33,346 nt of DNA from an uncultured Flavobacteriales bacterium (GTDB lineage Bacteria; Bacteroidota; Bacteroidia; Flavobacteriales_D; Sanyastnellaceae), in assembly GCA_938085105.1 (NCBI GenBank), contig CALKGK010000078.1:1-33346 (forward strand), written 5' to 3'. This document shows positions 1-33,346 of the stretch, one piece after another. A program made the position numbers and the translations under genes. Within the stretch, counting starts at the first letter, position 1; each line of letters starts with the position of its first letter. The notes below the pieces were generated by a model that was not told the DNA's origin, made no database searches, and saw nothing but the letters and a program-made list of their open reading frames with translations.

Positions 1-1
1 T

Positions 2-463
2 GGCGAGAACATTGAGCAGCCTGGAATCTTATTTCAAAAAATTGAACAGGAATTTGTAGATGCTCAAGTGGCCAAACTCGAAGCCAGCAAAGCGGAGGGT
101 GCAGCAGCAGACTTTAAAATTGAAGCACAAAAAGAAAGCACCACTTTTGAAAACTTCTCCGCCATGGACATCCGTGTTGGGAGCATCGTTGAAGCGGAGA
201 AAGTGAAGAAGACCAAGAAGCTCTTGAAGCTCACCATTGATACGGGAATTGACAAAAGAACCGTTGTTTCGGGCATTGCAGAGAGCTTTGCACCGGAAGA
301 CATCCTTGGTCAGCAAGTGTGTTTACTTGTGAATCTCGAACCTCGCACAATTAAAGGCATTGAGAGTCAGGGCATGGTTTTGATGGCTGAGAAAGCGGAC
401 GGAAGTTTGGCTTTTGTTGCTCCCAGTTCTGGAGGTGTTGGGAATGGGATGAGGGTGAGTTAG
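2..463 (+). CDS. metG: Methionine--tRNA ligase, C-terminal tRNA-binding domain (5' truncated)
   Basis: The reading frame is open from base 2 with no upstream stop, so this is the 3' end of a gene that begins outside the window. The visible 153 residues start with a charged helical linker (QKIEQEFVDAQVAKLEA) and continue into an EMAP-II/Trbp111-like OB-fold domain: FSAMDIRVGSIVEAEK, a Lys-rich strand, RTVVSGIAES, and LEPRTIKGIESQGMVL. This arrangement is the appended C-terminal domain of long bacterial methionyl-tRNA synthetases, which binds tRNA non-specifically and dimerises the enzyme. A free-standing Trbp111/CsaA protein is the alternative, but those lack the long linker seen here. The stop codon TAG overlaps the stop of the convergent toxin gene. 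Confidence 0.93.
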   Translation, partial: GENIEQPGILFQKIEQEFVDAQVAKLEASKAEGAAADFKIEAQKESTTFENFSAMDIRVGSIVEAEKVKKTKKLLKLTIDTGIDKRTVVSGIAESFAPEDILGQQVCLLVNLEPRTIKGIESQGMVLMAEKADGSLAFVAPSSGGVGNGMRVS

Positions 464-777
464 AAAAAACCTTCCCCGCCACGCAGGCTTTTTTCTAGAT
501 TTTGACGGTGATGAAGGATTCGAATAATTAGGACATTATGGTTCTTTTCTTGATACAGGTAATAGATAAAGTGCGATTTGCACTTAAACCTTCTAAAAGC
601 ACCAAAGTGGCATGATTCTCCAAGATATGGACTTCCCTGAATAAGCTTAAAAGCTGCTGCTAAGCTATTTTTATATTTCCTTGATTGCTGCTTTCCCCAA
701 TGTTGGATCGTCACTATCGCGATACTTTCTAAGTCCAGCGAAGCCCTTTGACTGATTTCAAGTTGGTTCTTTGCCAT
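460..777 (-). CDS. parE: ParE/RelE-superfamily toxin of a type II toxin-antitoxin system
   Basis: Predicted 105-residue protein with the ParE-like pattern: an N-terminal helical pair (ISQRASLDLESIAIVTIQHWG, shortened here in meaning to helices at residues 5-40), a basic central strand FRRFKCKSHFIYYLY, and the terminal strand VLIIRILHHRQN typical of ParE toxins. Family members inhibit DNA gyrase (ParE) or cleave mRNA (RelE); which applies cannot be read from the sequence. I chose the start at 777 because it is preceded by an AGGGG Shine-Dalgarno-like stretch within the antitoxin gene and starts directly before the conserved domain; a longer frame to 816 would add 13 residues unlike the family. 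It overlaps the antitoxin gene by 20 bases, as is usual for translationally coupled TA pairs. Its TAA stop shares bases with the metG stop. Confidence 0.88.
   Translation of the reverse strand: MAKNQLEISQRASLDLESIAIVTIQHWGKQQSRKYKNSLAAAFKLIQGSPYLGESCHFGAFRRFKCKSHFIYYLYQEKNHNVLIIRILHHRQNLEKSLRGGEGFF
461..497. terminator. Bidirectional hairpin terminator inside the toxin 3' end
   Basis: The arm TAGAAAAAACC (461-471) pairs with GG, a bulged C, and TTTTTTCTA (486-497), giving 11 base pairs around a 14-base loop. It has A-rich and T-rich flanks on the two sides, so it could end metG transcripts on the plus strand and parE transcripts on the minus strand. The left arm contains the metG stop codon and the whole element lies in the last codons of the toxin gene. 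Confidence 0.6.
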
Positions 778-1018
778 ACCCCTGCTTTTCTTCAGCGGCA
801 GTCCAAATGTCATCAAGGCTTTTTTTGCTCACACCACTCTCTAAACCCTCTTTTAGTGCTTTTTCAAGTGCAATACGTTGAGATGTGGCTTCTTGATGGT
901 GACGAATAAGGTCTCTCAAATACTCGCTCTCATTGGCATACTCACCTCGTGCAACAAGGCTTTGCATCCATTCATTCATTTGTGGAGTGAAAGTAATTGA
1001 TTTACGAACTACTGCCAT
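758..1018 (-). CDS. parD: ParD-like ribbon-helix-helix antitoxin
   Basis: 86 residues. The N-terminus RKSITFTPQMNEWMQ followed by GEYANESEYLRDLIRHH matches the ParD/CopG ribbon-helix-helix fold: a DNA-binding beta strand, two helices, and the G-x-Y-x-x-x-S-E-x-x-R signature of ParD. The C-terminal half (residues 45-86) is charged and would wrap the toxin. It is first in a two-gene operon with the ParE-like toxin, and ParD proteins repress their own promoter. The pair sits between metG and asd with no transposase or repeats nearby. The start has no good ribosome binding site, only a weak GAAG at about 8 bases upstream. Confidence 0.9.
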   Translation of the reverse strand: MAVVRKSITFTPQMNEWMQSLVARGEYANESEYLRDLIRHHQEATSQRIALEKALKEGLESGVSKKSLDDIWTAAEEKQGYGKEPT

Positions 1019-1051
1019 TGCGCTTCAATTTATAGGGAGAAATGATAAGTT

Positions 1052-1084
1052 CAAGATAGGAAAAACTCACTAAAAAAACACAAA
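1052..1084 (-). promoter_or_regulatory. Possible promoter of the parDE operon
   Basis: On the minus strand a TTTG (1084-1081) is followed after 22 bases by TATCTTG (1058-1052), a near match to the Bacteroidota -33/-7 pattern (TTTG, 17-23 bases, TAnnTTTG). It ends 33 bases before the antitoxin start. The match is imperfect. Confidence 0.3.
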
Positions 1085-1134
1085 TGGTGATAATCGTGTT
1101 CAAAATCGCGTTAAACAACCATTTCTTTCCTCCA

Positions 1135-2136
1135 TTAAGCCATCAGCTGAAGCACCCTTTCCGCAATTTGAACCGCATTCGTAGCAGCACCTTTTCGTAA
1201 ATTATCAGCCACGCACCAGAAGTTCATGGCTTTTGGGTGCGAATGATCTCTTCGAATTCTTCCAACAAACACCTCGTCTCTCCCTTTGGCGAAAAGCGGC
1301 ATGGGGTATTTGTTGACGTCCGGTTGATCTTGCAGGAGTACGCCGGGTGTTTCGTGAAGCATCTTTTTGATATCAGCAATCTCAAAATCCTTTTCAAACT
1401 CCACGTTTACTGATTCTGAGTGTCCGCCTTGAACGGGAACTCGAACCGCTGTTGCACTCACCAAAATCGAATCGTCGCGCAAGATTTTCTTGGTCTCGTT
1501 GGTGAGCTTCATCTCTTCTTTGGTGTAATCGTTTTCGAGAAAGACGTCGCAATGTGGCAGGCAGTTCTGGTCGATGGGGTAAGGATAGGCCATCTCCCCT
1601 TTTTCGCCGCTGCGTTCGTTTTCCATTTGTTGGACCGCCTTTATTCCTGTTCCTGAAATGCTTTGGTAAGTAGAAACGATCACCCGTTTGATTTGATAAC
1701 GATGGTGTAATGGGTTCAAGCACATGACCAGTTGAATGGTGCTGCAGTTAGGATTGGCAATGATTTTATCTTCCTTCGTGAGGAGGTGTCCGTTGATCTC
1801 AGGGACAATCAATTTGTGTTCTGCCGACATCCTCCAAGCGCTGGAATTATCGATGACAGTGCATCCCTCAGCAGCAAATTTTTCAGCCCAAAGCAAACTC
1901 GTTTCACCTCCAGCACTGAATAGAGCGATGTCTGGTTTCAAGTCCAAAGCTTCTTGAATGCTCACCACCGGATGGCCTTCACCCCGAAAAAAAATCGTTT
2001 TCCCGCGCGACCTTTCCGAAGCTACAGGAATGAGCTTTTTGATGGGGAACTTCCTTTCTTCCAGTACTTTGAGCATCTCTTCGCCCACCATACCTGTGGC
2101 TCCAACCAGTGCGAGCTTAATTCCTTGTGAATCCAT
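1135..2136 (-). CDS. asd: Aspartate-semialdehyde dehydrogenase
   Basis: 333 residues from the chosen start. Catalyses NADPH-dependent reduction of aspartyl-4-phosphate to aspartate semialdehyde, the branch point to lysine/diaminopimelate, threonine and methionine; cytoplasmic. Visible motifs: the N-terminal nucleotide-binding loop VGATGMVGEEML, the catalytic cysteine in NPNCSTIQ (Cys131), the SISGTG loop, and the catalytic histidine in GGHSESVNVEF (His239), followed by the C-terminal ADNLRKGAATNAVQIAE. All active-site residues are intact and length is typical. In-frame starts at 2160 and 2205 also exist, but the candidate promoter box at 2172-2179 would put the transcript start near 2165, which disfavours 2205 and makes 2136 the simplest choice. 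It is transcribed divergently from the lamin-tail protein gene. Confidence 0.96.
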   Translation of the reverse strand: MDSQGIKLALVGATGMVGEEMLKVLEERKFPIKKLIPVASERSRGKTIFFRGEGHPVVSIQEALDLKPDIALFSAGGETSLLWAEKFAAEGCTVIDNSSAWRMSAEHKLIVPEINGHLLTKEDKIIANPNCSTIQLVMCLNPLHHRYQIKRVIVSTYQSISGTGIKAVQQMENERSGEKGEMAYPYPIDQNCLPHCDVFLENDYTKEEMKLTNETKKILRDDSILVSATAVRVPVQGGHSESVNVEFEKDFEIADIKKMLHETPGVLLQDQPDVNKYPMPLFAKGRDEVFVGRIRRDHSHPKAMNFWCVADNLRKGAATNAVQIAERVLQLMA

Positions 2137-2159
2137 TGAATGACTTTGTAAATGATCCA

Positions 2160-2188
2160 TTGTGTGCAGGGCAAAAGTAGTATATTTA
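2160..2188 (+). promoter_or_regulatory. Possible promoter of the lamin-tail protein gene
   Basis: TTG (2160-2162), 18 bases, then TATATTTA (2181-2188; five of six defined positions of TAnnTTTG). Only six bases separate it from the ATG at 2195, so the transcript would be leaderless or nearly so. It interleaves with the oppositely directed asd promoter. Confidence 0.35.
2172..2179 (-). promoter_or_regulatory. asd promoter -7 box
   Basis: TACTTTTG on the minus strand matches all defined positions of the Bacteroidota -7 element TAnnTTTG. A start of transcription some 5-8 bases downstream would give asd a leader of about 30 bases to the start at 2136. No well-spaced TTG -33 element is visible. 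Confidence 0.5.
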
Positions 2189-2194
2189 ACCCCC

Positions 2195-5100
2195 ATGTTC
2201 AGCACTCAACGCATACAACTACCCGTCTTTCTTTTAAGCGCTTTTGTTTTTCTCTTGAACGCATTTGCCCAGGCGCAAGTGGTGGATGACTTTAGCGATG
2301 GCAACTTCAACGCAAATCCGGAATGGTCGGGCACAGACGCGGCTTTTATAGTGAATGGAGACGGACAGCTTCAGCTCATGGACAGCGATGCAGGGCAGTC
2401 TTACCTGAGCACGAGCATCGACGATACGGACTTGAACAACAAGGAGTGGCGTTTTTACATCAAACAGTCTTTTAGCGGTAGTTCGAACAACTATTCTCGC
2501 CTCTATCTTTCAAGCAACACCTCAGAACTTAGCTTCACGGGGAGCCAAAGTTTGGGGGCGAATGGTTACTTTTTACTCTTTGGTGAATCGGGGAGTGATG
2601 ATGCAATTCGTTTGTTTCGGGACGATAATGAGGGCGATGGTGTTGTCGAAATTCTTGCCGCTAGTTTGGGACAGATTTCCTCTTCCTTTGAACTTTCGAT
2701 TCGCATAGTGCGAGATGAACTTGGCAACTGGTCGCTTTTCGTAGATCCGGAAGCGGGGGAAGAATACCTTTTTGAAGCAACGGGCTTTGACGATACCTAC
2801 ACTAGTGGAACTCATCTCGGTTGGGTTTGCAATTACACGGTGTCGAATGCGGATAATTTCTTTTTGGACGATGTGTATTGTGGTCCGGAAATCATCGACA
2901 CGGAAGCGCCAACGCTGATCAGCTTGGAAGTTATTGACGCGAGCAACTTGCGCTTGATTTTTTCTGAGCCGATGGACGCAGCGAGTATTTCTGTTCTCGC
3001 AAATTACACCGTTCTCGGTGTAGGAAACCCCATGAGCGCTGAGTTCGAAAACGGCAGCAGCAGTATTGTTCTGCTCAACTTTGATAGCGACTTTATTTCG
3101 AACGAAGAGAGCACATTGGAACTGGCCAGCTTGAGCGATTTGAGTGGGAACATCCTTGAAAGTACGAGCGAAGTTTTCACCTATGTAGAAAGTGCTGTGG
3201 CGCTGCCCGGTGATATTGTGATCAATGAAATTCTCGCCGACCCTTCACCGGCTTTGGGTTTACCCGAATTTGAATTCGTGGAGCTTTTCAATTCGAGCGA
3301 CAACTTCTTCGACCTTGAAAACTGGATTTTTGTAAATACCACCACAGAAAAAGTACTGCCCAGCTTTGCCTTTGGTCCGGGAGAACATGTGATTTTATGT
3401 GATGAAGACGCAGTGAGTGAGTTCAGTACTTTCGGCAGTGTGATTGGGATTCCGTCCTTCACCGCTTTGAGCAACGCTGGCGATAGTTTGAGCTTGCGGA
3501 GCAATGTGGACGAAATCATCGATATCGTGGTTTATGACCTCTCGTGGTACGGCAACCCGAGTTTGGATGATGGAGGAATTACCTTGGAGCGCATCAACCC
3601 CTTTGGCGCATGCGGTGGTGGGAGCAATTGGAGTGCTTCCATGAGTTTCGCGGGAGGGAGTCCGGGCACACAAAACACCGTGTTTAGCGACGCACCCGAT
3701 CTAACAGCACCTGAATTGATTGGCAGTCAGATCATCTCTGCGAACCAGCTTTTGGTACAATTCTCAGAAACCTTGGACTTTGATAGTCCGATCAGCGTTG
3801 AGACCAGCATTGACAACTTGGACCTCTCTTTCATCAATCTAGCAGAAGAAGGAACGGCCTTGCTTTTCACCTTCACTTCACCCATTGTTGCAGGAGAAAA
3901 TTACACCTTGAACATTGATGCCTTGAGCGATTGTTCGGGGAACACCATCAGTGGGAGTTTTGACATTGACTTTACCTTGGGCTTTGAGCCGCAATTGGGT
4001 GAGTTAATCATCAATGAGCTCTTGCCCGATCCCGACGAAGATTTTGACTCGCCCAATGCCGAGTTCATTGAGCTTCATAACATCAGCAACCAAACCCTCG
4101 AATTGAGCAACATTCAGCTTTCTGGCGGGACCTTCAATGAGCAGGTAACTTTGGCCCCCGGAGGGTACATCGTACTGTGCGATGAAGATGATTTGAATTT
4201 TTTCGTGATGTGGTCGAATGTTTTTGGGATGAGCGACTTTCCTTCCTTGACCAATAGCGGTAGAACCATCGAATTGTTCAACGGAAACGAAGATCTTTTG
4301 GACGCCGTGGCCTATGATTTGAGCTGGTATCAAAACCCGAGCAAGGACGATGGAGGTTGGAGTTTGGAACGCATCAATCCGAACAAAGCCTGCAGCGACG
4401 AAAACAACTGGCGCGCTGCCATCAATCTTGAAGGAGCCACGCCCGGACAAGCCAACAGTGTTCTCGATCTTTCTCCAGACGTTAGCGCTCCACAATTGGT
4501 GGAAATTCTAGTATTGAACAACACCACCTTGCAATTGCGCTTTGACGAAGCCATTGACCCCATCAGCCTTGACCTTCTCGAAGCCAGCGTTGGGCTGAGC
4601 GATGGGGATTTTACTTCTCTGGACTATGCAGTGCAGCAAGCGAGCCTGGTGAATCAAGAAGGAAGCGTGAACAGCAACTCCTTGCTACTTGAATTTGACA
4701 ATGCTTTTGCCGTTCCTTTGATTTACGAATTGCGAATCAATGGCATATTCGATTGTGAGGCCAATGGCACCAATTCACCGGAGTTTTTAAGTGAGCGTTT
4801 CGCTTTGGCTGAAGAGCATGCACTGGGCGATTTGATTGTGAATGAAATCTTGAGTAATCCTCGAGATGGTGAAGTGGATTACATCGAAATTTACAACAGA
4901 AGCGAGCGAAACATTGGTTTGAAAGGATGGTTTTTGGCCAACGAAGACGAGGGAAGCGAAGACCTCATTACGGATCGCGAACTTGTTCTCTTTTCGGGTG
5001 AATACCTCTTGTTGAGCACCAACTCCGGTGCAGTTGCAGCTGGCTATCCAAAAAACAATAGCGCCGTTTTTGTTGAAATGGAAGCCTTGCCACCCTACGG

Positions 5101-5653
5101 AAATGCCGAGGGAAGTGTTTTGTTGCTCGACAGTCTTCTCGGAGTAAGTGATCGGGTAGATTATAGTGAGGATCAGCATTACGGATTGTTGAACGATCTT
5201 GACGGAGTTGCTTTGGAGCGATTGGACCCCATGAGATCGGGCCAAGACAAAAGCAATTGGCACTCTGCCTCGCGAGAAGTGGATTATGGAACACCGGGGT
5301 TGCCCAACTCTCAATTTTTTGTGAGTGAAGCGCAAGGGGAAATGAGTCTTTCTCCCGACGTTTTCTCGCCCGACAACGATGGGTTTGAAGACGTGCTGAA
5401 CATCGATTTCACCCTTCCAGAACCGGGATATACCTACAGTGTGACGATTTATACCGACCGAGGAATTCTTGTTCGTCGGCTCGTGAGCAACCAACTTGCG
5501 GGAGCTGAAAACACCTTGAGTTGGGACGGTTTTACAGAAGACCGAACGAAAGCGGGCATCGGAATGTATATTGTGTTTTTAGAAGCATTTAGTCCTGAAG
5601 GAGACATCATTCAACACAAGGCCGTAGCGGTATTGGGACACCCTTTGAACTAA
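2195..5653 (+). CDS. Secreted multidomain protein with three lamin-tail domains
   Basis: 1152 residues from the ATG at 2195, the first that directly precedes a signal peptide (hydrophobic VFLLSAFVFLLNAFAQA, cleavage near residue 27). Domain order: LamG/concanavalin-like region (about 30-230), an Ig-like domain opening DTEAPTLISLEV (235-335), LTD1 (338-498, GDIVINEILADPSP), a second Ig-like unit (502-598), LTD2 (601-755, GELIINELLPDPDED), a third Ig-like unit (762-873), LTD3 (878-1040, GDLIVNEILSNP), and a C-terminal FlgD/gliding-type Ig domain (1049-1152, LSPDVFSPDNDGFEDVL). Each LTD ends in a LERINP or LERLDP motif. It is probably cell-surface or extracellular; ligand unknown. The C-terminus is not a standard T9SS type A domain. 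DUF4271 follows after nine bases, suggesting cotranscription. An upstream GTG-like extension to 2162 is not supported. Confidence 0.85.
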   Translation: MFSTQRIQLPVFLLSAFVFLLNAFAQAQVVDDFSDGNFNANPEWSGTDAAFIVNGDGQLQLMDSDAGQSYLSTSIDDTDLNNKEWRFYIKQSFSGSSNNYSRLYLSSNTSELSFTGSQSLGANGYFLLFGESGSDDAIRLFRDDNEGDGVVEILAASLGQISSSFELSIRIVRDELGNWSLFVDPEAGEEYLFEATGFDDTYTSGTHLGWVCNYTVSNADNFFLDDVYCGPEIIDTEAPTLISLEVIDASNLRLIFSEPMDAASISVLANYTVLGVGNPMSAEFENGSSSIVLLNFDSDFISNEESTLELASLSDLSGNILESTSEVFTYVESAVALPGDIVINEILADPSPALGLPEFEFVELFNSSDNFFDLENWIFVNTTTEKVLPSFAFGPGEHVILCDEDAVSEFSTFGSVIGIPSFTALSNAGDSLSLRSNVDEIIDIVVYDLSWYGNPSLDDGGITLERINPFGACGGGSNWSASMSFAGGSPGTQNTVFSDAPDLTAPELIGSQIISANQLLVQFSETLDFDSPISVETSIDNLDLSFINLAEEGTALLFTFTSPIVAGENYTLNIDALSDCSGNTISGSFDIDFTLGFEPQLGELIINELLPDPDEDFDSPNAEFIELHNISNQTLELSNIQLSGGTFNEQVTLAPGGYIVLCDEDDLNFFVMWSNVFGMSDFPSLTNSGRTIELFNGNEDLLDAVAYDLSWYQNPSKDDGGWSLERINPNKACSDENNWRAAINLEGATPGQANSVLDLSPDVSAPQLVEILVLNNTTLQLRFDEAIDPISLDLLEASVGLSDGDFTSLDYAVQQASLVNQEGSVNSNSLLLEFDNAFAVPLIYELRINGIFDCEANGTNSPEFLSERFALAEEHALGDLIVNEILSNPRDGEVDYIEIYNRSERNIGLKGWFLANEDEGSEDLITDRELVLFSGEYLLLSTNSGAVAAGYPKNNSAVFVEMEALPPYGNAEGSVLLLDSLLGVSDRVDYSEDQHYGLLNDLDGVALERLDPMRSGQDKSNWHSASREVDYGTPGLPNSQFFVSEAQGEMSLSPDVFSPDNDGFEDVLNIDFTLPEPGYTYSVTIYTDRGILVRRLVSNQLAGAENTLSWDGFTEDRTKAGIGMYIVFLEAFSPEGDIIQHKAVAVLGHPLN
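3208..5315 (+). repeat. Three tandem Ig-like/LTD modules encoded in one gene
   Basis: Three diverged copies of a lamin-tail unit (about 3208-3690, 3997-4460 and 4828-5315) alternate with Ig-like segments. Shared landmarks are an opening G-(D/E)-x-I-(V/I)-N-E-(I/L)-L, then FVELFN, FIELHN or YIEIYN, then YDLSWY in the first two, and LER(I/L)(N/D)P near each end. The first two copies are most alike. This is protein-level duplication rather than a recent DNA repeat. Confidence 0.7.
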
Positions 5654-5662
5654 GAAGCAGCG

Positions 5663-6337
5663 ATGGAAGGAAGTTTACGCATTGCAGAACATTTAGCAGA
5701 AGATTGGATGATTTGGCTGGTTTTGGCCGCTTTGGGGAGTTTGGCTTGGGCGAAGTTCAATTACAGCGCCTATGTTCAGTTGTTGACCAGCGGACTCTTC
5801 AACTACCGTCTCATGCGGCAGGAAATTCGCGAAGTGCCCGTGCTCTCTCGTCGGGGTTTGGTGGCGATGATTCCATTTAGTTTGTTGTTCTGGTCCTTGC
5901 TCCTCTTTCTCTTGCTGAAATGGCAATCGCCTAGTCTTGCTGAAGACAGCGCTTCCTTAATGGGACGAATACTGGTGTTTTTCATAGGAGTTTATACCCT
6001 CAAGTTCATCATGATTCAATTGCTTGAAGGACTTTTGGGCCGAGAATATGGATTGGAAGAATACCTCTTTAATGTGTTCTACTTTTTGGAATTTGTAGCG
6101 CTATTGGGATTCCCTTTTCTCCTCTTACTCATGTATTTTCCACTTGATCAAGTATCTTGGATCGCTCCAATTCTATTTTTCCTTGCCGCGCTGAGCTACA
6201 TTTGGCGATTGATTCGTGGAATTCAGGGAGCACTTAGTTATCGTTCACCACTGATTTACATAATTTTGTATCTTTGCACCCTTGAAATTTTACCGATGTG
6301 GGTTCTCGTTCGGTTGGTGCAGTACCAACTCATTTGA
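5663..6337 (+). CDS. DUF4271 family integral membrane protein
   Basis: 224 residues with about six hydrophobic segments: WMIWLVLAALGSLAW (15-32), MIPFSLLFWSLLLFLLL (near 70-87), ILVFFIGVYTLKFIMIQLL, FYFLEFVALLGFPFLLLLMYF, WIAPILFFLAALSYIW and LIYIILYLCTLEILPMWVLV. The RLMRQEIRE, GREYGLEEYLFN and TLEILPMWVL segments fit DUF4271, a Bacteroidota family of unknown function often found next to hemD. Inner-membrane location is inferred from the hydrophobic pattern. It lies nine bases after the lamin-tail gene and 37 bases before hemD, so it is probably in one transcription unit with them. Function unknown. Confidence 0.85.
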   Translation: MEGSLRIAEHLAEDWMIWLVLAALGSLAWAKFNYSAYVQLLTSGLFNYRLMRQEIREVPVLSRRGLVAMIPFSLLFWSLLLFLLLKWQSPSLAEDSASLMGRILVFFIGVYTLKFIMIQLLEGLLGREYGLEEYLFNVFYFLEFVALLGFPFLLLLMYFPLDQVSWIAPILFFLAALSYIWRLIRGIQGALSYRSPLIYIILYLCTLEILPMWVLVRLVQYQLI

Positions 6338-6374
6338 ATCTAGCATCCAAAACTGAATCAACTACTACGGTGCT

Positions 6375-7121
6375 ATGGCAGAAAAAATCAAAACGATTCT
6401 CATTTCTCAACCAAAACCTAGCGGAGATAAGTCACCTTACTTCGATTTGGCCAAAAAGTTGAATTTGAAAATTGATTTTCGCCCGTTTATTCATGTGGAA
6501 GCTGTTGACGCACAAGAGTTTCGTCAACAACGTGTTTCCATCTTGGAACATTCAGCAGTCATCTTCACATCAAGAAATGCAGTGGATCATTTCTTCCGCA
6601 TGTGTGAAGAAATGAGGGTGACCGTGCCGGATACAATGAAGTACTTTTGCATTTCGGAATCAACAGCCTACTACCTTCAAAAGTATGTGGTGTATCGCAA
6701 ACGTAAGATCTTTCATGGTCAAATCCGTTTTGCTGATTTGATGGATGTGATGAAGAAGCACAAGCAGGAGAAATTCCTTTTGCCTTGTTCTGACTTGCTC
6801 AAGCCTACCATTCCTCAGCTTTTGGATGAAGCAGGTCTCACCTACACCAAAGCAGTGATGTACCGTACGGTATGTAGTGACTTGTCTGATCTGTCTGACG
6901 TGAAGTACGACATGTTGGTGTTTTTCAGTCCTTCAGGGATTGAATCCTTGTTGAAGAATTTCCCTGAGTTCACCCAAGGCAGCACCAAAATTGCTGTTTT
7001 TGGTCCAACTACAGCTAAGGCCACCTTGGACAGTGGTTTGCGTGTAGACGTAAATGCCCCAAATCAAAAAGCGCCATCGATGACCATGGCCATTGAAAAT
7101 TACATTACTGGTAAAGCTTAG
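6375..7121 (+). CDS. hemD: Uroporphyrinogen-III synthase
   Basis: 248 residues. Converts hydroxymethylbilane to uroporphyrinogen III in tetrapyrrole (heme, siroheme) synthesis; cytoplasmic. The sequence shows the two-lobed HEM4 pattern: ILISQPKPSGDKSPYFDLAKK at the start (N-terminal lobe strand and loop), VIFTSRNAVDHFF, the inter-domain KFLLPCSDLLKPTIPQLL, AVMYRTV, then MLVFFSPSGIESLL and KIAVFGPTTAKA. The family has few invariant residues, so the assignment rests on overall pattern and the conserved SPSG and GPTTA loops. No other heme gene is adjacent; the DUF4271 gene precedes it. A strong hairpin terminator follows 23 bases downstream. Confidence 0.9.
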   Translation: MAEKIKTILISQPKPSGDKSPYFDLAKKLNLKIDFRPFIHVEAVDAQEFRQQRVSILEHSAVIFTSRNAVDHFFRMCEEMRVTVPDTMKYFCISESTAYYLQKYVVYRKRKIFHGQIRFADLMDVMKKHKQEKFLLPCSDLLKPTIPQLLDEAGLTYTKAVMYRTVCSDLSDLSDVKYDMLVFFSPSGIESLLKNFPEFTQGSTKIAVFGPTTAKATLDSGLRVDVNAPNQKAPSMTMAIENYITGKA

Positions 7122-7143
7122 TCTTTCCGTCACATAAAGTTGA

Positions 7144-7170
7144 TAAAAGGTGGGCAATGCTCACCTTTTA
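7144..7170 (+). terminator. Rho-independent-type terminator after hemD
   Basis: TAAAAGGTGGGC pairs with GCTCACCTTTTA across an AAT loop: 12 base pairs with one G-T wobble. The T-run is inside the right arm, as in many short A-T-flanked terminators. It lies 23 bases after the hemD stop and 20 before rnpA, separating the two units. Confidence 0.8.
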
Positions 7171-7189
7171 CGTTTAATTTGAACACGCA

Positions 7190-7609
7190 TTGAACACCTT
7201 TTCAAAGTCAGAAAGGCTCACCCACGAGCGCATCATCTCCCGGACCTTTTCGGAAGGACGCTCTGTGAAGAAGTTTCCTTTCATTCTCTTATTTAGGGAA
7301 GAAGACTTGCGAGTGGAACACCCATGCCAAGTGATGATGAGTGTGGGAAAGCGGAGGTTCAAAAAAGCCGTTGATCGAAACCGAATCAAACGACTCATGC
7401 GCGAGGCTTGGAGAATGAATAAATCCAGCTTTTTTGACCCCATCAAGAAGCAAAACAAACAAATGAGCATCATCCTTCTGTATGTGGGAAACAAGATGCT
7501 TACCTTTGAGGAGAGCGAGTCCAAAATAAAGGAGCTCGCCTTGCGTTTTGAAAAAGAAATCGAGCCAACAGACCCTCAACAGCATGAAGAAACTCAACAA
7601 GAAAACTAA
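7190..7609 (+). CDS. rnpA: Ribonuclease P protein component
   Basis: 139 residues. Protein subunit of RNase P, which binds the catalytic RNA and the 5' leader of precursor tRNAs. The family pattern is clear: the FSKSERLTHERIISRTFSEGRS N-terminus forms the substrate cleft, VMMSVGKRRFKKAVDRNRIK contains the RNR signature (Arg63-Asn64-Arg65) and is followed by RLMREAWR. The start is a TTG, the only in-frame start that sits directly before the conserved N-terminus; there is no ATG nearby. The C-terminal tail from about residue 120 is acidic and Gln/Glu-rich. The gene is not next to rpmH, unlike in many bacteria. Its last 26 bases overlap the start of the protease gene. Confidence 0.94.
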   Translation: MNTFSKSERLTHERIISRTFSEGRSVKKFPFILLFREEDLRVEHPCQVMMSVGKRRFKKAVDRNRIKRLMREAWRMNKSSFFDPIKKQNKQMSIILLYVGNKMLTFEESESKIKELALRFEKEIEPTDPQQHEETQQEN

Positions 7610-9239
7610 ACGATTTGCCGCTACTGGCCTCATCCTCATCAGTGGATTCTTGTCGCTCTCCTTTGCAGAAGGCTACTTCGAAATCTCCAAAAACCTCGAG
7701 ATTTTCACCAATGTTTACCGCGAGTTGAATACCTACTACGTGGACGAAACTCAGCCCGGAGAACTCATGAAAACGAGCATCGACGCCATGCTCAAATCGC
7801 TTGATCCGTATACGGTGTACTATCCTGAATCAAAAATTGAAGACTACCGTTTCATGACTACTGGTCAGTACGGAGGTATCGGTGCTGCTGTAAACACCAT
7901 CGACGGGAAGATCACCATCATGGAGCCTTATGAAGGATTTTCTGCTGCATTGGCTGGATTGAAATCTGGCGATGTTGTGATTGCCGTAGACGGTGTGGAC
8001 GTTGTGGGCAAAAACCACAGTGAGATTTCTGACCTGTTGAAAGGACAAAGCGGAACGGAAGTGATTCTCACCATCACTCGTCCGGAAGCCAGTGGGAGCA
8101 TTGAAATTCCCGTGGAACGCACCGAAATTCAAGTGCCCGACGTCCCTTATTCTGGGATGTTGGACGATAAAACCGGGTACATTGCACTTGGAAGCTTCAC
8201 TAAAACGTCCAGTTCTGAGGTAAAAAAGTCCTTCCTCGCTCTCAAAGAAGAAGGCATGGAACAATTGGTTTTTGACCTTCGAGGAAATGGAGGTGGTTTG
8301 CTTCGCGAAGCCGTGAATATTGTGAACTTCTTTGTGCCCAAAGGAACTGAAGTTGTTAGCACCCGTGGAAAGCTGGAAGACTGGAACAAAACCTACAGTG
8401 CTTTAAACAGCCCATTGGACACCGAAATGCCCATCATTGTGTTGATCGATGACAAATCGGCTTCAGCATCAGAGATTGTTTCTGGGACCCTTCAAGACCT
8501 TGATCGAGCAGTAATTCTTGGTCGGAGATCCTTCGGGAAAGGTCTTGTTCAGCAAACCAAAGACCTGAGCTATAACACAAAGATGAAACTCACGGTGGCC
8601 AAGTATTACACGCCGAGCGGAAGATGCATTCAAAAGCTCAATTACAGTGAACGCGATGAAGATGGAAAGGTAACTGAGCTTCCCGATTCGCTCATCAAGC
8701 CGTTTACCACCGTTTCTGGCCGACCTGTATTTGACGGTAGGGGAATTGATCCTGACGTTTTTGTGGAACAAGCTCCCGCCAGCAATATCTTGAACGCTCT
8801 GGCCAGCAAGTACATCCTCTTTGATTACGCCAATCTTTTTGCTCAGAAAAAAGACAGCATCGATGCTCCAGAAGAATTCAAATTGACAGATGAAGATTAC
8901 GAGGCATTTGTGGCTTATGCCATGGACCGTGAATTTGAACTGGATACACGCACCAATGCCCTCATGTTGAAACTGGAAGAAACGGCCGAAGAAGAACAAT
9001 ACTTGAGCAATGCCGCTTCGGAATTTGCCGCGCTGAAAGCACGTTTGACTCCAGACAAGCAACGCGACTTGGCCTTGTTCAAATCCGAAGTAAAGCAGGC
9101 TTTGGAGAGTGAAATCATCTTGCGCTACTACTATCGAAAAGGCGCCATTCAATACGGTTTGAAAAACGACCTTGTGATTGACCGAGCCTTGAGCACCTTC
9201 GAGAGCGATTATTCCAGCATTCTGAGAGCACAACCTTAA
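7584..9239 (+). CDS. ctpA: S41-family C-terminal processing protease with PDZ domain
   Basis: 551 residues. An N-terminal hydrophobic anchor or signal (FAATGLILISGFLSLSFA, about 10-27) exports the protein to the periplasm. A PDZ domain follows (about 95-178; SGDVVIAVDGVDVVGKN), then the S41 core with DLRGNGGGLLREAVN, the catalytic serine in KSASASEI (Ser294) and the general-base lysine in RSFGKGLVQQ (Lys319), spaced 25 residues as in CtpA/Prc. The C-terminal 150 residues are helical and charged. Such proteases degrade or mature periplasmic and envelope proteins. The ATG at 7584 was chosen over an earlier TTG at 7548 because it directly precedes the signal. It overlaps rnpA by 26 bases and is followed after one base by the ligase gene, so the three are probably cotranscribed. 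Confidence 0.93.
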   Translation: MKKLNKKTKRFAATGLILISGFLSLSFAEGYFEISKNLEIFTNVYRELNTYYVDETQPGELMKTSIDAMLKSLDPYTVYYPESKIEDYRFMTTGQYGGIGAAVNTIDGKITIMEPYEGFSAALAGLKSGDVVIAVDGVDVVGKNHSEISDLLKGQSGTEVILTITRPEASGSIEIPVERTEIQVPDVPYSGMLDDKTGYIALGSFTKTSSSEVKKSFLALKEEGMEQLVFDLRGNGGGLLREAVNIVNFFVPKGTEVVSTRGKLEDWNKTYSALNSPLDTEMPIIVLIDDKSASASEIVSGTLQDLDRAVILGRRSFGKGLVQQTKDLSYNTKMKLTVAKYYTPSGRCIQKLNYSERDEDGKVTELPDSLIKPFTTVSGRPVFDGRGIDPDVFVEQAPASNILNALASKYILFDYANLFAQKKDSIDAPEEFKLTDEDYEAFVAYAMDREFELDTRTNALMLKLEETAEEEQYLSNAASEFAALKARLTPDKQRDLALFKSEVKQALESEIILRYYYRKGAIQYGLKNDLVIDRALSTFESDYSSILRAQP

Positions 9240-9240
9240 T

Positions 9241-10857
9241 TTGCCACTTTTGCACCGGATCATCAACCATAAAATCATCATTTGGCTTTACAGCATTGGG
9301 ATGATTGGAACTTGCGTGGGCATGCCTTGGTCCAATGTCATCATGAGTGTGGGGTCCATTTGGGTTTTGTGCGTTTGGTTGATTGAACATCTCAGCAAAA
9401 ACTTTCGAAAGAAGCACGGCGAAATCATCGCAAGCCCAGCACGTAACAAATGGGTCTTCGCAGTCTTGTTTTCCATTGTCCTGATCCATCTTGTTGGCCT
9501 CCTTCATACCAGTGATTTTCACTACGCCCTGAACGATCTCCGCAAGAAGCTCCCCCTACTTCTTTTCCCCGTTGTCTTGTTCACCATGACCCCGCTCCCT
9601 TCCGCCATGTGGACTTGGTTGAAACGCCTTTTCACTAGCGCCTTGTTTCTCGCTGTTGTGGTGTGTTTTTTAAACAAGTGGGGATACTGGAACGACCCCG
9701 AATTCGATGTTCGAGCGCTGTCTGTTTTCACCTCACACATCCGCTTTTCCCTCATGCTGAATTTGGGAATGCTCATCTTGTTTGATGAACTCCGTAAGAA
9801 GCGCTTTCCTCTTGTGTTTGGCTTGATATATATCGCAGCTTACCTCCTATTTATGTGGGAAGTGCAGAGCATTACGGGATTAGGCTTGGTGTTCGTTCTT
9901 GCACTTTACAGCGTTTGGGATCTTTTCCAAGGTTCTGGAAAACGAAAAATGAAACTGGCTTTCTCCTTGACCATTTCCCTTGCCTTGCTCCTCGGTTTCC
10001 TTTTTATTCTTGATGCCTACAAAGAGCATTACTACAGCCCTTCTCCTTCCTCAACGCACATAAAAAAAACCAGGGATGGGAACGATTTTGAATGTGAACT
10101 CAACAAGCGGTATCGGGAGTCGGGAAACCTGGTGTACTGCAATTTCAATCGTTACGAAATGAGCCTTGCTTGGGAGAAACGAAGCAGCATTCCTTTCACT
10201 GGAAAAGCCCAAAATGGAGGTTTGATTAGTGCTACCCTTATGCGCTACATGACCGCCATACATGCAACGAAAGACCGTTTGGGCGTCGAAGAATTGAGCG
10301 AAGAAGACATCCAAGCCGTAGAACAAGGCATCACCAATCCAGAGTTGCTTCAAGCGAATGCTCTGCGCCGCAGACTGGATGAACTCTTTTTTGAAATCGA
10401 TGCCTTAAACAGTGGAGACAATCCTAGTGGAAAGTCCTTCATTCAGCGATTGGAATACTGGAAAACGGCCCTACACATCATTCAAAAACACCCTTGGATA
10501 GGCGTAGGAACCGGTGATGTAGCCCAGGCCTTCGAAAAACAATACAACTTGGACAACTCTCCGCTTGAAGAAAAATTTAGGTTGAGGAGTCACCAACAAT
10601 TTTTAAGCTTTTGGGTGGCTTTTGGCGTTCTCGGCCCCCTAATTTTGCTGCTTGTTTTGGTGGTGTGTTGGAAGAAAGTCCCTTCGGAAAATCGATTTGT
10701 CGCACTGGGCTTTTTGTTGATTGTCTACCTCTCCTTTTTGACGGAAGACACCTTGGAAACGCAGGCCGGCGTGACTTTTTTCAGCTTTTTTATCTCCTTT
10801 TTCTTTCTTTGGCCGATAGCAAGTCGTCCAGCTTCAGGCTCACCTCTTGAGCAGTAA
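9241..10857 (+). CDS. O-antigen ligase (WaaL/Wzy)-family membrane protein
   Basis: 538 residues, polytopic, with clustered hydrophobic segments at residues about 10-55, 75-95, 120-145, 160-215 and 240-260 and again at 455-530. A large hydrophilic region (about 265-450) lies between and contains the Wzy_C-type motif HPWIGVGTGDV, with SHQQFLSFWVAFGVLGPL after it; these are characteristic of O-antigen ligases and polymerases, which transfer glycan from undecaprenyl diphosphate on the periplasmic side of the inner membrane. Ligase and polymerase cannot be told apart by sequence. The start is a TTG one base after the protease stop; another TTG at 9250 and an ATG at 9301 are possible. The last 68 bases overlap the convergent GT9 gene. 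The neighbouring glycosyltransferases support a lipopolysaccharide role. Confidence 0.8.
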   Translation: MPLLHRIINHKIIIWLYSIGMIGTCVGMPWSNVIMSVGSIWVLCVWLIEHLSKNFRKKHGEIIASPARNKWVFAVLFSIVLIHLVGLLHTSDFHYALNDLRKKLPLLLFPVVLFTMTPLPSAMWTWLKRLFTSALFLAVVVCFLNKWGYWNDPEFDVRALSVFTSHIRFSLMLNLGMLILFDELRKKRFPLVFGLIYIAAYLLFMWEVQSITGLGLVFVLALYSVWDLFQGSGKRKMKLAFSLTISLALLLGFLFILDAYKEHYYSPSPSSTHIKKTRDGNDFECELNKRYRESGNLVYCNFNRYEMSLAWEKRSSIPFTGKAQNGGLISATLMRYMTAIHATKDRLGVEELSEEDIQAVEQGITNPELLQANALRRRLDELFFEIDALNSGDNPSGKSFIQRLEYWKTALHIIQKHPWIGVGTGDVAQAFEKQYNLDNSPLEEKFRLRSHQQFLSFWVAFGVLGPLILLLVLVVCWKKVPSENRFVALGFLLIVYLSFLTEDTLETQAGVTFFSFFISFFFLWPIASRPASGSPLEQ

Positions 10858-11788
10858 AGGGCAAGCGACCATCTTCTGGATGTTCATCGCAGACCAAATA
10901 ATCGGCATTTTCACCAATGGGCATCCATCGTTTCGGCCAAATGGGTTGTTTGGGAGAATAGAGTCCGAGCGCAACCGTACCCAAAGCCGCAGCCATGTGG
11001 AGCGGACCCGTGCTCGCTGCGATCAAAGCATCGGCTGTATTGCACAAGCTAAACAAGGCCTCTAAACTCAGTTTTCCACTCAAATCGACCACATTCTCTT
11101 GGTCCCAAGGAAGTTGATCCGCCATCTGCAAACGCTCCTTTTCGGTACCTGTGATCAGAATTTGATATTTTTCTTGAGGAAGCAAGCGAATGAGATTTGC
11201 AAAAGCGCTGCAGGGCCATTCCAAAGCCGAACCGTGGGAAAGTGGATGGAGAATCAATTTTATTTTTTCTGGCTGAAGTTGAGCTTGCAGGTCTTGACTC
11301 AAGGGTTTCGCTTGGAGTCCGAAAAGCGCCTTGATTTCATCCAAAGAAAAGGATGCTTTCAACTTCAGTGCACTCAGCATCTTGAGGTTCAATTGCGCTT
11401 CGTGAAGTTCGCTCGATTTCCGCGAATAGAACAAGGGTTTGTTCACGTTTTTCAGCATGTACCACCTTCTCGCAGTACCAATTCTCGTTGGAATTTTCGC
11501 CGCTTTGGCCGCGTGAGCAATGGCTGGTCTTGGGAAGACTTCAAAAATTTTGTCCACCTTTAATTTCTCCATTTCTGAAGTCAGTTCGTCTTCAATTTCG
11601 TCAAACGAAACGAAAGCATCCACATGGGTGCAAGCATTGACAATAGCCTTAGTATAGTTTCGTCCCAAAAAGGTAATCTTACTTTCGGGAAACTCCTTTT
11701 TAAGTGCTCCAGCGAGGGGCAAGGTGAGGATTGCATCACCGATCCCATCCGTTCTTGAAATGAGAAAATGCGTTTTAGCCTTTGTCAT
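10790..11788 (-). CDS. Glycosyltransferase family 9 (heptosyltransferase-like)
   Basis: 332 residues with the GT-B arrangement of ADP-heptose:LPS heptosyltransferases. The N-terminus ISRTDGIGDAILTLPLAGALKKEFP is the GT9 opening motif, the linker gives KLILHPLSHGSALEWP, and the C-terminal lobe has LITGTEKE, VVDLSGKLSLEAL and the acceptor/donor loop AASTGPLHMAAALGT with LGLYSP. Such enzymes add heptose or a related sugar to the lipid A core on the cytoplasmic face. The donor sugar cannot be inferred. It starts 14 bases inside the 3' end of the GT2 gene, so the two are translationally coupled. Its 3' end overlaps the O-antigen ligase gene on the other strand by 68 bases. Confidence 0.9.
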   Translation of the reverse strand: MTKAKTHFLISRTDGIGDAILTLPLAGALKKEFPESKITFLGRNYTKAIVNACTHVDAFVSFDEIEDELTSEMEKLKVDKIFEVFPRPAIAHAAKAAKIPTRIGTARRWYMLKNVNKPLFYSRKSSELHEAQLNLKMLSALKLKASFSLDEIKALFGLQAKPLSQDLQAQLQPEKIKLILHPLSHGSALEWPCSAFANLIRLLPQEKYQILITGTEKERLQMADQLPWDQENVVDLSGKLSLEALFSLCNTADALIAASTGPLHMAAALGTVALGLYSPKQPIWPKRWMPIGENADYLVCDEHPEDGRLPFTAQEVSLKLDDLLSAKERKRR

Positions 11789-12530
11789 AAAGTTCGTTCA
11801 AAATGCTGTACTTTCGGTAGGTCGCGAAAGCAGATCGTTTCGCGATGTTCCAACCCGCTTTTCCATCTCTCCATCCACTTTTGAAAATCAGGTTTTTCAG
11901 GAATTGCCACGCCATCTTTGCGTACATGTGCAACTTGGAAACCTTTTTACCGCGGGCGTGAAGCTCTTGCGCTGCTATTTTGGAAAAGTATTCAATCTGC
12001 TTAAAATGGTCTTCTTTGGTGTAGTAGGAATAGTGGAGTAAATCTCCCTCTAGAAAACCCGATTTTTCTTTGTTGTGGAGTTCAAATCGATCGTGCGGAT
12101 TCACTCCACCCCAGGCTCCGGCTCCATGACGGAACAAGCGCAATTTGGTATCGGGGTACCACCCGCTATGGTGAATCCAAGTACCGCAATAATTGGTTAG
12201 TCGGTTCATTCGGTAGCCTTCAAATTCGGCCGCAGCATTTTTCCAGGCTTTCAAGGAGTTTTGAAGCTCCTCACTCAGTGCCTCATCGGCATCCAAACTC
12301 AGCACAAATTCTCCTTTTGCCCATTCCCATGCTCGGTTTTTTTGTTGAATGTGTCCGTCAAAGGCATGTTGTTCAAATCGAACTCCATAGCGCTCACAAA
12401 TGGCTTGGGTTTGATCTTTTGAAAAACTGTCGACCACCAAAATTTCATCGGCGAGATCCTTGACTGATTTCAAGCACCGTTCGATGTTTTTTTCCTCGTT
12501 AAAGGTGATAATGACAACAGATAATTTCAC
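11775..12530 (-). CDS. Glycosyltransferase family 2, WaaE/KdtX-like
   Basis: 251 residues. The GT-A fold begins at once with KLSVVIITFNEEKNIERCLKS and EILVVDSFSKDQT, then the metal-binding LSLDADEALSEE (Asp80-x-Asp82) and a C-terminal YRMNRLTNYCGTWIHHSGWYPD segment typical of the WaaE/KdtX lipopolysaccharide core beta-glucosyltransferases. The last 70 residues are basic and aromatic, probably for membrane association. The start is a GTG; it is preceded at 19 bases by a promoter-like TTACTTTG. It overlaps the GT9 gene by 14 bases, and the two probably build the same core oligosaccharide. Sugar specificity is unknown. Confidence 0.9.
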   Translation of the reverse strand: MKLSVVIITFNEEKNIERCLKSVKDLADEILVVDSFSKDQTQAICERYGVRFEQHAFDGHIQQKNRAWEWAKGEFVLSLDADEALSEELQNSLKAWKNAAAEFEGYRMNRLTNYCGTWIHHSGWYPDTKLRLFRHGAGAWGGVNPHDRFELHNKEKSGFLEGDLLHYSYYTKEDHFKQIEYFSKIAAQELHARGKKVSKLHMYAKMAWQFLKNLIFKSGWRDGKAGWNIAKRSAFATYRKYSILNELYDKG

Positions 12531-12549
12531 TGAATCTGATTTTAGGGAG

Positions 12550-12583
12550 CAAAGTAACGCTGAAATATGCGAAAAAACCGCAA
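12550..12583 (-). promoter_or_regulatory. Possible promoter of the GT2-GT9 operon
   Basis: On the minus strand TTG (12583-12581), 23 bases, then TTACTTTG (12557-12550), five of six defined positions of TAnnTTTG. It ends 19 bases before the GTG start. Confidence 0.4.
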
Positions 12584-12593
12584 AAGTGTTGAT

Positions 12594-12606
12594 AACAATA
12601 ATTGTT
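12594..12606. promoter_or_regulatory. Perfect 13-base palindrome in the GT2/purD divergent region
   Basis: AACAAT-A-ATTGTT is a perfect six-base inverted repeat with one central base. Its right half contains the TTG that would serve as the -33 element of purD, so a bound repressor could block purD transcription. It could equally be chance in A-T-rich DNA. Confidence 0.35.
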
Positions 12607-12632
12607 CACAGCTCCCAAAGTGGCTAATTTTG
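12602..12632 (+). promoter_or_regulatory. purD promoter (candidate leaderless start)
   Basis: TTG (12602-12604), 20 bases, then TAATTTTG (12625-12632), matching every defined position of the Bacteroidota -7 box. The ATG of purD begins four bases later, at 12637. Transcription starting several bases after the box would begin at or next to the start codon. Confidence 0.6.
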
Positions 12633-12636
12633 ACGC

Positions 12637-13932
12637 ATGAAAGTCTTGATTTTAGGAAGTGGTGGTCGTGAACATGCGATGGCTTGGAAATTGGCTCAAA
12701 GCTCGATGCTCCATGAACTTTATGTAGCGCCAGGAAATGCTGGAACTGCAAGCCTTGGAAAGAATGTTGCTCTCGACCCTTTGGATTTCGACGGCATCGC
12801 TGATTTCGTCAAAGCACAAAACATCAACATCTTGGTTGTTGGTCCGGAAGCCCCACTCGTGGAAGGAATTCAGGATTATTTTACAGAACGCGAAGAACTC
12901 TCTTTTTGCACGGTCATTGGCCCGAACAAAAAAGCGGCCCAGTTGGAGGGAAGCAAAGATTTTTCGAAACAGTTCATGCAACGCCACAACATCCCTACCG
13001 CCAAATATGGCAGTTTCACGAAGTCGAGCTTATCGCAAGGGAAAACTTTCTTGAAGAACATGAAAGCGCCTTACGTTTTGAAGGCGGATGGACTTGCAGC
13101 CGGAAAGGGCGTTTTGATTATCGACAATCTTGCGGAAGCAGAAAAGGCTTTGGAAGAGATGCTCGTTAACTCCAAGTTTGGAGATGCTGGTAAAAAAGTA
13201 GTGATTGAAGAATTTTTAAAAGGAATTGAAGTTTCCATGTTCGTGCTTACGGACGGGACCAGCTTCAAAATTCTTCCCGAAGCTAAAGATTACAAACGCA
13301 TTGGCGAAGGTGATACTGGACTGAATACTGGAGGTATGGGTGCCGTTTCTCCTGTTTCTTTCGTGAATCAAGAATTCATGGAGAAAGTCAAAAATCAAAT
13401 CATCATTCCTACTGTGAAAGGCTTGAAGAAAGACGGTATCCACTATCAGGGCTTCATCTTCTTTGGTTTGATCAAAGTTGGCGGCGATCCTTACGTCATT
13501 GAATACAACTGCCGCATGGGAGATCCTGAAACGGAAGTAGTTTTACCAAGATTAAAGTCGGACCTCCTTCACTATTTTGAGGGAATTGCCACCGGAACGC
13601 TGAGCGAATGTGATCTTGAAATTGACCCGAGAACCGCCAGCACTGTGATTGCTGCATCGGGTGGATATCCAGAAAATTATGAGAAAGGGAAAACCATTGA
13701 AGGTTTGAACCAGCCCATTAAAGGATCCATTGTATTTCACGCCGGAACTGCTCTAAACGAGAAGGGTATAGTGACGAATGGTGGACGAGTCTTGGCAGTT
13801 ACTGGCTTAGGAGCTGACGTAGAAAGCGCCACAAATAAGAGCTACGGTACGCTTTCCGAAATTTCTTTCGATGGGATGTACTATCGAAAAGATATTGGCA
13901 AGGATCTTCTCAAAGAGAAAGTGAAATCATAA
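12637..13932 (+). CDS. purD: Phosphoribosylamine--glycine ligase (GAR synthetase)
   Basis: 431 residues. ATP-dependent joining of glycine to 5-phosphoribosylamine, second step of de novo purine synthesis; cytoplasmic. Domains in order: N-terminal Rossmann-like lobe with VLILGSGGREHAMAWKLA, the PGNAG loop and VVGPEAPLVEG; central ATP-grasp with KADGLAAGKGV (149-159), GLNTGGMGAVSP and the metal-binding EYNCRMGDPETEVV (Asn291 region); C-terminal domain with ASGGYPENYEKG and VFHAGT. All motifs are intact and length is standard. It is monocistronic by position: the GT2 gene is divergent and the next plus-strand gene starts 284 bases later. Confidence 0.98.
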   Translation: MKVLILGSGGREHAMAWKLAQSSMLHELYVAPGNAGTASLGKNVALDPLDFDGIADFVKAQNINILVVGPEAPLVEGIQDYFTEREELSFCTVIGPNKKAAQLEGSKDFSKQFMQRHNIPTAKYGSFTKSSLSQGKTFLKNMKAPYVLKADGLAAGKGVLIIDNLAEAEKALEEMLVNSKFGDAGKKVVIEEFLKGIEVSMFVLTDGTSFKILPEAKDYKRIGEGDTGLNTGGMGAVSPVSFVNQEFMEKVKNQIIIPTVKGLKKDGIHYQGFIFFGLIKVGGDPYVIEYNCRMGDPETEVVLPRLKSDLLHYFEGIATGTLSECDLEIDPRTASTVIAASGGYPENYEKGKTIEGLNQPIKGSIVFHAGTALNEKGIVTNGGRVLAVTGLGADVESATNKSYGTLSEISFDGMYYRKDIGKDLLKEKVKS

Positions 13933-13963
13933 GCGCATGGAAAACGCTTTGAATGGAAATCGA

Positions 13964-14146
13964 TTAAACGATGGTTCCGTTGTCCTTTGCTTTTTTCGTG
14001 TACTTTGATTGCATCGTCAACCAAATGAAAAGGCCTACAAAACCCAAAACGATAACTGCATAGTTGAAGTAGTTCTCAAGCGGTTCTAGGAACATTACAA
14101 AGCTTTTTTCAACTGCTTGGGCGATGGCATAAAATAAATCGTTCAT
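13964..14146 (-). CDS. Small single-span membrane protein (DUF6341-like)
   Basis: 60 residues. One membrane segment, YAVIVLGFVGLFIWLTM, follows an amphipathic start (MNDLFYAIAQAVEKSF) and an FLEPLENYF stretch; the tail is basic and ends KDNGTIV. Size, the single span followed by a Lys-rich K-D-N-G tail, and location beside purD and a DUF6427-like gene resemble DUF6341, a small flavobacterial membrane family; that link is from memory of the family, not a search. The start at 14146 is preferred over 14164 because a full TAnnTTTG promoter box (14162-14169) lies over the latter. It converges on purD with 31 bases between the stops and diverges from the DUF6427-like gene. Function unknown. Confidence 0.7.
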   Translation of the reverse strand: MNDLFYAIAQAVEKSFVMFLEPLENYFNYAVIVLGFVGLFIWLTMQSKYTKKAKDNGTIV

Positions 14147-14161
14147 TTCTTCGGTTTTGCG

Positions 14162-14169
14162 CAAAATTA
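14162..14169 (-). promoter_or_regulatory. -7 box of the small membrane protein gene
   Basis: TAATTTTG on the minus strand matches all defined positions of TAnnTTTG and ends 15 bases before the start at 14146. It overlaps the alternative upstream start codon, which argues against that start. No clear -33 element. Confidence 0.5.
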
Positions 14170-14177
14170 AAACATCC

Positions 14178-14210
14178 TTGGAGAAAGTCAGTAAATAAAT
14201 CCCAACTTTA
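14178..14210 (+). promoter_or_regulatory. Weak promoter-like elements before the DUF6427-like gene
   Basis: TTG (14178-14180), 22 bases, then CAACTTTA (14203-14210), four of six defined -7 positions. Five bases separate it from the ATG. The weak match makes this tentative. Confidence 0.2.
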
Positions 14211-14215
14211 TCGTC

Positions 14216-15175
14216 ATGTTGAGCATATTACGATCCAATCAGCCTTTTGCCATCATCCTTGTGGGACTCACTTGGATATTGGGAATTGTGTGGAATGGCT
14301 TCTTCATGTCGCCAGAAGTTTCATCGTGGATCTTCCCAGAAATCAACAACTATTTCAACGGAAACCCTCTGAGAATACTGGTTTTTCAATCGATTGTTCA
14401 GGGCTTGTCCATCATCTTTCTGCACCGGGCTTACAACAGCAATGAGTACATCAATGGAGGGAATTATTTTGCCGCTTGGATCTACGCACTTTTTGCCGCA
14501 CTTTTCAGCTGCATCTTTCCGGCTCACCCTTTTTTGTTGCTTCATTTGCTGCTTTTGCTCGCCATGCGTCAAGTTTTTGAAGTCTATCGTCAGAACGAAG
14601 TGCAGCACCATTATTTTAACGCTGCATTCTTTTTGGGCTGTGCCATGCTTTTCATTCCCAGCTCATTTGTTTTGGCCATTGCGCTTTTGGTTTCTTTGGC
14701 CTACACCCGTTCTGGAATTTGGAGAGAATGGGCTTGGAGCATTGTTGGTTTTATTCTCCCTTTTTTAATCGCCATCACCCTTGTTTGGTTGGGGGAAGAT
14801 TTACAATGGATCAAACACTGGCAAATCAGTATTGTAGGCATCGACCTTCAAGAAAAGATGAATTGGTTGGCCGTTCCGATGGGAATTTGGTTTGTTCTAG
14901 GTTTGCGCGGACTAGCAAAGAGCTATGGATCAAGCAGTAATAAAGCGAGAAACACAAAATCTACTTCTGTCATTTTCCTTCTGGCGTGTTTTGCTTTTGT
15001 GCTCATCAATTATGAGGTGTCTTGGGCGGCTTTGGTGTTTGCTGCGTTGGCAAACATGGCGCTTTTGTTCCCTTATCCTTTTGAAGGTGAAAAAATCAAA
15101 CCAGCGCACCGCCTTCTCTTCACCGCCCTCCTTTTCTCTTGCTTGTACTTCTTTATCCGAATGGCATTTTTCTGA
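14216..15175 (+). CDS. Polytopic membrane protein, DUF6427-like
   Basis: 319 residues, almost entirely hydrophobic with roughly eight to ten membrane segments, for example FAIILVGLTWILGIVW (11-26), FAAWIYALFAALFSCIF, FLLLHLLLLLAM, CAMLFIPSSFVLAIALLVSLAY, SIVGFILPFLIAITLVWL and LLFTALLFSCLYFFI. A short polar loop with AMRQVFEVYRQNEVQHHYFNAAFF follows the fourth segment and resembles the A-(M/L)-R-x-(V/I)-F loop of DUF6427, a Bacteroidota family found near purD. That family assignment is from pattern memory. Function unknown; inner-membrane location is inferred. It is transcribed divergently from the small membrane protein gene; the pair and purD may form a conserved neighbourhood. Confidence 0.7.
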   Translation: MLSILRSNQPFAIILVGLTWILGIVWNGFFMSPEVSSWIFPEINNYFNGNPLRILVFQSIVQGLSIIFLHRAYNSNEYINGGNYFAAWIYALFAALFSCIFPAHPFLLLHLLLLLAMRQVFEVYRQNEVQHHYFNAAFFLGCAMLFIPSSFVLAIALLVSLAYTRSGIWREWAWSIVGFILPFLIAITLVWLGEDLQWIKHWQISIVGIDLQEKMNWLAVPMGIWFVLGLRGLAKSYGSSSNKARNTKSTSVIFLLACFAFVLINYEVSWAALVFAALANMALLFPYPFEGEKIKPAHRLLFTALLFSCLYFFIRMAFF

Positions 15176-15204
15176 CAAAAAAATTATCACATGCTTGAAA
15201 CCTT

Positions 15205-15241
15205 TAGCACCTTCCTCCGTAAATAAAAGGAAATGGCGCTA
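15205..15241 (+). other. Imperfect hairpin upstream of the T9SS cargo gene
   Basis: TAGC, a mismatch, CC and TTCCT (15205-15216) pair with AGGAA, a two-base bulge, GG, a mismatch and GCTA (15228-15241) around an 11-base loop. There is no T-run, so it does not look like a terminator. It ends 19 bases before the start codon. Confidence 0.3.
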
Positions 15242-15260
15242 AGCCTTAACCTATCATAGC

Positions 15261-17951
15261 ATGACCCTGACTTACAAAATCCTCTTTGCGACAGGTCTAA
15301 TTTTCTTGACTAGTCCAACGCTCAAAGCTCAATACTTCCCTGAAACAGAAGAAGTACTTTTACCTCAATTCACTAACATCAATCTTCCAGAAGAACCTCA
15401 AGAGGAAGAACAAAACTACATTCAACTCGCCCCGGCTCCCGCTGCTGAATTTTTCATTTACAGCTTGGATTCTGGCCTTTGGAGCAACCCTGCTATTTGG
15501 AGTTGCGATTGCGTTCCAGAAGGAAGTGTAGACGTTGAAATTGTGGATGTACACGAGGTGATCATCGACTCTGATATCTCCATCAACAGCCTTGCTATTC
15601 AAGATGAGGCAAGTCTTACTTTGCCAACAGATGCTGAACACACACTTGAATTATCCGGAGATTGGTTCAATCAAGGAAATTTCAATGCGGAGCGAGGGAC
15701 TGTTGTATTCTCTTCAGCCAACGAACAATCCATTCTGGGAGAAACCGCTTTTCACCATTTGAATCTGTTTGGAAGCAATTCAGTTGCACTACAGAACGAA
15801 GTTTCCGTGAAAGGCATTTTGGAAATTCAAGGAAGAACCTTGCTTACCAATGGCCTATTGACCATGAGCAGCAGCATTTCCGAGAAAGCTCAAATTGCTC
15901 CTTTATACACTGGAAATATCGAGGGTGAACTCACCTATCTCAACGTTATTTATACTCCGTACACTGGATGGTTGAACATTGGCGCTCCTATGGTTAACGC
16001 CAATATATCTGAGTGGAACGATGATTTCGTCACTACAGGTTTTACTGGAAGCGATTATCCAAATTACAGTTTTGTGAGCATTCAGCGATACAACGAAGCT
16101 TCGAGCACTCCTGAAGGGTCTTTTCTACCCGTTGGCTCTATCGACGAGGCAATTGTTCCCGGCGAAGGCTACTACGTATATGTTAACCCTGGCACTTATT
16201 ACATTGACGTAACAGGAACTGTAGTAACTGGAGAGTTCGAAATGCCCGTTAGCTATACAGATAATGATTTACCGAGCTCTGACGGTTTGCGTTTGATGAG
16301 TAATCCATACCCAAGTAAAATCAATTGGGAAGACGAAGCAGGATGGGAACACAACAATATGTACCGAGCCATTTATTCTTGGGACGTGAGTGCAAATCAG
16401 TTCAAGACTTACTTAAACGGATACTCAGTGAATGGTGGTTCTCCCATTATCAACCCTTGTCAAACCTTCTGGGTACAGGCCAATGATAACGACCCTGAAC
16501 TTTATATCAACGAACATGCTAAAACCACCTCAGGCAATCAAACCGCTAGTCAACCAATGAATTTTGTTGGACTGAGAATTACCAACGGAGGCAGTGTGGA
16601 CGAAATGATGGTTGTTTTTAGCGAAGAAGGAACACCTGCTTTTGATTTAGGATTGGACGCTTTGAAACTCAACAGTTCTAGCGCCAACATAAATGCAGGA
16701 ACAAAAGGTGAAGACGGCACACTTTTGGCCATCAACACCACCAACATTGGAGAAGGCGACTTTGATATTCCCATTTCGATGGACATTGCCACGCCTGGAG
16801 TATACTCATTGCTCATCGATGAATTGCCCATCAGCAATACCATTACTGCTTGTATGGTGATTTTGGATACAGAAAACGGCAACACCTATCCTTTAGAAGA
16901 GGGACTTGAAATTACTTTTGAAACGCCAAGCGTGGAAGAACAAGAACGCTTCGTGATTCAAGTTGGAGCTGCATTGCAAGTAGAGAGTCAAGACATTTCT
17001 TGTTTCGCTGCGGGGAATGGTTCTGCCATGATTCAAGGAACGGGTAACGGTCCATGGGACTATCAGCTCACCGACACCCAAGGGAATGTGTTGGAAGAGG
17101 CTTTGGGTGTTGATGGAAGCATGGAATTCGATCAACTTGAACAAGGAGTTTATCGACTACACGCCATGAACAACGACCACTGCGCAGTGCTCTCAAGAAT
17201 CGTCTCCATTGCTGAGCCAACCCAACTTGAAGCAAGCGTACTCGGAAGTCATCTCGATTGCGACCAAGGTCTCGAAGGAACACTCGAAGTAAACGCAAGT
17301 GGCGGAGTCGGCCCTTACACCTTCACGCTCAACGACGCAGAAGTTGGAAGCACCATCATCGGACTCGCTCCTGGACAATACGAGGTGCTTGTGAGTGATG
17401 CTCAAGCGTGCACGCAAACCGTGAGCGGAGAAGTTACTGGAAACACCGGAGTGAACGCGAGTTTCGAAACCGAAAGTGGAATTGTTTACCTCGAAAACGG
17501 CGAAGTAACAGTGGAGTTCACCAATACTTCTGAAAATGCAGATAACTTCGTTTGGGAGTTCGGTATGGATGGTGAAACAACAAACAGTGAAAACGGAACC
17601 TTCACCTTCACATCACCAGGGTTCTACCTCATCACGCTTTACGCAAGCAACAGCGATTGCGACGACAGCTCTCAATACATGCTCGTTGTGGAAGGAAGCA
17701 GCGATGTAAACGAAGCAATGGATGAATTAGATTTCAATGCTCAACTGACGGGTGGTCTGCTCGAAATCACTTTTGACAATTACACCAGTCCACTTGATTT
17801 CCAAGTGCGCAACACCTCAGGTCAGCTCATCCTTGAAGATCGAATGGAAGGCTTTAACTACCAAGGCTCATTGAACATTAGTCCTGGAATTTATTTCCTT
17901 CGTATCCGCACAGAAACGGGATGGGTTGTCAAGAAAATCTTGGGTTCATAA
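15261..17951 (+). CDS. T9SS type A sorting-domain secreted protein with PKD domain
   Basis: 896 residues. Signal peptide at 1-23 (ILFATGLIFLTSPTLKA, then QYFPE). A region resembling a G8/beta-helix fold (about 70-210) begins GLWSNPAIWSCDC. SprB-like repeats start near residue 575 (ISCFAAGNGSAMI; ASGGVGPYTFTLN; GLAPGQYEVLVSD), a PKD domain covers about 732-810 (FTNTSENADNFVWEFG and FTSPGFYLITLYAS), and a T9SS type A C-terminal domain covers about 824-896, ending with SPGIYFLRIRTETGWVVKKIL. This domain directs outer-membrane translocation and surface anchoring by the type IX system. Ligand or substrate unknown; no enzyme domain is evident. Followed by a strong terminator, so probably monocistronic. 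Confidence 0.88.
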   Translation: MTLTYKILFATGLIFLTSPTLKAQYFPETEEVLLPQFTNINLPEEPQEEEQNYIQLAPAPAAEFFIYSLDSGLWSNPAIWSCDCVPEGSVDVEIVDVHEVIIDSDISINSLAIQDEASLTLPTDAEHTLELSGDWFNQGNFNAERGTVVFSSANEQSILGETAFHHLNLFGSNSVALQNEVSVKGILEIQGRTLLTNGLLTMSSSISEKAQIAPLYTGNIEGELTYLNVIYTPYTGWLNIGAPMVNANISEWNDDFVTTGFTGSDYPNYSFVSIQRYNEASSTPEGSFLPVGSIDEAIVPGEGYYVYVNPGTYYIDVTGTVVTGEFEMPVSYTDNDLPSSDGLRLMSNPYPSKINWEDEAGWEHNNMYRAIYSWDVSANQFKTYLNGYSVNGGSPIINPCQTFWVQANDNDPELYINEHAKTTSGNQTASQPMNFVGLRITNGGSVDEMMVVFSEEGTPAFDLGLDALKLNSSSANINAGTKGEDGTLLAINTTNIGEGDFDIPISMDIATPGVYSLLIDELPISNTITACMVILDTENGNTYPLEEGLEITFETPSVEEQERFVIQVGAALQVESQDISCFAAGNGSAMIQGTGNGPWDYQLTDTQGNVLEEALGVDGSMEFDQLEQGVYRLHAMNNDHCAVLSRIVSIAEPTQLEASVLGSHLDCDQGLEGTLEVNASGGVGPYTFTLNDAEVGSTIIGLAPGQYEVLVSDAQACTQTVSGEVTGNTGVNASFETESGIVYLENGEVTVEFTNTSENADNFVWEFGMDGETTNSENGTFTFTSPGFYLITLYASNSDCDDSSQYMLVVEGSSDVNEAMDELDFNAQLTGGLLEITFDNYTSPLDFQVRNTSGQLILEDRMEGFNYQGSLNISPGIYFLRIRTETGWVVKKILGS

Positions 17952-17976
17952 TTCAAACATAAAGCATTAATCAAAT

Positions 17977-18007
17977 AAAAGGGGGTCTCATTGGGCCTCT
18001 TTTTTTT
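17977..18007 (+). terminator. Terminator after the T9SS cargo gene
   Basis: AAAAGGGG (17977-17984) pairs with CCTCTTTT (17996-18003), with one G-T wobble, followed by a continuing T-run to 18007. It lies 25 bases after the stop. Confidence 0.75.
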
Positions 18008-18087
18008 GGGCTGAAGCTGAACAAGTGCATGTCAAACACAGTGCTTTCTTTCGATGAAAAAAGACCGCATTAAACATCCATTTTTCT

Positions 18088-18095
18088 TACTTTTG
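18088..18095 (+). promoter_or_regulatory. purQ promoter -7 box
   Basis: TACTTTTG matches all defined positions of TAnnTTTG and ends 19 bases before the purQ ATG. No TTG is visible at the expected -33 spacing. Confidence 0.5.
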
Positions 18096-18114
18096 CCCCT
18101 CAATATTAGCGCTT

Positions 18115-18807
18115 ATGAAATTCGGAGTGATCACTTTCCCAGGATCCAATTGCGATCAAGACATGGTTTATACCTTACGCGACATTCTTGGAATGGAGGT
18201 AGAAACCTTGTGGCACAAAGACAAAGATCTCAAAGGGGTCGATTTTGTGGTTGTACCCGGTGGCTTCTCTTACGGAGATTATCTGCGTTCTGGGGCCATA
18301 GCACGTTTTTCACCTATCATGTCGGAAGTCATCCAACACGCTGAAAAAGGTGGGTATGTGATGGGCATTTGCAACGGATTTCAAATCCTCACCGAGGCAG
18401 GTTTACTTCCTGGAGCGCTCTTGCACAACAACAGCAGAAAATTCATTTGCGACAATATTTACTTGACGCCACAAAGTTCATCAGCGATTATTTCTGCAAA
18501 ATTAGATTCACAGAAAGCCTATAAAATTCCCATTGCACACGGTGAAGGGAACTATTTTGCAGATGCAGATACTTTGAAGCGCTTGAATGATAATGATCAG
18601 GTGATTTTCCGCTACTGTGACGCTGAAGGACACATTTCCGAGTCGTCAAACCCCAACGGAAGTGCTGAAAACATTGCCGGAGTTTGCAATGAAGGCAAGA
18701 ATGTATTCGGAATGATGCCTCACCCGGAGAGAGCATCTGACTTCGAACTGGGCAACACCGACGGTAGAGAAATCTTTGAATCCATGCTTGCGCTCACAAA
18801 CGCTTAA
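18115..18807 (+). CDS. purQ: Phosphoribosylformylglycinamidine synthase subunit PurQ
   Basis: 230 residues. Class I glutamine amidotransferase subunit that supplies ammonia to PurL for conversion of FGAR to FGAM, fourth step of purine synthesis. Visible: KFGVITFPGSNCDQDM start, VVPGGFSYGDYLR, the nucleophile elbow GICNGFQIL (Cys86), AHGEGNY, and the catalytic pair in MMPHPERASD (His203, Glu205). Length matches a free-standing PurQ, so the organism should use the three-part PurS-PurQ-PurL complex rather than one fused PurL of about 1200 residues; neither partner is in the window. The gene stands alone, preceded by a terminator and its own promoter box. Confidence 0.97.
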   Translation: MKFGVITFPGSNCDQDMVYTLRDILGMEVETLWHKDKDLKGVDFVVVPGGFSYGDYLRSGAIARFSPIMSEVIQHAEKGGYVMGICNGFQILTEAGLLPGALLHNNSRKFICDNIYLTPQSSSAIISAKLDSQKAYKIPIAHGEGNYFADADTLKRLNDNDQVIFRYCDAEGHISESSNPNGSAENIAGVCNEGKNVFGMMPHPERASDFELGNTDGREIFESMLALTNA

Positions 18808-18877
18808 GCTCTTTTCAGCAGCCTTTTCTTTCTGTTTGGGCTCAGATATTTCTTAGGCTCACAGAACATCTTTTTTT

Positions 18878-18885
18878 TACATTTG
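18878..18885 (+). promoter_or_regulatory. dxs promoter -7 box
   Basis: TACATTTG matches all defined positions of TAnnTTTG. It lies 48 bases before the dxs ATG, leaving an untranslated leader of roughly 40 bases that contains a GAAAGGAG stretch at 18901-18908, too far from the ATG (25 bases) to be an ordinary ribosome binding site. Confidence 0.5.
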
Positions 18886-18933
18886 TTTGTGTAGTAGTAA
18901 GAAAGGAGAACGTTATCCGTTATTTCAATCACC

Positions 18934-20862
18934 ATGAGCAAATTTCAAGCAGGTCCCATGCTGGACCAAATTAAATTCCCGGAAGATCTGAGAGCTAAGT
19001 TCTCTGAGGAAGATCTACCCCAGATTTGCGACGAGCTGCGTCAGTATATCGTTGACGTTGTTTCTGAAAAAGGGGGGCACTTTGGCGCTAGCCTTGGCGT
19101 GGTTGAAATGACCGTAGCCCTTCACTACATCTTCGATACACCGAAAGATCAGCTTGTCTGGGATGTGGGGCATCAAGCTTACGGACACAAAATTCTAACT
19201 GGTCGACGCGAGAATTTTCACACCAACCGAGTAATCAATGGTTTGAGTGGTTTTCCGAAAAGATCAGAATCGGAATACGATACATTTGGTGTTGGTCACA
19301 GTTCTACTTCCATCTCTGCAGCTTTGGGAATGGCCGTAGCAAATCGAGTTCAGAAAAAAGACCGTCAACACATTGCCGTTATTGGTGATGGTGCTATGAC
19401 CGCTGGTTTGGCCTTCGAAGGCTTGAACCACGGTGGGGTTGAAGACACCAACATGCTCGTGGTATTGAACGACAACTGCATGTCCATCGACCCGAACGTT
19501 GGCGCACTGAAAGAGTACCTTACCGACATCACAACTTCGCACACTTACAATAAGGTGAAGGATGAAGTTTGGAACCTTCTTGGGAAAATCAGCAAGTTTG
19601 GTCCCAATGCTCAAGTCATCGCACAAAAAGTAGAAAACGGAGTAAAAGCCGCACTTCTTAAGCAGAGTAACCTTTTTGAGTCTTTGAACTTCCGCTATTT
19701 CGGTCCTATTGACGGTCATGACGTTGAGTACATGGCGAAAGTACTGGCCGATTTGAAAGACATTCCCGGTCCGAAACTCCTTCACTGCGTTACCATGAAA
19801 GGGAAAGGCTATGCTCCTGCTGAGGCGGGATCTCCAACCCAATGGCACGCACCGGGATTGTTCAACAAGGACACTGGCGAAATCATTAAGGTCACTCCAA
19901 AAAGCCCTAGCCCGCCGAAATACCAAGATGTATTTGGACACACCATCATCGAGCTTGCGGAGAAAAACGAAAAAATTGTGGGGGTAACTCCAGCGATGCC
20001 TACGGGAAGTTCATTGAAGTTTATGATGGACGCCATGCCCGACCGAGCTTTTGACGTCGGAATTGCCGAGCAACATGCAGTGACCTTTTCAGCAGGTATG
20101 GCCACCCAAGGACTGATTCCTTTTTGCAACATTTACTCCTCGTTCATGCAACGCGCTTATGACCAAGTGGTGCATGACGTGGCCTTGCAAAAATTGCCTG
20201 TTGTGTTTTGTTTGGATCGTGCTGGATTGGCTGGAGCAGACGGACCAACCCACCACGGAGCATTTGACATTGCATTTATGCGTTGCATTCCCAACCTCAT
20301 CGTTTCGGCGCCCATGAACGAAGCGGATTTGCGCAACCTCATGTATTCTTCACAAGCTGAAGATAATGGTGCTTGGGTGATCCGTTACCCTAGAGGTAAA
20401 GGAGTAATGACTGAGTGGAAAACACCGATGAAATTCATCAAACCGGGAACCGGGAAGAAGATCAAATCGGGAGAAGACATTGCTATTTTATCTATCGGAC
20501 ACATTGGAAACAAAGCCATTGAAGCCTGTGAAATTTTGAGTAAAGCAGGTGTGAGTATGGCGCATTACGACATGCGTTTTGCTAAGCCTTTGGATGAAAT
20601 CATGCTTCACGAAGTGTTCAGTAAATTCAAACAAATCATCACCATTGAAGACGGTTGTTTGCAAGGTGGTTTGGGATCTGCTATCCTTGAGTTTATGGTG
20701 GATAACGGCTATCAATCACAGGTGAAGCGCTTGGGAATTGAAGATGAATTCATCGAACACGGAACGCAAGAAGAACTCTATTCTGAATGTGGTATCAACA
20801 CTGAAAACATTCTTGAAACGGCGCGTAAAATGCTTCTCGAACAACAGAAAATGGTTGGATAA
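18934..20862 (+). CDS. dxs: 1-deoxy-D-xylulose-5-phosphate synthase
   Basis: 642 residues. Condenses pyruvate and glyceraldehyde-3-phosphate to DXP using thiamine diphosphate, first step of the MEP isoprenoid pathway; cytoplasmic. Visible: HFGASLGVVEMTVALHY and WDVGHQAYGHKILTGR, the TPP-binding motif starting GDGAMTAG (151-158) and ending NDN (179-181), then the transketolase-like Pyr domain with EQHAVTFSAGMA and DRAGLAGADGPTHHG (from Asp428), and the C-terminal domain with IEDGCLQGGLGSAI. All catalytic motifs are intact. A second in-frame ATG at 18958 is possible, but the length from 18934 is typical. It shares one base of its stop (TAATG) with the DUF2480 gene. Confidence 0.98.
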   Translation: MSKFQAGPMLDQIKFPEDLRAKFSEEDLPQICDELRQYIVDVVSEKGGHFGASLGVVEMTVALHYIFDTPKDQLVWDVGHQAYGHKILTGRRENFHTNRVINGLSGFPKRSESEYDTFGVGHSSTSISAALGMAVANRVQKKDRQHIAVIGDGAMTAGLAFEGLNHGGVEDTNMLVVLNDNCMSIDPNVGALKEYLTDITTSHTYNKVKDEVWNLLGKISKFGPNAQVIAQKVENGVKAALLKQSNLFESLNFRYFGPIDGHDVEYMAKVLADLKDIPGPKLLHCVTMKGKGYAPAEAGSPTQWHAPGLFNKDTGEIIKVTPKSPSPPKYQDVFGHTIIELAEKNEKIVGVTPAMPTGSSLKFMMDAMPDRAFDVGIAEQHAVTFSAGMATQGLIPFCNIYSSFMQRAYDQVVHDVALQKLPVVFCLDRAGLAGADGPTHHGAFDIAFMRCIPNLIVSAPMNEADLRNLMYSSQAEDNGAWVIRYPRGKGVMTEWKTPMKFIKPGTGKKIKSGEDIAILSIGHIGNKAIEACEILSKAGVSMAHYDMRFAKPLDEIMLHEVFSKFKQIITIEDGCLQGGLGSAILEFMVDNGYQSQVKRLGIEDEFIEHGTQEELYSECGINTENILETARKMLLEQQKMVG

Positions 20863-21368
20863 TGTCAGAGATCGTCAACAAAGTAGCAAAGAGTGGTTTG
20901 TACACCTTGGACCTTTCCGAGTGGTTTGTTGATGATGAAATGACACACATCGACCTCGCCCCGCTGCTTTGGCAAGGGCTTGTGCTCAAGGAAAGTGATT
21001 TTAGAGCTTGGGTGAAGGAAAACGATTGGGAGCAATACCGAGGAAAGCACGTTGCTGTTTACTGTTCTAGCGACGCCATTATTCCTCTTTGGGCCTACAT
21101 GCTCGTTAGCAGCGCCTTGGTTGACATTGCGAAGAACTGCATTAATTGTGCACCCGATCAACTTTCTGATATTTTGTACGCACAAAAAATCACTGCATTT
21201 GACGTGGATTCATTGGAAGATGCTCGCGTAGTGATCAAAGGCTGCAACGATGGAAATGTTCCCGATTTCGCCTACGGAATGCTCGTGAGCAAAATCCAAT
21301 CTCAAGTGAAATCGCTGATGTTTGGTGAGCCTTGTTCTACCGTTCCAGTTTACAAAAAGAAGAAGTAA
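20862..21368 (+). CDS. DUF2480 family protein
   Basis: 168 residues, soluble, no signal or membrane segment. Features: VAKSGLYTLDLSEW, MTHIDLAPLLWQGLVLKESDFRAWV, VAVYCSSDAIIPLWAYMLVSSAL, VVIKGCNDGNVPDFAYGMLVSKIQ and a Lys-rich tail. These match DUF2480, a Bacteroidota family of unknown function. Cysteines at four sites (CSSD, NCINC, KGCN, EPCS) might bind metal, but the spacing is not diagnostic. The ATG overlaps the dxs stop by one base, so it is expected to be translated by reinitiation after dxs and to be made in step with it. A role connected with isoprenoid synthesis or iron-sulfur enzymes would be guesswork. Confidence 0.88.
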   Translation: MSEIVNKVAKSGLYTLDLSEWFVDDEMTHIDLAPLLWQGLVLKESDFRAWVKENDWEQYRGKHVAVYCSSDAIIPLWAYMLVSSALVDIAKNCINCAPDQLSDILYAQKITAFDVDSLEDARVVIKGCNDGNVPDFAYGMLVSKIQSQVKSLMFGEPCSTVPVYKKKK

Positions 21369-21482
21369 TTCCTTGCAGGTCAAACGAAGAATTGCTGCTT
21401 TTTATCCTCCATCTACATCCTCCACAAAATCCCTCGAAATACTCAAATGCGATTCCGTAACTTGCCGTCTCAATCCTTTAGT

Positions 21483-24266
21483 ATGAGATCTCAGGAACAC
21501 GATAATAAACTTTTTCTTCTCGATGCTTATGCTCTCATTTTTCGAGCGTATTATGCCTTCATTCGCACCCCAAGAATCAATTCAAAAGGGCTAAACACCT
21601 CAGCGATGTTTGGCTTTACGAATGTGCTTTTGGACGTCATCAACAATGAAAAACCGTCTCACTTAGCCGTTGTTTTCGATCCTCCTGGGGGAAATTTCAG
21701 AAATGAAGTGTTCCCTGAGTACAAAGCCAATCGAGATGAAACCCCGGAAGACATCAAACTGTCGGTTCCACTCATCCATAAAATTCTTAAAGGTTTTGGG
21801 GTACCCACCATCGTGAAAGAAGGTTTTGAGGCGGATGACGTGATTGGACACATCGCTAAAATCGCAGAAAAGGAAGGCTATCTGACTTACATGATGACTC
21901 CTGATAAGGATTATGCTCAGCTCGTTTCGGAAAACATCTTCATGTTTCGCCCAGGAAGAAGCGGAAAACCACCAGAAATTTGGGGAGTACCTGAAGTAAA
22001 AGAACGCTTTGAAGTGGAACATCCCATGCAGGTGATTGACATCCTCGGTTTGCAGGGAGATGCTGTCGATAACATCCCCGGTATACCTGGAATTGGTGAG
22101 AAAACAGCCAAAAAGCTCATTGCGAAGTACGGAAGTGTTGAAGAGCTCATTGCGAACAGCCACGAACTCAAAGGCAAGCAGAAAGAAAACGTTGAGAATT
22201 TTGCAGAACAAGGGCTGCTTTCGAAACGTCTCGCCACAATCGTTACTGATCTTGACTATCAACCTGATTTTTCCGACATGGTCATGAGTCCAATGGACAA
22301 AGACCTTTTACGGGAAGTATTTGCAGAACTGGAATTTCGCACCTTGAGCAAGCGGGTTTTGGGTGAAGATCTCAGCGCGCCGGCTGAAGGAGAACAATTC
22401 TCTTTGTTTGGGGATGCCACCTCGAATGCTGACGATGAAGTAGCGGAAGTTCCTCAGGAGATGAAAACCATCGAAAACAGCGAGCACAACTACCATTTCT
22501 GCGACACTGAGGAAGCTCAAAAATCCCTTTTGGAGCAGCTTTTGAAGGTGAAAGAATACTGTTTTGATACCGAAACAAGTGAACTGGAAGCCATGGACGC
22601 TCAACTCGTGGGCATGTCGTTCTCCATTGCAGAAGGTGAAGCCTATTACGTGCCATTGATGGAGCGTCAGGCAGCAATCATGGAGGCCTTTTCTCCACTG
22701 TTTTTGGACGAAGAAAAAACCATGATTGGTCAGAATTTGAAATACGACCTGAAAGTTTTAGCGCGAAACGGTTATGAAGTTCGGAACAAGCTTTACGACA
22801 CCATGTTGGCGCACTACCTCATGAATCCTGACTCCAAGCACGGCATGGATTTTCTTTCTGAAACCTATCTGAACTACCGACCGGTGAGCATTGAAACCCT
22901 CATCGGTAAGAAGGGGAAAAACCAATTGAGCATGGCTGATTTGGAACCCAAGTCCATCTCCGATTATGCCTCTGAGGATGCTGACATCACCCTTCGCCTC
23001 AAAAACATCTTTGAAAAAGAAACCTCCCAAGATCCCATTAAAAAACTGTTCCACGAACTGGAGATCCCCTTACTTCGCGTGCTTTGCGACATCGAACAGG
23101 TTGGAGTGAATTTGGATGTAGAGACCTTGAAGGCGTATTCTTTGGAGCTCGGTGAGAAAGTCGACCGTTTGGAGGAAGAAATCCACAGTCTCGCTGGAGA
23201 GACTTTCAATGTAGACTCCCCGAAACAATTGGGGCCAATCCTTTTTGAAAAACTCGCCATTTCAAGCAAGGCGAAGAAGACAAAAACCGGTCAATACTCC
23301 ACCGGGGAAGATGTTTTAAGCAAGCACTTGAACGACCACGAGATTGTGCCTAAAATCCTTCAATACCGTCAACTTAAAAAATTGAAGTCGACCTACGTTG
23401 ACCCGCTTCCTACACTTGTGAATGCGAGCACGGGCAGATTGCACACCAACTACATGCAAACCGTAGCTGCCACTGGAAGATTGAGTTCCAACAATCCCAA
23501 TTTGCAAAACATTCCGATTCGAAGTGCTGAGGGGAGGGAAATTCGAAAAGCCTTTATTCCTCGGGACGATCAACACATATTACTCGCTGCAGATTACTCT
23601 CAGGTAGAATTGAGAATCATTGCGGCCTTGAGCAAAGATGAGGGTATGTGTTTGGCATTTAACGAAGGAAAGGACATTCACGCCGCTACCGCAGCGAAGG
23701 TGTTTGGGGTTCCCATTGAGGAAGTGGACCGCGAAATGCGCTCAAAAGCCAAAGCCGTGAATTTTGGAATCATCTATGGTCAGGGGGCCTTTGGTTTGGC
23801 TCAGAATCTGAACATTTCTCGGCGAGAGTCGAAGGAAATCATCGATCAATACTACAAGGAGTTCGCCAGTTTGAAAGCCTATCAAGACGCTAATATTGCC
23901 TTCGCCAAGGAGCATGGTTATGTAGAAACCATCATGGGTAGGAGAAGATATCTGAAAGACATCCACTCTAAAAATGCCGTTGTGCGAGGTTTTGCCGAGC
24001 GAAATGCCATCAACGCACCCATCCAAGGATCGGCAGCAGATGTGATTAAGGTAGCCATGGTGAATCTTCATCGCATTTTCAAAGAGCGCAATTTCAAATC
24101 AAAAATGATCATGCAAGTGCACGATGAACTTGTGTTTGACGCGCACAAGGATGAAATTGACATCATTTCACCCATCATTCAGAAAGAAATGGAGGGAGCG
24201 GTGAAACTTATTGTTCCTTTATCCGTAGAAATCGATCAAGGCCACAACTGGTTAGAAGCACATTGA
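21483..24266 (+). CDS. polA: DNA polymerase I
   Basis: 927 residues from the ATG at 21483, chosen because the conserved KLFLLDAYALIFRAYYAF begins nine residues in; an ATG at 21447 would add 12 residues. Three domains: the 5'-3' nuclease (1-300, with GIPGIGEKTAKKL helix-hairpin loop), the 3'-5' proofreading exonuclease (about 340-510) with Exo I FDTETSELE (Asp362, Glu364), Exo II GQNLKYDLKVL and Exo III YASEDADIT all intact, and the polymerase domain with palm motifs ADYSQVELR (Asp704) and QVHDELVFD (His880, Asp881, Glu882), plus the O-helix RSKAKAVNFGIIYGQGAFGL. Removes RNA primers and fills gaps. It is full-length with all three activities, unlike family members that have lost proofreading. 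Confidence 0.98.
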   Translation: MRSQEHDNKLFLLDAYALIFRAYYAFIRTPRINSKGLNTSAMFGFTNVLLDVINNEKPSHLAVVFDPPGGNFRNEVFPEYKANRDETPEDIKLSVPLIHKILKGFGVPTIVKEGFEADDVIGHIAKIAEKEGYLTYMMTPDKDYAQLVSENIFMFRPGRSGKPPEIWGVPEVKERFEVEHPMQVIDILGLQGDAVDNIPGIPGIGEKTAKKLIAKYGSVEELIANSHELKGKQKENVENFAEQGLLSKRLATIVTDLDYQPDFSDMVMSPMDKDLLREVFAELEFRTLSKRVLGEDLSAPAEGEQFSLFGDATSNADDEVAEVPQEMKTIENSEHNYHFCDTEEAQKSLLEQLLKVKEYCFDTETSELEAMDAQLVGMSFSIAEGEAYYVPLMERQAAIMEAFSPLFLDEEKTMIGQNLKYDLKVLARNGYEVRNKLYDTMLAHYLMNPDSKHGMDFLSETYLNYRPVSIETLIGKKGKNQLSMADLEPKSISDYASEDADITLRLKNIFEKETSQDPIKKLFHELEIPLLRVLCDIEQVGVNLDVETLKAYSLELGEKVDRLEEEIHSLAGETFNVDSPKQLGPILFEKLAISSKAKKTKTGQYSTGEDVLSKHLNDHEIVPKILQYRQLKKLKSTYVDPLPTLVNASTGRLHTNYMQTVAATGRLSSNNPNLQNIPIRSAEGREIRKAFIPRDDQHILLAADYSQVELRIIAALSKDEGMCLAFNEGKDIHAATAAKVFGVPIEEVDREMRSKAKAVNFGIIYGQGAFGLAQNLNISRRESKEIIDQYYKEFASLKAYQDANIAFAKEHGYVETIMGRRRYLKDIHSKNAVVRGFAERNAINAPIQGSAADVIKVAMVNLHRIFKERNFKSKMIMQVHDELVFDAHKDEIDIISPIIQKEMEGAVKLIVPLSVEIDQGHNWLEAH

Positions 24267-24274
24267 TGTAGGAA

Positions 24275-24321
24275 AAGAACTACACGTCTTTGTCTTTAAA
24301 CGAGAAGAGGTCGTAGTTTTT
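24275..24321 (+). terminator. Probable terminator after polA
   Basis: ACTAC (24279-24283) with following AC and TCTT pairs, with a bulge and a mismatch, with AAGA, GT and GTAGT (to 24317), followed by a T-run to 24321. It begins nine bases after the polA stop. The stem is imperfect. Confidence 0.5.
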
Positions 24322-24327
24322 GGTGTT

Positions 24328-24335
24328 TATCTTTG
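24328..24335 (+). promoter_or_regulatory. Promoter -7 box of the lipoprotein operon
   Basis: TATCTTTG matches all defined positions of TAnnTTTG. It lies just after the polA terminator and 93 bases before the lipoprotein start, implying a long leader that contains the hairpin at 24380-24400. No -33 element at the usual spacing. Confidence 0.5.
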
Positions 24336-24379
24336 TTCTGATGAACACCACTACTTTAAAAACTTTTAAGAATTAAACC

Positions 24380-24400
24380 CGTAGCTTCAAAAGAGCTACG
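24380..24400 (+). other. Hairpin in the leader of the lipoprotein operon
   Basis: CGTAGCT pairs perfectly with AGCTACG across a seven-base loop TCAAAAG. It lies in the predicted leader, about 28 bases before the start codon, without a following T-run. Confidence 0.4.
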
Positions 24401-24428
24401 TACTTTAACCTAGCCATAGTGCAACATC

Positions 24429-25361
24429 ATGAACACTAAAAGAAGTAATATGATCACCAAGAAATTGATCCACCTATCCTTGATTCTTGCTGTATCTGGA
24501 AGCGTCTTTTTAACCTCCTGCGGCGACAGCGGGCAGGGGCACGAAGAGAGTGCTTCACCAGAAATTTCAGTGAACGATCAAGAGGCCCAGGAGAATCCTG
24601 AGCGTAGAGAAGCTGTAAAGCAAATTTTCTACACCATTCCATCACCCATGGAAATGGCATCCTTGATTCGAAAGTCAGGAGCCGATTTCGATAGCAGCAT
24701 CCTCAATCCTACTGAAAAGTCTGAAGAGTACACCTCTGTGGCAAAACAAGCCCTCAACTTGGGAGTGTATGGAGCCGATTTGAGCTATGCGAGCATGTTT
24801 GACCAGCAACAGCAAAGCATTTTGTATTTGTCTGCCGCCCGTGGTCTTGCCAAAAAACTGAACGTCGAAGACGCCATCGATAACAACATTATTGAGCGTG
24901 TTAACGAAAACCGCAACAACCGCGATTCTTTGCTCACCATTGTGAGTGATGCCTACTGGTCTTTGAATGGTTACCTCAAAGAAGGAGAGCGCGAAGAAGT
25001 TTCTGCTTTGGTGATTGTTGGAGGATGGGTTGAAGGACTCTACCTTGCAACAAGCCATGCTACCCCAGACAACGAGGCTTTGAATCAGCGTATTGCTGAA
25101 CAAAAGTATTCTCTGAAAGATCTTATTGCCCTTGTGAGCAGTTATGATAATGCTGAAGATTTAGCTCCAGTGAAGGCGGATTTGATGGAAATTCAAGCCC
25201 TCTTCAATCAAGTGGAAATAAATAAAGAGAAAACTGAAACTTCTAAGGACGAGAGCGGTACAATGGTTATAGGTGGTGCATCTAGCACCAATGTATCTGT
25301 TGCTACCATGGAGAGCATTCAAGCTAAAATTCAAGAAGTACGCAATCAATACATCCAGTAA
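24429..25361 (+). CDS. Uncharacterised lipoprotein, first gene of a two-gene module
   Basis: 310 residues. Type II signal: basic n-region, LIHLSLILAVSGSVFL, and lipobox LTSC, so it is a membrane-anchored lipoprotein. A second in-frame ATG at 24450 would give a shorter, more usual signal. After an acidic linker the mature part is mostly helical and Gln/Glu/Asn-rich; recognisable segments are REAVKQIFYTIPSPMEMASLI, LGVYGADLSYASMFDQQQQ, and EEVSALVIVGGWVEGLYLAT. The last 50 residues look like a Ser/Thr linker and a short helix. I do not recognise a characterised family or catalytic motif. The next gene starts 13 bases after the stop and the pair is bounded by terminators, so both products probably act together in the envelope. 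Confidence 0.8.
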   Translation: MNTKRSNMITKKLIHLSLILAVSGSVFLTSCGDSGQGHEESASPEISVNDQEAQENPERREAVKQIFYTIPSPMEMASLIRKSGADFDSSILNPTEKSEEYTSVAKQALNLGVYGADLSYASMFDQQQQSILYLSAARGLAKKLNVEDAIDNNIIERVNENRNNRDSLLTIVSDAYWSLNGYLKEGEREEVSALVIVGGWVEGLYLATSHATPDNEALNQRIAEQKYSLKDLIALVSSYDNAEDLAPVKADLMEIQALFNQVEINKEKTETSKDESGTMVIGGASSTNVSVATMESIQAKIQEVRNQYIQ

Positions 25362-25374
25362 AAAGAACAGAACG

Positions 25375-25809
25375 ATGAAGTATTTAAAATATATCCTCCC
25401 TATTCTCGTCATGTTGCCATTGGCTGCGTTCAGTCAGTGCAGAAGCTTCACCAAAAAGAAGTGCCTGCCTCAGCTTGAGGGTTACATTCAGAACGACAAC
25501 TTCAACAGTGCCGTTCTTATTCCTGGCGATGAAGCTGAATTACTCCTCACTTTTTATGCCGACAAAGAATACCGTCTTTTGGTATGTGGCCACCCCGTTT
25601 TGGGCGATTTGGAATTCGAGATTCTCGATACCGATGAGGAGCTGATTTACAGCAACAAAGACAACGAAGAAAATAAAAGCTCCTTTGACTTTAAAGTAGC
25701 GAGCACTCAACAACTCATTGTGAGGATTCGTGTACCGGAGTCTGAAACCACTGGCGCACTGATCCATGAAGGATGCGTGTCCGTAATGATTGGTTCCAAA
25801 GAGAGCTAG
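25375..25809 (+). CDS. Uncharacterised small exported protein with four conserved-looking cysteines
   Basis: 144 residues. Signal peptide ILPILVMLPLAAFS with cleavage near residue 20 or 21. The mature part has four cysteines, at Cys22 and Cys30 and in LLVCGHPVLG and HEGCVSVMIG, which could form two disulfides. Cys22 is preceded by Gln, so it is not a lipobox. The region from 40 on is beta-rich (AELLLTFYADKEYRLLVC, LEFEILDTDEELIY, QQLIVRIRVPE) and suggests a small beta-sandwich. An upstream in-frame start at 25273 lies inside the lipoprotein gene and is not supported. It follows the lipoprotein gene by 13 bases and is followed by a terminator. No known function recognised. Confidence 0.8.
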   Translation: MKYLKYILPILVMLPLAAFSQCRSFTKKKCLPQLEGYIQNDNFNSAVLIPGDEAELLLTFYADKEYRLLVCGHPVLGDLEFEILDTDEELIYSNKDNEENKSSFDFKVASTQQLIVRIRVPESETTGALIHEGCVSVMIGSKES

Positions 25810-25827
25810 AACAAATTTATTGACGAT

Positions 25828-25864
25828 AAAAGCCGTTTCTCTTTTGGGAGGAGCGGCTTTTTTT
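25828..25864 (+). terminator. Terminator of the lipoprotein operon
   Basis: AAAAGCCGTTTCTC pairs with GAGGAGCGGCTTTT around a TTTTGG loop, 14 base pairs with two G-T wobbles, ending in a seven-base T-run. It lies 18 bases after the stop. Confidence 0.88.
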
Positions 25865-25927
25865 GTTTCTGGGCCTTACTCAAAAAGAATGGTTAATTTC
25901 ACCGCACCTTAATCAACAAACCACACC

Positions 25928-26884
25928 ATGCGATCATTCTTTTACCTCACCTTCTCCCTCATTCTCCTTTGCTGTGCTCAAACATTGCTTGCGCAGGACA
26001 TCATCACCCTGAAAACAGGTAAAGAAATTAAAGCCAAAGTACTTGAGTTAAACGATCAAGAAATCAAGTATAAGCGCTTCGAGAATCTAGAAGGTCCGCA
26101 ATATGTTCTTCAGTTGTCCAAAGTTTTGAAAATTCGATACGAAAACGGGTTTGAAGAGGTGTTCGATGTGCCTACTAGTCCTGAGGAACCTATGGTCGTT
26201 TCGGATGGACAAATCGAACCTTTGCCTTTTCTCGCACCTCAAATTGAAATTGACGCTGGTATTGGCTTACCTCTTGGAAATTTTGCCCTCACTTCGGGTG
26301 AAGATGCAGGTTTCGCTCGCTTGGGTTTTTACACCAATTTATCAGGAACCCTTCCCATTAGTCGTAGTATTGGAGTGAACTTCATGGTCAGCTACCACTC
26401 CAATGCACTCGATCGAGGAGATTTCCAGAACTCGTTTTTTTCAGGCTTAACGGCCGATTTTAAATCGAGCACTGTGAATGGTGACTACAATAGTTTCAGT
26501 TTCATGCCCGGTATCAGTTACCAAGGGAGCTACCAACGTTTATTCGTGAGAACCGGACTGAATTTGGGTTTGAATGCCCTAACCGTTCCCGACTACAATT
26601 TCTCTTGGGTTTTACCTCAAACAGTGATTACAACGAGGTATGAATATCGCCCTCAAACTTCGATTGGCTTCTCAGCCATGGCTGGGGTGAAGTTGCTTTA
26701 TCCACTTTCAAAAGGGCACCTGAGCTTCAACCTCAACACCCTTTTTAGAGCCAATACAGTGACCTATGATGTCAAAAACATCGTTGGCACCTTCAATTTT
26801 TCCGAAACCGTAGAATCCACCAAAAACGTAGATTCCAATGCAATCATTTTGGGCATCGGTGCGGGGTATTGTTTCTTGTTTTAG
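25928..26884 (+). CDS. Probable outer-membrane beta-barrel protein
   Basis: 318 residues. Signal peptide FSLILLCCAQTLLAQ (cleavage near residue 22). Residues 23-75 form a small domain with DIITLKTGKEIKAKVLE and YKRFENLEGPQYVL, seen in other Bacteroidota exported proteins of unknown function. From about residue 95 the sequence alternates hydrophobic and polar residues in likely beta strands (IEIDAGIGLPLGNF, ARLGFYTNLSGTLP, GVNFMVSYHSNA, SFMPGISYQGSYQRLFV, GVKLLYPLSKGHLSF) and ends in a strand with terminal Phe (IILGIGAGYCFLF), the usual C-terminal signal for outer-membrane barrel insertion. Substrate unknown. Its TAG stop overlaps the TAA stop of the convergent regulator gene. Confidence 0.75.
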   Translation: MRSFFYLTFSLILLCCAQTLLAQDIITLKTGKEIKAKVLELNDQEIKYKRFENLEGPQYVLQLSKVLKIRYENGFEEVFDVPTSPEEPMVVSDGQIEPLPFLAPQIEIDAGIGLPLGNFALTSGEDAGFARLGFYTNLSGTLPISRSIGVNFMVSYHSNALDRGDFQNSFFSGLTADFKSSTVNGDYNSFSFMPGISYQGSYQRLFVRTGLNLGLNALTVPDYNFSWVLPQTVITTRYEYRPQTSIGFSAMAGVKLLYPLSKGHLSFNLNTLFRANTVTYDVKNIVGTFNFSETVESTKNVDSNAIILGIGAGYCFLF

Positions 26885-27303
26885 TTCGTCCCCATTTTTT
26901 GAGACAGAAGTTCTGAAAGCAGTTCAATTTGCTGCCGGAGGAAACGGGTTTCTTCTTGAAGGTATTTGATCTGATCAACATAGACTTGCAGCATTCGATG
27001 CTCGTTCGCTTCTAATCGTGCGTCTTCTTCCGAGTCCCAAGGAAAGATGTCCAATGAAATGAGGTGAACTGTTTTTACTTGGAAAATTTCAGCTAAAGCT
27101 TCCAATTTGTTGAACGATAAATCAGTATCACCACGCTCAATCTTGCTGTAAGCACGTTGGGAAATTCCCAATTGCGCAGAAACATACTCTTGAGAATATT
27201 CACGAATTTCCCTCAATATTCGAATCTTGCTACCAATGGAGTTCAAAGCAGTTAGGTTTTGCGGTAAGAAAGATAAAATACTCTGGAACCATTGATCTAC
27301 CAC
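26881..27303 (-). CDS. Xre-family helix-turn-helix regulator with C-terminal coiled coil
   Basis: 140 residues from a GTG at 27303. The helix-turn-helix (about 23-76) has IRILREIREYSQEYVSAQLG followed by ISQRAYSKIERGDTDLSFNKLEALAEIF, a standard Xre/HTH_3 pattern. Residues 98-137 (HRMLQVYVDQIKYLQEETRFL and further heptads) form a coiled coil that could dimerise it. The true start is uncertain: a TTG at 27246 would begin with NSIGSKIRILRE, typical of such regulators, and a TATCTTTC promoter-like box lies shortly upstream of it. It diverges from the CTDP lipoprotein gene and converges on the beta-barrel gene; either could be a target, but no operator is evident. Confidence 0.85.
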   Translation of the reverse strand: MVDQWFQSILSFLPQNLTALNSIGSKIRILREIREYSQEYVSAQLGISQRAYSKIERGDTDLSFNKLEALAEIFQVKTVHLISLDIFPWDSEEDARLEANEHRMLQVYVDQIKYLQEETRFLRQQIELLSELLSQKMGTN

Positions 27304-27471
27304 GAACTAAACAAGAACTTCAGATCAGATGATTGGGTCTAAAATAAGCCTCTTTTTTCGGAAAATGCTGCGTAAAATACTCACTTTGAAGTTTTTACTT
27401 GGAATTTAATTTAGAACGAGGTGTTACATCACAGCATATTCTAAATTTTGGAGATTTGTTCTTCGCTTGCC

Positions 27472-27501
27472 TTTGAGCGCATTCATTAACCTTTAACTTT
27501 T
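27472..27501 (+). promoter_or_regulatory. Candidate promoter of the CTDP-motif lipoprotein
   Basis: TTTG (27472-27475), 18 bases, then TAACTTTT (27494-27501), five of six defined -7 positions. It ends four bases before the ATG, the same spacing as the purD promoter, again implying a leaderless transcript. The upstream intergenic region is 202 bases and shows no other strong element. Confidence 0.4.
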
Positions 27502-27505
27502 CACG

Positions 27506-27952
27506 ATGAAAAAGCTTAACTCATTATTATTCCTCGCCCTGACGGCTATTCTCATCTCATTCACTTCTTGCAAAAAGGAAGAAGGATGCACTGATCCTAA
27601 TGCTACATCATACGACTCAGAAGCCGAAGTGGATGATGGCTCTTGTACTTACCAAGGAGAGGTTGTTTTCTGGTATGGACAATCCACCTCTGAAGGAATG
27701 ATCGATTTTGATTCCAACAGTTTGACCTTCTATGTAGACGGCGCAGTCGTTGGTTCGACATCATCATCTGTTTACTGGACCTCAGCCCCAGATTGTGGTG
27801 ATAACGCCTCGATTACCGTTACTGAAAATTTAGGAAACGTAAAATCACGTAGCCTCACTTATAGTGTTGAAGACCAAGATGGCTATGTCCTTTGGAGCGA
27901 TATTGCCAACTTCGAAGCCAATTCTTGCCAAGAGATTGAACTGGTGTGGTAA
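27506..27952 (+). CDS. Small lipoprotein with a CTDP...DDGSC motif
   Basis: 148 residues. Type II signal (SLLFLALTAILISFTSC, lipobox FTSC) makes it a membrane-anchored lipoprotein. Immediately after it, EEGCTDPNATSYDSEAEVDD and then GSCTY is the C-T-D-P-x-A-x-x-Y...D-D-G-S-C motif, a short acidic two-cysteine element common as single or repeated copies in Bacteroidota surface proteins. The rest is beta-rich with two more cysteines near the C-terminal half (APDCGDN, NSCQEIELVW). Ligand unknown; metal binding by the acidic loop is plausible but not shown. It is a single gene between a promoter-like site and a strong terminator, divergent from the Xre regulator. Confidence 0.8.
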   Translation: MKKLNSLLFLALTAILISFTSCKKEEGCTDPNATSYDSEAEVDDGSCTYQGEVVFWYGQSTSEGMIDFDSNSLTFYVDGAVVGSTSSSVYWTSAPDCGDNASITVTENLGNVKSRSLTYSVEDQDGYVLWSDIANFEANSCQEIELVW

Positions 27953-27978
27953 GATGTAACGACACTCATTTCCAAAAC

Positions 27979-28008
27979 AAAAAATCCCGCTTTGAAGCGG
28001 GATTTTTT
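27979..28008. terminator. Bidirectional terminator between two convergent genes
   Basis: AAAAAATCCCGC pairs perfectly with GCGGGATTTTTT around a six-base TTTGAA loop. A-runs on the left and T-runs on the right let it work on both strands, ending the CTDP lipoprotein (stop 27952) and the protease gene (stop 28034). Confidence 0.9.
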
Positions 28009-28033
28009 GTTGTCCATATTTTCTCATGCTGAT

Positions 28034-30112
28034 CTATTCCAAAATCAAGCGCTTGCTCACGCGTTTTCCATCCATCTCCATCACCACGAAATAAAGTCCG
28101 GATGAAAGTGCACTGCCGTCCAAATCCCACTGATGAGACCCTACAGGCAAAGCGTTATTATAAATCTGGGTTACCACTCTTCCGGTGGCATCTGTGAGGT
28201 AAATCAATGCATCGTTCACCGCACTTTGATTTTCAAATTTCAAGCTCGTTCTTCCTTCTGAGGGGTTGGGGAACAATACAATGCTGTTTTCCAAAGACTC
28301 AATGTCGTTCACATCCACCGTATTCACGTAAATGTTGATGTCGTCTAAGTAGAAATTATTTCCTCCCCGACCTTCAAAATAAAATTTAAAGCGAAGGTTA
28401 TCGGTAAGGTCTTCCAAGTCGTCAAAAAAGATCGTGTTGGTAACCCACTCATCAGCATCCGGAACAAAATTTCCGTTGGTTGGACTAGTTGTTGGCAGGT
28501 CGCTATAGCCACGGTGTTGTTTTCTGAGTGTCCAAGTCTCGCCGCAATCGGAAGAGAAGTAAATTCGGAAACGATCATCGGTTTCATTGAATTTGCTCGC
28601 ATAGGCCCAAGAGTACTCCAAAGCCACAACGGAAGCCGATGTACCGTTAAATGTGCGCGTCATGAGCTCGTCGATATTAAATTCGACGTTGTTGTTTCTG
28701 TTTTCTAAACGAAGCGAACGCGATCCTGTTTGAGCAGCCAAAGTGCTCACTTCAAAAGTCATGTCGTCTGCTGGGTTGTTGACGAAATACAAGTCTGTTC
28801 CAAGTCCATTCTCAAAACCTTCCACAAAAGGAAAATCTTGTTCTGCTTGGTCCAAGACCAGCAAGAATTCTTCTTTGGTTTCCTCTACCGTTTCAAATCC
28901 ATTTCCTGTATTCAGGGTAATGGTGTACAAGCCTGGCTCTGTAAACACATGAACTGGATTTTGATGTACTTCTACATCTTCACCAACGATGGTTGTTCCA
29001 TCTCCCAAATCCCAGGTCCAAGAATTATTCCCATTGAACGATTGATCCATGAACTGCACTTCTTCACCAACACAAACCACTCGTCGGTTCACATCAAAAT
29101 CTGCAGCACAAAGCACCGGTTCTTCGTCAAACACTCCAGTATCAATCAAGTTTTGTGTGGTCCACAACTCGTTTCGATCTGCCACTCCGCTGTAAGCTGC
29201 GGCTCTCATTCGGGTGCGTTGATCTTGGGTGAACATTCGAGAACAGTACGAATATTCCATATAGTTCTGAACGTTATCTAGAGAACCGCAAGACTCTCCA
29301 TCCAAGTTGCAGGTGGTCCAACCAATGGTAAGCGGTGTATCATCTACTCCATCATCATCAAAGCAATTGTTTTCTACTGCCGGTTCGTTGGTTCCTCCCC
29401 AAAGGTGACGAAGATTGAGCCAGTGTCCAATTTCGTGTGTCAAGGTTCTCGAACGGGTAACGGAACTCGTTCCAATGGACCCTGTATAGTTGTGAAGAAG
29501 TACAATTCCATCCTGATCTTGCAACCATCCATTGTTTACAGATCCTGGCAAATAGGTATAACCTGCAGCTCCGCCTGCATCCTTACACACCCAAACATTC
29601 ATGTACATGTCCCGAGGCCAAAAAATGAGGTCTTTCATTTGTGATCCACCTTCATTGGTAAGCGGACTAAATATGCGATTGATCCCTTTCGTACAATTGC
29701 CTTCAGGATCGCGCTGTGCTAAACGAAATTCGATATTGATGTCTGCAATGAGATCAACAAACTCATCCACCACTTGCAAGGTATCTGGGTTTTGCTTTCT
29801 AAAATCTCGGTTCACGATGCGCAGGCAATCGAGTACCTGTTCATCGCTAATGTTTTCAGCCCCCCCTTCATGGATGATATGAAAGACAACAGGAATAATG
29901 AGGGTTTCTTCTCCCCCACCTCTTTCCTGAGCAAAAGCACGTGTTTCTTCTTCCAGTTGTTCATGGGCTTCCTGCGCCTCACGTTGTAATTCCGGGAAAT
30001 GTCTAAAGAGCTTTTCTGTTTGCTCTGTTTGTCCGCAATACTTAACATCTTGGGCGAATGCCGCAGAAAGACAAAAAGTACACAACACGAAAGTCAGGAT
30101 TTTATTCATCAT
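28034..30112 (-). CDS. M43 (pappalysin-like) zinc metalloprotease with PKD and T9SS type A domains
   Basis: 692 residues from the ATG at 30112, directly before a signal peptide (ILTFVLCTFCLSAAFAQ). A prodomain-like helical stretch (20-70) precedes the catalytic domain (about 75-300), which has VVFHIIHEGG, the extended zinc motif HEIGHWLNLRH (His226, Glu227, His230, His236) and the Met-turn NYMEYSYC. Next come a PKD domain (about 336-420), a MAM/choice-of-anchor-J-like domain (about 428-600, EGFENGLGTDLYF, FYLDDINIYV), and a T9SS type A domain (605-692, IVLFPNPSEGRT and SSGLYFVVMEMDGKRVSKRLI). It is predicted to be secreted and surface-anchored and to cut proteins outside the cell. An in-frame start at 30151 is less likely. 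Confidence 0.93.
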   Translation of the reverse strand: MMNKILTFVLCTFCLSAAFAQDVKYCGQTEQTEKLFRHFPELQREAQEAHEQLEEETRAFAQERGGGEETLIIPVVFHIIHEGGAENISDEQVLDCLRIVNRDFRKQNPDTLQVVDEFVDLIADINIEFRLAQRDPEGNCTKGINRIFSPLTNEGGSQMKDLIFWPRDMYMNVWVCKDAGGAAGYTYLPGSVNNGWLQDQDGIVLLHNYTGSIGTSSVTRSRTLTHEIGHWLNLRHLWGGTNEPAVENNCFDDDGVDDTPLTIGWTTCNLDGESCGSLDNVQNYMEYSYCSRMFTQDQRTRMRAAAYSGVADRNELWTTQNLIDTGVFDEEPVLCAADFDVNRRVVCVGEEVQFMDQSFNGNNSWTWDLGDGTTIVGEDVEVHQNPVHVFTEPGLYTITLNTGNGFETVEETKEEFLLVLDQAEQDFPFVEGFENGLGTDLYFVNNPADDMTFEVSTLAAQTGSRSLRLENRNNNVEFNIDELMTRTFNGTSASVVALEYSWAYASKFNETDDRFRIYFSSDCGETWTLRKQHRGYSDLPTTSPTNGNFVPDADEWVTNTIFFDDLEDLTDNLRFKFYFEGRGGNNFYLDDINIYVNTVDVNDIESLENSIVLFPNPSEGRTSLKFENQSAVNDALIYLTDATGRVVTQIYNNALPVGSHQWDLDGSALSSGLYFVVMEMDGKRVSKRLILE

Positions 30113-30286
30113 CTTCTTCAAAGGTTCTTGCAAGCCGTGAAAATAGCTCACAATTATTACAATTCTAGATCAAAACACCCTAACACTAGGGTTTCTATGC
30201 CTTGGGCATCATCGTGTTCAAAGACTTCATTTCAAGCTTCTCGAAACACTAGCATTGAAACAATGATCTTCCTTTGATGTTTCAAA

Positions 30287-30319
30287 TTTGCAAGTTCGTA
30301 GCTTGCTGACTTATCTTCA
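30287..30319 (+). promoter_or_regulatory. Weak candidate promoter of the choice-of-anchor-B gene
   Basis: TTTG (30287-30290), 21 bases, then TATCTTCA (30312-30319), four of six defined -7 positions. It ends four bases before the ATG at 30324, repeating the close spacing seen before purD. Confidence 0.25.
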
Positions 30320-30323
30320 TCCC

Positions 30324-31688
30324 ATGTTTCGTAGATCCTTTTTCTTCCTATTCCTGAGCACTTTGCTTGGCGTTTTTTCCACTCAAGCATTGCACTCGCA
30401 ATACTCCCAGGGTGTGCGATTGCTCTCGGTTTGGGACAGTGAAGCCCCTGTTCTTAATGGAAGTATGGCGAAGTACAATGATGTTTGGGCCTTTGAATGG
30501 GGGGGAGAAGAATATGCAGTGATCGGAAGCACCATAGGAACCCACATCGTTCATCTCAAAGCCAACAATGCCAACGAGGAAGTGGGTTACATTCAAGGTG
30601 GAGCTAGCGGAAATTGGATCGTTCACCGCGATTTTGACTTTCATCAAGGATTCCTATACAGTGTTTGCGACCAAGAACCCAGTTGGCTTCAGGTGATCGA
30701 TTGCCGCAACTTGCCCCACAGCATTGAATTGATTGAAAATGACAACCACTACTTTACAACAGCGCACAATTTATACTGCGACCAAGCCAGTGGGAAGCTA
30801 TACGCCAGTGGGTCTTCTGGACACGCCATGAGTGTGATGGACGTGGGAACCAATCCCGCTCAACCTACCCTTCTTGCTCATTTTGACGTGCTCAATTATG
30901 TTCACGATTGTTACGTTCAGAACGACACCGCGTACTTGCATGCTGCACAACAAGGCTTCTATATTTTTGATTTCAGTGACCCCGCCAACCCACAAGCTTT
31001 GGGATCTTTGGAAGATTACCCAGAAAAGGGCTACAATCATTCCGGCTGGTTGAGTGAAGATGGTCAACACTACATCTTCACCGATGAAACACCGGGCATG
31101 CGTATGAAAATGTGTGATGTGAGCGACTTTTCAGACATTCAAGTTCTCGATCTCTTTTGGAGCTATAGCGATCCTCAAACGATGGTCCACAACGTCATGA
31201 TCAAAGATAATTTGGCCTACGTTTCTCATTATTTTGATGGCTTGGAAATCTATGACATCTCAGATCCTGAAGATGTGCAGCGTGTAGCTTGGTACGATAC
31301 TTTTCGAGATGAGAACGTATCAGGAAGAGGTGCTTGGGGTATTCATGCCCTGCTTCCTTCAGGAAAAATCTTGATCTCCGATCGACAAACGGGACTCTAT
31401 GTTTTTCAGCTTGAGGAAGACTATTTCTACCCGAGAGGAGCCGAAATCAATATTGCTGGGAATCCTGGCGACGGCATGCTTGTGGTGAGCTTAGCTGAAT
31501 TTGATTTCAAAGAAGCCCGTTTCGAAGTGATTGATGCTCGGGGAAGGTTGGTTCGTTCTTCTGGCGGACCCATTCTTCAGAGCAAACACATTGATATTGA
31601 TCTTCGCCAAGAAGCGGAAGGCATCTATTACATCAAGGTGTTTGTGGATGGAAGCTTGCACCAAGGAAGGTATTGTTTGGTTCGTTAA
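30324..31688 (+). CDS. Choice-of-anchor B family secreted protein with T9SS-like C-terminus
   Basis: 454 residues from the ATG at 30324; a TTG at 30288 would precede the signal needlessly. Signal peptide FFFLFLSTLLGVFSTQA. The body (about 35-365) carries LVIVD-like beta-propeller repeats typical of choice-of-anchor B proteins: YAVIGSTIGTHIVHL, LYSVCDQEPSWLQVIDC, GHAMSVMDVG, QGFYIFDFSDPANPQALG, GLEIYDISDPEDVQRV and TGLYVFQLEE. The last 80 residues (EINIAGNPGDGMLVVSLAEF, RFEVIDARGRLV, EGIYYIKVF) resemble a T9SS type A sorting domain, so it is probably surface-displayed. Function unknown; propellers of this kind usually bind partners rather than catalyse. Convergent with the broken lipoprotein gene. 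Confidence 0.82.
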   Translation: MFRRSFFFLFLSTLLGVFSTQALHSQYSQGVRLLSVWDSEAPVLNGSMAKYNDVWAFEWGGEEYAVIGSTIGTHIVHLKANNANEEVGYIQGGASGNWIVHRDFDFHQGFLYSVCDQEPSWLQVIDCRNLPHSIELIENDNHYFTTAHNLYCDQASGKLYASGSSGHAMSVMDVGTNPAQPTLLAHFDVLNYVHDCYVQNDTAYLHAAQQGFYIFDFSDPANPQALGSLEDYPEKGYNHSGWLSEDGQHYIFTDETPGMRMKMCDVSDFSDIQVLDLFWSYSDPQTMVHNVMIKDNLAYVSHYFDGLEIYDISDPEDVQRVAWYDTFRDENVSGRGAWGIHALLPSGKILISDRQTGLYVFQLEEDYFYPRGAEINIAGNPGDGMLVVSLAEFDFKEARFEVIDARGRLVRSSGGPILQSKHIDIDLRQEAEGIYYIKVFVDGSLHQGRYCLVR

Positions 31689-31692
31689 TGAA

Positions 31693-32020
31693 CTAGTATG
31701 CAAAGGCAATACTGGCGTTGTTCAGGTTTAAAAGTAATGGCTCTTCCATGGGGTTCTGTGTATTGAAAAGTTCTACCTGAGCGTTAAAAGTGATTCTCTT
31801 TGTGGCTTGATTGTTTTCGTTATTCTCATAGTCACTTACTTCGAGCACATCAAAGAAAGAAAGCGCAGATGGAGCTTCAGGAAAGCAGGAATCCGTGCTT
31901 TTGTAGGTTGTTCCGTCCGCATCAGTAAATTCTATGATCAAGCTCGTCGTATTTTCGAGGCCAAGGGATGAACTAATTTCCGGACTTGAGCAGCACTACT
32001 ACTTTTTTAAAATAATTCAT
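31693..32020 (-). pseudogene. Probable lipoprotein gene broken near its 5' end
   Basis: An ATG at 32020 opens a short frame MNYFKKVVVLL, like the start of a lipoprotein signal, but it stops after 15 codons. A second frame, open from about 31994 after two adjacent TAG codons, reads CCSSPEISSSLGLENTTSLI and continues for about 100 residues to a proper stop at 31693. It has the Asp/Asn-rich composition and the ITFNAQVELFNTQNP and LLNLNNASIAFAY end of small Bacteroidota lipoproteins. Joining the two frames would need a shift, and the hydrophobic core is too short, so a small deletion in the signal region is the simplest reading. A functional protein starting at the TTG at 31941 (82 residues, no signal) cannot be excluded, nor can a sequencing error. 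Confidence 0.45.
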
Positions 32021-32136
32021 AAACGTTGGTTTTAAAATTTTTGCATTCCTTAGACCATACGTGCCTGCGTTCATTTTCCTTGGAAAATAGTTGAAAATAA
32101 TTTTCGAAGCATTGGATAATAGCACTTTACAGAATG

Positions 32137-32165
32137 AAAAAGCTCAGCTTGATGGGCTGAGCTTT
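32137..32165 (-). terminator. Terminator after the T9SS type B cargo gene
   Basis: AAAGCTCAGC (32139-32148) pairs perfectly with GCTGAGCTTT (32156-32165) around a seven-base loop. On the minus strand it ends in TTTTT. It lies 23 bases after the stop of the gene at 32188. Confidence 0.82.
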
Positions 32166-32187
32166 AAACTGTGTTCACATCTGATTC

Positions 32188-33346
32188 TTAACGAAGCAAT
32201 GTTACAGAACCTACTTCTGTGAGTTCTTCACCTGTTTCTATTGAAATAACTTGAATTTCCCAATGGTAAACATCATTTTGGGCATAGTACTCACCGCGTT
32301 CATTGTTCCCCGTCCAAGCTTCATTGGGATCGGTGGTTGAGAACATGATGTTGCCCCATCGATCCCAAATTCTGAATAGGTATTGATCTGGAAAGGCTCC
32401 TGAGATTACGGGTTTGAAGACTTCATTCACTCCATCTCCATCAGGGGAAAAGGCATTAGGGACATAAATAAGCAGTTGACTTTGGAGCGAAATAACTTGG
32501 CAAACCTCATTAGCGCATCCAAACGGACTTACCGCCAATAAACAAACTTCTGTAGAGGCAAAATCATTTGGTTCAATAACAAATGAAGGATTGTCTTGCA
32601 GACTCACTTGTCCATTGCCCAAAGTCCACTCAAAAAGCGTTGCGCCTTCACTTGTATTGAACAACTGCACTTCATTTTCAAGAGTGGTTACTGGGTCTGG
32701 TGTCCATGTAAAATCTGCTACCGGGTAATCATAAACCTCAATTGGAAGGTCAATTTCAGCGCTTGCTGTGCATCCATTGGCTGAAGTCACTGTCAAAGAA
32801 GGAATATATGTTCCTGGCTCGGAAAACGTGTATTCTATATCACCGCAGATGGGCTGCAGATTTCCGTCTTGGAAATCCCAAAGACAGTTCTCCGTGAGGT
32901 TTGGGTCTGTAGTATTGGTTAGTGTAACTGTTAATGGGTAACAGCCTCCATATAGGTCAGAACTAAAACTCACCTCTGGCGTTAGATAAACTGTTACAAG
33001 CACTGAAGCGCTGGCTTCTGCGCTACAACCGTCGTTGGTAAATACCGTGTATTCTGTGGTAACTTCAGGGCAAACCGTTGTATTTGGAGTGAAGGCAATA
33101 GTGTCTGCGGGGCTACCATCAATTGCCACCCATAAAGAGCTTAAAACACCATTTCCACCAATGGCTGTGGATGTTAAGTCAACACATTCTCCTTCGCAAA
33201 TCTCGATCACTGGATCTGGTCCGGCTTGCACATCAATTGGCGATAAGAAATCTGCACTGATGCTCAAGGTGTCTGAGCTACAACCGAATCCATCAAGTGC
33301 GTAAACATAATAAGTAGCCGCATCTTGTAGCTGAGTGATATAGGGG
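32188..33346 (-). CDS. Secreted protein with PKD domains and T9SS type B (gliding-motility-type) C-terminus, 5' truncated
   Basis: The frame is open to the window edge, beyond the apparent TTG start at 33267, so the 5' part is missing; about 386 codons are visible. The upstream part has Ig-like repeats with paired cysteines (ICEGECVDLTSTA, NDGCSAEASASV). A PKD-like domain reads CYPLTVTLTNTTDP, CLWDFQDG and YTFSEPGTYIPSLTVTS; a second follows with FEWTLGNGQVSL. The last 90 residues are a T9SS type B domain: YVPNAFSPDGDGVNEVFKP, FRIWDRWGNIMF and VYHWEIQVI. Such proteins are secreted by the type IX system and usually stay on the surface or are shed. Followed by a terminator. Confidence 0.9.
   Translation of the reverse strand, partial: PYITQLQDAATYYVYALDGFGCSSDTLSISADFLSPIDVQAGPDPVIEICEGECVDLTSTAIGGNGVLSSLWVAIDGSPADTIAFTPNTTVCPEVTTEYTVFTNDGCSAEASASVLVTVYLTPEVSFSSDLYGGCYPLTVTLTNTTDPNLTENCLWDFQDGNLQPICGDIEYTFSEPGTYIPSLTVTSANGCTASAEIDLPIEVYDYPVADFTWTPDPVTTLENEVQLFNTSEGATLFEWTLGNGQVSLQDNPSFVIEPNDFASTEVCLLAVSPFGCANEVCQVISLQSQLLIYVPNAFSPDGDGVNEVFKPVISGAFPDQYLFRIWDRWGNIMFSTTDPNEAWTGNNERGEYYAQNDVYHWEIQVISIETGEELTEVGSVTLLR

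Follow-up and report, generated by a model that had tools for sequence, protein, structure and literature searches.

Half transporters of the ABCG1/White class carry their ATPase before the membrane domain in one chain, an arrangement shared by T, the ABCG-type protein considered here. Unlike these half transporters, T has a TerB-like N-terminus and ~235 residues between its last two hydrophobic segments, and it is co-inherited with a lipoprotein, A, and a GOLD-like protein, B; it scores 254 against TIGR00955, for which the cut-off is 736. The predicted beta-sandwich fold of B resembles that of GOLD proteins (p24/TMED, SEC14-like) and of PPC/collagen-binding domains, from which B differs as a stand-alone exported bacterial protein that has a co-conserved cysteine pair and is paired with a lipoprotein. 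A third comparison is with SiaABC of Pseudomonas aeruginosa, in which, as far as set out in PMC7647112, SiaA and SiaB set the phosphorylation of SiaC. Homologues of SiaB, SiaC and a SpoIIE-like phosphatase are found beside T in many loci. The P. aeruginosa system includes, by the same account, the diguanylate cyclase SiaD (PMC7647112), whereas here the recurrent neighbour is an ABC exporter, and the Sia genes are not beside the A-B pair that we analysed. No description of T or of an A-B-T system was recognised in the literature searched, which covered few subscription journals.

An exported protein pair downstream of polA

The pair lies in a 33,346-nt stretch of DNA from an uncultured Flavobacteriales bacterium; this whole stretch is referred to as the window. 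The following features were placed in it by inspection of the sequence and comparison with homologues, by terminator scanning and folding, by comparison of neighbourhoods and by AlphaFold2 modelling.

21447..24266, + strand: polA, a conserved neighbour upstream of pairs of this type (type 1, below), given as context outside the module
24328..24335, + strand: promoter-like -7 box TATCTTTG of the TAnnTTTG type, kept in the congener G001
24450..25361, + strand: A, a predicted 303-aa helical lipoprotein, the polA-linked (type 1) paralogue
25375..25809, + strand: B, a predicted 144-aa exported protein with a GOLD/PPC-like beta sandwich and cysteines at 22, 30, 71 and 134
25828..25861, + strand: intrinsic terminator, a 15-pair stem followed by a T run

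The open reading frame of A spans 24429-25361 (+), within which ATG 24450 was picked as the start from the signal sequence. A lipobox cysteine after this signal sequence predicts that A is a bacterial lipoprotein: C24 is invariant in 98/98 aligned A proteins, and 95 of them have S, G or A at position -1, as in a lipobox. Residues +2 to +6 after the cysteine, checked for a surface-export signal, hold a mean of 1.45 acidic residues. The AlphaFold2 model (mean pLDDT 84.7) has a helical body and one beta hairpin, in keeping with the helical lipoprotein of the original prediction. Foldseek found nothing at E 0.001 or better among solved structures for this model, and the top VIA match, a designed protein (Z 7.2, rmsd 4.8, 153 aligned), was set aside as uninformative because it may reflect only a common helical arrangement in a helical protein. 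The modelled fold of A is without a convincing solved-structure match, which does not make it new.

A fell below every Pfam and NCBIfam cut-off, and scanning 98 A homologues singly against both collections gave scattered weak matches only. SLATT_6 was rejected as an identity for A (16.1 bits against a curated cut-off of 27.1; 1/98 members at E 0.01). A SLATT/defence role was dropped, the scores being under the cut-offs and the PADLOC match weak; the PADLOC matches of T sit in its ATPase region.

B starts 13 nt past the stop of A and carries what appears by eye to be a Sec-type signal. It lies below every Pfam and NCBIfam cut-off (two members were scanned against NCBIfam), and 95 B homologues run one by one against Pfam gave scattered weak matches only. 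The view of A and B as neighbouring exported proteins of undescribed families is borne out by these coordinates and searches, in which no known family of unrelated function reached its cut-off for either protein.

The AlphaFold2 model of B contains eight strands (pLDDT 83.7). It matches the GOLD domain of TMED1 (7rrm) with Z 9.7 and rmsd 2.8 over 95 aligned residues, 5gu5 with Z 9.5 and rmsd 2.9 over 96, a subtilase sandwich domain with Z 9.1, a collagenase sandwich domain with Z 8.8, and the PPC structure 5sv5 with Z 7.5 and rmsd 3.0 over 90. Model and structure comparison point to a beta-sandwich body, as originally predicted, and to a fold of the GOLD kind, with other sandwich families scoring close. 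No PF01105 (GOLD) or PPC sequence match was found among the 95 B members at E 0.01; a PDB profile search with the B alignment gave 5dz8 (BspA) as its best match (2.9e-4 over 66 positions).

The four cysteines of B had been thought suited to disulfides, and their conservation agrees. Of the 95 homologues, 88 have Cys22 together with Cys134 and 7 have neither; no protein keeps just one, as would be expected if the two form a disulfide. For the regions of Cys30 and Cys71, 58 homologues have both filled, 15 just one and 22 neither.

The box TATCTTTG is a perfect match to TAnnTTTG, which we take to be the -7 box consensus and against which it was scored. There are 25 such matches in the window against 22.35 expected, a chance-level count that 31/100 shuffles reach. 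In G001 the box is retained although the flanking bases differ, and this conservation is better support for a promoter than the number of matches in the window. A sigma-70 promoter scan is ill-suited to this phylum. At the other end of the pair, the scan and folding recovered the strong terminator that had been predicted. A second predicted terminator, that of polA, is doubtful: a hairpin folds at 24275-24321, between polA and the -7 box, but the terminator scan found none 3' of polA and nothing resembling the hairpin was noticed by eye in G001. The A leader holds two further hairpins, a short one at 24322-24349 that overlaps the -7 box and another short one at 24380-24400 with a tight stem, which folds in G001 as well despite base changes.

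A and B are duplicated and kept as pairs

The original prediction mentioned a similar pair elsewhere in the phylum, and such pairs were found in named loci. Among 60 relatives, A was present in 54 genomes and B in 52, and 89/90 B matches followed a same-strand A match at a distance of 10-279 nt. The sole B match without an A, in G011, is on a contig with foreign-looking ORFs and is still counted. In the first table 23/112 A matches had no B match; after longer stretches had been fetched and the B profile iterated, 75/81 A ORFs adjoined a B across the 80 fetched loci plus the window. Two of the six B-less A ORFs are pieces of a single A frame, in L075. The others comprise L133 and L134, where A without a detected B stands beside pyrR- and pyrB-like genes (by eye), L066, where an A-like lipoprotein without a detected B is located elsewhere than in that context, and L135, where an unrelated 330-aa ORF follows A. 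Chance does not account for the pairing of A and B. In L075 (7955-8886, G049) the A homologue is split over two overlapping frames and is apparently broken.

Pair types were set by neighbour clustering and labelling, with gene names other than that of T read from the sequences. Type 1, which includes the window pair, lies below polA and accounts for 23/75 pairs; polA is upstream on the same strand, ~3 kb away in 22 and at 1.5 kb in one partial case. The most frequent type is type 2 (29/75), in which the pair has the ~1035-aa transporter T in the same locus. Six pairs lie by thrS and infC (type 3), five by a DHH-like gene or ndk (type 4), and the remaining 12/75 fall outside these types. Near thrS-infC-rplT-like genes, one A is followed by three B genes in L268 (4977-7396) and by two in L269 (4449-6300).

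Two further genes were noted in the window. On the - strand, 28034-30151 encodes a secreted M43 peptidase with PKD and a Por secretion tail; its relatives lie downstream of the pair on the opposite strand in 15 loci, all of type 1. On the + strand, 27506-27952 is a small lipoprotein-like ORF with a CTDPNATSYDSEAEVDDGSC stretch, for which all Pfam matches were below cut-off.

Trees of A (built carefully) and of B (built quickly) each had 74 rows, the partial L137 pair being dropped. Neighbourhood labels change 13 times along the A tree and 11 times along the B tree, against a shuffled mean of 37.9 for both. As the labels cluster far beyond the shuffles, the pairs were evidently duplicated and kept as units; L079, on a long branch in both trees, falls inside type 2 in the B tree and outside it in the A tree. 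Within type 1, A and B distances remain correlated after polA distances are removed (partial Mantel r 0.33, p 0.02, 22 loci), a modest result. Several paralogous pairs arose by duplication as units, and the window pair is among them. The other pair of the genome, A2-B2, is directly upstream of T and is itself preceded by a 517-aa gene.

The recurrent neighbour is a predicted ABCG-type transporter

The T gene of the window genome was identified by domain search.

L062 5893-9003, - strand: T, a predicted ABCG-type exporter with a TerB-like N-terminus

Its domains are ABC_tran (272-423), ABC2_membrane (572-792) and a weak TerB match (24-137). Both ABC_tran and ABC2_membrane are found in 22/22 aligned T members, and the order of ATPase before membrane domain in a single chain would place T in the ABCG type. 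T aligns with human ABCG1 over residues 270-785 (E 3e-43). The TerB family (PF05099) is matched at E 0.05 or better by 11/22 T members, at best with 4.5e-7, while T of the window genome, at 15.4 bits, falls short of the 24.4-bit cut-off. Hydrophobic segments of T start at 591, 630, 678, 705, 737 and 992, and the stretch between the last two is predicted to form a long extracytoplasmic loop. At one, slightly lower hydropathy cut-off, 13/22 members have six segments and 9/22 have five; the long gap before the last segment is present in 22/22.

In 80 named T loci the order is A-B-T in 54, A-T in 3, B-T in 2 and T-A in 1, and 20 have no A or B nearby, some being cut by contig ends. Carriers of A-B-T include Crocinitomix catalasitica (L157), Brumimicrobium salinarum (L172) and a Fluviicola MAG (L166). 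A SiaC homologue occurs in 26 of the 80 loci and a SiaB homologue in 22. In L265 (6700-13929, -) and L079 (501-9500, +), SpoIIE-SiaB-SiaC-T-A-B follow one another on one strand, a gene run suggesting that an ABC exporter is coupled to a phospho-switch. The 19 loci that contain a SiaC-cluster gene include no type 1 locus.

T is mostly retained where only a window-type pair remains

Eighteen relatives have a single A match that resembles the A of the window, the type being assigned by similarity. Nine were fetched with long flanks, and polA was upstream in eight, L084 being the exception. T is kept in 16/18, on a different contig; the relatives that carry A and B without a detected T are G008 (87% complete) and G012 (99%). 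In the fetched stretches of the 13/16 T loci inspected (L252-L264), neither A nor B was found beside T. In 11/13 of them the gene immediately before T is homologous to the 517-aa gene (E 1e-110 or better), T being located elsewhere in L253 and L260, and a SiaC homologue then follows T in 12/13, the contig of L256 ending there. Since the order of the 517-aa gene and T is kept with no A or B beside T, the T-linked pair was lost while T and the window-type pair were retained. Retention of T after loss of A2-B2 is predicted if the remaining pair serves T in trans, and is also compatible with a T that needs no pair.

A, B and T are mostly present or absent together

Of the 60 relatives, 52 have both A and T, six have neither, two have A only and none has T only; T, present in 52, mostly gives one match per genome. 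We then counted 295 class genomes at thresholds of E 1e-5 for A, E 1e-5 for B and E 1e-60 for T, finding A in 165, B in 155 and T in 157 (by genus, A in 75/156 and B in 68/156). All three were present in 148 genomes and none in 129. The 18 mixed genomes comprise seven with A and B (G081, 91% complete; the other six, 60-83%), eight with A and T, two with A only (G104, 95%; G265, 68%) and one with T only (G314, 92%). Incompleteness does not account for the missing B of the eight genomes with A and T, none of which is less than 98% complete. In two of them, G143 and G164, all A matches are weak, and B stayed undetected in G080, G251 and G143 when the search was relaxed to E 0.01. Some lineages that retain A and T therefore lack B or have one that can no longer be recognised.

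Fisher's test for A against T gives p = 1.6e-71, which overstates the evidence because the genomes are related. Better evidence comes from concordant absences within the families f9 (G044, G274, G300, G325) and f17 (G063), where all three genes are absent and other sampled members have them. In a phylum-wide sample of 198 genomes, all at least 90% complete and overlapping the class sample, A was found in five, with full-length T in the same five, all already in the class sample. T matches numbered 7/198; those of G460 (residues 247-794 only) and G498 (265-787 only) are probably other ABC exporters. The presence of A in only 5/198 may be why the system went unnoticed.

Proposed role of the pair

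The pair had been put forward as a self-contained two-part module. This is not supported: the commonest paralogue type in the fetched loci is linked to T, and the presence of A and B in class genomes largely follows that of T. The pair resembles a satellite belonging to a three-part system more than a closed unit of two parts. Because A and B are nearly always together and usually in T-carrying genomes, they are probably the outer partners of T. We lean towards this reading with moderate confidence, taking A and B as putative extracytoplasmic partners of an ABCG-type exporter that the window pair would serve in trans. Its computed basis is that A and B are co-encoded, co-duplicated and co-inherited, that the commonest type has the order A-B-T, and that presence largely coincides.

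Such a system could work as follows. Lipidated A, on the periplasmic or outer-membrane side, would hold a disulfide-stabilised B, and the A-B complex would dock on the long loop of T and accept or gate exported cargo, perhaps hydrophobic or lipid-like if ABCG exporters are a guide. The window pair would be a stand-alone type 1 copy working with the single T encoded elsewhere in the genome, alongside the T-linked pair or, where the latter has been lost, by itself. Cytoplasmic control of the exporter may come from the SiaB/SiaC phospho-switch encoded beside T. More tentatively, and rather unlikely in its entirety, A-B-T would be an undescribed, phospho-switch-controlled ABCG-like export system, widespread among environmental Bacteroidota, in which paralogous pairs are interchangeable adaptors, each with its own cargo, for one shared exporter.

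Several observations argue against a partnership with T: the near-complete G012 and the less complete G008 carry A and B with no detected T, the class sample holds 18 mixed genomes, 20/80 named T loci show no A or B nearby (some cut by contig ends), and types 1, 3 and 4 are not beside T. Both the unlinked types and the pair kept by G012 would follow if A and B made up an envelope complex of their own, with a structural or ligand-binding function for instance, adjacency to T being incidental and co-occurrence due to the shared ancestry of lineages. Gene numbers favour that explanation too, with up to 8 A copies and at most 3 T matches per genome, as do the two or three B genes behind one A in L269 and L268. 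It is harder to reconcile with the concordance of A, B and T in 277/295 class genomes, including the absences in f9 and f17, and with the retention of T in 16/18 relatives that have only the window-type pair; we regard it as a credible but lesser possibility.

The Sia genes beside T (SiaC in 26/80 and SiaB in 22/80 named loci) and the single-strand runs of L265 and L079 would also suit a sensing role, in which A-B reports the state of the envelope or cargo through T, mainly a transducer, to SiaB/SiaC. The ABC_tran and ABC2_membrane domains of all 22 aligned T members and the lack of type 1 among the 19 SiaC-cluster loci speak against this, and we consider it improbable. Least probable by far is that B, tethered by A, inhibits an enzyme in the periplasm in the manner of the lysozyme inhibitor PliG. 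This reading draws on the top Foldseek match of the B model, PliG 4dzg (E 1.6e-5; VIA Z 8.4), but the GOLD, subtilase and collagenase sandwich domains score equally well or better (Z 9.7, 9.1 and 8.8), no inhibitor family appears among the Pfam matches of the 95 B members at E 0.01, and the link to T is left unexplained.

Whichever of these roles applies, the A-B pair is real and conserved, and no description of it was recognised in the sources searched. Both families lie below Pfam and NCBIfam cut-offs, yet they occur in about half of the sampled class genomes. If our reading is right, they would be the exchangeable adaptor pairs of an envelope export system found in a major environmental phylum.
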